Part shown: piece after piece, positions 1 through 64,000 of the stretch | Layout of the letters: each line of letters starts with the position of its first letter | Position numbering within the stretch: position 1 is the first letter of the stretch | Assembly: GCA_024336345.1 (NCBI GenBank) | Contig: JANFOG010000003.1 | Span: 433,501 to 497,500, forward strand | Direction: 5' to 3' | Length of the DNA: 64,000 bases | Source: Mariannaea sp. PMI_226 | Lineage: Eukaryota > Ascomycota > Sordariomycetes > Hypocreales > Nectriaceae | Notes under the pieces: generated by a model | Database searches by the model: none | Seen by the model: only the letters and a program-made list of their open reading frames with translations | What the model was told of the DNA's origin: nothing | Program-made: the position numbers and the translations under genes

Positions 1-867
1 ATGAGGCATTATCAATCAACTGGCATTATCAATCTCTCGCCGCCATGCAGCATCTACATATATATATGGAGCTCGTCAAGCCCCCAAGTCCGCCAAGTCC
101 ACCTAGAAATGACGCCAGCACAGGAGACCCATGCCGAAAGGTGCACGGGGTTATAATCCTCTCTCATCGCCTCTTGTTTGATACAAATAACTCGCCTACC
201 TTTGAAGGAGGTACGTAGAGTATATCTGTACCTCTTTCAAGAACCGCTGGAGCACAACAGGTTTCATCTTCACACAAGGTCTTCCTATGTGACACATCCG
301 CTTTAGTTTACTGCTACCAGCCCCGGTACTCTTTTTGTCATCAATCGTTTTGTCACAAGAATAGGTGTACATGGCCATGCCTTCGCCCCGACCCATTCCG
401 CACCTCTAGTGCATATAATAAAACCTGCGCACAAATATCCCGCGGAGCTCAACCAAGCTGCTCCATTGCATGACTTAGGCTAAGAAATACCCAATAAAAT
501 AACGTTGTCACTAATCTTGCGAGGGAGATTGATAATGAAAAAAGGTGTGCATCTCAATTAATCGGGGAACGCCTAACCTCAATCATACATGTGGCCCGGC
601 CTGGCATCTCTAGCATGAACACCGAGAGTGCATTGTTGGCGTCTTAACCTCGTGACGGCTCTAAAGAACCGGTGGCCCGCATATCATGACCGGACTCTTC
701 GTGAATAAATTCCACTTGCTCAAAAAAACCAGATTTCCGTTGCGATGACGGCCCGTTGCCAAAAAGAAAGTCCCATTTCTCATCGTCGTAGCTTGTGAGC
801 TTCGATGTCATAAAGTCCCTACGTATCTAATGATGGGGACCAAGGTACCCAAAACGGCGTGAGATAT
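1..867. other. Intergenic, 3' flank of the synaptobrevin gene
   Basis: No supportable gene is seen on either strand. The open frames here are short, lack family features and do not join by plausible splicing. The right end must hold the 3' UTR and poly(A) region of the minus-strand synaptobrevin gene. Confidence 0.6.
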
Positions 868-1702
868 TAATGTCTCGTAGCAACAACTTTTTAACGTTAA
901 TCAGTATCAGGACGCCCTCATTATCGACTAGGGGAAACGAGTGAACAGAACATACCTGCTGGGACAATAATGATAACGAGCAGAATGACGATACCAGCAA
1001 TTAGGCACATTCGCATCTTCATGTCCTTCCACCACATCTGCTTGCGAACTCGGTTGGCTCCACGACGGAAGCCCTGGGCCGAAACGGCCAGGTTGTCGGT
1101 TTTGTCCTGAAGGGCATCGAGACGCTCGCCACGCTGAGAAACCTTGTTGATGTTATCTCGCATAACACCAACGGTATCATCAATTTGCTACCAGGAACTT
1201 GTTAGCATTGCTTCCACCTAGTTTTCGCACGATACTCGACCAAATGCGAGGGAATTGCGAGACGAAGACGAAGCGACAAAGGGGTTTCGATTGGTCGAAG
1301 CTTCCCAGCCATCACCCTCGTTAGAGATGGGAGCCGAGATTGCTGGAAATTGAGCGCTGGGTTGGATGGGGCTGCCACCAAGTAACGAAACAGGAATCCC
1401 AACCATCAAATTTTTTGTCGCCAATTCGCATCGAAATTCTGATTGAAATGTGGTCGCCGGTGCTGTCAGATTATGCTCGTATCCAAGCGACCCGCCATAA
1501 GCTCAGTAATGACCAGGTGGCAACTCAATCGTTCTTTGTTCGCTCGTCGCTCTCGCAATCCACCCACAATATCGCATCGATCGCGCGGCACTCAAGGCAT
1601 CAGGAATCGACTTACGGCTTGCAGCGCTTGGGTTCTGTTGTTGCCACCACCCTGTGCAGAGGGCTGGATGTAGGGGTCGTAACGGGGCTCAGGCTCAGGC
1701 AT
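868..1702 (-). CDS. SNC1: Synaptobrevin / v-SNARE (Snc1/VAMP family)
   Basis: This is the R-SNARE of secretory and endocytic-recycling vesicles. It pairs with plasma-membrane t-SNAREs to drive fusion at the hyphal tip. I assemble three exons: 1702-1616, 1187-956 and 887-868, giving 112 residues. Exon 1 encodes [19 protein letters not shown] and an NRTQALQ stretch. Exon 2 carries the SNARE helix ([20 protein letters not shown], then [11 protein letters not shown]), the conserved [11 protein letters not shown] juxtamembrane patch and a C-terminal transmembrane anchor. The last exon adds only VVATRH and the stop, and all three join in frame with GTAAGT/TAG and GTATGT/AAG borders. The length matches the family (about 110-120 aa). 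The first intron is long (428 bp) for this genome, whereas the second is 68 bp. The identity is secure; the tiny last exon is inferred from frame and similarity to the usual VVATR-type end. Confidence 0.9.
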
Positions 1703-4700
1703 TTTGGAAATGGTTTAGTGAATTTAGATGGTTGGGAAGAGGGCGGGTAGGCGCAGAGGCGATGGAGCAAGTAATCAGTGGTATAGGAACAAACGCTGCG
1801 TTGTGTTGTCGTCAAAAGGTTTGCGAAAGGGAGATTTTGTGATGACGGAGTCGAGGAGGATGAAGGGGAGAAGTTGATGTGAGACGTTGCGTTAGCACAG
1901 GCGAAACAAGCAGGTCAGGGTGGGAAGAACAAAGGTGGGTGGTCTGGGCACCAGGCTGGCAGTGAGGCGCTGCCATGGTTGGGTGCATGACGAGGCACGT
2001 TGGCACGGAGGCAGCGGAATGGGGCCCTCCGAGCTTTCCTACTGCTGAGTACCAGCTATAATTAGTGAGCATGGCACTGAAAGTTAGCGCCAGGGTGTGA
2101 CATGGTTCCATCAGCACAGCAACGAGAATTCCACATTCATATTGGATTCTACTACACATCAAGTACCTATCCTAGCATAAATCCAATACCTGCTGTGACA
2201 CAGATACTGCTTCAAATTCTCTCGCTATAACTTTCTTTCAGCCAGCTAGTCAGCCAGCCAGCCAACCAGCGACAGCACGGGATCTTTCACATATCCTCAA
2301 AGAAAAACCCTTTCACAGGCGAGGCTGGTGACGAGTTTGCCTCAGGTGATGCCTCAGGATCCATGCCATTCACTCAGGTGGCCGGTGGCTAAACTGGTTA
2401 CGTCGCTTTTGGAGTCTACCAGCCTCCCCCCTAGCCGATTTAGGTTGGTCGGCGAATGGCTGAGCGATTCCTTGCACAATACCTTCGTCTAGACATATCA
2501 CGTGATACTCATTGAATGGTTGCTTTCGAATTGAGCCACATATCATTATTCATCACAGCTCTGTGGCTCGATTCTGTGGCTTATTGGTACGGTGTAACTT
2601 TACGCTGGCACGATGACGATGCTGGTATTTTACCAGTCCATGCCTACGTACAGATGAGTAGGAAGGGAATTGGGATCTTCATGTTGGCATGACAAAGCGA
2701 AGCTACGGTACCTACCTAAGTAGGTAGGCACATTCACCATATTAAGGTCCAACTTTCATCACCTTGATTAGTACGTACGTACGTACCTACTCTGTTTGCT
2801 GGTTCAACCACCTCAGAGTCACCTGGTCAAAATCGATCAAGCGACCTTTAGACGGGCCTGATCGTGCCAAAGATGCAGCGCCATGAGATTCAACGCCACT
2901 ATATCCGACAACGATCACGAACGAGTTGCATATTTTTCTAGACCTTTGGGATCAGGAAGACAAGGCTCCACGCCACACGCCCGACGTATCATGAATAGGA
3001 AAGAAGTTAGCCATATGGAGAGATATTCCAAAATATATCTACGCAACAATGCCCTAATGGCTTTATTTGCATGGACCTAGTCCGGGCTTAGCCTCCAGGA
3101 AGGGCTGCGATAGGTAAGGTAACTATCCATGAGCAGACTGGGTATTAGAGAATGACGGGAGCAATGCTGTAATTCACTCCCCCTCTTTGTGTCACGACGC
3201 ATGTCTCAGTGCTGCAATCGCACATCATTTTGAACGTGAATGCACATGCAACAGCTATATCCTTCCAGTCCCGAGCAAATTGAACATGGAAATTGTCTGT
3301 CAAGACTATTGGTTCTCATGCTGGACCACATTTCGGCAAAGTGGATGATCTGACAAGAATACCCGACATGACGGGGCAAAAAAAGGAGGGGAAATGTCTG
3401 CACAAAGCAGGTACAGCTTGTTAGTTTTCCTATCTTCTTGGGGACTATGTTGCGCATTTACTGTTGGGCGAACAAAGAAGCAAAAATGCCGAGGAGGAAG
3501 AGAGGGGCGGGTGTGCGCTGTTTTATGACTTGTGATTTGCGAGCTGCACGGCTGGCTCAGAAGATGCCAGGTCCAGAAACCAACTGTCGTGGCATGGCGA
3601 CTTGAATTTAACTAGTGTCAGGGCCGACCAGTTTAGTCTGAGGCCAGAGACACGTTGATGCACGTACAGAGATCCAATTAGCTGATGGATTTTGTGATAC
3701 GAGGTCTGAGCAAACAGCTAGCCGTTCCAAAGAGTGGACAGAAAACAACCGTTACCTGAGATTTTCATTATGCTATGATCTGTAGGGAGCATCACGATCG
3801 GCAGTGCGAATTTTACGAGACTCCCAGAATGATTGCGGATACAGCCTGGCCTGACTACTTCGTGCAGAAGTCATGCACCAACAATGGCGAGATGTACGGA
3901 TCAAGTAGGAGGAACGTCACCTTTCAACCGTGAACGGCCACGCAAGTAGCCACCAAAGACGGGCCGCCGCCCAAACCGGACAAGCTTACCATACCCCGCC
4001 CATCGTTTTTTTGAAGAAGGGGACTGGGGATGTTTTCGTCTCATGACGTTTGCAAAGCCATTGGCAGAAAGCCGTTGTCTAACGCCTCGAAAAGGAGACG
4101 ACCCTGATTGTTTTCAGGTTGTTCGATATAATTAGTATGTTGTTGCCTTGCCATGATCTTTTGTCACCGCCTATGGGATTGTGTCTCGCAAGGGAGATTA
4201 CCGGTCGGCATCCATCTGCTTGGACTGAGCAGACCCAGTCAACCCAGTGTCTGGTAGGGGCCCTCGAGCTAAGTGGATCAAAGCTCCGGGCTCCACGCGA
4301 CTTGGCGACGGGAAACAGGCGGCTGATGGAAGAAAACCCTGGCAGAAAAAAAAAGCCAGCATGAAGACAGTTGGGCTACGTCACAAGTTAGTTCAGCTGA
4401 TGAGAAAGGTTGGTGGAATGCCCCAGAAATTGTCGGTTTTCTTCTCTCTTCTCTTCTCAACCCTGCAATTGCCTTACGGTAGGTCTTTGCAGCTGCACTA
4501 TCGAATGTCGGTCCAGATCACTCATGGCTGGGTTGCTTAAGATCAACTACTACACACGTACGTACGGACGTATGTACGTACATAGCTTTGTGAATACTTC
4601 GTGCTCTCTGCAGAGCAATTACCTGAGCTAGCCAGGCTGAAGAACTAGTCGAATATCGGCGGCTGTATCACGTTGAGATACATGAACCACTGCGTTCCCT

Positions 4701-6309
4701 CAAAATGCTCACTCGCAAACTCGCTCACCTGCGCCGGGTGCTCCCTCATTCTTACTCAGACGGAAGCGCTTCTGTGGTACGGTCGCAAGGCAGGTAAAGG
4801 TAGGTACCGGGCTACTTAACGTAGGTCCTTTTTAAGTGCGTTTGTCATGGATGAGCCCCATCAAACGATTAACCAGAGCGAGTTAGCGCTCTCCAACCCA
4901 ACCCGCACACTGTAAGCTTGACCCATCTGGGACCTTTAAACAGCCTTGTGGCCCCCCAAACCCCGTATATGCGCTGGGCCGCAAGTCAACTTACCATGGA
5001 GCCGGCGTTTGCGGATGTCCTCGTATTTTCTTTTCCTTCCATAGGTTCTGTTTCAATTCTGTGACGGAACCGACGGTGTATTGGCTCTGTTTGCATCTGC
5101 AGGTGTTGTTTTAATCATACATGTGCTCGTGTTATTTGTCCGCTATTGGTTTTCCGTTTGCATGCGATCTGAACTCACCCCTCACGTCACAATTTCAAAG
5201 GTGCTATGGATACCTCTCAGCTGTGCGCAATGTGGCCGAAACTGCGAACCAGAACCTCTTCCACGCACGGAAGAAACTGCGCAAGGTACCTTAGCTTACC
5301 TTTAGTATTACTCGTTGTGCGTACCTGTCTGTACCTCTGGCGTTATACATCCGCGAGCGGCAGCCATCGCCAAGCCAAGCCGGAGAACTCAATCAAGAAG
5401 TCTACATCGTACAATAAAAACGTAACGCTCAGAACGGGCACGATGAGCCACCAAAGAAGCTCTCAAGGTCCCTTTCGGTCCCCCCTAGTAAACTTCTAGT
5501 AAACTGTGACGTGAGGGGCTCGTAAAACCAACCCGGGCTTCCTATCTTTCGGTACTAAATATATTTGTCGCTACTGCATGAAGTACATGGCGTGCTACGT
5601 CGAATGTACATGGGTCTCTGGGGAGCTGTGAGACCAAAAGAGAGCTACAAGTTGGCTTATTACCGCTGCTCTTGTTTTTCCTTTTTTCGTCCTTTTTTAC
5701 TTTTCCTTCTGACCCTGCTTTGATCTGGTGGCAGGGTGGCACGGATAGACGCCATTTGAGCGAAAACGACGAGGACGAGCCCCCATCCATCCCCGATTCC
5801 GCCCACTTACAGATTAGGTGCGGATATAGACTTAACTACCAGCTTGCCTGCCAACCTACCTACCTACCTATGCAATCGTACCCCATCTTTTCTCCATCTT
5901 ATTAGTCTATTACCCATCTTGTACAGCTTGTCCGTCGTCATCTATTTTTGAGCCCTCTTCCCTGAATTGCTTCTTCGTTATCCTCTATTCACTTTCTTCG
6001 CTCTATTCTCCAACACCTCACTCAATACCATTGTAACTTCTTATAAACACACTTTACTTACAAGTAGGAGAGCGCGCTACATCTTTAGCACCTTACCTGA
6101 GCTATTGTCTCTCTCAACATCAGCTCTTGCCCGGCTCGTCTATCGCTCCGTTCGCCCCGGCTCCCGGTTGTCCCAAGCCAACATTGCCGCTTCTCTCTGC
6201 ATCCTCGGGTTGTCGCTTACACTTTCTGTCGATTTTTTCTTCTTCTCTATGTCGGCCAAAGCAATTTTCCATTGCTGAGCTCATCACCGCTCAAAACTTG
6301 GAATCCATC
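1703..6309. other. Long intergenic region with simple repeats
   Basis: About 4.6 kb between the divergent SNC1 and GH76 genes. I see no convincing gene: open frames are short, mostly lack ATG starts or recognisable domains, and overlap on both strands. It contains CAGC/CCAG-rich repeats (about 2240-2272), an inverted repeat CCTACCTA-AG-TAGGTAGG (2711-2728), GTAC tandem runs (2771-2785 and about 4555-4583) and TACC tandem copies (about 5854-5870). The last 300-400 bp are C/T-rich and probably hold the promoter and 5' leader of the GH76 gene. Confidence 0.6.
2711..2785. repeat. TACC/AGGT inverted repeat followed by GTAC tandem repeat
   Basis: A perfect 8-bp inverted repeat (CCTACCTA / TAGGTAGG, 2-nt spacer) lies at 2711-2728, and a self-complementary GTAC tandem run starts at 2771. 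Related TACCT/AGGTA runs recur in other intergenic stretches of the window. Confidence 0.8.
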
Positions 6310-8506
6310 ATGGCTCGACATTGTAAGCCGGCGCCCCGGCGGCTTGGCTTCGGCGGGCTCATTGGAGCCATACTGCTCACATTGACCAACTTCACCACCG
6401 CCTACAATCTCGACCCTAATTCGACAGGTGTGTGTTCTGCACTCTTTTCCCGCCTTGCCATGTTTCTCGACCGAACCTAACATCGTATTTTATCAGAATC
6501 AATCAAATCAATTGCGAAAGATATGGCCACCGATATGCTGTCCTTTTACAATGGAGACCAACCAGGTGGCACGCCTGGCTTACTTCCTGATCCATACTAC
6601 TGTATGTACTGCGCAGCCTTTATCAATGTTCTCAAGGCTCTTTTCCAGCTCTTTCGCTTGCTCCTATTTCTAACTATCCCGTGAATTGTTGCTAATTGTT
6701 TTTGAAAACAGGGTGGGAGGCTGGCGCAATGATGGGAGCTCTTATCGGTACGTTTCGGAAAAACAGAGGACTTGTAGATCGACGATCTATAGATAGTTAT
6801 GACTGACCAAGTCTGCAGAATACTGGAAATACACAGGCGACGAGTCCTTTGTCAACCTCACTAAACAAGGCCTTTTATTCCAGGTCGGCGAATACAACGA
6901 TTACATGCCCAACAACCAAACCCTAACTGAAGGGAATGACGACCAGGGTTTCTGGGGTCTCGCTGTCATGGCCGCCGCTGAATATAACTTCCCCGCCCCC
7001 GACCCCGAACAACCACAGTGGCTGGCACTGGCCCAAGCTGTCTTCAATACCCAGGCTGCCCGATGGGATAACCAACACTGTGGTGGTGGCTTGCGGTGGC
7101 AGATTTTCACATGGAACACTGGCTATAACTACAAAAACTCGATTTCTCAAGCATGCTTCTTTGCTCTCGGCGCTCGCCTGGCCCTATTCACAGGAAACGA
7201 GACCTATGCCGACTGGGCCAACAAAACGTGGGATTGGATGATCGAAATCGAATTTATCAACACGAAAAACTGGGCAGTATACGACGGCGCGCATATCGAG
7301 ACGGGCTGTACCAACATTGTCCCTTACCAATTCTCGTACAACGTGGGCGGTATGATCCTAGGTGCTGCGGCCATGTATAACTACACCGAAAGCAAAATGT
7401 GGAAGGATCGCCTGGATAATTTGCTGGACGGCGTCAAGGTATTCTTCACTGGACCTAAGCATAACATCATGACCGAAGTTGCTTGCGAACCCGTGCATCT
7501 GTGCAATCTTGACCAACAGTCCTTCAAGGCCTATCTGAGTCGATGGCTAGCCGTTACGACCCAGTGGGCTCCTCACACATACGATATGCTCATCCCGCTA
7601 CTACAAGCGTCCGCTGTTGCTGCTGCGAAGCAATGCGTAGGTGGTGACAATAAGCGCATGTGCGGACTGGTTTGGAACAACGGCACGTACGACGGGACAA
7701 CCGGCGTGGGACAGCAAATGGCTGCTATGGAGGTTGCACTCTCTTGTATGGTCAAGGACCGGTCTGCTCCACTGACGTCGCACAATGGAGGAACGAGTAA
7801 GGGTAATCCTGATGGTGGTTCCGATGATATTGGTCGAACACAACCGAAATCAAATCTGAAACCAATCACTGCGGGTGACAAGGTGGGAGCTGCCATCCTT
7901 ACTATTCTCGTCATCGGCATATTTGTTTCCAGTCTGGTCTGGATCTTTATCGACGAAATGTCAGACAAGAGCGCAGTCAACCAATTCCGAGATTTCTCGA
8001 AGGAAGCCACGGCGGCAGCAATGGCCCTCGCGGGAGGCGGAGCCGTTGCCGCAATTCTGCATCACAAGAAAGGGTCAAATTTGGAAAACGAAAAGGCAGT
8101 GGCTGTGGTTCATTCAAGTAGTGGCAGCTCTCGTGACAGTGCAGAAAAAGAAATTTCGGTGCTCCAACCTGTCTTGATTTCAAGCGTCCGGAATCAGGAA
8201 CCGAACCCTGCCCGTCGAGTATCGAGCATGCCAATCGGGTGGCCTCATAATCACCATATTTCTATGAGAAAAAGCGCTACGTTTGATCCAGACGTTATCG
8301 AACCGGATTCTCATCGACAATCTCGGGCTGATCTCGCAAGAGACCAGAAAATCTTGAATACTTCCGCGGCAGACCCAACGGTTACGCCAAGCCAGGCTCC
8401 TGAACATATCCCTACAGTTGGAGAGCTGGACGGCGCAGCAGATACGCTCGGAGGCTCTCCAGAATCAAGCCTCTCTGATAAAGCGGGCAAATCAGTTGAG
8501 AAATAA
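6310..8506 (+). CDS. GH76 endo-alpha-1,6-mannanase-like cell-wall protein (Dfg5/Dcw1 family), membrane-anchored
   Basis: Family members act outside the plasma membrane and are thought to transfer GPI-anchored mannoproteins to wall glucan. The exons are 6310-6427, 6497-6601, 6712-6747 and 6819-8506, giving 648 residues. All splice sites are GT-AG and keep frame across the conserved YYWWEAGAMMGALIEYWKYT block. Residues 1 to about 31 form a signal peptide (hydrophobic core GLIGAILLTLTNFTTA). The GH76 catalytic pair is D127/D128 in GNDDQGFWGLAVM, followed by the conserved CGGGLRWQIF and DGAHIE-type blocks. Family members usually end with a GPI signal near residue 450. Here a transmembrane segment (about 442-464) is instead followed by about 185 hydrophilic residues with an AAAMALAGGGAVAA patch and Ser-rich text, predicted to be cytosolic. 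The start ATG sits in a good context (ATCATGG). Confidence 0.92.
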
Positions 8507-10436
8507 ACATCTCGAGTCTTGGCTCAAAATATATGGAAGAACATACACAAAACTACCCAGGGAAAAGAGCCGACTTGAAAGAGTTGACCCTAGTCACAGC
8601 AAGACTAGGTCATCACTTAACGATTATGCATTTATAAGGCAACGGATAAAGTATTTTTAACCAGGAAAACACCCTGGTATACAGCTGGAAACTCACGAAA
8701 GGAAAGGGGGTAACTCAATGATTGGGGGGAAATATACAGGCGTTGGTATTGGATTCGTATTGCTTGGGCGTTGAGAATGGAGAGGGGCGTCTTGGGTTTT
8801 TGGGGTTTGTCTTCAACTGGATGATCGTTTGGTGCAGCCTTTGGCCTACTCGACTGTATCAATCAGCCTGACTGGGTTGCTTCTGAGAGGCTAACATCTA
8901 GTCACTATGATTGAAGGTTGTCAGGGTGCAGTGTATAGTGAACGGCATTCATATTATATATTTGGAAGTCAATGGAAGATATCCTTTTTGAGAACCAAAC
9001 ATATATTCCATTCGTAAACGCGTCCGTGGGGTTCCAGACATGTTTTTTTGTATGGTGACCTAGAGTGTATGCTGATATGAAGGCCCGATATCGATCGTGA
9101 TGGCTCAGCCAGCATGCATGCACAATGTTGGCCAATGAAGTTCAGACCGAGTTGTGTCGGAAACTTCATCCCTCAGCCAGTTATATTTTATCGCTATATG
9201 CATTGACCTTAAGTAGTATTGTTGGACCCAAATAAAATTCTTTGATCGTTGACGAACTAGACAAAATACTAATATCATTAAGGTAACTGTTAGGTTTGCT
9301 CCTCATATGATGGAATACTGTATGAAGTTGAACAAAGCTCTGATATATTCTTAATTTGACCCAAGTTGGTCCGAGGGGATATCTTAGAAATAAAAACTGC
9401 CCATAGGACGAGAGGTATTAGAGGCATCGTTACCAATAGAAGTCATCATCGTCTTGATCGCAGCCCGAAAACGCTGCACCTCTGATCGAATGCGATGGTT
9501 CGTACTAAACATATCCATATTCCGCTAGGATTACTATGTATCATAAGATCTGGTCGATTTGCAGGAACATATACCACTGGGTTTCAACCTTATGTGTACT
9601 TTGGAATGTCGATATACTTGGCAAGTCAAACTGCTGAGCGTCTGAGGCTCTTTCAAATGTCATTATAACCATACTCGCACTGCACGAACCTCTTCGAATA
9701 GGCTGGTGATGTGGAGACACCGATATAGGCAAACTTCCCTTCGTGCATTCAAAGGGGATTTCCGCTGGCGTGCGGTGGTAAGATTCAGGCTCCTGGAATC
9801 ACACTGACCTAGTAGATCATCTGTGACATTAAACGTACGCAATCACCTAGAGCTACAGTGAGAGCAAATGTGAAATAGCTGGTTCAATGAAGCTCCATCA
9901 TGTACTGGGGTCGTCTGGACTTCGATTGTATCTCAAACTCGTGAACACCCATGCTCATTTGCCGCGCTTGAGTACGTCGTCCCGCATAGTGGGGCTATTC
10001 CTAAAACGGCCAATTCGGGTCAGCCTCAACCAGTAACAATGGTTGGGACAGCTCTTAGATTGCTTTACCATTGGCTGCATGTGATTACCTAATGTCACTT
10101 CAGTGGGCTTGGGTAATATGGAGATAGATACGCTCCACTTGCCTTAGCACACCTAAAGGGATGCACAGGTCTTTCTCCATTGGTCAACCAACTCTCAAGG
10201 CCCTGCTGTCAGCCTTCAAGCCACCAGGCGCTTTAACGCTTTTTCGTTTTCTATAAGGCGATCAAATATTCTGGCCATAATATTCCTATCTATTCAACTA
10301 TCATATTTTGGCAGTTTCTACCCCCGTAACGTTACCAATTGGACCGTTGAGCTTATTTTTTTGTCGCTTTTCTCACACTGTTGCACAGTGCTTCGCCGAG
10401 GATACAGTTCAATAATCTTCCACAGCTGTTCGAGCT
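8507..10436. other. Intergenic region, no gene seen
   Basis: This stretch is AT-richer than the neighbouring coding DNA and has only short frames. It begins with the GH76 3' UTR and ends with the promoter of the small membrane-protein gene. I see no repeat or RNA gene in it. Confidence 0.5.
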
Positions 10437-10786
10437 ATGTCACTATCTACCGAGGCTATCATTGCAATTGTGGGCGTAATTGTTACCATCCCCCCGACGA
10501 TCGCTCTCATATGGACTCGTTGTTGCCGGCGACGCAGACGGGTACTGAATTCCGGTAAGCTTATAGGTTGACCGCATCACGTACTGTGTGCTCACAGCCA
10601 TCATTCATTCAGTTGCCCGCCAGCCGCCTCGCTCAGAACATGGCGCCTCGTACTTTTTAATTGGCCCGGTCTTTGTGCCAGAATCTGCATGGCCTATGTC
10701 CCGCTATGGAATAAATGTAGAATCAGGTACGGAAGATTTTTTCCATTTAACTTGAATTATTCTTATCGTCTTTGGTAGCTGTTTGA
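10437..10786 (+). CDS. Small spliced single-pass membrane protein (hypothetical)
   Basis: No function is recognised. Three exons, 10437-10554, 10613-10726 and 10779-10786, join in frame to a 79-residue product. It opens MSLSTEAIIAIVGVIVTIPP, runs through one hydrophobic helix (about residues 7-26) and then a basic stop-transfer patch (TRCCRRRRR), so the tail should be cytosolic. The tail is about 40 residues (ARQPPRSEHGASYFLIGPVF and so on). Intron 1 (GTAAGC...CAG) is 58 bp and intron 2 (GTACGG...TAG) is 52 bp. Two points are open. A second in-frame acceptor at 10597 would add five residues. If intron 2 is retained, the frame runs to a stop at 10755 instead. The MSLSTEAIIAIV-type opening resembles short orphan proteins that I recall from hypocrealean fungi (recollection, not checked). 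Confidence 0.6.
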
Positions 10787-11237
10787 AACGTTCATGGTTG
10801 CAACCGGTGTCTAGCTAGACCTGCCATGGTCCTATTGCACTAGAAAGTGGACCACCCCTGTCTTTGATCCCCATTACCCGCATGGTCGGTACCTGCCGAC
10901 GTTGCTTATTTGGCATCACCATCGTCAAAGCTGGAAAAGCAATACTCTGTGGTTGGCTGAGCTGTTTCTTGACGGCAGGTCAGAGTGGAAGGGAGGAATG
11001 CGGGATCTTCGTTTCGAAGAAACTAGCTGGGTAGTATGTGCATATGAACCCCTAGAAGAGGAAGGGCACAAAGGGGGTCGCTAAGAGTTGCCTGAGGAAT
11101 CCCTCACATTAAACCCGGGTAAAATCTGCTTTATTTTCTGTTGGATTATGTATGGTATCTGATACAAATACGGATGTAAATAGATAAATTGTTTCCTCAT
11201 ATCATTTGTCACCTGATAACAGTCTTGCTTGGCCTAA
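10787..11237. other. Intergenic, convergent 3' ends
   Basis: Lies between the small plus-strand gene and the minus-strand NmrA-like gene, so it should hold both 3' UTRs. No gene is seen. Confidence 0.5.
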
Positions 11238-12164
11238 TCACATTAACTTTCTGTATGTGGCATCCACAGCCTCCTTTTCCCTCTTCAAATAGTCTTTGAA
11301 GTTACCCAGTGGAATCCCCCACGCCTTCACCTGGTCCATGTCGACAAATTGAGCCATGTCCCGCATGGCAAGCTGTCCTCCAACAAATGGGTTCGTCGCC
11401 GTCTGAGCGTTGGCTTCTTCAGTCGTCAGGTAGACAACCTTAAGTTCTCGGCCAATTGCCTCTGAGAGTTGTTCGAGTATCTCGTCTATCTTTAGCGGCT
11501 CGTCCGCGTAGGTGACAAACTTGCCGTTGAATCGCTCTGGTTCTAGGATGGCCGCGCTGCTGAAGCGTCCAATTGTTTCGGTATCCGTCATTGGGATCAC
11601 AGATTCTGGGAGGAGTGCCGTGGTCATTACGCCCTGATCTGCTAGGCCAGGATACATGCGCACAAAAGGCTCGATGTAGTTGGCCATGAAGTTGCCGGGG
11701 CGAAGAATCGTCCAGGTCGCGTAACCGGAGTTTTGGACTTGCTGCTCAACTCCGAGTTTGCTGCGGAGGATTTGTGCCACGAAGCCCTGATGGTCGAGCC
11801 ACTTCATCTTGTCCATCTGGCTGACGCCAAAGCCGCTCGAGTAGACGACATGGTGCGCTCCAGCCGCCTTGCCTGCGTCGAGAATGTTCGTAGCCCATCG
11901 TCCCTCGGCCGTGAGGTCCGTGAAGCTGGGCATCATGTTGATGAAGATTGCGTTGCAGCCAATGGTGGCAGCCGCCAGGGCTTCTTTGTCGTCATAGTCG
12001 CCAGCCCAGAGCTTCACGCCCAGAGATTCGAGAGCCTTGGCCTTGTCCGATACTGGGTCTCGAGCGAGAGCGTGGACCTCAATATCCTTGGCTCGTAGAT
12101 GACGGGCCAAAACACCGCCTTGAGTGCCTGTAGCACCGCATACAAAAACTCTAGACACAGCCAT
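11238..12164 (-). CDS. NmrA-like NAD(P)-binding Rossmann-fold protein
   Basis: A 308-residue single-exon protein of the NmrA/HSCARG group of atypical short-chain dehydrogenases. These bind NAD(P) and act either as redox-sensing regulators or as reductases. The dinucleotide motif GATGTQGG lies at residues about 10-17 (FVCGATGTQGGVLARHL). A DY-D acid motif follows (WAGDYDDKEAL), then HHVVYSSGFG at strand 5 and the LRPGNFMANY substrate-side loop. The length fits the family (about 300). The start at 12164 is the only ATG that precedes the Rossmann strand. It is transcribed divergently from a Zn2Cys6 regulator 477 bp away, a common arrangement for a regulator and its target. Cofactor preference and substrate cannot be read from the sequence. 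Confidence 0.9.
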   Translation of the reverse strand: MAVSRVFVCGATGTQGGVLARHLRAKDIEVHALARDPVSDKAKALESLGVKLWAGDYDDKEALAAATIGCNAIFINMMPSFTDLTAEGRWATNILDAGKAAGAHHVVYSSGFGVSQMDKMKWLDHQGFVAQILRSKLGVEQQVQNSGYATWTILRPGNFMANYIEPFVRMYPGLADQGVMTTALLPESVIPMTDTETIGRFSSAAILEPERFNGKFVTYADEPLKIDEILEQLSEAIGRELKVVYLTTEEANAQTATNPFVGGQLAMRDMAQFVDMDQVKAWGIPLGNFKDYLKREKEAVDATYRKLM

Positions 12165-12385
12165 GATGGGGATTCTTTTATATATGCTGGGTCAATATGC
12201 TGATTGTGGGCTCGTGAAATCAAGGCTGCTGAAAATGAGAGAAGGAAATTGATGTTGTGGTAGCACTATATTTGCTATACCATGGCCGATCCATGGTTTA
12301 TATACAAAATCCAGAACTTACACAAAATGAAGGCTTGCACCACTCTCATATCACTCACTCATCAGTCAACACACTACCCACAAAG

Positions 12386-12395
12386 CGGAACACCG
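12386..12395. promoter_or_regulatory. Putative Zn2Cys6 site 1 (CGG-N4-CCG)
   Basis: CGG AACA CCG, extended to GCGG-N4-CCGC. It lies about 220 bp upstream of the NmrA-like start and about 250 bp upstream of the regulator start. Inverted CGG triplets are the usual target of Zn2Cys6 dimers. Confidence 0.5.
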
Positions 12396-12455
12396 CGATT
12401 GCATCTCTCCACCGAACCGGCCAAGCAGGTGGAGAAGGGTCGCTTATCCACCGAG

Positions 12456-12465
12456 CGGAACTCCG
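12456..12465. promoter_or_regulatory. Putative Zn2Cys6 site 2 (CGG-N4-CCG)
   Basis: CGG AACT CCG, extended to GCGGA-N2-TCCGC, the most symmetrical of the three copies. It has the same 4-nt spacing as sites 1 and 3. Confidence 0.55.
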
Positions 12466-12567
12466 CCCAAAGCCCCACAATATCGGACGCAATTCCCCTG
12501 TCACGACCTGCAGGGGCCTGGTCCTTCAAATACAGTCATCAGCATCTTAAACCTGCCATCTCCCGAT

Positions 12568-12577
12568 CGGACTTCCG
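12568..12577. promoter_or_regulatory. Putative Zn2Cys6 site 3 (CGG-N4-CCG)
   Basis: CGG ACTT CCG, only 64 bp before the regulator start codon. This is a position suited to autoregulation. Confidence 0.5.
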
Positions 12578-12641
12578 CCCATTGATTCTTGATCTTACAT
12601 ATTCTTGCCGAGTTGGCTTGTAACTAGATCGTCGCGCCATC

Positions 12642-13931
12642 ATGTCACTTACGGCTCGGGAACGTCGAAATCCTCCGCCCAGGCGGAAGTCCTGCGCCGC
12701 ATGCATCAAGGCTAAGCGCCGCTGCGATATGGCCCTCCCATCATGCACTCGGTGCGCTCAAAGGCACATTCAATGTGTCTATCCTAATCGGGCCATGTGC
12801 GAACAATCTTTGGCTGTCTCCCAGCAGAGTGCCACCATGCCTGGCCTAATCACTAGAGATGCAAGATGCCAAACACCATCGACAGTGGAGCACATTGATG
12901 CTGGTAGTGATGGTTTCAATCCAGTTACGACAGACTTTGATTCAGGCTTTAGCGAACTAGAGCCCTTTGAGCTTCCATTCGAGGGCGACCCCTTTGGGAC
13001 TAACGAGCAGTCATCGACGGTGACTGCTCCGTCAAGCAAGCAGTTCGACTCCATCCCAGAGGTGATTGCAAGTAGATTACAGTGGTCTGTTGATCGCATC
13101 AGGGAAGCTCCTTCAAGTATGGTTATGGAGACCCGCACGCCTTGGTGTCATCCGCTGCTATACAAAGATGGTATGCCACGCTCAATACAAGGTATTTATC
13201 CTGCAGTTGTAATTCGCTTCGAGAAGAAGCTAGTGTCTGACCTGGAAGCCACAGATGCTCACGCCTGTTGTGCATTGTACTTGGCCAAGAACCGTGCAAA
13301 TGCTCCTGTAATTCTCCGCTCAATCGAGTCACGGGTCTGCGACCTGCTCGCATCTCGTACTCCTGACACACCCATGGATTGTCTCGCTCACACCCAGTCG
13401 CTCCTCCTCTATCAGATTATCCGTCTTTTTGACGGCGATATTGGTGCTAGAGCATCTGCAGAGCGCGACATCTCGGCCATTGAGACATCATGTATCTCAC
13501 TCTACGCTCATGCCAAATTCGAAGGCAGCCAGGCTTCGGAACTACCCATGTTCCCAATTGCACCAACCAAAACATTCTGGCAAGAATGGATACTCCACGA
13601 GTCAATCCGACGTACACTTATTCTCACATTTTACTTCCTTCAAGCGTACCGCATAATGGCGCACCAGAAGTTTCTACCGTGTGATGGGAGGTTGGGGTTA
13701 TGTCACATGTGGACGATATCGCGGTATCTGTGGGAGGCGCGGACGCCAATGGAGTTTGCGGAGGCGTGGAAGAACAAGAAGCATTTTGAGGTAACGAACG
13801 CAGTATTTTCAGAGGTGCTAGAGGATGCAATGGCAGATGATATCGACACGTTTGGGAAAATATTTATTACTTCATTGTTGGGAATCGATGAGGCAGAGGG
13901 GTGGTTCGCAAGTCGAGGAGGCAGCCTCTGA
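12642..13931 (+). CDS. Zn(II)2Cys6 transcription factor
   Basis: A 429-residue fungal-specific regulator in one open frame. The zinc cluster is at the N terminus with exact canonical spacing CX2CX6CX6CX2CX6C (Cys 18, 21, 28, 35, 38, 45). It is preceded by a basic RRNPPPRRKS and carries the usual IKAKRRCD segment. The rest is a helical region of moderate conservation (about residues 150-420, for example DCLAHTQSLLLYQIIRLFDG) without a recognisable enzyme domain. At 429 aa it is shorter than regulators with a full fungal_trans domain and more like pathway-specific cluster regulators. The adjacent divergent NmrA-like gene and the CGG palindromes between them suggest direct control of the pair. 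The inducing signal is unknown. Confidence 0.9.
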   Translation: MSLTARERRNPPPRRKSCAACIKAKRRCDMALPSCTRCAQRHIQCVYPNRAMCEQSLAVSQQSATMPGLITRDARCQTPSTVEHIDAGSDGFNPVTTDFDSGFSELEPFELPFEGDPFGTNEQSSTVTAPSSKQFDSIPEVIASRLQWSVDRIREAPSSMVMETRTPWCHPLLYKDGMPRSIQGIYPAVVIRFEKKLVSDLEATDAHACCALYLAKNRANAPVILRSIESRVCDLLASRTPDTPMDCLAHTQSLLLYQIIRLFDGDIGARASAERDISAIETSCISLYAHAKFEGSQASELPMFPIAPTKTFWQEWILHESIRRTLILTFYFLQAYRIMAHQKFLPCDGRLGLCHMWTISRYLWEARTPMEFAEAWKNKKHFEVTNAVFSEVLEDAMADDIDTFGKIFITSLLGIDEAEGWFASRGGSL

Positions 13932-14187
13932 ACAGAGTCGGGTTGCAAGTATGAAGATACGTAATATTGCGATTCCATTTTTGAAGGGTATTCCAATGGC
14001 GCATAACGCTTGAAACGGATTCAAATCGAACTACATTTGCGACTGCTGTCTTTCACTTAAACCACAATTTTGGTTGTTGACAACGAGGATTGAGGTGGCA
14101 TGAAGGTGAGACAGTTGTTAGAGATGTATCTTTCCCCATCAAGGAAGCATATAATGCAATTTGAAAGCTGTGAACTGCAACCAACAC
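13932..14187. other. Intergenic between regulator and tRNA-Phe
   Basis: Short spacer holding the regulator's 3' UTR and the 5' flank of the tRNA gene. No other feature is seen. Confidence 0.5.
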
Positions 14188-14315
14188 GCGGGTTTAGCTC
14201 AGTTGGGGTATGTCATAATCGATTTCCCTCGCTGAATAACTATAACTAACCTTCACTGACAGAGAGCGTCAGACTGAAGATCTGAAGGTCATGTGTTCGA
14301 TCCACATAAACCGCA
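14188..14315 (+). tRNA. tRNA-Phe (anticodon GAA) interrupted in the D-loop
   Basis: Joining 14188-14207 to 14263-14315 gives exactly 73 nt that fold as a eukaryotic tRNA-Phe. The acceptor arm is GCGGGTT/AAACCGC with one G5-A68 mismatch. U8 and A9 are followed by a GCTC/GAGC D-stem. The anticodon arm is TCAGA-CTGAAGA-TCTGA with GAA at positions 34-36. The variable loop is AGGTC, the T-arm is ATGTG-TTCGATC-CACAT, and the discriminator is A73. The A box (14195-14207) ends right at the insertion and the B box (14295-14303) is intact. A T7 run follows 8 nt after the gene. The normal fungal tRNA-Phe intron site after position 37 is uninterrupted. Instead 55 nt split the D-loop between GGG and A. 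Whether the transcript is ever matured is unknown; the alternative is a pseudogene, although the body shows no decay. Confidence 0.85.
14208..14262 (+). other. Spliceosomal-type intron inside the tRNA-Phe D-loop
   Basis: The insert begins GTATGT, has a CTAAC branch site at 14246-14250 and ends GACAG, 12 nt beyond the branch. At 55 bp it matches the protein-gene introns of this window in length and all three signals. Removing it restores an uninterrupted 73-nt tRNA. A bulge-helix-bulge recognised by tRNA endonuclease is not expected here, because fungal tRNA introns sit only at 37/38. Confidence 0.75.
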
Positions 14316-14323
14316 ATCGATTC

Positions 14324-14330
14324 TTTTTTT
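14324..14330 (+). terminator. Pol III terminator (T7)
   Basis: A run of seven T, eight bases after the tRNA 3' end, is what RNA polymerase III needs to stop. A second T8 run lies shortly downstream at 14343-14350. Confidence 0.75.
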
Positions 14331-14926
14331 GCGCTTTGCTCCTTTTTTTTAAGTGGGTATCCTTTTCTTTATAATTCCAATAAACTAGTCTATCTCTATC
14401 AATCAATATTCCTGTTGGTAACAGTAATCTCATCTTCGGTCATTGTGATGAATTGCAGTTTTGAGTTCGGCTAGCTGTCAATGACCAGTCTGTAAACTTG
14501 ATCATCCACTTGTAAGCCTCTCCTGTAAGATTTCACGCAGCGCATTTGGGGATGGCATGGTTCTCAAAAATCGTCGCTGACCAGGCCATGGGTCTCAGAA
14601 AAAGAAAGGAGTTCTCAAGCGTCGCCTATTAGCGAAGCCCTGTAATCTGTAATAAGTTCACAATCAAATAGTGATTATATGCAAGCACAGACTTTCTTCC
14701 CAATAATGATACTGCGTAACTTCTTTTGCAACAGCCGAGAAACATGCCATATAAGTAATGGGATTACGGGATGCGGCGGATATTTACCCCGGGCACTTTG
14801 GTATGCCACCATGCCATTAGCTTATCGATTCCATCAGACTTCGTATCCAACTTTGTCCCCCTTTTATGCAAATGAGACAGTGTCTGCATTCATTCCTCAA
14901 AAGTACGCACAAGGCGCCGTGACGGC
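14331..14926. other. Intergenic, promoter of the phosphodiesterase gene
   Basis: About 600 bp without a supportable gene. It should contain the promoter and leader of the downstream NPP-type gene. Confidence 0.5.
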
Positions 14927-17328
14927 TTGCCGAACATGCCTTTGCCAAATTTAAATACGAACTCTCCCCAGGGGAACCGAGACAATGCCAGCCTATTGTC
15001 CCCCATGGGCTACGACGACGACGCCGCATCTCTACACAGTCGAAGCGACCAGGATACCGACAGCGATGACGACGAACTTGTCTCCCGTGCGAGGAACAGC
15101 CGGGAACTCCGTGCCTACGATCGCATAGTTCTGTTGGAAGAAGAAGAGATGGACCAACTGGTCGTGGACACCCGGAAGAAGCAAGAGCGGGAGCGCCGTG
15201 GCTCCGCGCTCGCTGTTCCCAACCCACTCAAAATATTTGGGCGTCGATCGAGTCCTTCCCGAAGTATCGAATTCAACAGCTCCACAGAAGACTTGGTATC
15301 AGAAAAAAGAAGAAACGCTAGACGTGCGCGACGACAGAAAAAGAAAGAGAGGTTGATAGAGGATGCGCAGCATGGCGAAGACGGCGAGCTAATGTACGAG
15401 ATGGAAGAAGGAGGCATGAAGGAGGGCAGTTCTACCGGCGATAGCAGCGAGAGAGAAGACAGCGACGAACTAGACCGAACCAATCTTAATATGATCGCCA
15501 AATCAAAAGCCCAACGCAGACGCAGCTGGCGACGCTGGGTGTTCATTCATACCCTCATCGCTATCGGATTCGCCATTTTAGTTCTGATCGCCTGGAAGCT
15601 GTCAAGGAACCGAAAGAGCGCGCACAATAAGCCGGGCCTGATGTCCAACGGAACAGCACTTTTCGCGCCTACTACCCTCATTATCAGTTTAGATGGCTTC
15701 CGCGCAGACTTCCTGCAGCGTGGCCTCACCCCTCGTCTGAACGCCTTTATCAAGGAAGGCGTTTCGCCGCAATGGATGTATCCATCATTTCCGTCCGTCA
15801 CTTTTCCCAACCATTACACTCTCGCGACTGGAATGTATCCTGAGAGCCATGGAGTCGTCGGAAACACCTTCTGGGATCCCAACCTGAAGGAAGAATTCTA
15901 CTATACGGATCCTGCCCGGAGTCTGGATCCTAAATGGTGGGGTGGAGAGCCTTTCTGGGTGACGGCAGAGAAGCAGGGAGCTCGAAGTGCGGTTCACATG
16001 TGGCCCGGAAGCGAGGCTCACGTCCTCCACCAGGAGCCAAGCATCATGGACAAGTTCAACGGCAAGGAGACTCTTGATAACAAGGTCTCCAGAATCCTCG
16101 AGTTTCTAGACATGCCTGGGTTCGAGGATAAGACGGCAAATATTAAGGATATGCGGCCTCAGTTGATCGCAGCCTATGTTCCTCACGTTGATTCCGACGG
16201 GCACAAGTACGGTCCCAACAGCACCGAAATTCGCGGCACCATCTCAAAGGTAGACAACATGTTGGATAAGATCTTCCATGGCCTGGAGGAACGCAATCTG
16301 ACTAATATTGTCAACGTCATCGTCGTTTCGGACCACGGCATGGCCACCACTGATATAACGAGACTGATTCAACTCGAGGATCTCATCGACATCGACAAGA
16401 TTGAGCACAATGACGGCTGGCCGTTGTTTGGCCTTCGTCCTAAGAATCCCGATGACGTGCAAATTCTCTATGATCAACTTGCAGAGAAGGCCAAGACGAA
16501 TCCAAACATTGAGGTCTACCTTCGGGATGTCAACATGCCTGAGCGATACCATTTCTCACACAATGATCGCATTGCTCCATTGTGGGTCATCCCTAAGGCG
16601 GGATGGGCTGTTGTTACTAAGGAGGAGTTCGATATTGAAGAAGGCATGAAGAAGGGACTGGTTTATAAGCCTCGTGGCTTACACGGTTACGATCACGAGC
16701 ACCCCCTTATGCGAGCCATTTTCATTGCCCGTGGCCCTGCCTTCCCGCACCCTGCAAACAGCAAGATAGACGTATTCCGTAAGTCTAGACATGAAGGGGC
16801 AGCAGCTTGAGAGATTCCATTGGCTGACATTTCGCAGAAAACATTGAGGTATACAATATGCTGTGCGACTCGGTCGGGATCGTGCCAGCCCCGAACAATG
16901 GCACACTTCGACTACCACTCAAGCCCATCGGGCTTCACGACACAGAAAGTACGCCCAAGGAACCGGCAGATCCCGAGACTTCGGAGAAGCCCCAGTCAAC
17001 CAAGGCGCCAGAGAGGCCAGCCATACCTGACAAACCTACACAGCCCGTACAGCCCGACCGGCCGAAGTTGCCTGTCAAGCCCTCGGATCCAGCGCGTCCC
17101 ACAGTACCTCAAGAGCCTACTGTGTCTTCACAAGCTGCAAAATCATCACATCAATCACAAACCACCAATGGGGCAAAGCCAACCTCAGAGTCTGGTGATT
17201 CGAAGGACAACGATGACAAGGATCATGACGATGATGGTGACAATGACGACGACGATGGCTGGTGGGATTGGTTTACCCACAAGGTTGAAAAGGTCTGGCA
17301 TAAGATCACGGGCTCCGAATCTGATTAA
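14927..17328 (+). CDS. Type II membrane nucleotide pyrophosphatase/phosphodiesterase (NPP family)
   Basis: The enzyme hydrolyses phosphodiester or pyrophosphate bonds of extracellular nucleotides through a two-metal site and is related to yeast Npp1/Npp2. Exons 14927-16778 and 16838-17328 give 780 residues; the junction (GTAAGT/CAG) restores QNIEVYNMLCD. Residues 1 to about 202 are an acidic, Ser-rich cytosolic head, and a signal anchor covers about 203-226 (HTLIAIGFAILVLIAW). The catalytic domain follows: metal ligand D256 in SLDGFRADF, nucleophile T292 in SVTFPNHY, then HVDSDGHKYGPNS and VSDHGM metal ligands and the GYDHEHPLMRAIF block. All key residues are present. After about residue 650 comes an unusual tail: Pro/Lys-rich repeats, an Asp-rich run and a terminal WWDWFTHKVEKVW patch. 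An alternative start three codons downstream (14936) is possible. Confidence 0.92.
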
Positions 17329-18757
17329 AATCTAGACAATGTTAGCGTTGATGAAGTTGTTTTTTTTTTTTGGATATCCGCGTGGCAATATTTGTTTGTG
17401 AGGAGCGTCGGGGGAACTTTGGGCGTTTTGTGGCAAGAATCAACGGCGTTTGAATCGACTTAGGACTGGATTGCCGTCCAGGGTGGTAGAAACTGATTTA
17501 ATGCTTGATTTTCAAATCGCAATATTTTTGCACTATTATACATTTCATTTGCCACCATTTGCATAACTTTGGAAGGATTCGGTAGGCTATTCAAACGGAG
17601 CTTTTTTTTTTTCAACTGCTCTTTCATCTGACCACACCTACACCCACATTCATGCATGAAGCCGCAGCTGAAGACGACTCACCTTGCTTACTGGCCCATG
17701 TCCCGTTTGTATCTCCAGCTACTAGTTGATTCCAATGCGTATCTACAGTCTGCTAACATGTGATTCGTGGCCTCGCCCAAAAGCCAAGCCAAGGGCATGC
17801 TTGCTTTTTGCAGACCGAGAAGGTGGTATGGTAATTAGCCCGTCACTGCAGCCTTTGATGGTATCTATAAAGTCTGTTGGTACATCTGTTGAATGGACAC
17901 GTATCTTCTAGATCTAAGAAACCTCACTTCTGTATCCTTAGTGTGCCGAATACATTAGGTAAGGTAATACTGTAGGTACATCATAGGTTCGAATAATGCA
18001 CCCTTTGAGTAGTCGTGATATGTTTGGTTCGGGTACCAGGCTGTGTATGTCCAGCCTGTAGGCAACTTTTAGGCAGCTTGCGGGGTTTTCGCATCAATAA
18101 ATGGGTCCCAGAAGAGCGGCACCACACTAAAACCACTGCTGCAGAGTGCATGCATCTGCAGAATTCCACTAACTGAGACTCCGGGTACAGCTGGCGGCCC
18201 TTCGACCCTCAAGCTACAACGCTGTAGCGTACCTTTTAGTGGTGACGGCGTTTGTCCTTGCCCATCCCTCAATTACAACCTCAACGGCCTCTCTACAACG
18301 CGTGACGCGGCAATGAGCTTGACCTTGCACTAACACAAACAACCACCACCACCGCCGCCGCCACCTGCAAGAAGCAAACAAATTGCCCTAACCGGGAGTA
18401 TCTTTTACATAGCATATTCCTACTCCAACCCTCACATCCCCACTAACCAACCAGCAAAAGGAAGTGGGAAAAGAGGAAGGAGAGACAAAACGAGGCGCCC
18501 GTGTCACCATCCCGTTGAAGCTCAAAGCCCACTCATCACTCATTCCCTGTCAGCCATCTCTCCCACTCTTTCTTCGTGCTCCCAACACTCTGGACGGGCC
18601 CCTGCTTCTTGCCTCAACCCCCTGCTCATCTTTGGGTCTCAGACTCAGCTCTGGTGGTGGGTTTCTCGCCTCCAAGCACGAGGCTCTCTGATGCCTCGCC
18701 ACCCGGGCGCATCCTGTGCACTGCTCGTTCCTGGGCCTTGAAGAATTCCCTATCAAA
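17329..18757. other. Intergenic, 3' UTR and long leader region
   Basis: No gene is seen. It contains poly-T runs near 17360 and 17602, and an (ACC)n/(GCC)n tract at about 18342-18366 in the probable 5' leader of the Uls1-like gene. The last 300 bp are C/T-rich. Confidence 0.5.
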
Positions 18758-21700
18758 ATGGGCGACCACATGGAGGACTCCTCCGTCGCAGAGTTGACCG
18801 AGGAGCTGACCATTCAGCAAGTTATTCTAGACTCACTTAAACACGAGACATTTGAGGGGGTTGAACAAGAACGTTCTCAGGCTCATCAAGATATTCAACG
18901 GCTTAAAAATCTGCTGCGCGCCGCAAAGAAAAGGGAGCAGAAAGATGATGCTGGTAAGGGCTCTGTTTGAGTTGCCTTGATTTTTGCCTGGCTTTGTGAT
19001 CTGTTTCACTCTCACTGACCGTTCCCCTTCCGTTTGTGTTGCTATTTCCATCGTGCACCAAGATAGCAGCATGGTTTGCGGAACTTTGGACTGACCACCC
19101 TCAGCAGAACACTCCCTCCCACCATCTGCCTCGTTTGCAAACCAGCATCAGTCTGTTGCTGGGCCTTCAACGGGTACGTATCTCCACCATCAGCCATTTG
19201 TTATTGCACGTCCTCGAGTCATCATTGCCTGTGTGAGGAGGCTTGGTGGAGTTCTACGCCTCCTCAGGCACACTTCGTCCGTTTTCTGCTCAACATTATG
19301 CCCGTACTACAATCCCAATTCACGCATCCATTCCAGCTTGTTTCCCTTTGTCAAATACCACCCTTTCCCCTCTTGTCTAGTGTTCAAAGGTTGTCTTTCA
19401 TCTCGTGCTGAGGCGCTTAAAAAGACACATCGAACCCACACATGGTTCCCCTTTGTATTTGTGATTCAGTCTCGCTAGCTTAAGGCAACCGAGCCATTGT
19501 TCGGCAACCTCTGTTTTTTGTTCTTCACTACACAAACGGGCTTCGTTTGCTTCAAATATCATTTTCTCCACTAACCCTGTTATACCGTCAATAAAATGGA
19601 CAACTTTCCCCAGCTACCGTTCTCATATGATTTTTCATATTTCCTTACAAATCCTGCCTATGATCCGGCTAACATCTACATGCAAGAGCATCCGGGACAT
19701 CATACTCCAGCTGTCATGTCCACTCCCGTCAGGCGTAAAAGTCCACCACTTCAAGATGAAGGCTCTTGGACTATGCCAAGTCGAAAGCGAGCCTACGATG
19801 CGTTTACTCCAGCCGGACCCAGCAAGGTTCGACGCACTGCTCCTACTCCTGCTTCAGACCCATTTTCACATCAAGGAGATGCTGATGCATATGCCGCCGA
19901 AATCATCGATCTTACGGGGTGAGTGAACATTAGCCGTTGCGTACACTTATACCGTTACTGTATCTCATACTAATATTATCGGGATTCCAGGGACGATGAC
20001 GACGACTTGACGTCCTCATATATTATCGAGCAGATCAAGGCTGAGAAGATACGTGAGCAGGAGAAGGCAGACCGAGATCTTGCGCAACTGCTCTCTAGCC
20101 AGGATTCACTAGCAAACCCTCTCGCAGGCAGCTTTTCGGGCCAGCACAATGCTTTCGATCGCATAATGGGCAGTCAGCTACCAAGTGGAAGCAGCACAGG
20201 CATTGTGGAGGATGACTATGAATCGTCTTTCACATCTATGACTAATGACTTGGAGCCAAACGTACCGCAGATGCCAGGGGGATATGATTCGAGCTGGGAT
20301 GCGCCAATCGCTATTCGACAGACCTCGCAATCACCTGCTGAAGCGGCTCCAACAAGATCTATGATAGAACGTCTTCGATTAGGCGCCGGGGCTCTTGCCA
20401 ATAGTCATGTACCTCCCGTCCATAATGGATTACAAACGCTAGGGCAACCTTCAAACCCAGGCCCGAACCCTGGGCTCAGCAGAGGCTATGGCATGTCCCC
20501 TAGACCGGGAATGCCATCAAATGGGGGGCCAAGCGACGGTCGGATCCTCGGACCCCAATCGATGTCTTCTCTGCCAGCTGGCGGTTTCTCGAGTCTCTCG
20601 GACATCATTTCTAGGACAAGCATATTCAGCACGTTTGATTACAGCCTTAGCATGGACCCATCAGGCAACGCTCTTCCGGAGAGACTGACCAACTACCTCC
20701 AAGATGCTTACCACGACCCCAGAATGAGTGACAAAGAGCTGGATGATTTATTGCAGAACATCCGACCAGACATGGACATTCCAGAGAGGAACCGAGACGG
20801 AACGCCAGCCGGGTTAAAGAGACCTCTGTATCCTCATCAAGAATTGGCTGTTGCCTGGATGAAGAAGATGGAGCAGGGTACAAATCATGGCGGCATCCTT
20901 GCGGATGATATGGGCTTGGGAAAGACCATATCTACGCTGGCACTTTTGCTAGCTAATCCAGCGACAACTCGCCCGAAGGTATGTTTCTGTTTCTTGAGTA
21001 TTCAACTCTGATGCCTGAATCTGACAACAAAATAGACCAATTTGATAGTTGGCCCAGTTGCACTCATGAGGCAGTGGCAAGAAGAAATCTTGACCAAAAC
21101 AAAGCTTTCTCACCGGTTGTCGGTGATAATTCATCATAATAAAAAATCAACGCCGGAGGAATTGCTCAAATATGATGTCGTGTTGACAACATATGGTACC
21201 CTCGCATCGGAATTGAAGCGTCTGGAGAAGTATCTTGAGGAGAATGCTGATCGAAACATTGACATGAACGATAGAACGCTTGCTGAGAAGTGCCCCCTCC
21301 TACACCCGACGAAAGCCAAGTTTTACCGAGTAGTTCTGGATGAGGCACAGTGCATCAAGAACAAAGATACCCAGACTGCAAAGGCTTGTGCCAAGCTAAA
21401 GGCAAAGTACAGATGGTGTCTGACTGGAACGCCGATGATGAACGGCGTCGGAGAGCTGTACTCTTTGCTCAACTTTCTTCAAATCAAGCCGTACTGCAAA
21501 TGGGAGGAGTTCCGCCAGGTGTGTTGAGTAATTCTGTTTCTTTATCCGATCTATGCTGATATGTTTGTTTATCTTCTAGGCATTTGGTGTTCTGTTTGGC
21601 CGAAATGGAGATCCGAAGAGTATGGCTATGAACAGGTTGCGAGCGCTACTGAAAGCCATCATGCTCCGACGAAAAAAGAACTCAAAGTTGGATGGGAAGC

Positions 21701-23097
21701 CCATTCTGAAGCTTCCAGAAAAGACAGAGGAGGTGGTGTATGCCGAGCTCTCACCTGACGAGCGTGACTTTTACACACAACTGGAGAAGAAATCTCAAGT
21801 CATGTTCAGCAAGTATCTCCGTGAAGGAAGTGTCGGTAAAAACTATTCCAGCATTTTGGTGCTTCTTCTGCGGCTCCGTCAGGCATGCTGCCATCCACAC
21901 CTCAACTTGGACGTGGATGATGCCGCGGCCCCAATCTCTGATGAGCAGATGATGGTTGCCGTGAAGGCCCTTGACGCAGCGGTTGTCGAGAGAATCAAGA
22001 GTAGTGAGGATTTTGAATGCCCTATCTGCTATGATGTCGTGCAGAATCCGGCATTTTTTGTTCCTTGTGGACATGACAGCTGCAGCGAATGTCTTTGCCG
22101 TATTGCTGAGAATGCCTCGGCTCAAAACATCCTGGAGGGAACAGAGGACAACAAGGCTAAGTGCCCTGTCTGTCGAAGCTTGTTTGACCCTACCAAATGT
22201 TTCTCGTATGAGGCCTTCCAGAAGGTCTACATGCCGGAAAAACTCAAGGAATTAGGCCCTACTGAGGAGGGCTCGGATGATGACGACGATGATGGTAGCG
22301 ATGACAGTGACGAGGTCCCGGATTCTGAGGATGATGCCCTTTCCGATGACGAGGTCGACAAGCATGGTAACCTCAGAGATTTCATTGTCGCCGATGAATC
22401 AGGGCCTGAAGACGGAGGCGAAAGCAAGAAGAAGGCCAGAAAGAAGAAGGGGAAAAAGAAGGCTACCGATATCAGGCCCTCAATGCTCAAGACCCTGCGC
22501 AAGGAAGCTTACAAGAACCGTCACGCATTCCAAAAGTATATGAGATACTTACGCAAAACGTGGATGCCGGCTGCCAAGGTAACCGAATGTGTCGAGCTGT
22601 TGAAGAAGATTTCAGAGACTGGAGAAAAGACGATCATTTTCTCTCAATGGACCCTTCTGCTCGATCTCATCGAAGTGGCAATGGGCAAAGAGAAGATGAC
22701 AGGGATGGCGCGGTACGACGGTAGCATGTCGGCCATCGAGCGTGACCGAGCTGCTCACAGTTTCCGTGAAGATAAGAAGGTCAAAGTCATGCTTGTATCT
22801 CTTCGGGCGGGAAATGCAGGCCTCAACTTGACAGCGGCATCTCGAGTCATCATCATGGATCCGTTCTGGAACCCATATATTGAGATGCAGGCTGTCGATA
22901 GAGCCTACCGTATCGGCCAACAGCGCGAAGTGAAGGTGTATCGCATTCTCACCAAGGACACAGTCGAAGATCGAATTGTCGACCTTCAGAACAGGAAGAA
23001 GGACATGGTGGAGGCGGCCTTGGATGAAGCTGAGAGTGTCAAGATTGGACGACTCAGCACAGGCGAACTGAAGTTCCTCTTCAACGCACGAGGTTAA
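18758..23097 (+). CDS. ULS1: SNF2-family translocase with internal RING finger (Uls1/Ris1-like SUMO-targeted ubiquitin ligase)
   Basis: Proteins of this type use ATP to strip SUMO-modified proteins from DNA and ubiquitylate them. My model is 18758-18953, 19105-19232, 19614-19918, 19991-20978, 21036-21518 and 21580-23097, giving 1205 aa. An N-terminal coiled coil (AELTEELTIQQVILDSLKHE) is followed by disordered sequence. A SUMO-interacting motif IIDLTGDDDDD lies near residue 205-215, with the exon 3/4 junction inside its glycine codon. Walker A DDMGLGKTIS is at about 515-524 and the DEAQ box at about 641. A C3HC4 RING (CPICYD ... CPVCRSLF) is at about 847-898, then an Asp/Lys-rich spacer, then the helicase C-terminal half (IIFSQW, LVSLRAGNAGLNLTAA, RAYRIGQ). 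Exons 3-6 are firm. Exon 2 and the 381-bp intron after it are less sure; an ATG at 19596 could serve a shorter form. Rad16-like is the alternative family, but the SIM favours Uls1. Confidence 0.85.
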
Positions 23098-23966
23098 TAT
23101 CGTAATCTAGAGAGATTTCCGGATGATGCAATGCCAGGCCAATTATGAAAATAGCTTTTGGCATTACGGGACGAAAAAACGGTGTTTTTCTTTCCCTTCG
23201 TCTTTTCTTTTTTCTACCGTTCTTTTATTCTCTCGAGCTTGCCTTTTCACGCACCATACACACCTGGAATTCAGAATCAGGGCTGTCCTCAGGACGGAAG
23301 GAAGGAAAATAGAGTCCTGGATCAAACTTTTTCGCAATATGCCGGTTGGGAGGAGTTTATCGCCTTTGGCTGGCGTCGGGCTGACCATCACTTGACGGTC
23401 ACAAATGAGTCTCCTAGAACTAGTGTCTAACTAAAATACCTGTATGATAGACTCGCTAAACTTGATTGATGATATCTCTGCCGGACCAGGGCAATGGCTC
23501 TGGTAGTTTTATGGCCTTTCCAATAAACTCAATGGCGATCTATTCAGGGGTTTTCCTTTTATAATGTGACACTTGACATTTGAATGAGCTAGTTCGGAGC
23601 CACTACCTATCAAGCCGCTACGATCTTCTCTTTAAAAAAAAAAAAGACAAGTGAAGAAAAGTTTTTGAGGAAACTATCTCTGGGTATATCCTCCAACCGT
23701 TTTTGCCTTTTCCTTTTTGAACCATTCAACTCAGAACGCCTGAAAACTTTGTATTCCTCCCCATTCTTGGATAGCGCTGACTTTTCATTTTCCATTCTCG
23801 TTCATGGACCCCCTTCCTAATTCTAAAGGGGGGTCGGGTCTGTAATAACGCCTTTTGTCTGTTGCTACTCACTCAATATCTCCTAGATAAATGACTGAGC
23901 ATACATCGTAGATGCCTCGCTAATTTGTTACATGTCTATTGGCAAACTGTTCCGTCTTTTCCCATC
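23098..23966. other. Intergenic, convergent 3' ends
   Basis: Lies between the ULS1-like (plus) and MED17 (minus) stop codons. It is A/T-rich with T and A runs (23633-23645) as expected of paired 3' UTRs. No gene is seen. Confidence 0.5.
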
Positions 23967-26053
23967 CTAAGCCAACATTTCGTGGACAGCTTGATTGACG
24001 ACATCATTGATGCTGGTCTCATGGCTGATCACCTGAGGATCCGTTGACCATGACCACTTGCTGCTGACAGCTTTGGTGTCGACTTTTTTCGTCGTCGTGA
24101 CTACGAGACTGGCGGCTTCGTCAACAGTGAAGCTCAGCTCGAAGTCGTCCTTGTTCTGGTCGAGGATCGAAGTACCACCAACGCTCTTGACCCACTCCGA
24201 TCCCAAAGACGGCGGAGGGAGCTGGGAGAGGAAGTGTTCCGTGACAACTCTGGCGGCAGCAGTGTGGAGGTAGTCGGCAAGAGCTTTCAGGTCTGGATAG
24301 CCGTCCTTGTATGGTGGACAGAGCGATGCCAGGGGCGAGCCCGCGGGGAGGAGAACATTGTAGTACGTATCTGTGACAGGGAAGAGGAATGTTCGACCGC
24401 GAACAGTAAAATACATGTCCTCTAGGAAGGTGATTTTAATATGAAAGTCAACAGGCTGGAGCATGTTGCGTATAAGTGACTGAGAAATCGAGGGCTGGTT
24501 GGGACCTCGCGAGGCGGCATCGACAGGCATGGGAGGGGGCGTCTTGAGGACGAAACTAGTCGGCAAACCGGCCTTCTGGAAACCTTGCACAAGAGAGCCT
24601 ACGTGGCTCACGCAGGCGCGGACGCTGTTGATATGCACCAAGCGAGCGAGGATAGGACGGAGGAGGGCGTAAGTCTGCTGGCCTCGGCTACGGGGGATGT
24701 GAGGGGACATGGGGCGAGTGCGCATTAGCTCGTTGTGACGGTGGGCATAGCTCAAGAGAATGTGCATGGAGAGCGATATTGACTCAGCCAGGTTGTTATC
24801 AGGCAGTTGCTCCTCAGACGGCTCTGAGCCCAGTGGTACCAGCTCGATAATGAGTTTTGATGTTGGGTCAAGTGTGCATGTAAGTCGGGAGCCAACCGGT
24901 TTGACGTCGTACGCTGCCAGGGTACGCGCCTCGCGCGTGAGCTCATGCCAAAGCTCCTGTGCGAAGATAGTGTTGCGAGCCTCAAGGACACGGGCTTCTA
25001 GGGGCGCGTCGTCCGTTGTATGAGCTGGCAGGGCAGAGCGGCCGGTAACTTTACCATTCCTTTCATAGGTCACGACGAGACGCTCAGAGACACCTCCTAG
25101 ACGCCCACAATCAAGTTGGACTGCGCCGTCTTCGCCTCTTCGCATTGGCGCTAGACCATTACTCCTAAACTCCGGAGCAGCTACCGCATCATGTTAATAC
25201 CAAAAGAACAGTCTCAGAAACAATAAATCAGGCCAGAGATGGAGCAGACGTACCTTCTGAGAAACCAAAACGTACGCCTAGTGTATGTCGTTCTTGAGGA
25301 ACTCTTGAAATGGACCACCCGCTCTTCTGGACTGCTACGATGCCCTCCCAGTGTTTCCCTTCGGCTGCCATTTCGCGCTCTAGGAATGACTTTGCAGCCT
25401 CGGCGGCGTCGCGCGCCTTGTTGATCTCCATCAGGGTCCAGCCGATAGCAATGTCCTCATGGTCCTGGACCTTTTCCTGTGTGACGTTTGAGTCGTCGAG
25501 CTTGTCGGCACCCATGGTGCCTATTCCGACCATTTCTCGAAGGCCTTGAGATAGTGTTACGCCTGCTTGGGTCGGATTCTGTTTAGAGAGGAGGAGCGAG
25601 AGGAAGTCGAGGGTGAGGAGCGCAGTGTTGCCTGCAACGCTGTTGATTTGACATACATGTTAGTCGTTGAAGCTATTTGAGAGGGGGGAGGGCGAAAAGA
25701 GCCTGGAAGACCTTGAACACAATGGAACGGGTCTTCCTAAGTAAAGGTCTAAGGGGGGAAACATACTCAATGTTTCGTAGCACCTCCATGCGTGCCTCGT
25801 TGGGATCCTTGGCAGCATCCTCTTCGTCTGCGACCACACCATCCGACATGTCCACATCCTCCTCCATGAGCTCGCCATTCTGCTTGGTACCAGCGCTGGC
25901 AGCTGCTTCCTCCCTCAGCTTCGTCTCGGATAGGCTACGGAAGCCACCAGGCTGCGCGTTGACGCGGTTGATGAACTCGGCGAGGTTCTTAGGTTTATTG
26001 TCGGCGACGGGATGCGGGCGCAGGGACAGTGGTGGATCATCGCTGGGCGCCAT
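23967..26053 (-). CDS. MED17: Mediator complex subunit 17 (Srb4 homologue)
   Basis: Med17 is the scaffold of the Mediator head module, which bridges activators to RNA polymerase II in the nucleus. Exons 26053-25767, 25639-25254 and 25180-23967 join in frame (GTATGT/CAG and GTACGT/TAG) to 628 residues, the usual size for filamentous fungal Med17. Supporting features are the early LAEFINRVNAQPGGFRSLSE block and the acidic MEEDVDMSDG stretch. These are followed by ARMEVLRNIE with the helical TALLTLDFLSLLLSKQNP, the long EDIAIGWTLMEINKARDAAE helix, and HTLGVRFGFSEAAPEFRSNG across the second junction. The C-terminal half contains no catalytic motif, as expected. It is tandem with YVC1 upstream (about 800 bp) and convergent with the ULS1-like gene. 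Identification rests on my recognition of these blocks. Confidence 0.9.
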
Positions 26054-26853
26054 GTTTAGTGAATGAGCCTCTCCAAAATTGGATGAGGCTACGTTTGTGA
26101 AGGTGACAAGCTGGAGAGAAAGTTGTAGAGGAAGATAGCAAGAGTGGATTGGAGCGGGTATGATCGAGGCCGGTGTCGTCAAGGTGCTTTTGTCGAAGTT
26201 GGGAAGAGGTAACCTAGTTTGACAAAAGACAACCTAGGTACTGACCGACCGCCCACGGTAGCGCAGCGTTGTGTCGTATGAGCGGGGCATGGCTGGATAA
26301 GGTACCTACCGATAGTCCAACTACACTACAGATTACTCTACTCCGTCGAGGTGCCACCTACAGGTGCGTGCCATATAGCTATCTAAATACCTACAATTAT
26401 CCGATCAATTGCAAAAAGAAATCGCCTTCTTCGTTTTCATCAGAGATTCGCTTCTTCACATTCCCTCATCCACTTCGGCTGATGAGTTTTCCAGCGGCTG
26501 AAATCACACGTAACCCGACCTCTTGTCCTCAACTAGTCTCATGATACAAGGGTACTGAACTCATGACAGCTTCCCATACTCCAAATCTCCAAATTTCGTG
26601 GTGCAATCGTTATAATTGGTAGCATAATTAGAAATAATCTATATGAGTCTAAGAATCTATTATACGATACTTGATTTAAAAGCACTAAAAGACAATCCAA
26701 AAAGAGAAAAGAAAAAAAGAAAAAAGGGAGCGCTGCCTTCAACAAAGAAGAAGCCCAAAAAGAATGCACCCACTCCTTTCGCCATGATATGCTTGAACTC
26801 CTTATGTCTCGTACATGCTGAAGTTCTCAGCTCTTTCTAGCTCTTTTATTTGT
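26054..26853. other. Intergenic between YVC1 3' end and MED17 start
   Basis: 800 bp holding the MED17 promoter and the YVC1 3' UTR, including a purine-rich A-run stretch near 26700-26735. No gene is seen. Confidence 0.5.
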
Positions 26854-29169
26854 CTAGTTTTTGGATGAAGGAGGAGCGCGCCCGCCGTTCGCGATATCAT
26901 GTCCAGGCTTATCTCCAATCACTGGGCTTCCCTTGGCCATGTCCTGGTTCAGCATCCTCCATCGCCTCAGCTTGGATCGCGGGTTATCCCCCATCATTGT
27001 CGGCATCAAATCGTCTTCCAGGATGGGTACCTCAGACAGCGGATCCAGTTGTTCTATCGTATCCGCAATGTCTGGTGGTGGTGCTGCCTTAAACACGGCC
27101 TGCACGTCGCCATAGGGAGAAAAGCTCATAAACTGCCACTTGGACGGCTTCTTGGTTACAGTCTTGGCGGTTTGGGCCGCAAAGCGCCGTCGTTCGACCA
27201 GGTGAACGAAGATGAGGGTGACAATGTTGAGCGTGCGAATGAGAGCAACGTTGATGGTGTGAAAGACTCGGGCGGATGTGACGAGTTTCAGTGGTAGGAG
27301 GACCATCAGGGCAACAATGTTGAAAGGCGGCGGGTACGCGAAGATGGAATCACTCTTTACGCCCTCAAAAGTGAGCACGGCGCGACGGAACTGGATCTCG
27401 GCCGTCTCATCTGCGATGATCTTGGAGAAAGTGTTTGTGAGCATGGCAATGAGGATCGTTAGGAACAAGGTGTTGCCCAGAAATGCAAACGAGATCATCA
27501 GTGCAGGGCCCAAGATCGTGTGGAATCGCACCGATTCTTCGATTCCCTCTCCATCCAGACCAAACCAGATCCAGAGCATCCACTTGCCAACCACAATCCA
27601 GCTGAACTCTTCACGGCCGTCGTTGCCCGCGGCGACAAGCCATTGGAGTGCGAGTAGGAAACCTGTGAAGCACCATGTAGCCAGGAATGTCAAGATGGTA
27701 AAGTCCTTCATCATAGCGTGCAGGGAAATGAAGACGATGTTATTGGGAAGCAGGTTGAATGCAACACGGGTGAGCATGATGGGTGCAGCGATGCAGAGGA
27801 TCGCAAGACCCAGGCCGTTGTGCAGTTGATCAAGCAGGAAGTCGTACAGGCGGCCAGCGAGATAGGCGCCGAAGATACCCGCAAAAGTAAGGTCGAGGAA
27901 GGCCCAGAGGTTTTGCGCGTGGACCTCCCAGCCGTGCTCGATGATTGCAGCAAACTTCTCGAGCAACCAGCCAGCCGAGTAGACGATAAAGGCAAACTCC
28001 CATATGTTGAGCTCGGAGTGCCGAGAGACCATGGTCATGACGTAGAGACAGAGCAGTGTGATGAACTGGAACAGCTCGATCATGTTTCGAGTTCTGGGCA
28101 CAATCAGTCGGTGATGGTTCAGGAAGGGAGCCTTCCTATGATCGTAGAGAGAGATGGGCCTGCGTTTGTAGTGGTCCGGCAGAATATCCATCAAAGACTG
28201 TGGCGTGTAGATAATCTGGCCATTGTGAACAGCATCTACGGCACGTTGGCATGCCGTCGAACTGATGAAGATCTTACTCTCCGACAGAATGGCAAGTTCA
28301 AAAGCAGTGACCTTCTTCTCATTGCGACGATGCCCCTCACTCGATAGCTGTGGTTGACTCCTACTCCTGTGCCCACGTCGCGTAACGTGGGCGGGAGCGC
28401 CCTGGAAGGGATCGAACCCTTCAACGAGGATGTGGGCAAGAAGGAGGAGGCCCTGAGGGCCAGGGTTGTCTTCGTGATAGCGACGGAGGACGCGGCTAGC
28501 GAGAAGCTCGCACAACGTGGCCCGCGCCATGTTTACGCTTTGGTGGACTTCCTTGGACTGGTCTCTCAAGAAGGACACACGGTTGGCAAGTAAGCAATAG
28601 ACTGCGAATCATGGCCAAAGTCAGCTACTACAACAAGCAGGGTGTTGAGCCTGGTTCGTGGGGATATAGAATAACTTACCTACGGATATGTCGTCAGGGT
28701 TATATAGTCTGTCAACCAACGGCCTTACAACAAGCGCATTCATCTTGGGATCTTTGAAATGCTCCAATGTGTACGGATCATCTGAAGGTTTGTGTCAGTC
28801 AGCCAAAATACCATACCAAACACGCTAGATGCTCAAATAGACATACCGATACTCGCCAGGACTAGACGCCGCACTCTGAACTCGAAATAGTGTTAGCCAG
28901 GTGCTTCTTGCCTCTCGCAATTCGTATTCACGCCTCCCTTGGATTGGCGCCCTGGTTGAACGACTCACTACAGTCGCGGGTTTGACCTACCGGTGAATCG
29001 TCATGTAAATGGGCAAGCTCTCCGGACTGAGGTTGAGACTCGGCATATTTGCATCATCAAGGCATCCCTTGGCCTCTGCGTCCTCGGGCCCAGAGAGGAA
29101 CGCTTCATCCTCGTCGTCATCTACTGGCCGAAGCCAATCGTTGGCGCGCTCAGAGCTTTGCCGTGCCAT
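26854..29169 (-). CDS. YVC1: Vacuolar TRP-type cation channel (Yvc1 family)
   Basis: Yvc1 releases vacuolar Ca2+ in response to membrane stretch, cytosolic Ca2+ and hyperosmotic shock. Four exons, 29169-28991, 28875-28847, 28781-28680 and 28601-26854, join in frame to 685 residues. The small exons restore RVRRLVLASIDDPYTLEHF and DDISVVYCLLANRVSFLRDQ, the conserved N-terminal linker region. Hydrophobic segments between about residues 280 and 495 supply the TRP core. The pore loop is WIWFGLDGEGIEESVRF, followed by the last helix (NTLFLTILIAMLTNTFSKII); two further hydrophobic stretches follow at about 530-575. The C-terminal region is acidic near its middle, where Yvc1 senses calcium (DIADTIEQLDPLSEVPILEDD). 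Exon 2 is a 29-nt microexon. It lies upstream of MED17 in the same orientation. Confidence 0.9.
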
Positions 29170-32100
29170 GGTGCGCGTGAGGAGGAAAAAGTACTATTTT
29201 ATGTCTATTTGGATACAGACCTGCCGACAAGGCTAAATTGAAGCCACCGCCCAGTACGATGAGCAACAGCCTCTCAAAATGCTCAAGCGAGGTTGAGGAT
29301 TTCTTGATAAGAACCACCTCGTATAATTTAGAAGAATGGTTCTTGAGCCACCCCTGAACTTGTCAGGGCAATGGGGACCCAATCGGGTTGGCGGATACTC
29401 CGGTCCACCCCGCGTCGAACGTGCCTGTTGAGGGCTAAAGGCATGCGGCTGTGGAGCTGGGATAGGATGCATCGTGTTTGAAGGATTTGACAGATGCCTG
29501 CTGGATCTTGGTGGATGGATTCAACATCTCCAAAAATGACTACATTTTACATTGTACATGGATAACTGTGTACAATACACAGATACTGCTTGTAACGTGA
29601 TATTGTTCTACGATATGGCTATAAATGGTTCAAGACGTCCTGCTTCGGCTTCGACCCATATATTGGGAATGCTTGCGTCAGCTCGCCAGCAGTCGGGACG
29701 CCCGGACATGTCATCCATACTATCTATATATGTACGTGATGGAGATATATATACATACTAGGCCCATGTACAATCCTTCCTTGCTATACGCGGGTATTCA
29801 TATAAGTTTACAAATTAGCAGCGCCAGCGGAAGACCCGGATGCTCGATACCAAAACCTAGGGTGCGTTTACAATAGGTCCACGTTGTTCAATATTACCAC
29901 GGTCTGCATGAATGTCTTGTATCTTGGCAGTTACACACTTCAAACGGTACCTCACGGACCAAAGCACTAGTGCATAGTGCTGCCTGTTTCTGAAGTCGTC
30001 AATAATGCAATGTAATTCGATCAGTTTTAGGCAGCCAAAGCCACACGATACCCAACACTGAGGTGTTGGGGGATTGATCAAGTCCTTTGGGGAGAGTGCC
30101 CTGGTGGAATATGTCGCCAAGGGTGCCATCAGTACTCTTATGTCACTCCGCCAACGTGGTGCGGTGCTTGCGGGGGACCAGAGGGAGGGTGGTCTGCGAT
30201 AAAGCTCGGACATGCGTATGCAGCACTGCCATATAACCACAGTGCAAAACTTCACCACTTCAGCTTTGGGGCACCCTGATGGAGGCATCGTGACCTTCCT
30301 TGGCTTCAGGCAATGAATTATAGTGCTGACGTTGCCACCACATACTGCTTCTTTGGTCGTTCAATAAGTCTGGCACAACACGGTAAGCCAACCGATAATT
30401 GATAATCATCTGGCGATGTCTTCGGACTTCACTACGTCATACCTAGCACATGAGGTTGAAAGTCCGAGAGCCTACGTGAAAACAACCAAATGAGGATCGA
30501 GGCAATGGATGTTGGAATATTCCTGTAGTTATCGCAAGCTCGATACTGAGGCTATCCTGTGACGAAACTGGGGATTTGACAGCGTTGCTATTGGATTGAC
30601 GAAGTTCAGGATGCCAGGGCATCCGAAACTGCCAAAGGTACATGGTACTCCCCACCAGTTGAAAAATGATACCACCCACGCAGTGCTATGTATTAAAACT
30701 CGAACCAAGTAGTGCTATGTATAGGCAAGTACGTAGATACCTAGTAGCGTTTCAAACTATTCCATGGTTAAAGCATGATACTCAGATGCTAGTGTTGACA
30801 TGAACGAGGGCTACAGTTCTGAGGACCATATGCGCTCTCCTTTCTCAGACTAAAAGCAGCTATACGCCAAGATGACTTGGAAAAGACAAAGGAAAGACGG
30901 TGGCCCCGTTTGCCAACAAGGGCAGCATGAAAACGAAGATTTTCTTTCCTTAGATAGGCTTGGGTCCTAGCGAAACTGCCGAATTAAACTGCTTAGATCA
31001 ACAGTACAGAGAAATCGAATCCACAAAGACATGTTTCAAAACCACGAAACTCCAGGGTAGATGTGTTGTTGTGTTGCTGCTTAATAAAGACCATACTGGT
31101 TAACGCTAAAGTACTTGAAGACTTATCACCCAAGTCATCTGCCAGCATGAGAGTGGTAAGAAGGCTATACGAGAGCTTTGTCATTACAGTAAACTGATCG
31201 CCAGCAGACAGATCAGACCCCAGGTCTTGGCAGTGAAACATGAGATGAAAGCTTGGCTTTGTGGCGCAGAGGTCCAGGGCCAGTAATTCCGAGCTGGCTA
31301 GCAGAAGTTGCCACTCCAAGACCGGTTTCTTGGCCAAAACCCAAACCTCAGCATTTGAAGTTGATTTTAGGCACATGCCGCATGGGTCACCTCGGTTAAC
31401 AAGACAGCCGCGGGAGCACGCACCGAGGGCCTCGCGATGTCTTGGACGATACCAACAGTTGGATAGTTGGAGAGATGCAAAATTCCGACAAAAAGGTGGA
31501 CACTTGTGTCTTCTCCTCCGTGCTGTGCCCCGTGCTTGCTGCACAATGACCAGACGATGATACTGGGAAGAGACAACAGCGAAACCTAGCCAGGTACGAG
31601 ATACATACTATGGTAGCGATCGGAGGCAAGGGTCGATCAGCAACATCGTCCGTGGGGCCCATCGCGGATGGAGAGCCGGTGGGACTGGAACAGAGGCCGA
31701 CGAGCGGCGCATAATACAGTATTCGATACGTCGGCCGAGTTTGTACAGTAGGCTTTATTGATGTTACACAGCGCATCATTCGGTTATGTGAATGGGCTGC
31801 TATGAGTTGTGACCATTCTCAGCGCTTTTGAAAAGCTGGGGTTTGGAGATGCGTGTTTTCAAAAGAACATCAAAACCGTTGGGGCCAAGTCTTCACATCT
31901 GTGACTCAATGTACAAGTACGCGCAACTGCCTTGAAGTGTTCAGGTGATGGACAGCTTCGGCCCAGGAAAGGCAGTCATCACCCACTTGCCTTGAGCTCA
32001 GCACTAGATTGGACGCGAAGGGGATCAAGCGGAGGAAGGAGTCGACCGAAGGGGATGATTGGACGCTCGATACGGAAAGTAGGTGTGGCGTTTGGGCCCT

Positions 32101-35100
32101 CATATGATTGGGAGGTACTGAGGTACAAAGGGTACTCTCAGGTCGAGAGGTTGTACTGTGGAGTTGGCATCTTGATCCGGAAGAGGCATAACCAGGTTGG
32201 GAATTGTGCTTCCAAGTACCATGTAAACAAGGGTTTGATTTTAGAGTATGGCAGTGCTGTACTTTATGATATTTGATGACAACCTCTCCCCGGTCTTTCA
32301 TTCTAGCCCTGTCTCTGCAACCGATGTTTATTTCCTATTTTCCCAGTCGAGCTCCATGATGATTGAGCATTCTTGTCGGCCTTTATAGGAAACGTGGAAT
32401 TAGTGGAATGAGGCGGGTCTGACGGGGCGTACAACTCTGGAGAGTAAACCCACAACGGCGATGCAAGCACTGATGCGCCTACATACAGGTATGGGGTGCT
32501 CCAGAGTCCAGTCCCGCAGTACCTACGTACTTGGACTGTAAGGGAATTTTCGCGCCAAGAACACAAATAACTCCGAGGTGCTCGGACAATCAGGAATAAC
32601 AGGATAGTAAGAGAAGCCAACAGGAGCAAGGTTTATTGCCCAGGAATGGAGTATCCGGTAATGGGCAGTATGCAGTATACTGTAAGGTTGATACGCAGGT
32701 CAAGACAGATGGGGAACTTGAAGGATAACTTGGAGTAAACAGGATTGCAGACCGACCTGCATCCCATGCATGCTCCTAATCCTACCGGCTTGAGCTAGGT
32801 GAGCCCCGAAGTTGGACGGAGACAGATACTATATATAATCGCATGCGTGCAGGAGCAGAAAGGTAAGTTACTATGCAAGTACAGACGTTATGAAAAAAGA
32901 AATCTAGGCGTGATTGAGTGGTAGTTAACGGCGTGGGTAGGTGGTTGGTAATTACTGAGAAAGAGACAAGAGGCCATGTTAAATTGCCCTGAGCCAGCTA
33001 AAAAGGGCCTTTTTTAACCAGAGTCGAACTGCGAAGCGTTGATGCCAGTGACGCAATTGAGAGCTCATTTTGGTGGGGCCAAGCTTCCCTAGCTCTCCTG
33101 CCAAGTGCCCAGCTTTCCTTAGTGCAGCAGGAGGATCCCAATCGGGAGCTTGACCTCAGGTCGCAAATCAGCCTCTCATAGCTCAGGCAATCAGTGCCGG
33201 TTGATTTTTTTTTTCTTTTTTTCGTTTTCCCTGGCCTGGTGGGGAGCGGAGTTAAGACTGTGTATTTGACAACTGCTAAGAATAATTAAGGCGTCTCTGG
33301 TAGACGCCAAGAGACCTCTTCCAGCCAAGCCTAGCTTCTTCTTTCGGTCCTGACAGACCCTCCAGGTCAACGCGCAAATGCCTACATTGTACCCAGTAAC
33401 TAGGTAGCCCATCATCAATACCTACCTCTGCTTGAGTACCACTGTGCCATGGTATTTGCCCGATAGCCTCAGAGAATCCCACGTTGGAACACCATCCTCA
33501 TGTTGTAATGCATGAGGTAAGTACGTACTAATTATGTAGTATAAATGTCGCGACAGGGTCAGGTAATCTGCACACTCAACATGCCCATTTCTCTGGAGAA
33601 TTGCCCAAGGGAAATGGGGCCAAGGGCGTGGCGTCGAGCGTGGATTCTGGCGGACTAAGGCTTGCTCTAGGGCAGCTTATCTCCACTGTCAGTGCCCTTT
33701 GCCTACCCACTGGCAGTGGCCCGAGGTACCTCGTGCTCCCCCGCGAGGTACTGACAATGCTTTTGGCCCGGGGTGATTACCATTAGGTAGGTACACTTAT
33801 TAGTGTCTTGATGCAAAACACGCTGACCTCCGTTGCCAGTGTGCCAGGGTGAGTGGAGGTCCAGGACCCCGAAGCTGGTGGACGACCAGGTATGATGCCC
33901 GGCTAAGAGGATGACCACTTGTGCTGTGCATAATAACTACCTACTATATAGTACATACGTTCAACTAAGCGATGGGCCTAAGGTAGATAGGCCTTCGGCA
34001 TCCACTGCCAAACATGACGTGAACCCCAGAATATACGAGGGACGAATAAGGGCAATTCAAGCAAGAAATTGAAACAGCCCCCGCGGCGACACAAGTACAA
34101 GACAAGCCGCCGGAAATTCACTCAAACTTCCATTTTGAGGATACTACGTTAAACTTTGCAGATTTGCAGATTTTCAATCGTTACACCGGAAAAGTCTTCC
34201 AAACAAGAAGCTACATTTGGCGTGGTCTCGTGCCGCCGTGGTGCTTCAGCTTGCGCCGTTTGCTCCGCCAAGAGCTTCGGCTTGGCCTCCACAGCCCCAG
34301 CGATGCAATGGGCCCAACAGTCTACAAGGGTAGGGAGAAGTAGTAGGTACTACGATAAGTACTCCAGGTAATGCAGGTCGATGTAAATGTACCTCCCCGA
34401 TGACCTTTCACACCTGAAGCCGAATACCTTGGTAACAGGGTAAAGTAGGTACCTACTAGGCAATCATCTCAAACAAATAGCAAGAAAAGACTTGCTTTTC
34501 ACTTGGTTGGATGAAGCAATGCAACCACGTATATCGAACAACAGAAAGTTCGCAAGCACATTGTTTGAAGTCATCAGATTAGGTATTGGGTATATTGATA
34601 AACAACCTAACCTTCTTCACAAAGACCAAGCAAGATTTCCTTGGGTCTGTGTTGCGTCTCTGGTTGCCCCGGCATGAAGTGTGGCGCTTTGCTGGTCAGG
34701 GCAGGTTGCTCTCTCCACTGAGCGGATGGAGATTAGAGCGGGATCCAGAAGTCGGAAGTACATGTACCTCACACTGGAGCTGAGGAACCTTGTTAGGTAC
34801 CTTACCACGCTTCCCCCTCTCCGAAAAGCACTGACCTCACTCCTGGACCTTAACCTTGCTTGCGTTACTGCACCTCCCCTGCCTTGTCTACCAGCGCAGC
34901 CTGTAGCTTTCTCGCCTCCCATCCTCGCTTGGCCAGAAACAATCTCCTCTCCGTCTCAACGACGTCGTGGCGGCACTATTACATACTTTTACCATCTGCC
35001 TGCTGGCCGTCTCCAAATCTTCGTCTCTCTTCTTCACCTTTTCCTGCTTCTTCTCCGGCGCGCTGTCTTAGAGATACCCGTTTTCTGCTTCTCCTCGTCT

Positions 35101-35224
35101 TCATCTTTGCCTCCCCAATTCCTGTCGCCTGCATCACCACCATTCCCGGGCGACGATCTCTACCCCTCTGCCTTCTTCCCGTAGAACCCGAACCAGTTCT
35201 GACGAGAGCCTCCCGCCCGCCATC
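29170..35224. other. 6-kb gene-poor region
   Basis: The longest stretch without a supportable gene. Both strands carry several frames of 100-180 codons (for example 30993-31544 and 31906-32301 on minus), but they overlap each other, have no domain, and show compositions typical of chance frames. Base composition is not strongly AT-biased, so extensive RIP decay is not obvious. TAGGTA/TACCT motifs cluster at about 33530-33960 and 34340-34460. The last about 400 bp are C/T-rich and fit the promoter and leader of the acyl-CoA synthetase gene. Spliced small genes or non-coding RNAs could be missed here. Confidence 0.5.
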
Positions 35225-37548
35225 ATGGTCGTCGACTACAAAAAGGGCATCATGCCCTTGAACCAGGTCCATGTGGCGCCTTTCACCGTCGAGGCTCCGG
35301 GCTATGAAAAGGTTCCTGGCGAGACCATTCCCCGTCGTCATCCCAGCGCGAAGGACGGCTTGATCGACAGCCCTGCCGAGGGTGTTCATACTGTGTATGA
35401 CATTGTTCAACGCAGCGCCCGCCTCTATCCAAACCACACCGCTGTTGGTCACCGCAAGCTTATCGAGCTGCACAAGGAGACAAAGAAGGTCAAGAAGAAT
35501 ATTGGCGGCGAGATCCAGGAAGTCGACAAGGAGTGGCAATACTTCGAGCTCACCCCATATGAATATATCACCTACAAGGACTATTTAAACCGTATTAACC
35601 AGATCGGCTCTGGACTGCGCAACTTGGGATTGACCAGCGAGGACAAAATCCACCTATTCGCCACCACTAGGTAAGGCCGGAGAAACACAAATGCTCTTAT
35701 TTCACAACCATGCTTCGTTCCTGTCCCGCCTGTTCTGTTGCGCTGACGCATTTTCTTCTATGCAGTGTCAGCTGGATCTCCCTCTCTCATGGCTGTGCCT
35801 CGCAATCCATTCCCATCGTAACGGCCTATGATACACTTGGGCCTACGGGTGTTGAGCATTCGCTCATTCAGACCAACTGCAGTGTCATGTACACTGATCC
35901 TCATTTGCTCAAGACCGCCTCCGGCCCCATCAAGAAGTCAAACGTGAAAACTGTCATTGTCAACGAGGAGTGCATGTTCGCCAAGGGCGATGAAATCGAT
36001 ATCTTCAAGAAGGAAAATCCCGATATCAAGGTTATTACCTTCGAGGAGCTCCGCAAGCTAGGCGAAGAGCATCCCGTCGAGCCCAACCCTGCCAAGCCAA
36101 CCGACCTATACTGTGTCATGTACACTTCTGGATCAACCGGCCTGCCCAAGGGCGCTTGCATTACTCATGAGGCACTTGTAGCTGGAGGTATGTCGCAATA
36201 GCTACTCGATCACAGTGCCCCGTACCGCCTTGGTTCATGACTGACAATCGAATCTTACAGTGACCGGTCTCTATCTCGCTGTTGGGGAATGCGTGAGTGA
36301 TACGGAGCGTGTTCTTGCCTACCTACCTCTAGCCCACATTTTTGAGATGGCTCTGGAGAACCTCGTGCTATTCATTGGTGGTACCCTCGGATATGGCAAC
36401 CCCCGAACCCTTGCCGATAGTATGGTCAAGAAGTGTTTTGGTGACATGCACGAGTTCCGCCCCACCGTCATGGTTGGCGTTCCTCAAATCTGGGAGACCG
36501 TGAAGAAGGGTGTTGTTGCAAAGTTGGAGAGTTCCAGCATCGTTCTGCGCTCTCTATTCTGGGGCGCATTCAACTTTAAAAGCTTCATGTCAAGGAACAA
36601 ATTGCCTGGTGGGGGCCTCTTTGATAACATCGTCTTCAGTAAAGTTCGGGAACTTACGGGTGGCCGACTCCGCCTCACTATGAATGGCGCAAGCGGCATA
36701 TCCGATGGCACCAAGCAATTTTTATCGCTGGTTCTTGCTCCTATGCTTGCTGGATATGGCCTCACTGAGACGTGTGCCAACGGTTGCCTGGGCTGTCCCC
36801 TAGAATTCAGCTTTAACGCCATCGGCCCTGTGTCCCCCGCTTGCGAAGCAAAGCTCGTTTCGATACCTGATCTTGGATACGATGCTGATGCGACCCCTCC
36901 TCAGGGTGAGATCTGGCTCAGGGGCAAGCCTATCATGACTAGGTACTATGATAACCCTGAGGAGACCGCAAAGGCCCTTACTGCTGACGGGTGGTTCAAG
37001 ACTGGCGACATTGGCGAGTTTGATGCTAGCGGTCATCTCAAGGTTATTGACCGCGTCAAGAATCTCGTCAAGATGCAGGGTGGTGAATACGTTGCACTTG
37101 AAAAGCTTGAATCTGTTTACCGCGGCGTGCAGACCGTGGCGAACGTTGTTGTCCATGCCGATCCCGAGTACTCACGTCCTATTGCCCTTATCATGCCCAA
37201 TGAGAAGATTTTGACCGACAAGGCGAAAGAACTGGGAGTGACTGATAGTCACCTTGAAGTGCTGTATCATAACCCCAAGGTTGTGTCCTATGTTCTGAAG
37301 GAATTGCAGGATGCTGGTAAGAAGGCTGGTTTGACTGGCATCGAGATTGTCGCTGGAGTTATTATTACTGACGAGGAGTGGACTCCTGAAAGCGTAAGAC
37401 ATCTGCCCCTATTTGTATAACCTTGCGTCATGATTAACATTTCCCCCCTTTCTCACAGGGCCTTGTCACTGCCACTCAGAAGCTGAACCGAAAGGTTATC
37501 CGTGACCGCTTTAAGGAGGAAATCAACAAGTGTCTCTCCAACATCTGA
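35225..37548 (+). CDS. FAA1: Long-chain fatty acyl-CoA synthetase (Faa1/Faa4 type)
   Basis: The enzyme activates long-chain fatty acids with ATP and CoA, feeding lipid synthesis, beta-oxidation import and protein acylation. Exons 35225-35670, 35766-36187, 36261-37393 and 37459-37548 give 696 residues, the usual Faa1/4 length. The AMP-binding P-loop YTSGSTGLPKG is at 268-278. The adenylate motif GYGLTETCANGC follows, then the fatty-acyl-CoA synthetase signature (DGWFKTGDIGEFDASGHLKV, then IDRVKNLVKMQGGEYVALE), which includes the catalytic-lysine region. The C terminus ends KCLSNI and is not a PTS1 signal, so a non-peroxisomal Faa1/Faa4-like form is favoured over Faa2. All introns are GT-AG and preserve frame. 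It is flanked by long intergenic regions on both sides, so no operon-like context applies. Confidence 0.93.
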
Positions 37549-39018
37549 GGCGGCGAAATGAAGGTGATTAATATCGGGTAGCAGAGTTTGGATCGAAGGA
37601 CGAACGGACGAACGAACGACTAGAAGGATGAAACGACGACGGATACCAGGCGCGAGAACTATATGATATGTGCGAATAGGATGCGGATGATGGTTCTGTT
37701 GAAGAGTGATTTGACTGACTGTAATGTAACCGTGTATGCGGCGTTGGCTGCCTGATGTTATCTTGGAACTTTTTCCTTTTTTTATTTTACAAGTTTTGCA
37801 TACGAATACCTCACCTCAGCTCTTCATTTTTTTCCCCCCCAAATCATGGCTCCCCTACGTATTTAAAGCCGCTAGGCTGGCTGCTTGCCGACGCACAGGG
37901 AGTCCGATGATCCCGGGTTAGCTGTAGCATGATGTGATATAAGATGTGATGTGATTGTGCCCCTCTCAGCCCATCTCAGCTCGCGGCTCCTTCTATTCTT
38001 GCATGTGAAAGTCCTGGATGGCCCTACCGGGTGACATCGCTCACCACTACACCACGGTATGTCCACGAAGCTCACTCGGTGGGGGTATGAAGGCCGCCTA
38101 GCCGTCCTTATGCATACATGGCTATCTCAAGAGAGACCTTGATTGGCCCCTCTTTTCCATCCTTTATCTATTGTTTTTATTTATATACAAGGGTATTATG
38201 CCATGACAGGTGTATGGTAACCCGTCTTCACGTCATGTCTTTCAAGTTTTTTTAGATCACGTTCATGGGTGGTGCACGATGTAGTAATTAGTCAACGGGT
38301 GGGGGGCTTAAGAGTATTTTGATGAAGAAAAATCAGGGGTTCATGAGTCGTCAGTATATTTGAAAAAAAAAGTACATATGAGTTATCAGACATGGTTTTT
38401 AAAACTGGCTGAAGAATGGAGGAAAAAAAGACAACCCAACGTGTTTGCAGATCAAAGAAGAGCAAGTGATCTGTGTATATAATCCGAAGGCCCCGAGAAA
38501 GAATCAGTATGGGAAAGACAAAAAAGAAAGAAAAAAAAAAACAGAAGATGATTGAGGGAGAGAAAAAAACGCCCAACTTGCTCCGTGCCATGCTTGCTTG
38601 CTTGCTTGTCTGGATTCAAAGTGAAGAACGAGATGAAAGTCGAGGGCGGTGAGAGTGTAATGGCCGTTTTTATATGTTCGGTCAGGGAATTGGACTCGTT
38701 TGAGGAAATAAAACATGCGCTGACTGGGGGCTGAGAGAGCATGTTTTGATTTTGGGGCTGTTTCCCAGCAAGGGGGGGTAGGGTGAGAAAGCGTGCATGG
38801 ATTATGTATCCGAGGAGCTGGGTTGGATGGGGCGAAGGGAAGTGAGTCGTCAGGAACAGGGGCGGGCGTCCCGAGGCTGAGGCCAGAGGAGTAAACAGAC
38901 GGACGTGGCAGTCGACAATGGATGGACGGATATCACCCGTTCGCTTACAATAATTAGGCTTCTGAAGACCGGCAGGGCCAAGAAAACGGAAGCCGAGCAA
39001 TAATCGTTACATCAGCGT
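37549..39018. other. Intergenic, convergent 3' ends
   Basis: Contains the acyl-CoA synthetase 3' UTR, with a CGAA/CGGA repeat near 37597-37620, and the 3' UTR of the deubiquitinase gene. A-rich runs occur near 38360 and 38520-38540. On the minus strand near 38060-38015 there is an A-box-like GTGGTGTAGTGGTGAGC without a partner B box; I do not call a tRNA. Confidence 0.5.
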
Positions 39019-42000
39019 TCACGGATTCGACTTGCGGCGGAAGAAGGCAATGTAAGGCACGGCTGAGCCGTCCCCAAACAGCTTCTTCTTCAGGTCTCGT
39101 GGTCCTCCGCCGCCGATGCGGACTCTGGACACCTTGGTGTCATTGAAGCGAAACCAGGCATGAGGATCCCGCGAATTCGTGTCGCGCACGTAAGCGTAGT
39201 AATGGCCAGCTTTGATGGTGTTGCCCTCGTGGACAATGACAGCATACGTCTCATAGTGGAATGGTCCAACGAAGGCCGGGTCTGTGGCATGATCACCAGG
39301 CGACGGCTGGACAAAGTAAGGCGAAAAGTCCATGTCGTCCAGGTCCCAGGTCAGGCGAGCCGTGGACTTGGTCGAATCGAAGTAGCCATTGTTCTTACGG
39401 GCGTAAATGAAGCGCTTGAAGGCAACGCAAAGTAGAGGCGGCGCGTGACCAAGGAAGGTGTTCTTGACTGTGCGCCCCTTGCAGTTGGGGGTTTCGCACT
39501 TGTAATCCTCCACATCGCTGCTGCTCACATACTTGTCCATGCTCTGATTGAGCGTTCCGTCATTATCAAGAGGATGAGAGTACAAGACGTCAGAAGGCTC
39601 AAATCTGCACTGGGGCTTATTGCAAGAGAGACATCGTATGGACTCCACATTGAAGTAGCGCCAGCTTTGATCAATCATGGACATGTTGGCGCGGGTGTAC
39701 TCGCCCCAAAACTCCATTGACAGTTGCAAGAGACTCTTATTCTTGATATCGGGCTCGCCCTCACTCTTGGGCACTGGCCGGTCTCGCCGTCGATTAGTCT
39801 CATCATGGAGATGAACAAAGAGAAACGACATGAACTCCTGAGCGTCCTGCTGGATGTCGGGAGAACCAAAACTTTGAATACTATCCTGCTTCGAAACGTA
39901 GAGCGAATAATCCTATATTACACCGAGTTAATACAAACACAAAAAATAACCGAGTCATGTTATACCATTCATATATAGCATCTAAAGTGGAGAGAGGAGG
40001 GGAGGGTGAGACTGACCATCAATGTCTGAGCTTTCATATATTGAAACTTGCCAGTGCTCATCCAGTGGAACAGATTGGAGATAATCTTCGTCATTAGCTG
40101 AGGATTATCGATCTTCTCATCCTTCTTCTTCGGCGCCTTATACTTCTCCGCCCAAACCGAGTTTGCAAGCTCTCTGCCAAACTCAGGAGATGCGAGGAGG
40201 CATTGTAGAAGACTATTCGCATAACACCAGTTGCGAGGGTTGTTGAGTCCGGTAGGGGTTCTATTGCTGTCGCCAGTGGACTGTTGCTCAATAGCCTTTG
40301 TTGGCGGCCGGGGTGGAGGAATGCTGGCAGTGTCGTCCACTTCCTCCGAGAGGCGGCTGAAACTCGATCTTGGCAGAGCTGGGACAGGTCTGGCCGGAGG
40401 CGAAGGTAGATCGGTGTTCAAATCTACCTTGTGGGACGAACCGTATGCAGGCCTTGAACTAGGCTGGGTTGGCGAGGTCATGGATTCTTTCTCCGGGACA
40501 GGTGGGAACTTTCTATGAAAATCATCCACCGTCCGCACAAATGTAGGCGACGATGCCGTTTCCATCTCCTCGTTCCTGATAGTTTCCTCCCAAGCCTTAG
40601 CAACGGCGGGCTTGTGCGATCTAGCTGTGAATTTGGACTTGCTTCGCTGCAGGGGACCCCCTCTAGTTCCTTCTGACACCGCGTTCTTTCTTGAGAGTGT
40701 GTTTTGTGAGACTGACTGAAGGGAGCCTCGGCCCATCAGATCGATCCATGCATCAATACCTCCTTTCAAAAGCTTTGGTTGGTTTTTCAACTCATTGCCA
40801 TAGTTGAAATCAACAAGTGCTCGTCTCAATGATACAAGCACTATGCCATCCGGATTCCGAGCGTTTCTTGGCATGGCCTCGGAGTCCTGGTCATAAAACA
40901 CAATCAAATCTTTCTTCGCTCGGTCTTGGAATTCCATTTCTTCGTTATTCGGAGACAGCACCAGGCTCTCTGCAATTTGGTCCGCCGATAGATTTTCCCT
41001 CATCAAGATGCTGGGTTCAATGCATATGACGGAACGAGCCATGATGTGGCCTTCGTTAAAATCCTCTTGAGCGCGGACATCAATGAGAAGGATGGAACCT
41101 CTGCAAGTCATAGCATACTTTAGCTCCTCAGCAGTGATGGTTTCCCCTTGCGGTACTGGAATGGGATTCGGTGGTGCCGTCGGGGGTATTGCGGTGTTGG
41201 TGTAGCTCTGGGTTGGAGAAAAGTAATCAGTTTGCGGTTGAGAGGCTGACGTAGGAGTCCCGGGCACTGATGAGGCTGTGGATCCGGTTCTTGTGAATGT
41301 GCCTCGCGGTGTACTTAGGGGAGGCCTTGAGCTCTCTCCTGAGATACTTCCACGGGCTGGACTATACACTGCATCTGGCATTTTGGGTAAACTCGGCACG
41401 TTGGTACTGATATCGATTTTTGGAGGTCTTGGTGGGGGAGGGGGCATCGATCGAGGTCCAGCTGGCTTAGGGAGGGGATGTGTCTTGATACGAGGATCTT
41501 GTCCTGGAGAAGGTTGTGGACCTCGAAGATTCGCAAAGCGCGCGGCAAGATCTTGGGCAGCGGAAGTCGAGAGACCGAGACTCAAGCGGTTTGAGCTGAT
41601 TGCATTGCCATGAAGAGCCGGGGGTTTGGGTTGAATAGCTGGTTTTGTCCTTGCTGGCGAACCATTGACTTGTGGTTGGATCGCATTGTTCGATGATTTG
41701 CTATCCCTCAACCCCTTTGTAGGAGATTCTGAACGAGATCGTGAATACGCGTCAGTTCCTTGAGAGGAGCCTGGCCGAGATCCAACAGGCGCAACGCCTG
41801 TTCTCTTATTGTCCGCAATAATGTCTTGCTTGATCCGGCCAAACGAAGCATCTTGCTGGCTAATCTTCTTGAGCAATGCGCTGTGAATACGAGCCACATC
41901 ATTGTGCTCGTCCCGGAGGAAAACATAGTCCCGATGGCTCTGGATGAGCTGTACAGCAATCACTGATGCTCTAATATATTCCTTTAAGGCAACGGCGGGC

Positions 42001-42260
42001 CTATTGAAATCGCGACTAAGTTCCGCTTGTCGAAGAGATGCCTCGGCCGATTCCAGCAATTTGCGCATGGACTGAGTCATATCGACATCTCTGGGGGCCT
42101 TAAGAATATCGTCAATATGCGGAATGGGTGCAGCCCCAGGTCTATTATCGCCTCCATGACGTCCATTAGGTGGTGGGGGGCTGAATACGCCGCCGCTTGC
42201 CATGGGAATGTTGCGAGGTTCGATTAGGCTCGTCGATCGCGCGTGGCCGAAGGACGTCAT
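39019..42260 (-). CDS. DOA4: Ubiquitin-specific protease with USP8-dimer-like and rhodanese domains (Doa4/USP8-like)
   Basis: Doa4/USP8 proteins remove ubiquitin from cargo at the ESCRT machinery before vacuolar degradation. Exons 42260-40017 and 39912-39019 (GTCAGT/TAG, 104-bp intron) give 1045 residues. An N-terminal helical domain (about 45-150, with LKEYIRASVIAVQLI) resembles the USP8 dimerisation/MIT-like region. A Pro/Ser-rich linker with PPPPPRPP leads to a rhodanese domain (about 374-515, LLIDVRAQEDFNEGHI). The USP domain has its Cys box GLNNPRNWCYANSLLQCL with nucleophile C679, a zinc-ribbon pair CLSC/CETPNC, and a His box KAGHYYAYVRD with H985. The Cys box departs from the usual NLGNTCYMNS: Gly and Thr before the cysteine are Arg and Trp, while the oxyanion Asn is kept. 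The gene is head-to-head with VPS27. Confidence 0.9.
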
Positions 42261-43690
42261 TTTGGAAGTTGAATCGATTGGGGTAGTGATCGAGGTATCA
42301 TTTCTTGTATATGAGTGCTTTGAGAGAACGATCGCAGGCGGCTCGGGCTGTTGGTCGCGACGCAGGGCAGGGAGTGATTAGGGGGAGTCAACCGAGTCTT
42401 GAGAAACAACGAGTGTATATAGAGGTGATGCGACCGCAATATAAGTATCCAGCGAGAGTGATTCAAGACTCTGGCTCAAGATACTGGTTGGAACGTGCAG
42501 CATTGTATCAAAGCATTGAGAAGGACATTTCAACAAAGATCACAAAGAATAATGCCGTCCACGGAAACAAAAAGTCATGATCTAGAGGAACAAGGAAGTT
42601 TGGTGTTCGGTGGTCATGCCGACAAAGGCAGCGGACATGGGGGTGGGCGGGCAGCAGCTCTCATGGCCACCTGTTGGATGGTTTGCGGGGGGAGATGATG
42701 AATGAAAGTACATGCGACTGTGGCGTTGGTACTTTTGAGTCCCGATTACGACAGCGACTGAACCAAGTAGTCGAGGCTCCCGGGCATGTAGCTCGACCCG
42801 AGTTCCCCGGTCGTTAGCCACGTACGCCACATCAACGTTCGTCATCTTCGGGCGCAGCTTGAAACTAGACATCAGTCGACTGTTTTGACTTGGAAAGTTA
42901 GCGCCCACCATACCGCAAGGCAGACGTCCGGCCGAGAATAACCATTTCATTGCCTTGTCTTGCCTCGCCTTGCCTTTATCTTACCTTACCTTACCTTACC
43001 TCACATAAGGTTACTTAACTTACTTGGCAGACTAGGTACCCGTATGACCACTGCAGCCCTGGTGGACAAAGTAAGAGAGACAGTTGTTCACTCCTTGCAG
43101 TACTATGGTATTCACAAGAACACAAGATAGAGTCCAGATTACACATCATCTCAGTGGAGAACTTGATGCCTCATCCACTTAATCCAAGACTATGAGGGGG
43201 GCAAACCTGGATCGCCCGGATGGAGATGGAGAAGGGCTGGAGCTGAGATAGACCGTTATAAATGGGCACAATATGGCAGCGAGTCGCGTCCTAGACCTTA
43301 CCTAATGGCCCCTCATAGCCAATTACAGGCGCTATAGGCATCCCTCAGCTGGGGCCTCAGGTACTACATAGTATGTAGCCTGTCCGAACCCATGGAGGCT
43401 AACCTAAACCTGGGAAGCCTTACGTCGTACGGATGGGCAACTACGTACTTCTTTACTTGGTGCTCTGACTGCCTTGAGGCTGGGTCAACGAGACATTCTC
43501 TCCAAACGTCAACCTTGCACCAACCTCCGCCAACATCGAAGGCATTCATTCATCTCCATTCGCCCATCGCATTGCGCCGCTGCGTTCCTCGTCCGCTGTC
43601 TTCCTTCAACAATACTCCTAAACCCGATCCCGCAACGACCCATCCACTCTTCCTCGCTTCTTCCATACCACACCCTCGACTGCCGCCAAA
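42261..43690. promoter_or_regulatory. Divergent intergenic region between deubiquitinase and VPS27
   Basis: 1.43 kb between two start codons facing away from each other. It contains tandem TTACC/TTACCT copies at about 42981-43001. No coding frame is convincing. It may hold one shared or two separate promoters; the length argues for two. Confidence 0.5.
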
Positions 43691-46220
43691 ATGATGAGCT
43701 GGTGGTCGTCCTCGGCCAACACGGCCTTGGACGAGCAGGTTGAGAGAGCCACGAGCAGTAGCCTGTACGAACCGAAGCCCCTCCCCATGTCTGCGTCATT
43801 CCGGTTGCCTTGCTGACCTGTCTTGATCTCAAGGGAGGATATTGCCTTGAATCTTGAAATCTCCGATGTCATTAGATCCAAGACGGTTGCGCCCAAAGAA
43901 GCGATGCGTTCTCTGAAGCGCCGAATCGGCAACAAGAACCCAAACACTCAGCTGAGCGCGTTGAATGTATGAAACACCCGTCTCATCTTGCACCGCCATC
44001 ATGATCATGATCATAATACTAATCTGGGTGCCTAGCTTACCGATACCTGTGTCAAGAATGGCGGATCACACTTCCTCGCCGAGATTGCGTCTCGTGAGTT
44101 TATGGACAATCTAGTGTCGCTGCTGCAAGCTGTAGGCGGCGCCGCTGTCAACTCGGAGGTCAAGGCCAAGATTCTCGATCTGATACAAACATGGGCTGGG
44201 GCTACCGAAGGGCGATACGAACTATCCTACATCGGCGAAGTATACAGAACGTTGCAACGAGACGGCTACCAGTTTGCCCCCAAGGTTTCTGTATCGAGCA
44301 GCATGATCGATAGCAGTGCGGTAAGAAAAGAAGATAGACATGGCAAGAAATGGAATTTGGTCAACTAACAGTGACATTACAATAGCCCCCAGAGTGGTCG
44401 GATTCCGACGTTTGTATGCGATGCCGAACCCCGTTTACCTTTACCAACCGCAAGCATCATTGCCGAAACTGTGGAAACTGCTTTGATCAGCAGTGCTCCA
44501 GCAAGACGATCGCTCTCCCTCACCTAGGAATTCTCACACCTGTTCGAGTCGATGATGGCTGCTATGCCAAGCTCACTAACAAGGGCTTCAAGGACTTGAA
44601 CCCTTCACTCGATCGATCGCCAACCTATCCCCACAAGACTCGCAGCACGTCGGCGATGCAGCCACGAGCTGCTCGAGTTGACGATGGCTTCGACGAGGAT
44701 CTCAAGAAGGCTTTGGCAATGAGCCTCGAAGAGGTTTCAACTCATTCGCGTGGATATGCTGAACCCATCGCAACCGTCCACAAGACCAACGGCGACAGCT
44801 CGGCAGCGAAACAGGCTGAGGATGACGACGATGACCTCAAGGCTGCCATTGCAGCGTCCTTGGCCGATATGGAAGAGCAGAAGAAGAAGCATGCAGCAGC
44901 TCTCAAGGAACAAACATCCAGTAGCTCGGGAACTGGCGCCACTGCATTTGTCCTCCCTAAGAATGATTATGAGTTAACGCCTGTGGAGGCGGAGAACATC
45001 AATCTCTTCTCAACCTTGGTGGATCGCCTTCAGACACAACCTCCGGGTACCATTCTTCGAGAGCCTCAAATTCAAGAGCTGTATGACAGTATTGGAGCGC
45101 TGCGTCCTAAGCTAGCACGAACGTATGGAGAGGCAATGAGCAAGCACGGTAAGATAAGCAAGCATATTTGTTAAGCATAGATATTGCGACGTGGACTGAC
45201 CTTGTATTGCCCGTAGATACCTTGTTGGATCTCCATGCCAAACTCTCTAGTGTGGTTAGATACTATGACCGGATGCTAGAAGAGAGGCTATCCAAGGCCT
45301 ATCACCAACAAAGCCTTGGTGGTTACAACTTGGGTCCTCCCCGCCAGCCATCCGGCCCCTACCCATCTATCACTTCCCACATGTCTAATAACCCCAGCAC
45401 AGCTGAGACGTTTTACACGGGTCAACAGCGAGCGAGCTACCAGGCCCCTCCTCACCAGCAATCCTATCAGCAACCTCCCCCGCAGGCGTCACCCCAACCT
45501 CAGTATGGGCCGTACGGTTCGGTACCACCTCAGCCTGGTCAATATCCCCCACCTCAGCAGCAGCCACAGCCACAACGGACTGGAAGCTGGCAGGACAACG
45601 CGCCATCAGCGCCGTCAGCCCCATCCGCACCTCAAGATCCCTACCAACAGCAACCTCCTCCTCCTATGGACTCGACGCAGCCAGCACAGACCCCTCAGCT
45701 AATGACCGCAACGCCATCCACAGACCCCAATGCCTCCTACTACTTCTCTCCACAGCAAACACCACAAACGCTTCCCCTGGGACCATCAGCACCCGGCCCG
45801 GCGCCTGAGGCCGGACAGTCCCCGTATCCCAATCTTCAGCAGCCACTGCAGTACCCAAGAGGGTCTATCTCGGCACAATCACAGCCAACGCCGGCCCAAA
45901 CCGTCGCTCAGACAGTGCCGAGTCCTCAGCCCGTCCAATCCCCTCAAATTCCTCCTAACCAATTACCTCAGCCTTCTCCTGCTCAACCCACTCAACCTCC
46001 CCAAAGTCAACCATCCCAGCCCTCGCAGCTCGCTCATCAAGGACACCCTCTGCAACAGCAAGCGTACTGGCAACCAGCCATGCCTCAGCAACAGGCGACT
46101 CCAGCGGCTCCGCAGGGCTGGGCGTATCCGGGGTACAATCAGGATCCTTTCCCAGCTGTACCAACGCACGAACCCGCCAAGCAGCAACCGGTAAAGGAGG
46201 AGGCGCTGATAGAGCTTTAG
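43691..46220 (+). CDS. VPS27: ESCRT-0 subunit Vps27 (VHS-FYVE-UIM protein)
   Basis: Vps27 binds PI3P and ubiquitylated cargo on endosomes and recruits ESCRT-I to start multivesicular-body sorting. Five exons, 43691-43764, 43834-43966, 44036-44320, 44386-45148 and 45217-46220, join in frame to 752 residues. The VHS domain is about 10-150 ([40 protein letters not shown]). The FYVE zinc finger starts at about 174 with CMRC, followed by the PI3P-binding RKHHCRNCG core. Two ubiquitin-interacting motifs lie at about 265-280 ([14 protein letters not shown]) and 312-328 ([17 protein letters not shown]). A helical segment with [23 protein letters not shown] precedes a long Pro/Gln-rich tail (about 450-740). 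The protein ends EALIEL, acidic and hydrophobic as in the clathrin-box-type ends of yeast Vps27. It is divergent from a Doa4/USP8-like deubiquitinase. Confidence 0.95.
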
Positions 46221-48437
46221 ATGGTGAGTGGAAGTGATTTGCACTCAACTTGAGAAGGGGAGGAAGAGGAAGAGGAAGAGGAAGAAGGAGGGAGGGCTAG
46301 GCGGAAGAGGAGTTGCATCAGCTAGCTACGTCAGCCAGCCATTGGGATGGAGGGGAGACCGGGTCGTTTTTTTCTTCTTTTTTTTTGGAGTGGTGAACCT
46401 GAACCAACGGCGTTTGGTGGATTTTCCGATTTATGCCCCTGAAGAGAATAAGAATGAACCTACTGAAGGTGTTATCTGATTGTCGTAAGGTAGACAAGAC
46501 CAGTATACAGTGTCGCGATACGCGGTTAAGCCCCCTCTATTCTACGCCGATGTCCCTACAGTACATAGTACTGGATGCTATTCATCTCTCTTTCTCGAGT
46601 GCTTTATTATTATTTTTTTCTTTTTCTTTTGAGGGATGAGGGGGGTGACTATGCACGAGGTTGCATGTGCAGCATGTACCAGTCGTGAATAATATGCCAG
46701 ATCTGGTCAACATCCCCGGTTTGCAGAACGCCATTCGGGCAGCACCAGTAATGTGCTGTATAATGTAACTGTACTGCACAGTAAGTAGGTAGAGAGGTAG
46801 GGGCAGATAAGATGCCCGGTCAAACGATGCGGCAACATGCACCCGCACATGCAATCAGACTGCATTGACATTGACATGGGGGTCCAAAAGTACGATTTGC
46901 GAGTCGTGCGTGAGATAATTATACAGATGAACTCCCATCTTTCATCGATCTGGGAATCTTGCTTCTAGCTTTCACTGATGACGAATTCAAAAGAAAAGAA
47001 AAGAAAAGAAAAATACAAGAAACATTACACATATAGCCTCTTGGTAGTTTGGGGCTCCTTGTTTGACTACGTACTTGATTTCTATAGCTACGGGATGTAT
47101 TTCTGTTTGTCAGCAACCCAGGCAGAAAAACCTGGGGATTGGAAACACCCATTTGTTCATGTCAATGCTGTATATATTTTGATTATTATTAAACTTCTAC
47201 ATAGCATTATTAGTTACCGATCATTTCCCAAATATGCACCAGTGCCCGGTGTCGTCTTATTATTAATAATTCGTTTTCCTGCAATGTCATGCATCATTTT
47301 GGGCTTGGGTTTGTTTCCCACCCCATGTGACTGACATTACGCTTCCTCTGCACCTCTTTTCCCACGTAATCCTTCTCTTTGAGTCCCAAAAAAAAAAAAA
47401 AAAAAAAACAGCGGCATTTTTTCTCCAAGCCCTTTGATAGGTACTGGAGGTTCTTAACCATTTCCACTTCTGGCTCATTCATCCTCTCCCCCTCCCCCCC
47501 TTCGCTATGACTTGCTCGAACAGGTAAGATAGTGGAAAACAAAAAAGAAAAAAGGAAAAACAAAAAACCAAACCCAAACCAAACCTGTCTGCCCGTCTGC
47601 AGCTTACCAGTTAGTTCCTTTTCTTCTCGCTGTCTCTCCGTTCTGTTTTTTTTTTTTTTCCCAACCAGAACATGTACAGTAGCTTACCCATCACCCTCCT
47701 CTCTCGCTTCCGGGTCGGCGACCCATAGTAGCACGGACCACACAGACCAATCGCCGTGCCGGGGCGGCCCACGCTGTGCATGTGAGTGGTAGAAGTCCGC
47801 AACCCGGCTCCGGGTATTCGGTTGGTCCGGTATGACGACGGGCAGTGGGGGAGGAGGGGTGTGCCCTTCGTTTTACTTATTTTGCAATGGATTTGAGGCC
47901 CTTGTTTGTTTTTCATTTATGTATTTATTTTATTTATTTATTTTTATTTGGAGAGGTTTAGGGAGAGGGGCAGTTAGACTCACTTTGGTAATTTAATCGA
48001 CAGGAGATGCAGTAGTAAGTAGGGTCTTGTGCATCTCCATGTCCGGGGTGGTTAGCGAGACTCGTTTGAAAGGGCTGACAGGAACTTGATAAGAAGAGCC
48101 ATGTTCCTGAAACGGCTTTGCTTCCTTTTTTAGCTCTCATTTTCCTGCAGTAAACTGAGATCCTGCAGTCTAGTTGGCTCTCAAAACCTCGCCAAGTTTC
48201 CGGGCAGCTCAACTAAACTACTGTAGGTATATTCGGTCTATATCCCTCACCCCTCCATTTACATTGCTCCCCCCCCTCCTTCTCTCTATCCAATATCATA
48301 CATACATATATAATCATATATATATTATAAATCTCTATTTATACCGTCTCTTCTTTCCTGCTCTCTCTTCTTCAATTCCCCTTGCAAGTTCCATCCACAA
48401 TAACCACCTCGACCCAATTGCTGGCAATTGAACAACA
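46221..48437. other. Intergenic with purine and poly(A) tracts
   Basis: 2.2 kb without a supportable gene. It holds a GAGGAA-type purine repeat (about 46255-46292), a 21-base A run (47388-47408) and an AT-rich ATATAT segment (about 48300-48345) likely to lie in the promoter of the downstream phosphatase gene. Confidence 0.55.
47388..47408 (+). repeat. Poly(A) tract of 21
   Basis: An uninterrupted run of 21 A, directly visible. Such tracts exclude nucleosomes in fungi, but no linked function is shown here. Confidence 0.85.
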
Positions 48438-49356
48438 ATGGCTCCCACAATCCACTTCGTCCGCCACGCCCAGGGCTTCCACAACCTCTCTCACGAGGCT
48501 GAACAGCTTCATGATCCCGACCTAACACCCCTCGGTCTCGAGCAGTGCGCCCACCTCCGCGCCATCTTCCCTCACCACGCCAACATCACCAAGCTCATTG
48601 CCTCCCCCATGCGCCGCACCGTCTACACCTGTCTCCACGCCTTCGGCACCCAGCACCCCACCCTCCTACCCATCACCGCCCTACCCATCTTCCAAGAAAT
48701 CTCCCTCCAGCCCTGCGATGTTGGTACACCAGTAGACAAGGCCGCCGCCGAATTTGCTGGCAAGGCCGACTACTCACAGGTCGAAGCCTCCTGGATCGAG
48801 AAGGGCTCCGACAGCCCATATGAGCCAACCCTCGAGAAGCTCTTGGCTCGTGGCAAGCAAGGTCGACTAACACTAAGAGAAATTGCCGGTAACGGAGATG
48901 ACCACATTGTCGTCGTGACCCACGGAGGAATCCTTCACTTCCTAACTGATGATTGGCAAGGTGTTGATCCGCAGCACGGTAAGTTCGACGTCATTCAAGT
49001 CTACAAATCTCCACATTTTTCTGCCTTGTTTCATGGGAACCCGAGTAGAGAATATTTTCGAAATTGGAAGAAGAGTCATATTAAAAATAGATACATGGAA
49101 AGTTTCCACTGTAACTAACCAATTTTGTTTCAAATCGCATACAGCCACCGGATGGAAAAACTGCGAGTACCGGTCATATCAGTTCACTGATCCCACCGGC
49201 AAGGATGAGGAGGCTGCTCTTCAAGAGACTCCTGAAAGCTGGCGTCGTCGACATCCAAGCACTGTTCGGCTCACTGTGACTGAGCAACGGGAACTACGCC
49301 CCTTGGGCATCCAGAAAATGGGTCCTTATCTTCATTTGATCAACGTTGGAAACTAG
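48438..49356 (+). CDS. Histidine phosphatase (phosphoglycerate-mutase-like, Pmu1-type)
   Basis: A branch-1 histidine phosphatase of unknown substrate, likely cytosolic (no signal peptide or membrane segment). Exons 48438-48978 and 49145-49356 give 250 residues; the 166-bp intron has GTAAGT, a CTAAC branch and CAG. The phosphate pocket starts with FVRHAQGFHN (nucleophile H10, R9), with Ala replacing the more common Gly after the histidine. SPMRRTVYT supplies the second arginine, EISLQPCDVG the acid region, and VVVTHGGILHFL the second histidine (H162). The intron interrupts DPQH-ATGWKNCEYRSYQF, the usual C-terminal segment of fungal members. The family resembles yeast Pmu1 more than glycolytic phosphoglycerate mutase, so a glycolytic role is unlikely. 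Confidence 0.9.
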
Positions 49357-49664
49357 ATACAGCGTATTTGGTGATGCGATGTGACGTCGTGATAAGAAAA
49401 TGATTGAGATGAGGTTAGCAGACATAAACTTGCATAGGCAAGCATGGATGAGATTGAGGCTAGTATCAGGCAATTGTCTTTAGATTTGCCTGTCATTTAG
49501 AAGCAGAAAGCGTTTGAGTTTTAGTTTTTTTTTTTTCATATTTAAACAATGGGATGGTTGGTAGATGAGATTGACGCTACCAGTCTCCCATGTTTCGTTG
49601 CTTGGCCTCGAATGAATAAACTGCATCAAATCGCCTAGACGAGGAATGCAATCCAGTTCAAACC
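49357..49664. other. Intergenic, convergent 3' ends
   Basis: 308 bp between the phosphatase stop and the stop of the minus-strand hypothetical gene. It contains a T run near 49526. No gene is seen. Confidence 0.5.
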
Positions 49665-50990
49665 CTAGCCAGACGCAGTTGGTTGATCCAGATCATTTCT
49701 CCCAAGCCTATCAGCAAAAATTCGGATTTCTCTCCAGCCCAGTGGTGCAATATCCAGCACCAATACAAACCACTTGACATCCGATTCTTGACTAGGTCTC
49801 AGCTTGCATCTGCAGACACACTTCGTGCCCTTGGAGCTCGGTTGTAAGAATGCCTGACTAGCACAGTCTAATGGACCTCCAACTTGGTAACCAATGAGCT
49901 TCCCATTGATATAAGGCGGGCATTCATTGAGTAGGCTGCGAAATTGGAAATATTGCTTATGATGGAAGTTTTCCCGACTTGAATAGCCCACCCGAGCAAC
50001 TAGCTCAAAAATAGCTTCTGGTTGGTTCTTGAACAGCTTTGCCTTTGCGTTCAACATTTCCTGGATATGGAAGAATGTTTTGTGTGGCTTTAGTGACATT
50101 CTTGCTAGGAGTGCACCGTTCAAGGTAAGATGGTGCCGAGAGAGCTGATTTGTAGAGTTCTCGAGGGCGTACTGAGATTGTAACTCGCTTACACTTGATT
50201 TTCGGGTCTCTTGCAAACCAATAGAGGTGCCTTGCTTTTGCATTGTTTGTGTACACTCATGGACGGGAGCCCAGTCAACGTCTTTTTCCAAAGGCTTATC
50301 TTCTCTGTCGGTTATTGCAGTTCTTGAGCCGAAAGATGGAGATGAGTGCTGTAGGTTAGGATCAAACTCCTCAGCCGACCTAGATTTGGAGTCGTAGGCC
50401 CGTATGACGCTTGAAGATGGTATGTCAGCCTTCTCTTCGAAAAAGCCCTCCATTATCTCGTCGAGGGTCTTCTCATCAAAATCCCATTCTGATATAGAAA
50501 ATGGGTCCCTGATGTCACCATGATCTGGTACGCGTGTATGAGTCAAAATCTTCCCCTCCTCATTAATTTCGACGTCCCAATCATCTAAATCATCGAGCTT
50601 TTCAATTGCCTCAGCAGTTGGGCCGCCCAGAGGTGGCTGTTCCCGCTCGTGTCTACTGTTCTGGGTCTGGGCGTCGTTGGCTTGGTGAACCTCATAATTG
50701 ACACTACAATTTCCAGGCTCTGTCAGATACACTTCATTTTTCTCTGATGGAGCAATTGATGATGTTGGTGTGTAACCAAACCCAAACTGCAGTGACGGAG
50801 AACCGGATGATGGGAGGTTATGAACGACTCGGCGTTGTTTAGGTCCGAGAGGACGAGGATCGTCGCTCTGGCTTTCAGATCTCTGTCGTTTTCCAGTTTC
50901 TAAACTTGGTTGAATTGATCTTGGAGGAGTAGCCTGTAGGCAGGCATTCTCTGAGTCTGAAGCTGGTAATGGTGCAAATATAGGCGCCAT
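49665..50990 (-). CDS. Uncharacterised 441-residue protein
   Basis: I do not recognise this family. It is a single uninterrupted frame starting MAPIFAPLPASDSENACLQ. The first about 270 residues are low-complexity and polar, with a possible basic nuclear-localisation patch (KRQRSESQ, GPKQRRVV) and an acidic segment (EKLDDLDDWDVEINEEGK). The last about 150 residues look folded: a helical part (HKTFFHIQEMLNAKAKLFKN, VARVGYSSRENFHHKQYFQF), then YINGKLIGYQVGG, a CVCRCKLRP cysteine pair, and WFVLVLDIAPLGWREIRIFA. The folded part reads like a conserved fungal C-terminal module, and the basic patch hints at a nuclear location (inference). No enzyme motif is visible. Further 5' exons cannot be excluded. 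Confidence 0.75.
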   Translation of the reverse strand: MAPIFAPLPASDSENACLQATPPRSIQPSLETGKRQRSESQSDDPRPLGPKQRRVVHNLPSSGSPSLQFGFGYTPTSSIAPSEKNEVYLTEPGNCSVNYEVHQANDAQTQNSRHEREQPPLGGPTAEAIEKLDDLDDWDVEINEEGKILTHTRVPDHGDIRDPFSISEWDFDEKTLDEIMEGFFEEKADIPSSSVIRAYDSKSRSAEEFDPNLQHSSPSFGSRTAITDREDKPLEKDVDWAPVHECTQTMQKQGTSIGLQETRKSSVSELQSQYALENSTNQLSRHHLTLNGALLARMSLKPHKTFFHIQEMLNAKAKLFKNQPEAIFELVARVGYSSRENFHHKQYFQFRSLLNECPPYINGKLIGYQVGGPLDCASQAFLQPSSKGTKCVCRCKLRPSQESDVKWFVLVLDIAPLGWREIRIFADRLGRNDLDQPTASG

Positions 50991-52327
50991 GAGAGAAAGT
51001 ACCTACTGAATGGATGGCACCTGTCAGCCTTGCTCTTGGTCTTGGTAGAAGGTTGAATAGGTGCAAAGCGCCTACATTTATGTAGCAGATCGGAAATACC
51101 CCTAACCTATCACCCAAAGGCCACGGGCTAGCTTCGAAGTGTAGGTGGTATGAAGGGGCTGCAGCAGTTGTGAAGGCTCAAAAGGGAGGATGGAGACTTC
51201 GAGAGGGAGAATCAAGCCTAAGACCCTCCAGCCAGCAGTGAACACTACGCTGAAAGAAAAGGGAAAGTGAAACACAAACGGTCGTGAGTTTGTGAACGAA
51301 TGTTCGAAAGCCCACACGACAATCTGCAGCTCCCCTACGGAAAGACTTGGCCCAGTGAGTTGGGGAACGCGGTGCAAGTGCATTCCAGACCATTCCTTCT
51401 GATTTACGCACAAGGGTAGTTGGGAAAGACCAGAAGCAATTGGGGATATATCTTGAACGGGGAAGTAACGAACGTGTTTTTATATGGAAATAGTTCTCGT
51501 AATTAGGCATCTCTAGCCACCTAAAGTAAGGCACAGGCCTAAGATGCGCCTACCGTGGGCAGATATGTTCTAGAGGCGAGGGTATTTTAGTGCTTGATAC
51601 AGCATCTCCGGAATAGTCAGCACCAGGGGATCCAATACATGGCCCGCATAAGTAGAGAGATTGTGTAGTCTGGTCCTCAACTGCATCTCTCTTCCCCCCA
51701 AATGCGTAACAAGCTTGGGATATCTGGTCCATCGCCGTGTTTGGGGGCAGCATTGGGGGTAGGCAGACCCCAAGACCGCACAACCCCAAAGCCCCAAGGC
51801 CCCAAGGCTCCCAGGCCGGAGCTCCGCGTGGCCCGGTTGGCCCCACCACCGTCCCCGTCCCGTTCAACTCCATTGCAATTAGGGTTGGGTCCACATTCGC
51901 TGTGTGAGCCAAAGATCGAATCCGGATCGCAAGGCCAGCTTCTGATAAGCCGCCTCTCTGTACCTGTAAGTTGTACATAATTACTGTCTGTTGTTGGACA
52001 TAAACTACTTCTGCCACAAGCACCTGTGAGCAACTTTTTTTTTCTCAAACTGTAATAGTCCTGTGTCGAATATTTTCTCCTACCTGCTCCCACCCCCATT
52101 TTCTGTTTGATCCAACACGGCAAACACATGGGGGCTCTCACGATCTTTCAATTTTCTGTGTCAATTAATAGCAATTTAAATACCATAGTGGCTTCCACAC
52201 CTTGATATCAATCCCCCACTCCACCGAGGCCACTCTTTTGCCCCGACAATTACTCCGTGCTCGAAATACCTCGTTCTTTCATCATCATCACTTCTGTCTT
52301 GTCTTCCGCTGATCCATATGCACCAGG
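50991..52327. other. Intergenic between divergent hypothetical gene and glycerol kinase
   Basis: 1.3 kb without a supportable gene. A C-rich CCCCAAGG repeat stretch (about 51770-51815) creates long chance frames on both strands. The right end is the GUT1 promoter and leader. Confidence 0.5.
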
Positions 52328-54126
52328 ATGAATTCTAACACTATAGACGCTATGTCCAGCTCTGGGCCGACTCACAAGCAACAGGCCCACACTGCCGAAG
52401 CTTTCCCTGAAGAACAGCTCCCAGAGGGAATCACTGAGACGGAAGAAGAGAAAAAAAAATGTTGGTTTGTCGGCAGCATTGACCAGGGCACAACGTCAAC
52501 CCGGTTTATCATCTTCAACGGCCACGGTGAGCCCGTTGCTAGTCACCAGATCGAGTTTGAGAATAAGTACCCTAAATCTGGGTACGCTTGCTATGCTATA
52601 TACTGATACTACTTCCTTTCTAACTCCGTTATAGTTGGCACGAGCATGACCCTCAAGAGCTGTGCCAGTCTGTTGAGGTCTGCATCAAGGAGGCAGTCGA
52701 GAAGTTCCGCAGTCAAGGTTTCCCAGTTTCCAAGATCCGATCTGTCGGCATTACCAATCAGCGAGAAACTACCGTGCTTTGGGACAAGAACACTGGTGAG
52801 CCCCTTTACAATGCGGTTGTTTGGGCCGATACCAGAACAACGAGTCTCGTTCGAGACCTCAAGGCACGTCCGGGCGCCGATAAACTCCAGGACAAGTGTG
52901 GTCTCCCCCTTTCAACATATCCTTCTAGTGTCAAGCTGCTTTGGTTGATTGAGAATGTCGAGTCAGTTCGTAAGGCATATGAAGAGCAACGTCTTGCCTT
53001 TGGAACTGTTGACTCATGGCTCATCTACCGCCTTAACGGCGGCCACGAACGTGAGGGCGGCTCCGTCCACGTCACGGATTCTACCAACGCAAGTCGAACC
53101 ATGTTTATGAACCTGAGGACCCTCGACTACGATGATGAGCTGCTCTCGTTCTTCAACATTGACCGGGCTAAGCTAGTTCTCCCCAAGATTGTACCCTCAT
53201 CTCATCCAACTGCCTTTGGCTCTCTAGCTCGCGGGTGTCTCAAGGGCGTGCCTATTGCTGGATGTTTAGGAGATCAATCATCCGCTCTCGTGGGACAATG
53301 CGGCTTCACTCCAGGTCAAGCCAAGAACACGTATGGAACTGGGTGCTTCCTTCTTTACAATATTGGTCATGAACCTGTCATATCAACAGCAGGCCTCCTT
53401 ACCACAGTCGCGTACGATTTTGGAGACGGTCGCAAACCGGTTTATGCCCTTGAAGGCAGCATTGCCGTAGCTGGGTCAGGTATAAAGTTCCTCCAGAACA
53501 ACCTTACTTTTATTGAGGCGGCGTCAGAAGTAGACACGCTCGCCAAAACTGTCAAGGATAACGGAGGTGTAGTCTTCGTAACGGCATTTAGTGGCTTGTT
53601 CGCCCCCTATTGGATTGACGACGCCAAAGGCACACTCTGTATGCTGCTGCTTTCCTTTTCTCTTTTCACACCAGGCCACGGGTCAACTAACTGCTTTTCT
53701 CTAGTTGGAATTACACAGCACACTGAAAAGGGCCACATCATTCGGGCTACACTTGAGGCAACCTGCCATCAGACAGCTGCGATATTAGATGCCATGGCCG
53801 CCGATTCAGGGCACGCGCTGGAGAAGCTCGCAGTAGACGGAGGCCTTTCCAACTCGGAAATCTGTATGCAGACTCAAGCTGACCTTAGCGGTATCCCCGT
53901 CGACCGCCCAGCGATGCGTGAGACGACAGCCCTAGGAGCTGCTATTGCGGCTGGATTGGCGACAGGTGTCTGGAATGAGCTGGACGAACTGAAGCATGTG
54001 AATATCAAAGGCCGTAAGGTGTTCCATCCTCAACTTGGTGTTGATGAGCGCAGAAAGAAGCATAGGAGATGGGAGCGAGCAGTGGAGATGAGCAGGGGGT
54101 GGGTTAGAGATGAGGATGATGAGTAA
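52328..54126 (+). CDS. GUT1: Glycerol kinase
   Basis: Catalyses ATP + glycerol to glycerol 3-phosphate, the entry step for glycerol catabolism and a feed into lipid synthesis. Exons 52328-52581, 52635-53638 and 53705-54126 join in frame to 559 residues, typical of FGGY glycerol kinases with a short N-terminal extension (about 45 residues). The phosphate-1 loop is SIDQGTTSTRFIIF (D52). The glycerol-contact regions include GITNQRETTVLWDK and WADTRTT. The kinase signature YGTGCFLLYN and the GLFAPYWIDDAKGTLFGITQHT segment are intact across intron 2, and the ATP-binding AVDGGLSNSEICMQTQAD block is present. Both introns are about 53-66 bp GT-AG. No signal or membrane anchor is seen, so the protein is cytosolic or peripherally associated. 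Confidence 0.95.
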
Positions 54127-57100
54127 AAATCAGGAAGAAAATAGTGTTGTTGGAATATTGGACACACTGAGATAGCATGAAGAATTGGCAAGACTCTGAG
54201 ATGAAGCCAGTCATGTTTTCTTTTTCTTGGACGAGAACCACATATGATTCTCGTTGAAATTTGATTGAAGCTTGAGAAAACTCTTGGCATCACCAAATTG
54301 CCCCGTCTAACTTGGAGGGGCAGTCAATGGCTGACGCCGGTTTCTAATGGGGCGGTTTGAGAGAGCTATTTTCAGAATGTGCTCAGCACAGGGCCATCAC
54401 CAACCAATGCGACAAAGCAAGGTGACAGACACAAGGGAGTCCACCTCGTTCTATGTGCAGATGAGCATGGGAAACTTCTTTTACAATCAAGTCGTACGCG
54501 CTCACACAGAGAGACTTGGACGATAGCCATGGCATGGCCAAGTGGGTGCCAACAAATCGACCCGGGGCTGCGGTTTCACTCAGGCGTCCCGCTTGTTGTT
54601 TCTGTTCTTGGCTCCCGCTTACTACTCTGTTCTCGACGAAGCACGTTTTAAGTGAGTGCGGCTGAGTCGAAAAAAAGGGTTGAGCAACAGGAACCACCCC
54701 TGCCGCTCCAGGCGCACGGAATCTGCGGTAGCGAAGCCGGCTCTCTCTCAGCCATCGATGGGGCGCCTACTTTTTTTTTGCTCAGCCCCAGGTGCTTGGT
54801 AAGTGGGCAATTGGTTGGGCGGGTGCTCAGGAACGGTGGGAAATTTCTCATGGTCGTCCCGAATGCGGGGGGTGGGATTGGACACAATACGCGGATGCGA
54901 TGTGCCAAGATGAAATGGCAACCCCAGATGAGGGGGATGAAGATACGATTTGCGGCAAGCTGGATGCAGGCTGAGGACAACGAAGAAATGAGAACGAGAA
55001 GACAGAGGGACACAACATTGCTGAGTTGTTTACCTAGATCACGATGGTCTGGGCTATTGGTCGAGACCAAGGTCTGGTGGTGAACTTGCATAGGTAGAGC
55101 GTGTTCGAGACTTGGGCAAAAGGTCGTTGTCTCGCATCTATTTTCAGCTCTCCGTTGTCATCGACTGGTTATTGATATTCTGCATTGATATGTCTGAGCG
55201 CTATTGGCTTCTGTTCCATGGAGTATGGAGTCCGCTGGCTAGTAAAGTGATTCGTAGAATTTGACGAAGTCGTGAATGTGTCTGACTGTCAGGTCCTCCC
55301 GTCCAGTCCCCACCAGTCAAAAGGTACGTACCCTCGCCCGCTCTAACTTGAAAGTCCTAGACAGAGTCCTGGATTCCTAGATCTCACTCCCGGAAGAGAG
55401 CAACGCCGGGACTGTATTTGTCACCCAAGCAAACTGACGAGCCTGGTAGGGTCATCCTGGCAGACGGAGGGAATACAGGCTATCAGTGGGAGTGGGTCTA
55501 ATAACCATGTTTGTTGCAGATGACTGTATTCCGTTCCGTACCCGAGTGTCAATATCTTGATATAGGGTAGTTTGGTGGGCAGTGCTGTACCTGGATCACT
55601 CAGGACTGATGGATGTTCCGATTCATGTCAGCAAAGCCTTCGTGGTGAGCATGCGAGCCATGAATGACGAGTTCGGGATTTTAAAGAAATTTCTCAATGC
55701 TTTGTTGGAATATGCTTTCATGGAGTTGACGGGAAACGCCTTGGAATACTAATTGTTACCTGGTTGTCTTCGGGATGGTCTCTTTTTGTATGACATAATT
55801 TAAGAATTAGTTACAAAGTTTGCTTTCCGCTCGGTAGCAGCCATTTCGTGCTCGGCACTAAGCTGTCTTATTTCAAGGGGGATTTACCAACTAAAGATAG
55901 ATCCTATCAACTCATCAGAATTATTCTAAAGCCATCATAGAGGACTCATCCACCAGGTCCAAGTGCGGTTCGAGGAACGAGTCGATGATTGCTTCTTCAA
56001 CACCCTTCCATTGAGCAGAGCAAACAAGCTTTCATAATCACGCAAACTGTGGAGTACGTAATGCAACTGCAAAGTAAGGTACCTACCGCCTACCAGTAGA
56101 TAAGCCAGGTACCGAGCCTTAAGTAACCCATCTACATAGTACATACCTTACCTTACCAGGTAAATAAGATACCTAATCAAAAACCGTACGTATAGCGAGA
56201 ACTTTGCCCGCCCGGCTCGCAAGAAGAAGGTGCATCAGTTGGAAGACTAATGAGATATACGAAGTACCACCCACTTCTTGCCCCACATCACTATATTAGG
56301 GAGCTAATTTACCTACCAGGAAGGGATTTGGACCAACGTCAGACGGGCGAGTTTGTCACCAGCGTCGGTGCAGAGGGAGTTTGCTATTTAATGGCTTTCC
56401 CGCTCTGCATTCACACCGATATAAAGTTTAAGCTTCCCTCAGCAACCCATGGGCTTACTCAGCTCTCCTGCCAAGACCCAGGACAGATTCCGAGGTACCT
56501 ACATAACCGTAGAATCGGCCTGGAAGAGATTTTTCATATTTTCTGCCTCAAGCCTAATCAATACTGGCGCCGAGAGCTGAGAAGGATGATGAACCCCGCC
56601 AGTCCTGCAAAGAAGTTGCGGTGGGGCTTTGCTGCTGGCGCTGTTTGTGCACCTGTAGTTACGCCGTGCTGGGCGCAGTGGCAGGTAGCCCATCGGCCAA
56701 CCACATTCAGAGAACTGTAAGAAAGGCATACGGCACGGCACGGCACCTTACGGTGCCTAACGACTAAAGTATAGGTAATAATTAATATTTACCTACCTAA
56801 GCTACCTGCCCGTACGCAAGTAAGGGAATCTGTAAGGGAATCTGCTTTCATGCCGTGTTGAAGCGGCATCGGCAGCGGGCAGCGGCAGTACCCTGTAACG
56901 ATAACTCTGGAAAGCCAAGGCTGGGCGGCGTAAGGTAGCGTGTGCCATTCCCACATGAGGACGACATGGGAACCGATCAGCTACCGAGCGTAAGACGAAG
57001 GGATGAAGGTAACAGATATTACCCGTGGGCGGTATACTATGTAGACGACTCCGTCCGTCCAGTCGCCTCACTGGTTCATCCAATCTCTCTCCCCCGGAAA

Positions 57101-59034
57101 CACCATCGTTGCCCGGTAATCAAAAGTCGTCTGTTCCCATCTAGTGGTAGGTTCGTTCATTCATGGGAAACGATCCGTCCATGCATTTCTGCCATCCTTG
57201 CCCTCAGCCTTACAATGCTGCCAGAAACTCATTAGCGCTGTCAGCTGTGACCTCTCTCCATGGCTTTTTCACCATGTCTTATTCGTGCCGGATCTCGAGC
57301 GGGTTCCACTTCGCCCAATTCGTTTTGCAGGTTGCACACACAGCCCCAGCACCAAAGCACCCAGTCCGTCACCGTGGCTGGCCAAGCAAACCCACCACCT
57401 CGCCCTCCCATTTCCTTGGATCCTAGTCAGCCTGGCAAATCAATCCATCAGCCACCACAGCCCAAAGCCCAAAGCCCAAAAGCCCAAGCCTAAAGAACCA
57501 AAATCCCATCGTCCAAAGTCTCCAGACTACTGTTGAAATTTCATTGCTGTACAGATAGGGGCTGTTAGTTCGCTAATGAGGCATGGGGAATTTTTTTTTT
57601 CATCATTTGGTAGTTAGTTAGTTACCTTGATGTTTTATTTTTACTACCCCGTATTTGGTTGTCGTCACCAGCATACGCTTCCCACGTCCACTGCCACTGT
57701 CCGTCATTGCCTGTCACGAGAGGCCGCCACCATTTAGTTATTGCTTGCTATTTGCTCAGCTGGAATAGTGGCAGACAAAGAGAATTCCCTATTGCCCATA
57801 CTTTTTCTCGAAGCGCCGCTGGGCAGTCCGAGTCTCGTCTAGTCTGGCCACAGAGACTCATGCAGTGCTGCAGGAAACGAAGTCCATACATAGTACGATC
57901 GCATTACACATACGCAATCGATCCAACCTCACGCCAGCCATTCATTGTACCTTAAACAGGACTCTATTTTCCACACCAGCTTCACTGACTTCCAACTCCG
58001 CCCATCAGCTTTTCTCCTTCAGAAACTTCGCATCACCACGCATCGCGAGATCCTTCCCGTCCTCTTCCTACGGCCGCCTGCCGCGTGTTAGCCAACTGAA
58101 GACATCGACACCTGCCCGGATCACCGTATTCAGCTTCTTTTAGATCACCGCCACTGGGTTGCACCTCCACCACCGCTACGACCACAACTACCACACACAA
58201 AGAAACCACACGCTGGCATCCACCTGAAAGGCCTAGGGCGCATCCGCCACACCCCCAAAGAGAAGCAGCCTCCATCCTACGACACCAAACCTCCAGCACT
58301 CGACACTCGACATCCACTTGAAGCCACCCTGAAAGTTACCGTATTTGCTTTCTGGTGGCCTCTAGAAGCAAGCAGCCCAGCTAGAGAGAGAGTGAGTGAG
58401 AGGAAGAGGGGAAAGTTACAAGCCACAGTACGGAGTATCTTATCTCCTCCATCCTCCAGTCCTTCAAGCCTTGCCTCTGTGAGAGCAGACAGACTGCATC
58501 TGGAGCTCTGACCTGAGCCTGTCTTGTCTTGGACCTGGCTCAAGCCCAACGGCCGCATTTGCAACAGCCCGCCTAAAAAGCCAGCTTGGAGCCCAGGCCC
58601 AGTCTCAGTCCTATTGTACACCCCCCTCCCCTCCATCCTCTTTCCCCTCCCCCTCCGACACTGTCCCTGTAAGCTCGCTCAACCGCCATTCCATTCCTCT
58701 TTTTTTTTCCCTCTGGGTTGCGCTTCATTGTCAGGCTGTCAAAATCGCTTCCTCTTTCTTGCTTGTCCCCCACTCCCCAGTTTGGTCGCCGAGAGAATTG
58801 CACCCCCCCGTGCGCCAGACGCCTGTGCTAATTTCTGACCCGAACCCGAGCCTCTCTCTTCCCCTCCTCCCCTCCCCTCCAGGCTCCTCCCTGGCAGGCC
58901 AATCCCCTTCAGCTAAGCCAAGCCCCCCCCCAGCCCTGACCGTCCTTCGCCCGTCCTGCCCCGTCTGCGGCGCCTCTCAGTCCTGACTGTCCTACCCTTT
59001 CCCCATTGTCCTCCCTCAACTCTCCTCTTTCCAT
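54127..59034. other. Long intergenic region, no gene seen
   Basis: 4.9 kb with several chance frames (for example overlapping plus and minus frames at about 54650-55090, and 56250-56720) that lack domains. TACCTTACC/AGGTA motifs occur at about 56080-56180 and 56780-56820. From about 58000 onward the strand is strongly C/T-rich with long CCCC and CTCC runs, which fits a long 5' leader or promoter for the Hsp70-like gene. Confidence 0.5.
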
Positions 59035-61517
59035 ATGAGTTCTATGAACTCCCGCTTCAAAAGCTTTGGCTTCGGAAAACGCAAATCCGCCGCGAGCATT
59101 CAGACCCCCGAGGGTCTCACTCCGAGCTCAACCCCTCCTCCCGGCCAAATACCGCAGAACCTCCAACGACATTCCCTTCCCCAACCTACTCCCGCACCTT
59201 CAATCGGCGGTGCCTCTTCCTCCACCACCAGTCTTCCAATGAATCACCCGGGCGCTGGGAATCGACCCCCAAGCTACTCGGCCAACTATCCTCCACAGGG
59301 CCAGCTTCCAGTTGGTCGTACTTCTCCTCTTGCCAACCAGAACCGTACCCCTCCGAGCCAAATGGTTGGAGGACCTCCTCCCATCAACACCGGCGCTCCT
59401 GTCGGCTACCCACCCGGTATGGTGATGGGTCAAGGTCCGCCTCAGATGGGCGGTCCTCCAGGCTTCCAGCAACAGCCTCCTGTCCAGGGATATCCTCCTC
59501 CTGGTGGCCCTCCCCCGCCGGGCGCTCCTCTCGGCCAGCAATATCGCCCTACTGGCAACCCCGCCGCTGAGGTTGAGGGTGCTAGCAGAAGCAAGGCTCA
59601 GCTGATCGTCGGTATCGATTTCGTACGTCTTGATTCTTCCTCTAAACCTAGATATGACAGTGAGAGGTGATAGCTAACGGTTGATGTGATAGGGTACCAC
59701 CTTCTCTGGTGTCGCTTTCGCCTTTGCTACTAACAATGAGGCTAAAGAAGACATCATTACCGAGTGGCCAGGTGCTGGTAACATGACAAAGCAAAAGGTG
59801 AGTGAATCAACCACGAATATATGACGATCCATGTGCAAGTAAAGCTAAACCTGGACTTCATAGATTCCCACTGTGCTTTACTACGACCAGTACCAAAAGG
59901 TGGTAGGATGGGGTCCTGATATCGCTGATGCTCTTGCGCCTACCGGCTACCCCAAGCCTGGTGTGCAAAAGGTCGAGTGGTTCAAGCTGCAACTGATGCT
60001 CAGCGGCAACACCTACATCGACCCCATCAACCTTCCTCCTCTGCCCCCAGGAAAGTCCGAGATTGACGTCGCAGCCGACTATCTCTTCAAGCTCCGCCAA
60101 GCCATGCGAACCGCTCTACAAAAGACTCTCGGTGATGTGTTTAACCGAGAAGAGCGCAACATCCGATACTACCTCACCGTACCTGCCATTTGGAATGATG
60201 CTGGCAAGGCCGCTACCAGATCTGCCGCTATCCAGGCTGGCTTCCTCCGAGATGAGAACGACAACAGATTGACCCTGATTTCCGAGCCTGAGGCTGCTGC
60301 CCTCTTCTGCTCAAAGACTGGTTTGTTGAACCTCAAGGTACACGACGCTGTCCTCATCGTCGATTGTGGTGGTGGTACCGTCGATTTGATTGCCTATGAG
60401 GTTGAGGAAGAGAACCCTTTCACTGTGGCTGAGTGCACGGCTGGTTCCGGTGACTCTTGCGGTTCCACTGCACTGAACCGCAACTTCAGCAATATCTTGC
60501 GCACAAAGATCCGCAAGATGAAGCTGCCCGATGGCTCAAAGACGGCAGGCCGTGTGTATGCCAAGTGTATCATGGACTTCGAGAACCGTATCAAGGCCGA
60601 TTTCCGTAATAACGGTCAGAAGTGGGCTGTTGATGTTGGTATCGAAGCTGAGTTCCCCGAGGCTGGCATCGAGGAGGGTTATATGACCTTCACCAATGAG
60701 GAAATTCTTCAGTGCTTTGAGCCTGTCGTGAACCGAATTCTGGAGCTTGTGCGCAACCAGATCATCGCCATTCAGGCTCAGAACCGCACTCTGCAGAACA
60801 TCTTGGTTGTCGGTGGTTTCGGTGCCTCCGAGTACCTCTTCCAGCAAATCAAGCTCCATGTCCCTCCTCAGTTCCAGTCCAAGGTTGTTCGACCTATGGA
60901 CTCCGTCGCCGCCATTGTCAAGGGTGCCGTCACTGCCGGTATTACCGAGCGTGTTATCACGCATCGTGTCGCTCGTCGTCACTATCTCATGGCGACTCTT
61001 CAGCCCTTTAAGGAGGGTTACCACCCTGAGGCTTACCGTGTGCCATCTCTGGATGGTAAGGATCGATGCAAGTTCACACGCCAGATTTTCGTTCAGAAGG
61101 GTCAAAAGGTCAAGAGTGGAGAGCCCGTCAAGGTTTCTTTCTTCCGACAGGTCGCCCCTGGTGCTACCCTTATGTATGAGGATGTTTTGTACGCTTGCGA
61201 CGACGATGTTTGCCCTGAATATACCAAGGATCCCCGTAAGTTCCAACCCCCCGCCCCAACCTGACCATTATTTCTTTGTTGTCGTTGAATGAACCATAAC
61301 GCTAATACACTGAGAAGGCATCAAGGAAGTCGTCACCCTTACGTCGGATTTGTCCCGCAAGAATCTGGAGAAGGATTTCGAGCGCATGGATACTCCTCAA
61401 GGCACCTTCTACCGTGTCTACTTTGATATTTACTTGACACTCGATGGTTCAGAGTTCAGTGCTGAGCTCGTCTGCCAAGGCGAGGTTATGGGTCGTTGCC
61501 GAGCCCGCTTCCGATAG
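59035..61517 (+). CDS. Divergent Hsp70-family ATPase with proline-rich N-terminal region
   Basis: An actin/Hsp70-fold ATPase of the HSPA12-like, non-canonical group found in filamentous fungi. Its clients and role are unknown. Exons 59035-59622, 59693-59797, 59864-61235 and 61318-61517 give 754 residues. The first about 190 residues are disordered and rich in Pro, Gly and Gln. The ATPase follows: phosphate-1 loop GIDFGTTFSGVAFAFA (starting about 194, split by intron 1 after F196), LTVPAIWNDAGKAATRSAAI, SEPEAAAL, phosphate-2 loop VDCGGGTVDLIAYEV and the adenosine loop ILVVGGFGASEYL. The C-terminal about 150 residues replace a normal substrate-binding domain and there is no EEVD end, so standard Hsp40/TPR co-chaperone use is doubtful. 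Introns are 70, 66 and 82 bp. Confidence 0.9.
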
Positions 61518-64000
61518 AGCACAAGGCCGTGGAATGAAATGAGAAGCACGCAGTTGATGAACAGAAACCCCATATGATACCTCGGAGGAATACACTTGGT
61601 GCAGAAGGAAGACAACGGGATTGGGTTGTGTCCCGCATCTGACGGTTGAGAAAGAGAAAAAAAAGGACAAACCAGCAAACCAGGGAACCCCTCATTCGAC
61701 ACAGGCGCACATCTCAGTGCTGACAAACTCCTAATTCAAAGAAGGCTGTAGCAGAAATCTATGTCCAAAGAGGGTTGTTTTATTTTTAAAGCGATCGATC
61801 TTGCCTGAGAGTCAATCTTCCTCTCTCCCTCTCTCTCTCTTTTGCTATTGTTGGATGATCTTGGCCAGAAAGGGATTTACAATAGTTGGGCATGGTAGAC
61901 AGACTCGCCATATTTTTAACGCGAGACTTTTTTTTCTTTTTGGAGTTTGCCTTGCTGAAGGTTCAGATGAAGTGCGGAAGAAGGTAACTGCATGCATGAA
62001 TGATCTCAATGACGATTGCTTGGTACATAGATAATTTCAACTTGGTTGGAACTGGCGTAACTGAATTGTGTCCTCTTATACTGTTTTATTTACCTGTGTA
62101 TTGTTTTTTGAGTTGACTTTAGTCGTGAATTCAATGATTAAAGCCTCAAACTTGATTCTCGTCCTAAGTAGGTATCTTGACAGTGTTCCAAACATGATTT
62201 GACAAATGCCATGAAAAGATTTACGGCGAATTGGGTTTGGGGCGAAAGCTGAAACAGGAGGGGACTAAATACTTACGGCCGTATATGCTTATAATGTAAG
62301 ACAACGAACTATAATTACAACGAAAACGTGGTTCTCTTGGATCATCGATATTATTAACTGTCTTTTCTGTAGTGTAGCTAGTGTCCGGTGTAAACAATGA
62401 TCTTTTTAGTTCTATATGATTGCCCAGCCTGCAACTCACAACTAATCACAAAGATTCAATTCCGGAAATGTGGTCTTCAAATGTTGGAGAATAAGCACAG
62501 ATGTACCACTTGAGGTAGCCTCACTCTCTACGTGCATTCTAGCAAATTGGGAGCTCCGGGGTAAGAGAAAGGGACAAGGGTCAAGGATTTACAACACATT
62601 GTGAGGGGGATGAGACAATGCGGTTGGTTGTGATGTGAGAGGCCCGACTTGGCGGGCGACTGGAGCCCAGACGAGTGAAACACTGGGGGAGAGAGGAAGA
62701 ACAGGAAAAAAAAAAAAAAAAAGAGCAGGCTACGTAATAAGATGACCGAGTTTCTCTACAGTGAGTCTGAGCGGCACGTGCTTTCAGAACAGGACACTGC
62801 TGAGACACCTCGGTCGCACGTTGACTGGTGATCCCCATCAGCAAGGTCTGGTGCGTGAAACATGAGAGAGAGAATGAAAAATGCCCGGTGTGTGTAGCAC
62901 TCAAGGGGCGAAGGGGAAGTTTTAATGTCCGATAACTACGACAGTACTCGGGAAGGGGGGAGAGGGGGGGGGGGGGGGGGAGGGAAAAGCACAACTCCCC
63001 CTTTTCAAAATAAAAGATCGCCAGAAGGAAGGAAGGAAAAAAAAAGAAACAGCTGGGCGAACTCGTGTTGACCGGGCTAGCGAGGATACGAGGTGTGATG
63101 GGGCTGATGTGAGTGATATAATAGTGCAAGAAACACGGATGGAAGTGAGCTGGGTTATCACTCATGCGGATAGGACAAGACGACACAGCTTTGAGGTACC
63201 TAAACCTCAATCTGACAGAGATGCCGACAAGCATACAAGGGGGACGTCATATTCTTTTTATTTTTTATTTTTTTTTTTCATTTTATTTCAATGACGCCTC
63301 TTCTACGAGTCGACGGTTATGGTATAAGTAGGGTCAGGGAGGTAAGGCAGTTAAAAATAAAGAAGAATATTGTGGCACGTGGAGAAGCAAACGAGCCTGC
63401 TTGTCAAATGCTATGTACACTTCATTTCAACCTTGTCTCGTAAAGGATTTCGAGAAAGGTGTTCTTAAAATGACAGCAAAGTAGTAAAATACCACGTAGG
63501 CAGATCATGGGGGAGTTGTGACAGATGGTACCTACATACGACGAAGTCCTGGCGAGAGGTATGGGATTTAATGTACAGATACTCTGCAAATCCGCCGTTC
63601 ATCCTTCCGAACCAAGGTAGGGAGTTAGTCCTGGTGGGTAGCAGTTATTGTGCATGAGGTACGGTACTGTACTTGGACATGGCGTAGGGCTGGGTAGGTT
63701 GCGGCCGGCGCGCATGGATTAGGTGCCAACAAGGGTGCATGGTTCGGCATCTCCGCTTGCTGAGGTGTTGTCGTCGCCGTTTGTTGTTTTGTTGTTATTA
63801 TTGTCATCGTCACTGCTGCAGTCAGCCCAGCACTACAGCAGCTAGCAAGCAGCAGTAGCTGGGCGGGCATGGAGCTTAAAAAGACAAGATGGTATGCATG
63901 TCTCAAATGTTTGAAATGCGGTGAAGTCGGGAATTTTTTTTCTTTTCTTTTTTTTCTTCGTCTTTAGAAGCGTCTTTTTCTTTTTGGTGGTTGCAGGGGT
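61518..64000. other. Intergenic to the window edge, with a long G tract
   Basis: 2.5 kb without a supportable gene. It includes a G-rich tract (62955-62984), an A run near 62706-62722, a T-rich stretch at about 63256-63290, and a TG/GTTGTT-rich segment near 63770-63800. A minus-strand frame near 63625-63870 has a hydrophobic start but is low-complexity; I do not call it. Confidence 0.5.
62955..62984 (+). repeat. G-rich tract (G6, G17, G3) with G-quadruplex potential
   Basis: Runs of six, seventeen and three G separated by only AGA and A. It can form a G-quadruplex on the plus strand. Exact length may be affected by sequencing. Confidence 0.75.

Follow-up and report, generated by a model that had tools for sequence, protein, structure and literature searches.

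An mRNA-type intron splits the D-loop of all tRNA-Phe genes found in Mariannaea sp. PMI_226 and is probably removed by the spliceosome

Introduction

Introns of nuclear tRNA genes and introns of mRNAs are taught as two separate systems handled by separate enzymes. Canonical introns of eukaryotic nuclear tRNA genes are located at position 37/38 and are removed by the tRNA splicing endonuclease, and the classic tRNA-Phe gene of Neurospora carries its intron at this very site. A link between the two systems has reportedly been made by engineering: Kohrer et al. are said to have described in 1990 a yeast tRNA precursor into which an artificial pre-mRNA intron had been placed and which was spliced by the spliceosome. 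U6, another small structured RNA, is a pol III transcript.

In fungi, mRNA-type introns have been described in U6 genes, in Schizosaccharomyces pombe (Tani and Ohshima 1989) and by Canzler et al. 2016, both cited in PMC5832005, where U3 and U6 are named as the only small structured RNAs known to be often interrupted. For tRNA genes, PMC4090602 reports ectopic introns in archaea, in the nucleomorphs of cryptophytes and chlorarachniophytes, and in Cyanidioschyzon merolae, and calls non-canonical introns in eukaryotic tRNA genes rare. According to the same paper, insertions in the D- or T-arm elsewhere mostly concern one of many synonymous genes and are for this reason taken for pseudogenes. PMC8450103 treats non-canonical tRNA introns for archaea. 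Searches of the openly licensed literature, partly in the form of excerpts, turned up no nuclear tRNA gene with a natural spliceosomal intron, and earlier reports may exist. Here, we describe the tRNA-Phe genes of the filamentous fungus Mariannaea sp. PMI_226 (Nectriaceae, Hypocreales), whose intron compares with each of these systems in some respects and departs from them in others.

Results

The gene under study encodes tRNA-Phe(GAA) and is located at positions 14188-14315 of the forward strand of the window, by which we mean the whole 64-kb stretch of DNA that was analysed. Read directly, it consists of two exons around a 55-nt insert placed between tRNA positions 20 and 21. Exon 1 (14188-14207, +) covers positions 1-20 and ends in GGG, exon 2 (14263-14315, +) covers positions 21-73, and the two joined make a 73-nt tRNA-Phe with its anticodon GAA at 14276-14278 (+), within exon 2. 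The internal pol III promoter is present on the same strand in the form of TAGCTCAGTTGG (14195-14206) and GTTCGATCC (14295-14303, containing TGTTCGA), which we take to be the A box and the B box, respectively, and a run of seven T serving as pol III terminator is found at 14324-14330 (+), 8 nt past the tRNA. The insert itself (14208-14262, +) has the features of an mRNA-type (GT-AG) intron: a 5' splice site GTATGT (14208-14213), a branch-site motif CTAAC (14246-14250) whose putative branch A, at 14249, is 13 nt from the last base of the intron, and a 3' splice site CAG (14260-14262), all on the forward strand. Both the 73-nt body with intact A box, B box and T7 run and the 55-nt interruption of the D-loop starting with GTATGT and ending with CAG had been put forward in a sequence-only reading of this DNA, and direct reading confirmed them. 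The same reading placed CTAAC 12 nt before a terminal CAG; the motif is there, but the spacing was stated slightly loosely, the 12 nt that follow CTAAC including the CAG. As expected because the gene is split, ARAGORN and Rfam cmscan called zero tRNAs in the window. When both strands of the 64 kb were searched for a strict form of the intron architecture (55-60 nt, starting with GTRNG and ending with YAG, the A of CTAAC being 12 or 13 nt from the last base), with criteria taken from the eight tRNA-Phe inserts described below, the only occurrence was at 14208-14262.

We then looked at the genome assembly, which comprises 42.2 Mb in 25 contigs and may be incomplete, with four probes: the whole gene as a DNA query, an anticodon-arm pattern, the spliced 73-nt sequence, and a pattern allowing 0-30 nt at 37/38. 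All four retrieved the same eight tRNA-Phe loci on four contigs (two on C19, which includes the window, four on C25, and a single one each on C6 and C20), and each of the eight genes is split between positions 20 and 21. The pattern allowing 0-30 nt gave 8 matches and its backwards control gave 1, while the spliced probe aligned to each locus from position 20 to 73 only. Among the genome matches to the spliced probe and to the anticodon-arm patterns there was no intact tRNA-Phe copy, and among the matches to these probes there was none with the usual intron at 37/38; such searches score the best candidates only, so that the counts are lower bounds and a strongly diverged intact tRNA-Phe could escape. 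One further pattern search, made with a pattern unable to match the B box of tRNA-Phe (TGTTCGA), gave 1 match whose letters look like chance. The sequence-only reading, which described one split gene and suggested looking for other split copies and counting intact ones, understates the case: eight split genes were found and zero intact ones, and the split affects every tRNA-Phe gene found. Its core, an mRNA-type intron in the D-loop together with a continuous 37/38 site, holds in all eight copies, none of which has an insert at 37/38.

Four of the split genes lie within 1.4 kb of each other (L084; C25:944566-945953), three in one orientation and the fourth in the other, and this cluster holds introns of both sequence subfamilies. 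Inside it, ARAGORN with introns allowed named a tRNA-Pyl with a 285-nt intron (L084 3341-3719), which is probably spurious. When the 60-nt tRNA-Phe intron was used as a genome query it matched only itself, missing its sister introns at 78-79% identity, and is thus a weak negative as to related introns elsewhere in the genome. In the scanned viral_contigs, genome_contigs (first scan) and plasmids collections, neither the split gene nor its exon 2 was found. A further scan of genome_contigs showed one intact eukaryote-type tRNA-Phe (L090 6399-6471) on contig PBGD01000032.1, which is filed as a Flavobacteriales MAG and, given this gene, is probably eukaryotic contamination; it does not serve as a relative for comparison.

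To compare the eight copies, exons, inserts and flanks were considered separately. The exons, and with them the A and B boxes, are identical at 73/73 nt in all copies, and a T5 to T7 run begins at the 9th to 12th base past the tRNA in each of them. The inserts are 55, 56, 56, 57, 57, 57, 58 and 60 nt long. They start with GTATGT (four copies), GTAAGT (three) or GTAAGA (one), all contain CTAAC with its A 13 nt (five copies) or 12 nt (three) from the last base, and end with CAG in seven copies and TAG in one, this being the first AG past the branch motif in 8/8. Common to all eight inserts are thus GTRNG, a CTAAC whose A is 12-13 nt from the last base, and YAG. Over the 28 pairs, whole-insert identity ranges from 53 to 93% (mean 70%) and that of the part between the signals from 41 to 89% (mean 59%); the flanks have mean identities of 51% (100 nt upstream) and 54% (60 nt downstream), and shuffled inserts reach 50% (200 shuffles of one insert pair). 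With a looser signal set (GTRNG start, CTRAY with its A 8-30 nt from the end, AG end), 8/8 real inserts matched versus 1/160,000 shuffled inserts. That the exons are unchanged beside diverged introns at eight loci indicates that they are under selection, and the retention of the signals in 8/8 inserts versus 1/160,000 shuffles indicates that the splice signals are under selection too. Dead copies would show neither kind of conservation. Two other properties of the inserts were not distinctive: TTTT is absent from all eight, as it was in 1,208/5,000 shuffle sets (not significant), and a hairpin at the 5' splice site was inconsistent among copies (z from -3.6 to +0.8).

Coding introns of the window gave us a reference for the host. 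The glycerol kinase gene, aligned with two homologues, has introns of 53 and 66 nt, and the SNF2 gene, aligned with four homologues of which one is this fungus's own model, has introns of 72, 57 and 61 nt. In each of the five there is a CTRAY whose A is 11-20 nt from the 3' end (11, 14, 17, 11 or possibly 24, and 20 nt, two of these distances being counted by eye). A sixth, of 104 nt and starting with GTCAGT, in a Doa4-like gene, fits less well and has uncertain boundaries. The glycerol kinase model deposited for Mariannaea sp. PMI_226 (P0121) keeps the 66-nt intron, which is in frame, as coding (53639-53704), and the 22 residues it encodes are absent from both homologues compared. The tRNA-Phe inserts have the appearance of ordinary small introns of their host: all eight have a GTRNGN-like 5' site and a 3' AG as U2-type introns do, and both the distance of the branch A (12 or 13 nt) and the length (55-60 nt) are comparable with those of the five coding introns. 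One feature counts against a spliceosomal reading, namely that exon 1 meets the 5' splice site with GGG, which is not a typical U1-pairing exon end.

The genes otherwise have what a functional nuclear tRNA gene has, that is an intact body, A and B boxes and a terminator, in 8/8 copies. The insert is at 20/21 in all of them and not at the canonical 37/38. Pairing of the bulge-helix-bulge type, looked for in its canonical form, amounted over the eight copies to 0-1 of 4 central, 0 of 3 outer-left and 0-2 of 3 outer-right pairs. Inserts of 55-60 nt are too short for a self-splicing group I or II intron, and neither in the window nor in the four regions holding the other seven copies did an Rfam match to either group reach the gathering score, on which ground such an intron was rejected.

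We also looked at other small RNA genes of this genome. A single U6 gene was found (47 of 2,720 first-look candidates scored), on contig C2 (L088 about 1441-1600), and it is split as well: the exon ending in GAAACGAT is followed by a 56-nt GT-AG intron (L088 1473-1528) of the form GTTAGT...CTAAC...CAG, with the branch A 12 nt from the end, and then by ACAGAGAAG. The host of the split tRNA-Phe genes thus appears to have a second gene of pol III type with a GT-AG intron. The U6 intron holds a B-box-like GTTCGAATCC, and TATATA is present upstream of the gene. The segments GATGTTAG and CTAACATC, flanking and inside this intron, can pair, which gives it the look of a tRNA 3' half. The one SRP RNA found aligns end to end (295 nt for 293 model positions) without such an intron, and the RNase P match spans 388 nt for 301 model positions.

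When the genome was searched with the Rfam tRNA model, 63 of 1,269 first-look candidates were scored and 63/63 passed the cut-off; no Phe was among these 63 as named by ARAGORN. Neither ARAGORN nor the Rfam tRNA model named a tRNA-Phe in the window, in the retrieved tRNA-Phe loci or among the 63 scored tRNAs. In total, 52 of the 63 are 71-74 nt long and hence uninterrupted, and 11 are 84-107 nt long. Nine of the latter were aligned to the model, and all nine have their insert in the anticodon loop, one of them (Ser) also having the usual long variable arm; in the remaining two (L071 and L079), ARAGORN put the intron in the anticodon loop. Two tRNAs with anticodon-loop introns are Asn(GTT) (L082) and Met(CAT) (L077) by model alignment, while ARAGORN named them Ala(GGC) and Val(GAC). 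Glu(TTC) and Pro(AGG) are two further tRNAs with anticodon-loop introns, of 13 and 19 nt. Each of the 65 other tRNAs seen is therefore either uninterrupted or carries an anticodon-loop intron; this applies to genes for 16 amino acids, and Phe had D-loop-split genes only. Leu, Tyr and Trp tRNAs were absent among the tRNAs seen, and yeast Tyr and Trp probes gave no match. Finally, a pattern made of the branch motif, YAG and the D-stem AGAGC matched 19 places (12 in the backwards controls), of which eight are the tRNA-Phe genes; the remaining 11 each lack at least one of the two promoter boxes.

Discussion

The reading we favour is that in Mariannaea sp. PMI_226 a pre-tRNA-Phe made by pol III carries a U2-type intron in the D-loop, at 20/21, that is removed by the spliceosome, and that this concerns all copies found; given the conservation described above, we consider it very likely. 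Transcription by RNA polymerase III would start from the A and B boxes and run to the T-run, the spliceosome would recognise GTRNG, CTAAC and YAG in the pre-tRNA-Phe and join G20 to A21, and end processing and CCA addition of the tRNA-Phe would come after splicing. We infer pol III as the polymerase, splicing through a lariat and a spliceosome-dependent decoding of phenylalanine from the sequence of the genes. The sequence-only reading had offered three options, of which a pol III transcript processed by the spliceosome is now the best supported, splicing itself being deduced from the signals.

Another of these options was that the tRNA-Phe is cut from an mRNA-like, spliced transcript of RNA polymerase II, pol III being uninvolved. 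It is true that pol II transcripts are the usual substrates from which mRNA-type introns are removed, but the A box, the B box and the T5-T7 terminators are intact in 8/8 copies, which disfavours this option. Moreover, the upstream flanks of the eight loci are dissimilar, at about the level of shuffled sequence, and each locus would need its own promoter and 3' processing, whereas the similarly split U6 gene has a promoter of pol III appearance (a TATA-like upstream element and an intronic B box). We regard the pol II explanation as improbable. Removal of the insert by the tRNA splicing endonuclease and a ligase, as for the ectopic introns of archaea, nucleomorphs and Cyanidioschyzon, seems even less probable to us. 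Other tRNAs of this genome do have anticodon-loop introns, and PMC4090602 describes 20/21 introns for archaea and non-canonical ones for a few algal genomes; however, the inserts of the Guillardia theta nucleomorph measure 3-24 nt according to the same paper. In addition, canonical bulge-helix-bulge pairing is absent in 8/8 copies, and what is conserved are the linear GT, CTAAC and AG signals. An endonuclease-type ectopic intron was rejected on these points.

The third option, an intron that recently silenced one copy, is excluded, since no intact copy or copy with a 37/38 intron was found, the exons are identical while the introns have diverged, and the signals are kept in 8/8. There is only a slight chance that all eight copies are dead or silenced, with a functional tRNA-Phe located in sequence missing from the assembly. 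The 25 contigs and the lower-bound nature of the searches leave some room for this, but the exons have stayed identical despite diverged introns and flanks, the splice signals survive in every copy, and the spliced 73-nt probe and the anticodon-arm pattern found only these eight loci (backwards control, 1 match). A family of pseudogenes was thus rejected because of the selection on both exons and splice signals. An assembly or sequencing artefact at 14208-14262, which the sequence-only reading had named as a way for the insert to disappear, was not borne out. Inserts that differ from one another interrupt the same base position at eight loci spread over four contigs, which an assembly error at this locus does not explain, no N is present in the window or in the four regions holding the other seven copies, and no point in support of an artefact was found; its probability is negligible.

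Compared with the systems described so far, the spliceosomal intron proposed here shares its mechanism with the Kohrer construct, which was artificial, whereas the tRNA-Phe case is natural and present in all copies found. Canonical nuclear tRNA introns likewise interrupt a tRNA gene and need removal; the tRNA-Phe intron differs from them by its 20/21 position, its 55-60 nt, its spliceosomal signals and its lack of a canonical bulge-helix-bulge. With the fungal U6 introns it has in common that a small structured RNA of pol III type carries an mRNA-type intron, and U6 is split in this same fungus. Unlike U6, however, the molecule is a tRNA, 8/8 copies are split, and its promoter boxes are in the exons while the B-box-like element of U6 is intronic here. 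Fungal U3 snoRNA introns, as presented in PMC5832005, are also mRNA-type introns in a small structured RNA, U3 not being a tRNA. Ectopic tRNA introns share with the tRNA-Phe intron a location outside 37/38, and 20/21 is a known archaeal site according to PMC4090602; there, the introns of archaea and Cyanidioschyzon rest on sites of the bulge-helix-bulge type, whereas GT, CTAAC and AG are what is conserved here. In contrast with the insertions in single synonymous genes that this paper mentions, all copies found are affected. Spliceosomal introns in genes for small structured RNAs are thus known, and their presence in a whole tRNA isoacceptor family would be a new extension.

As for the origin of the intron, we can only speculate that it entered the mature tRNA-Phe by reverse splicing, and that the product was then reverse transcribed and replaced the gene. 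Such a gain via the mature tRNA would explain the missing 37/38 intron. We think it likely that the only phenylalanine decoder found is an obligate substrate of the spliceosome and that an mRNA-type intron replaced an ancestral endonuclease-type one, possibly by reverse splicing. Since ARAGORN and the Rfam tRNA model both miss the split tRNA-Phe, relatives of this fungus may carry the same arrangement unseen.

Altogether, an essential tRNA seems to have moved, in all copies found, from the tRNA-type to the mRNA-type intron system, and its production probably requires the mRNA-splicing machinery of the cell. If this is true, the case would allow spliceosomal splicing of a pol III transcript to be tested in a natural setting and would bear on the movement of introns between gene classes. 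The supply of a tRNA would be directly dependent on the spliceosome, and every phenylalanine codon in Mariannaea sp. PMI_226 would need, for its translation, a pol III transcript that has been spliced in the manner of a pre-mRNA.
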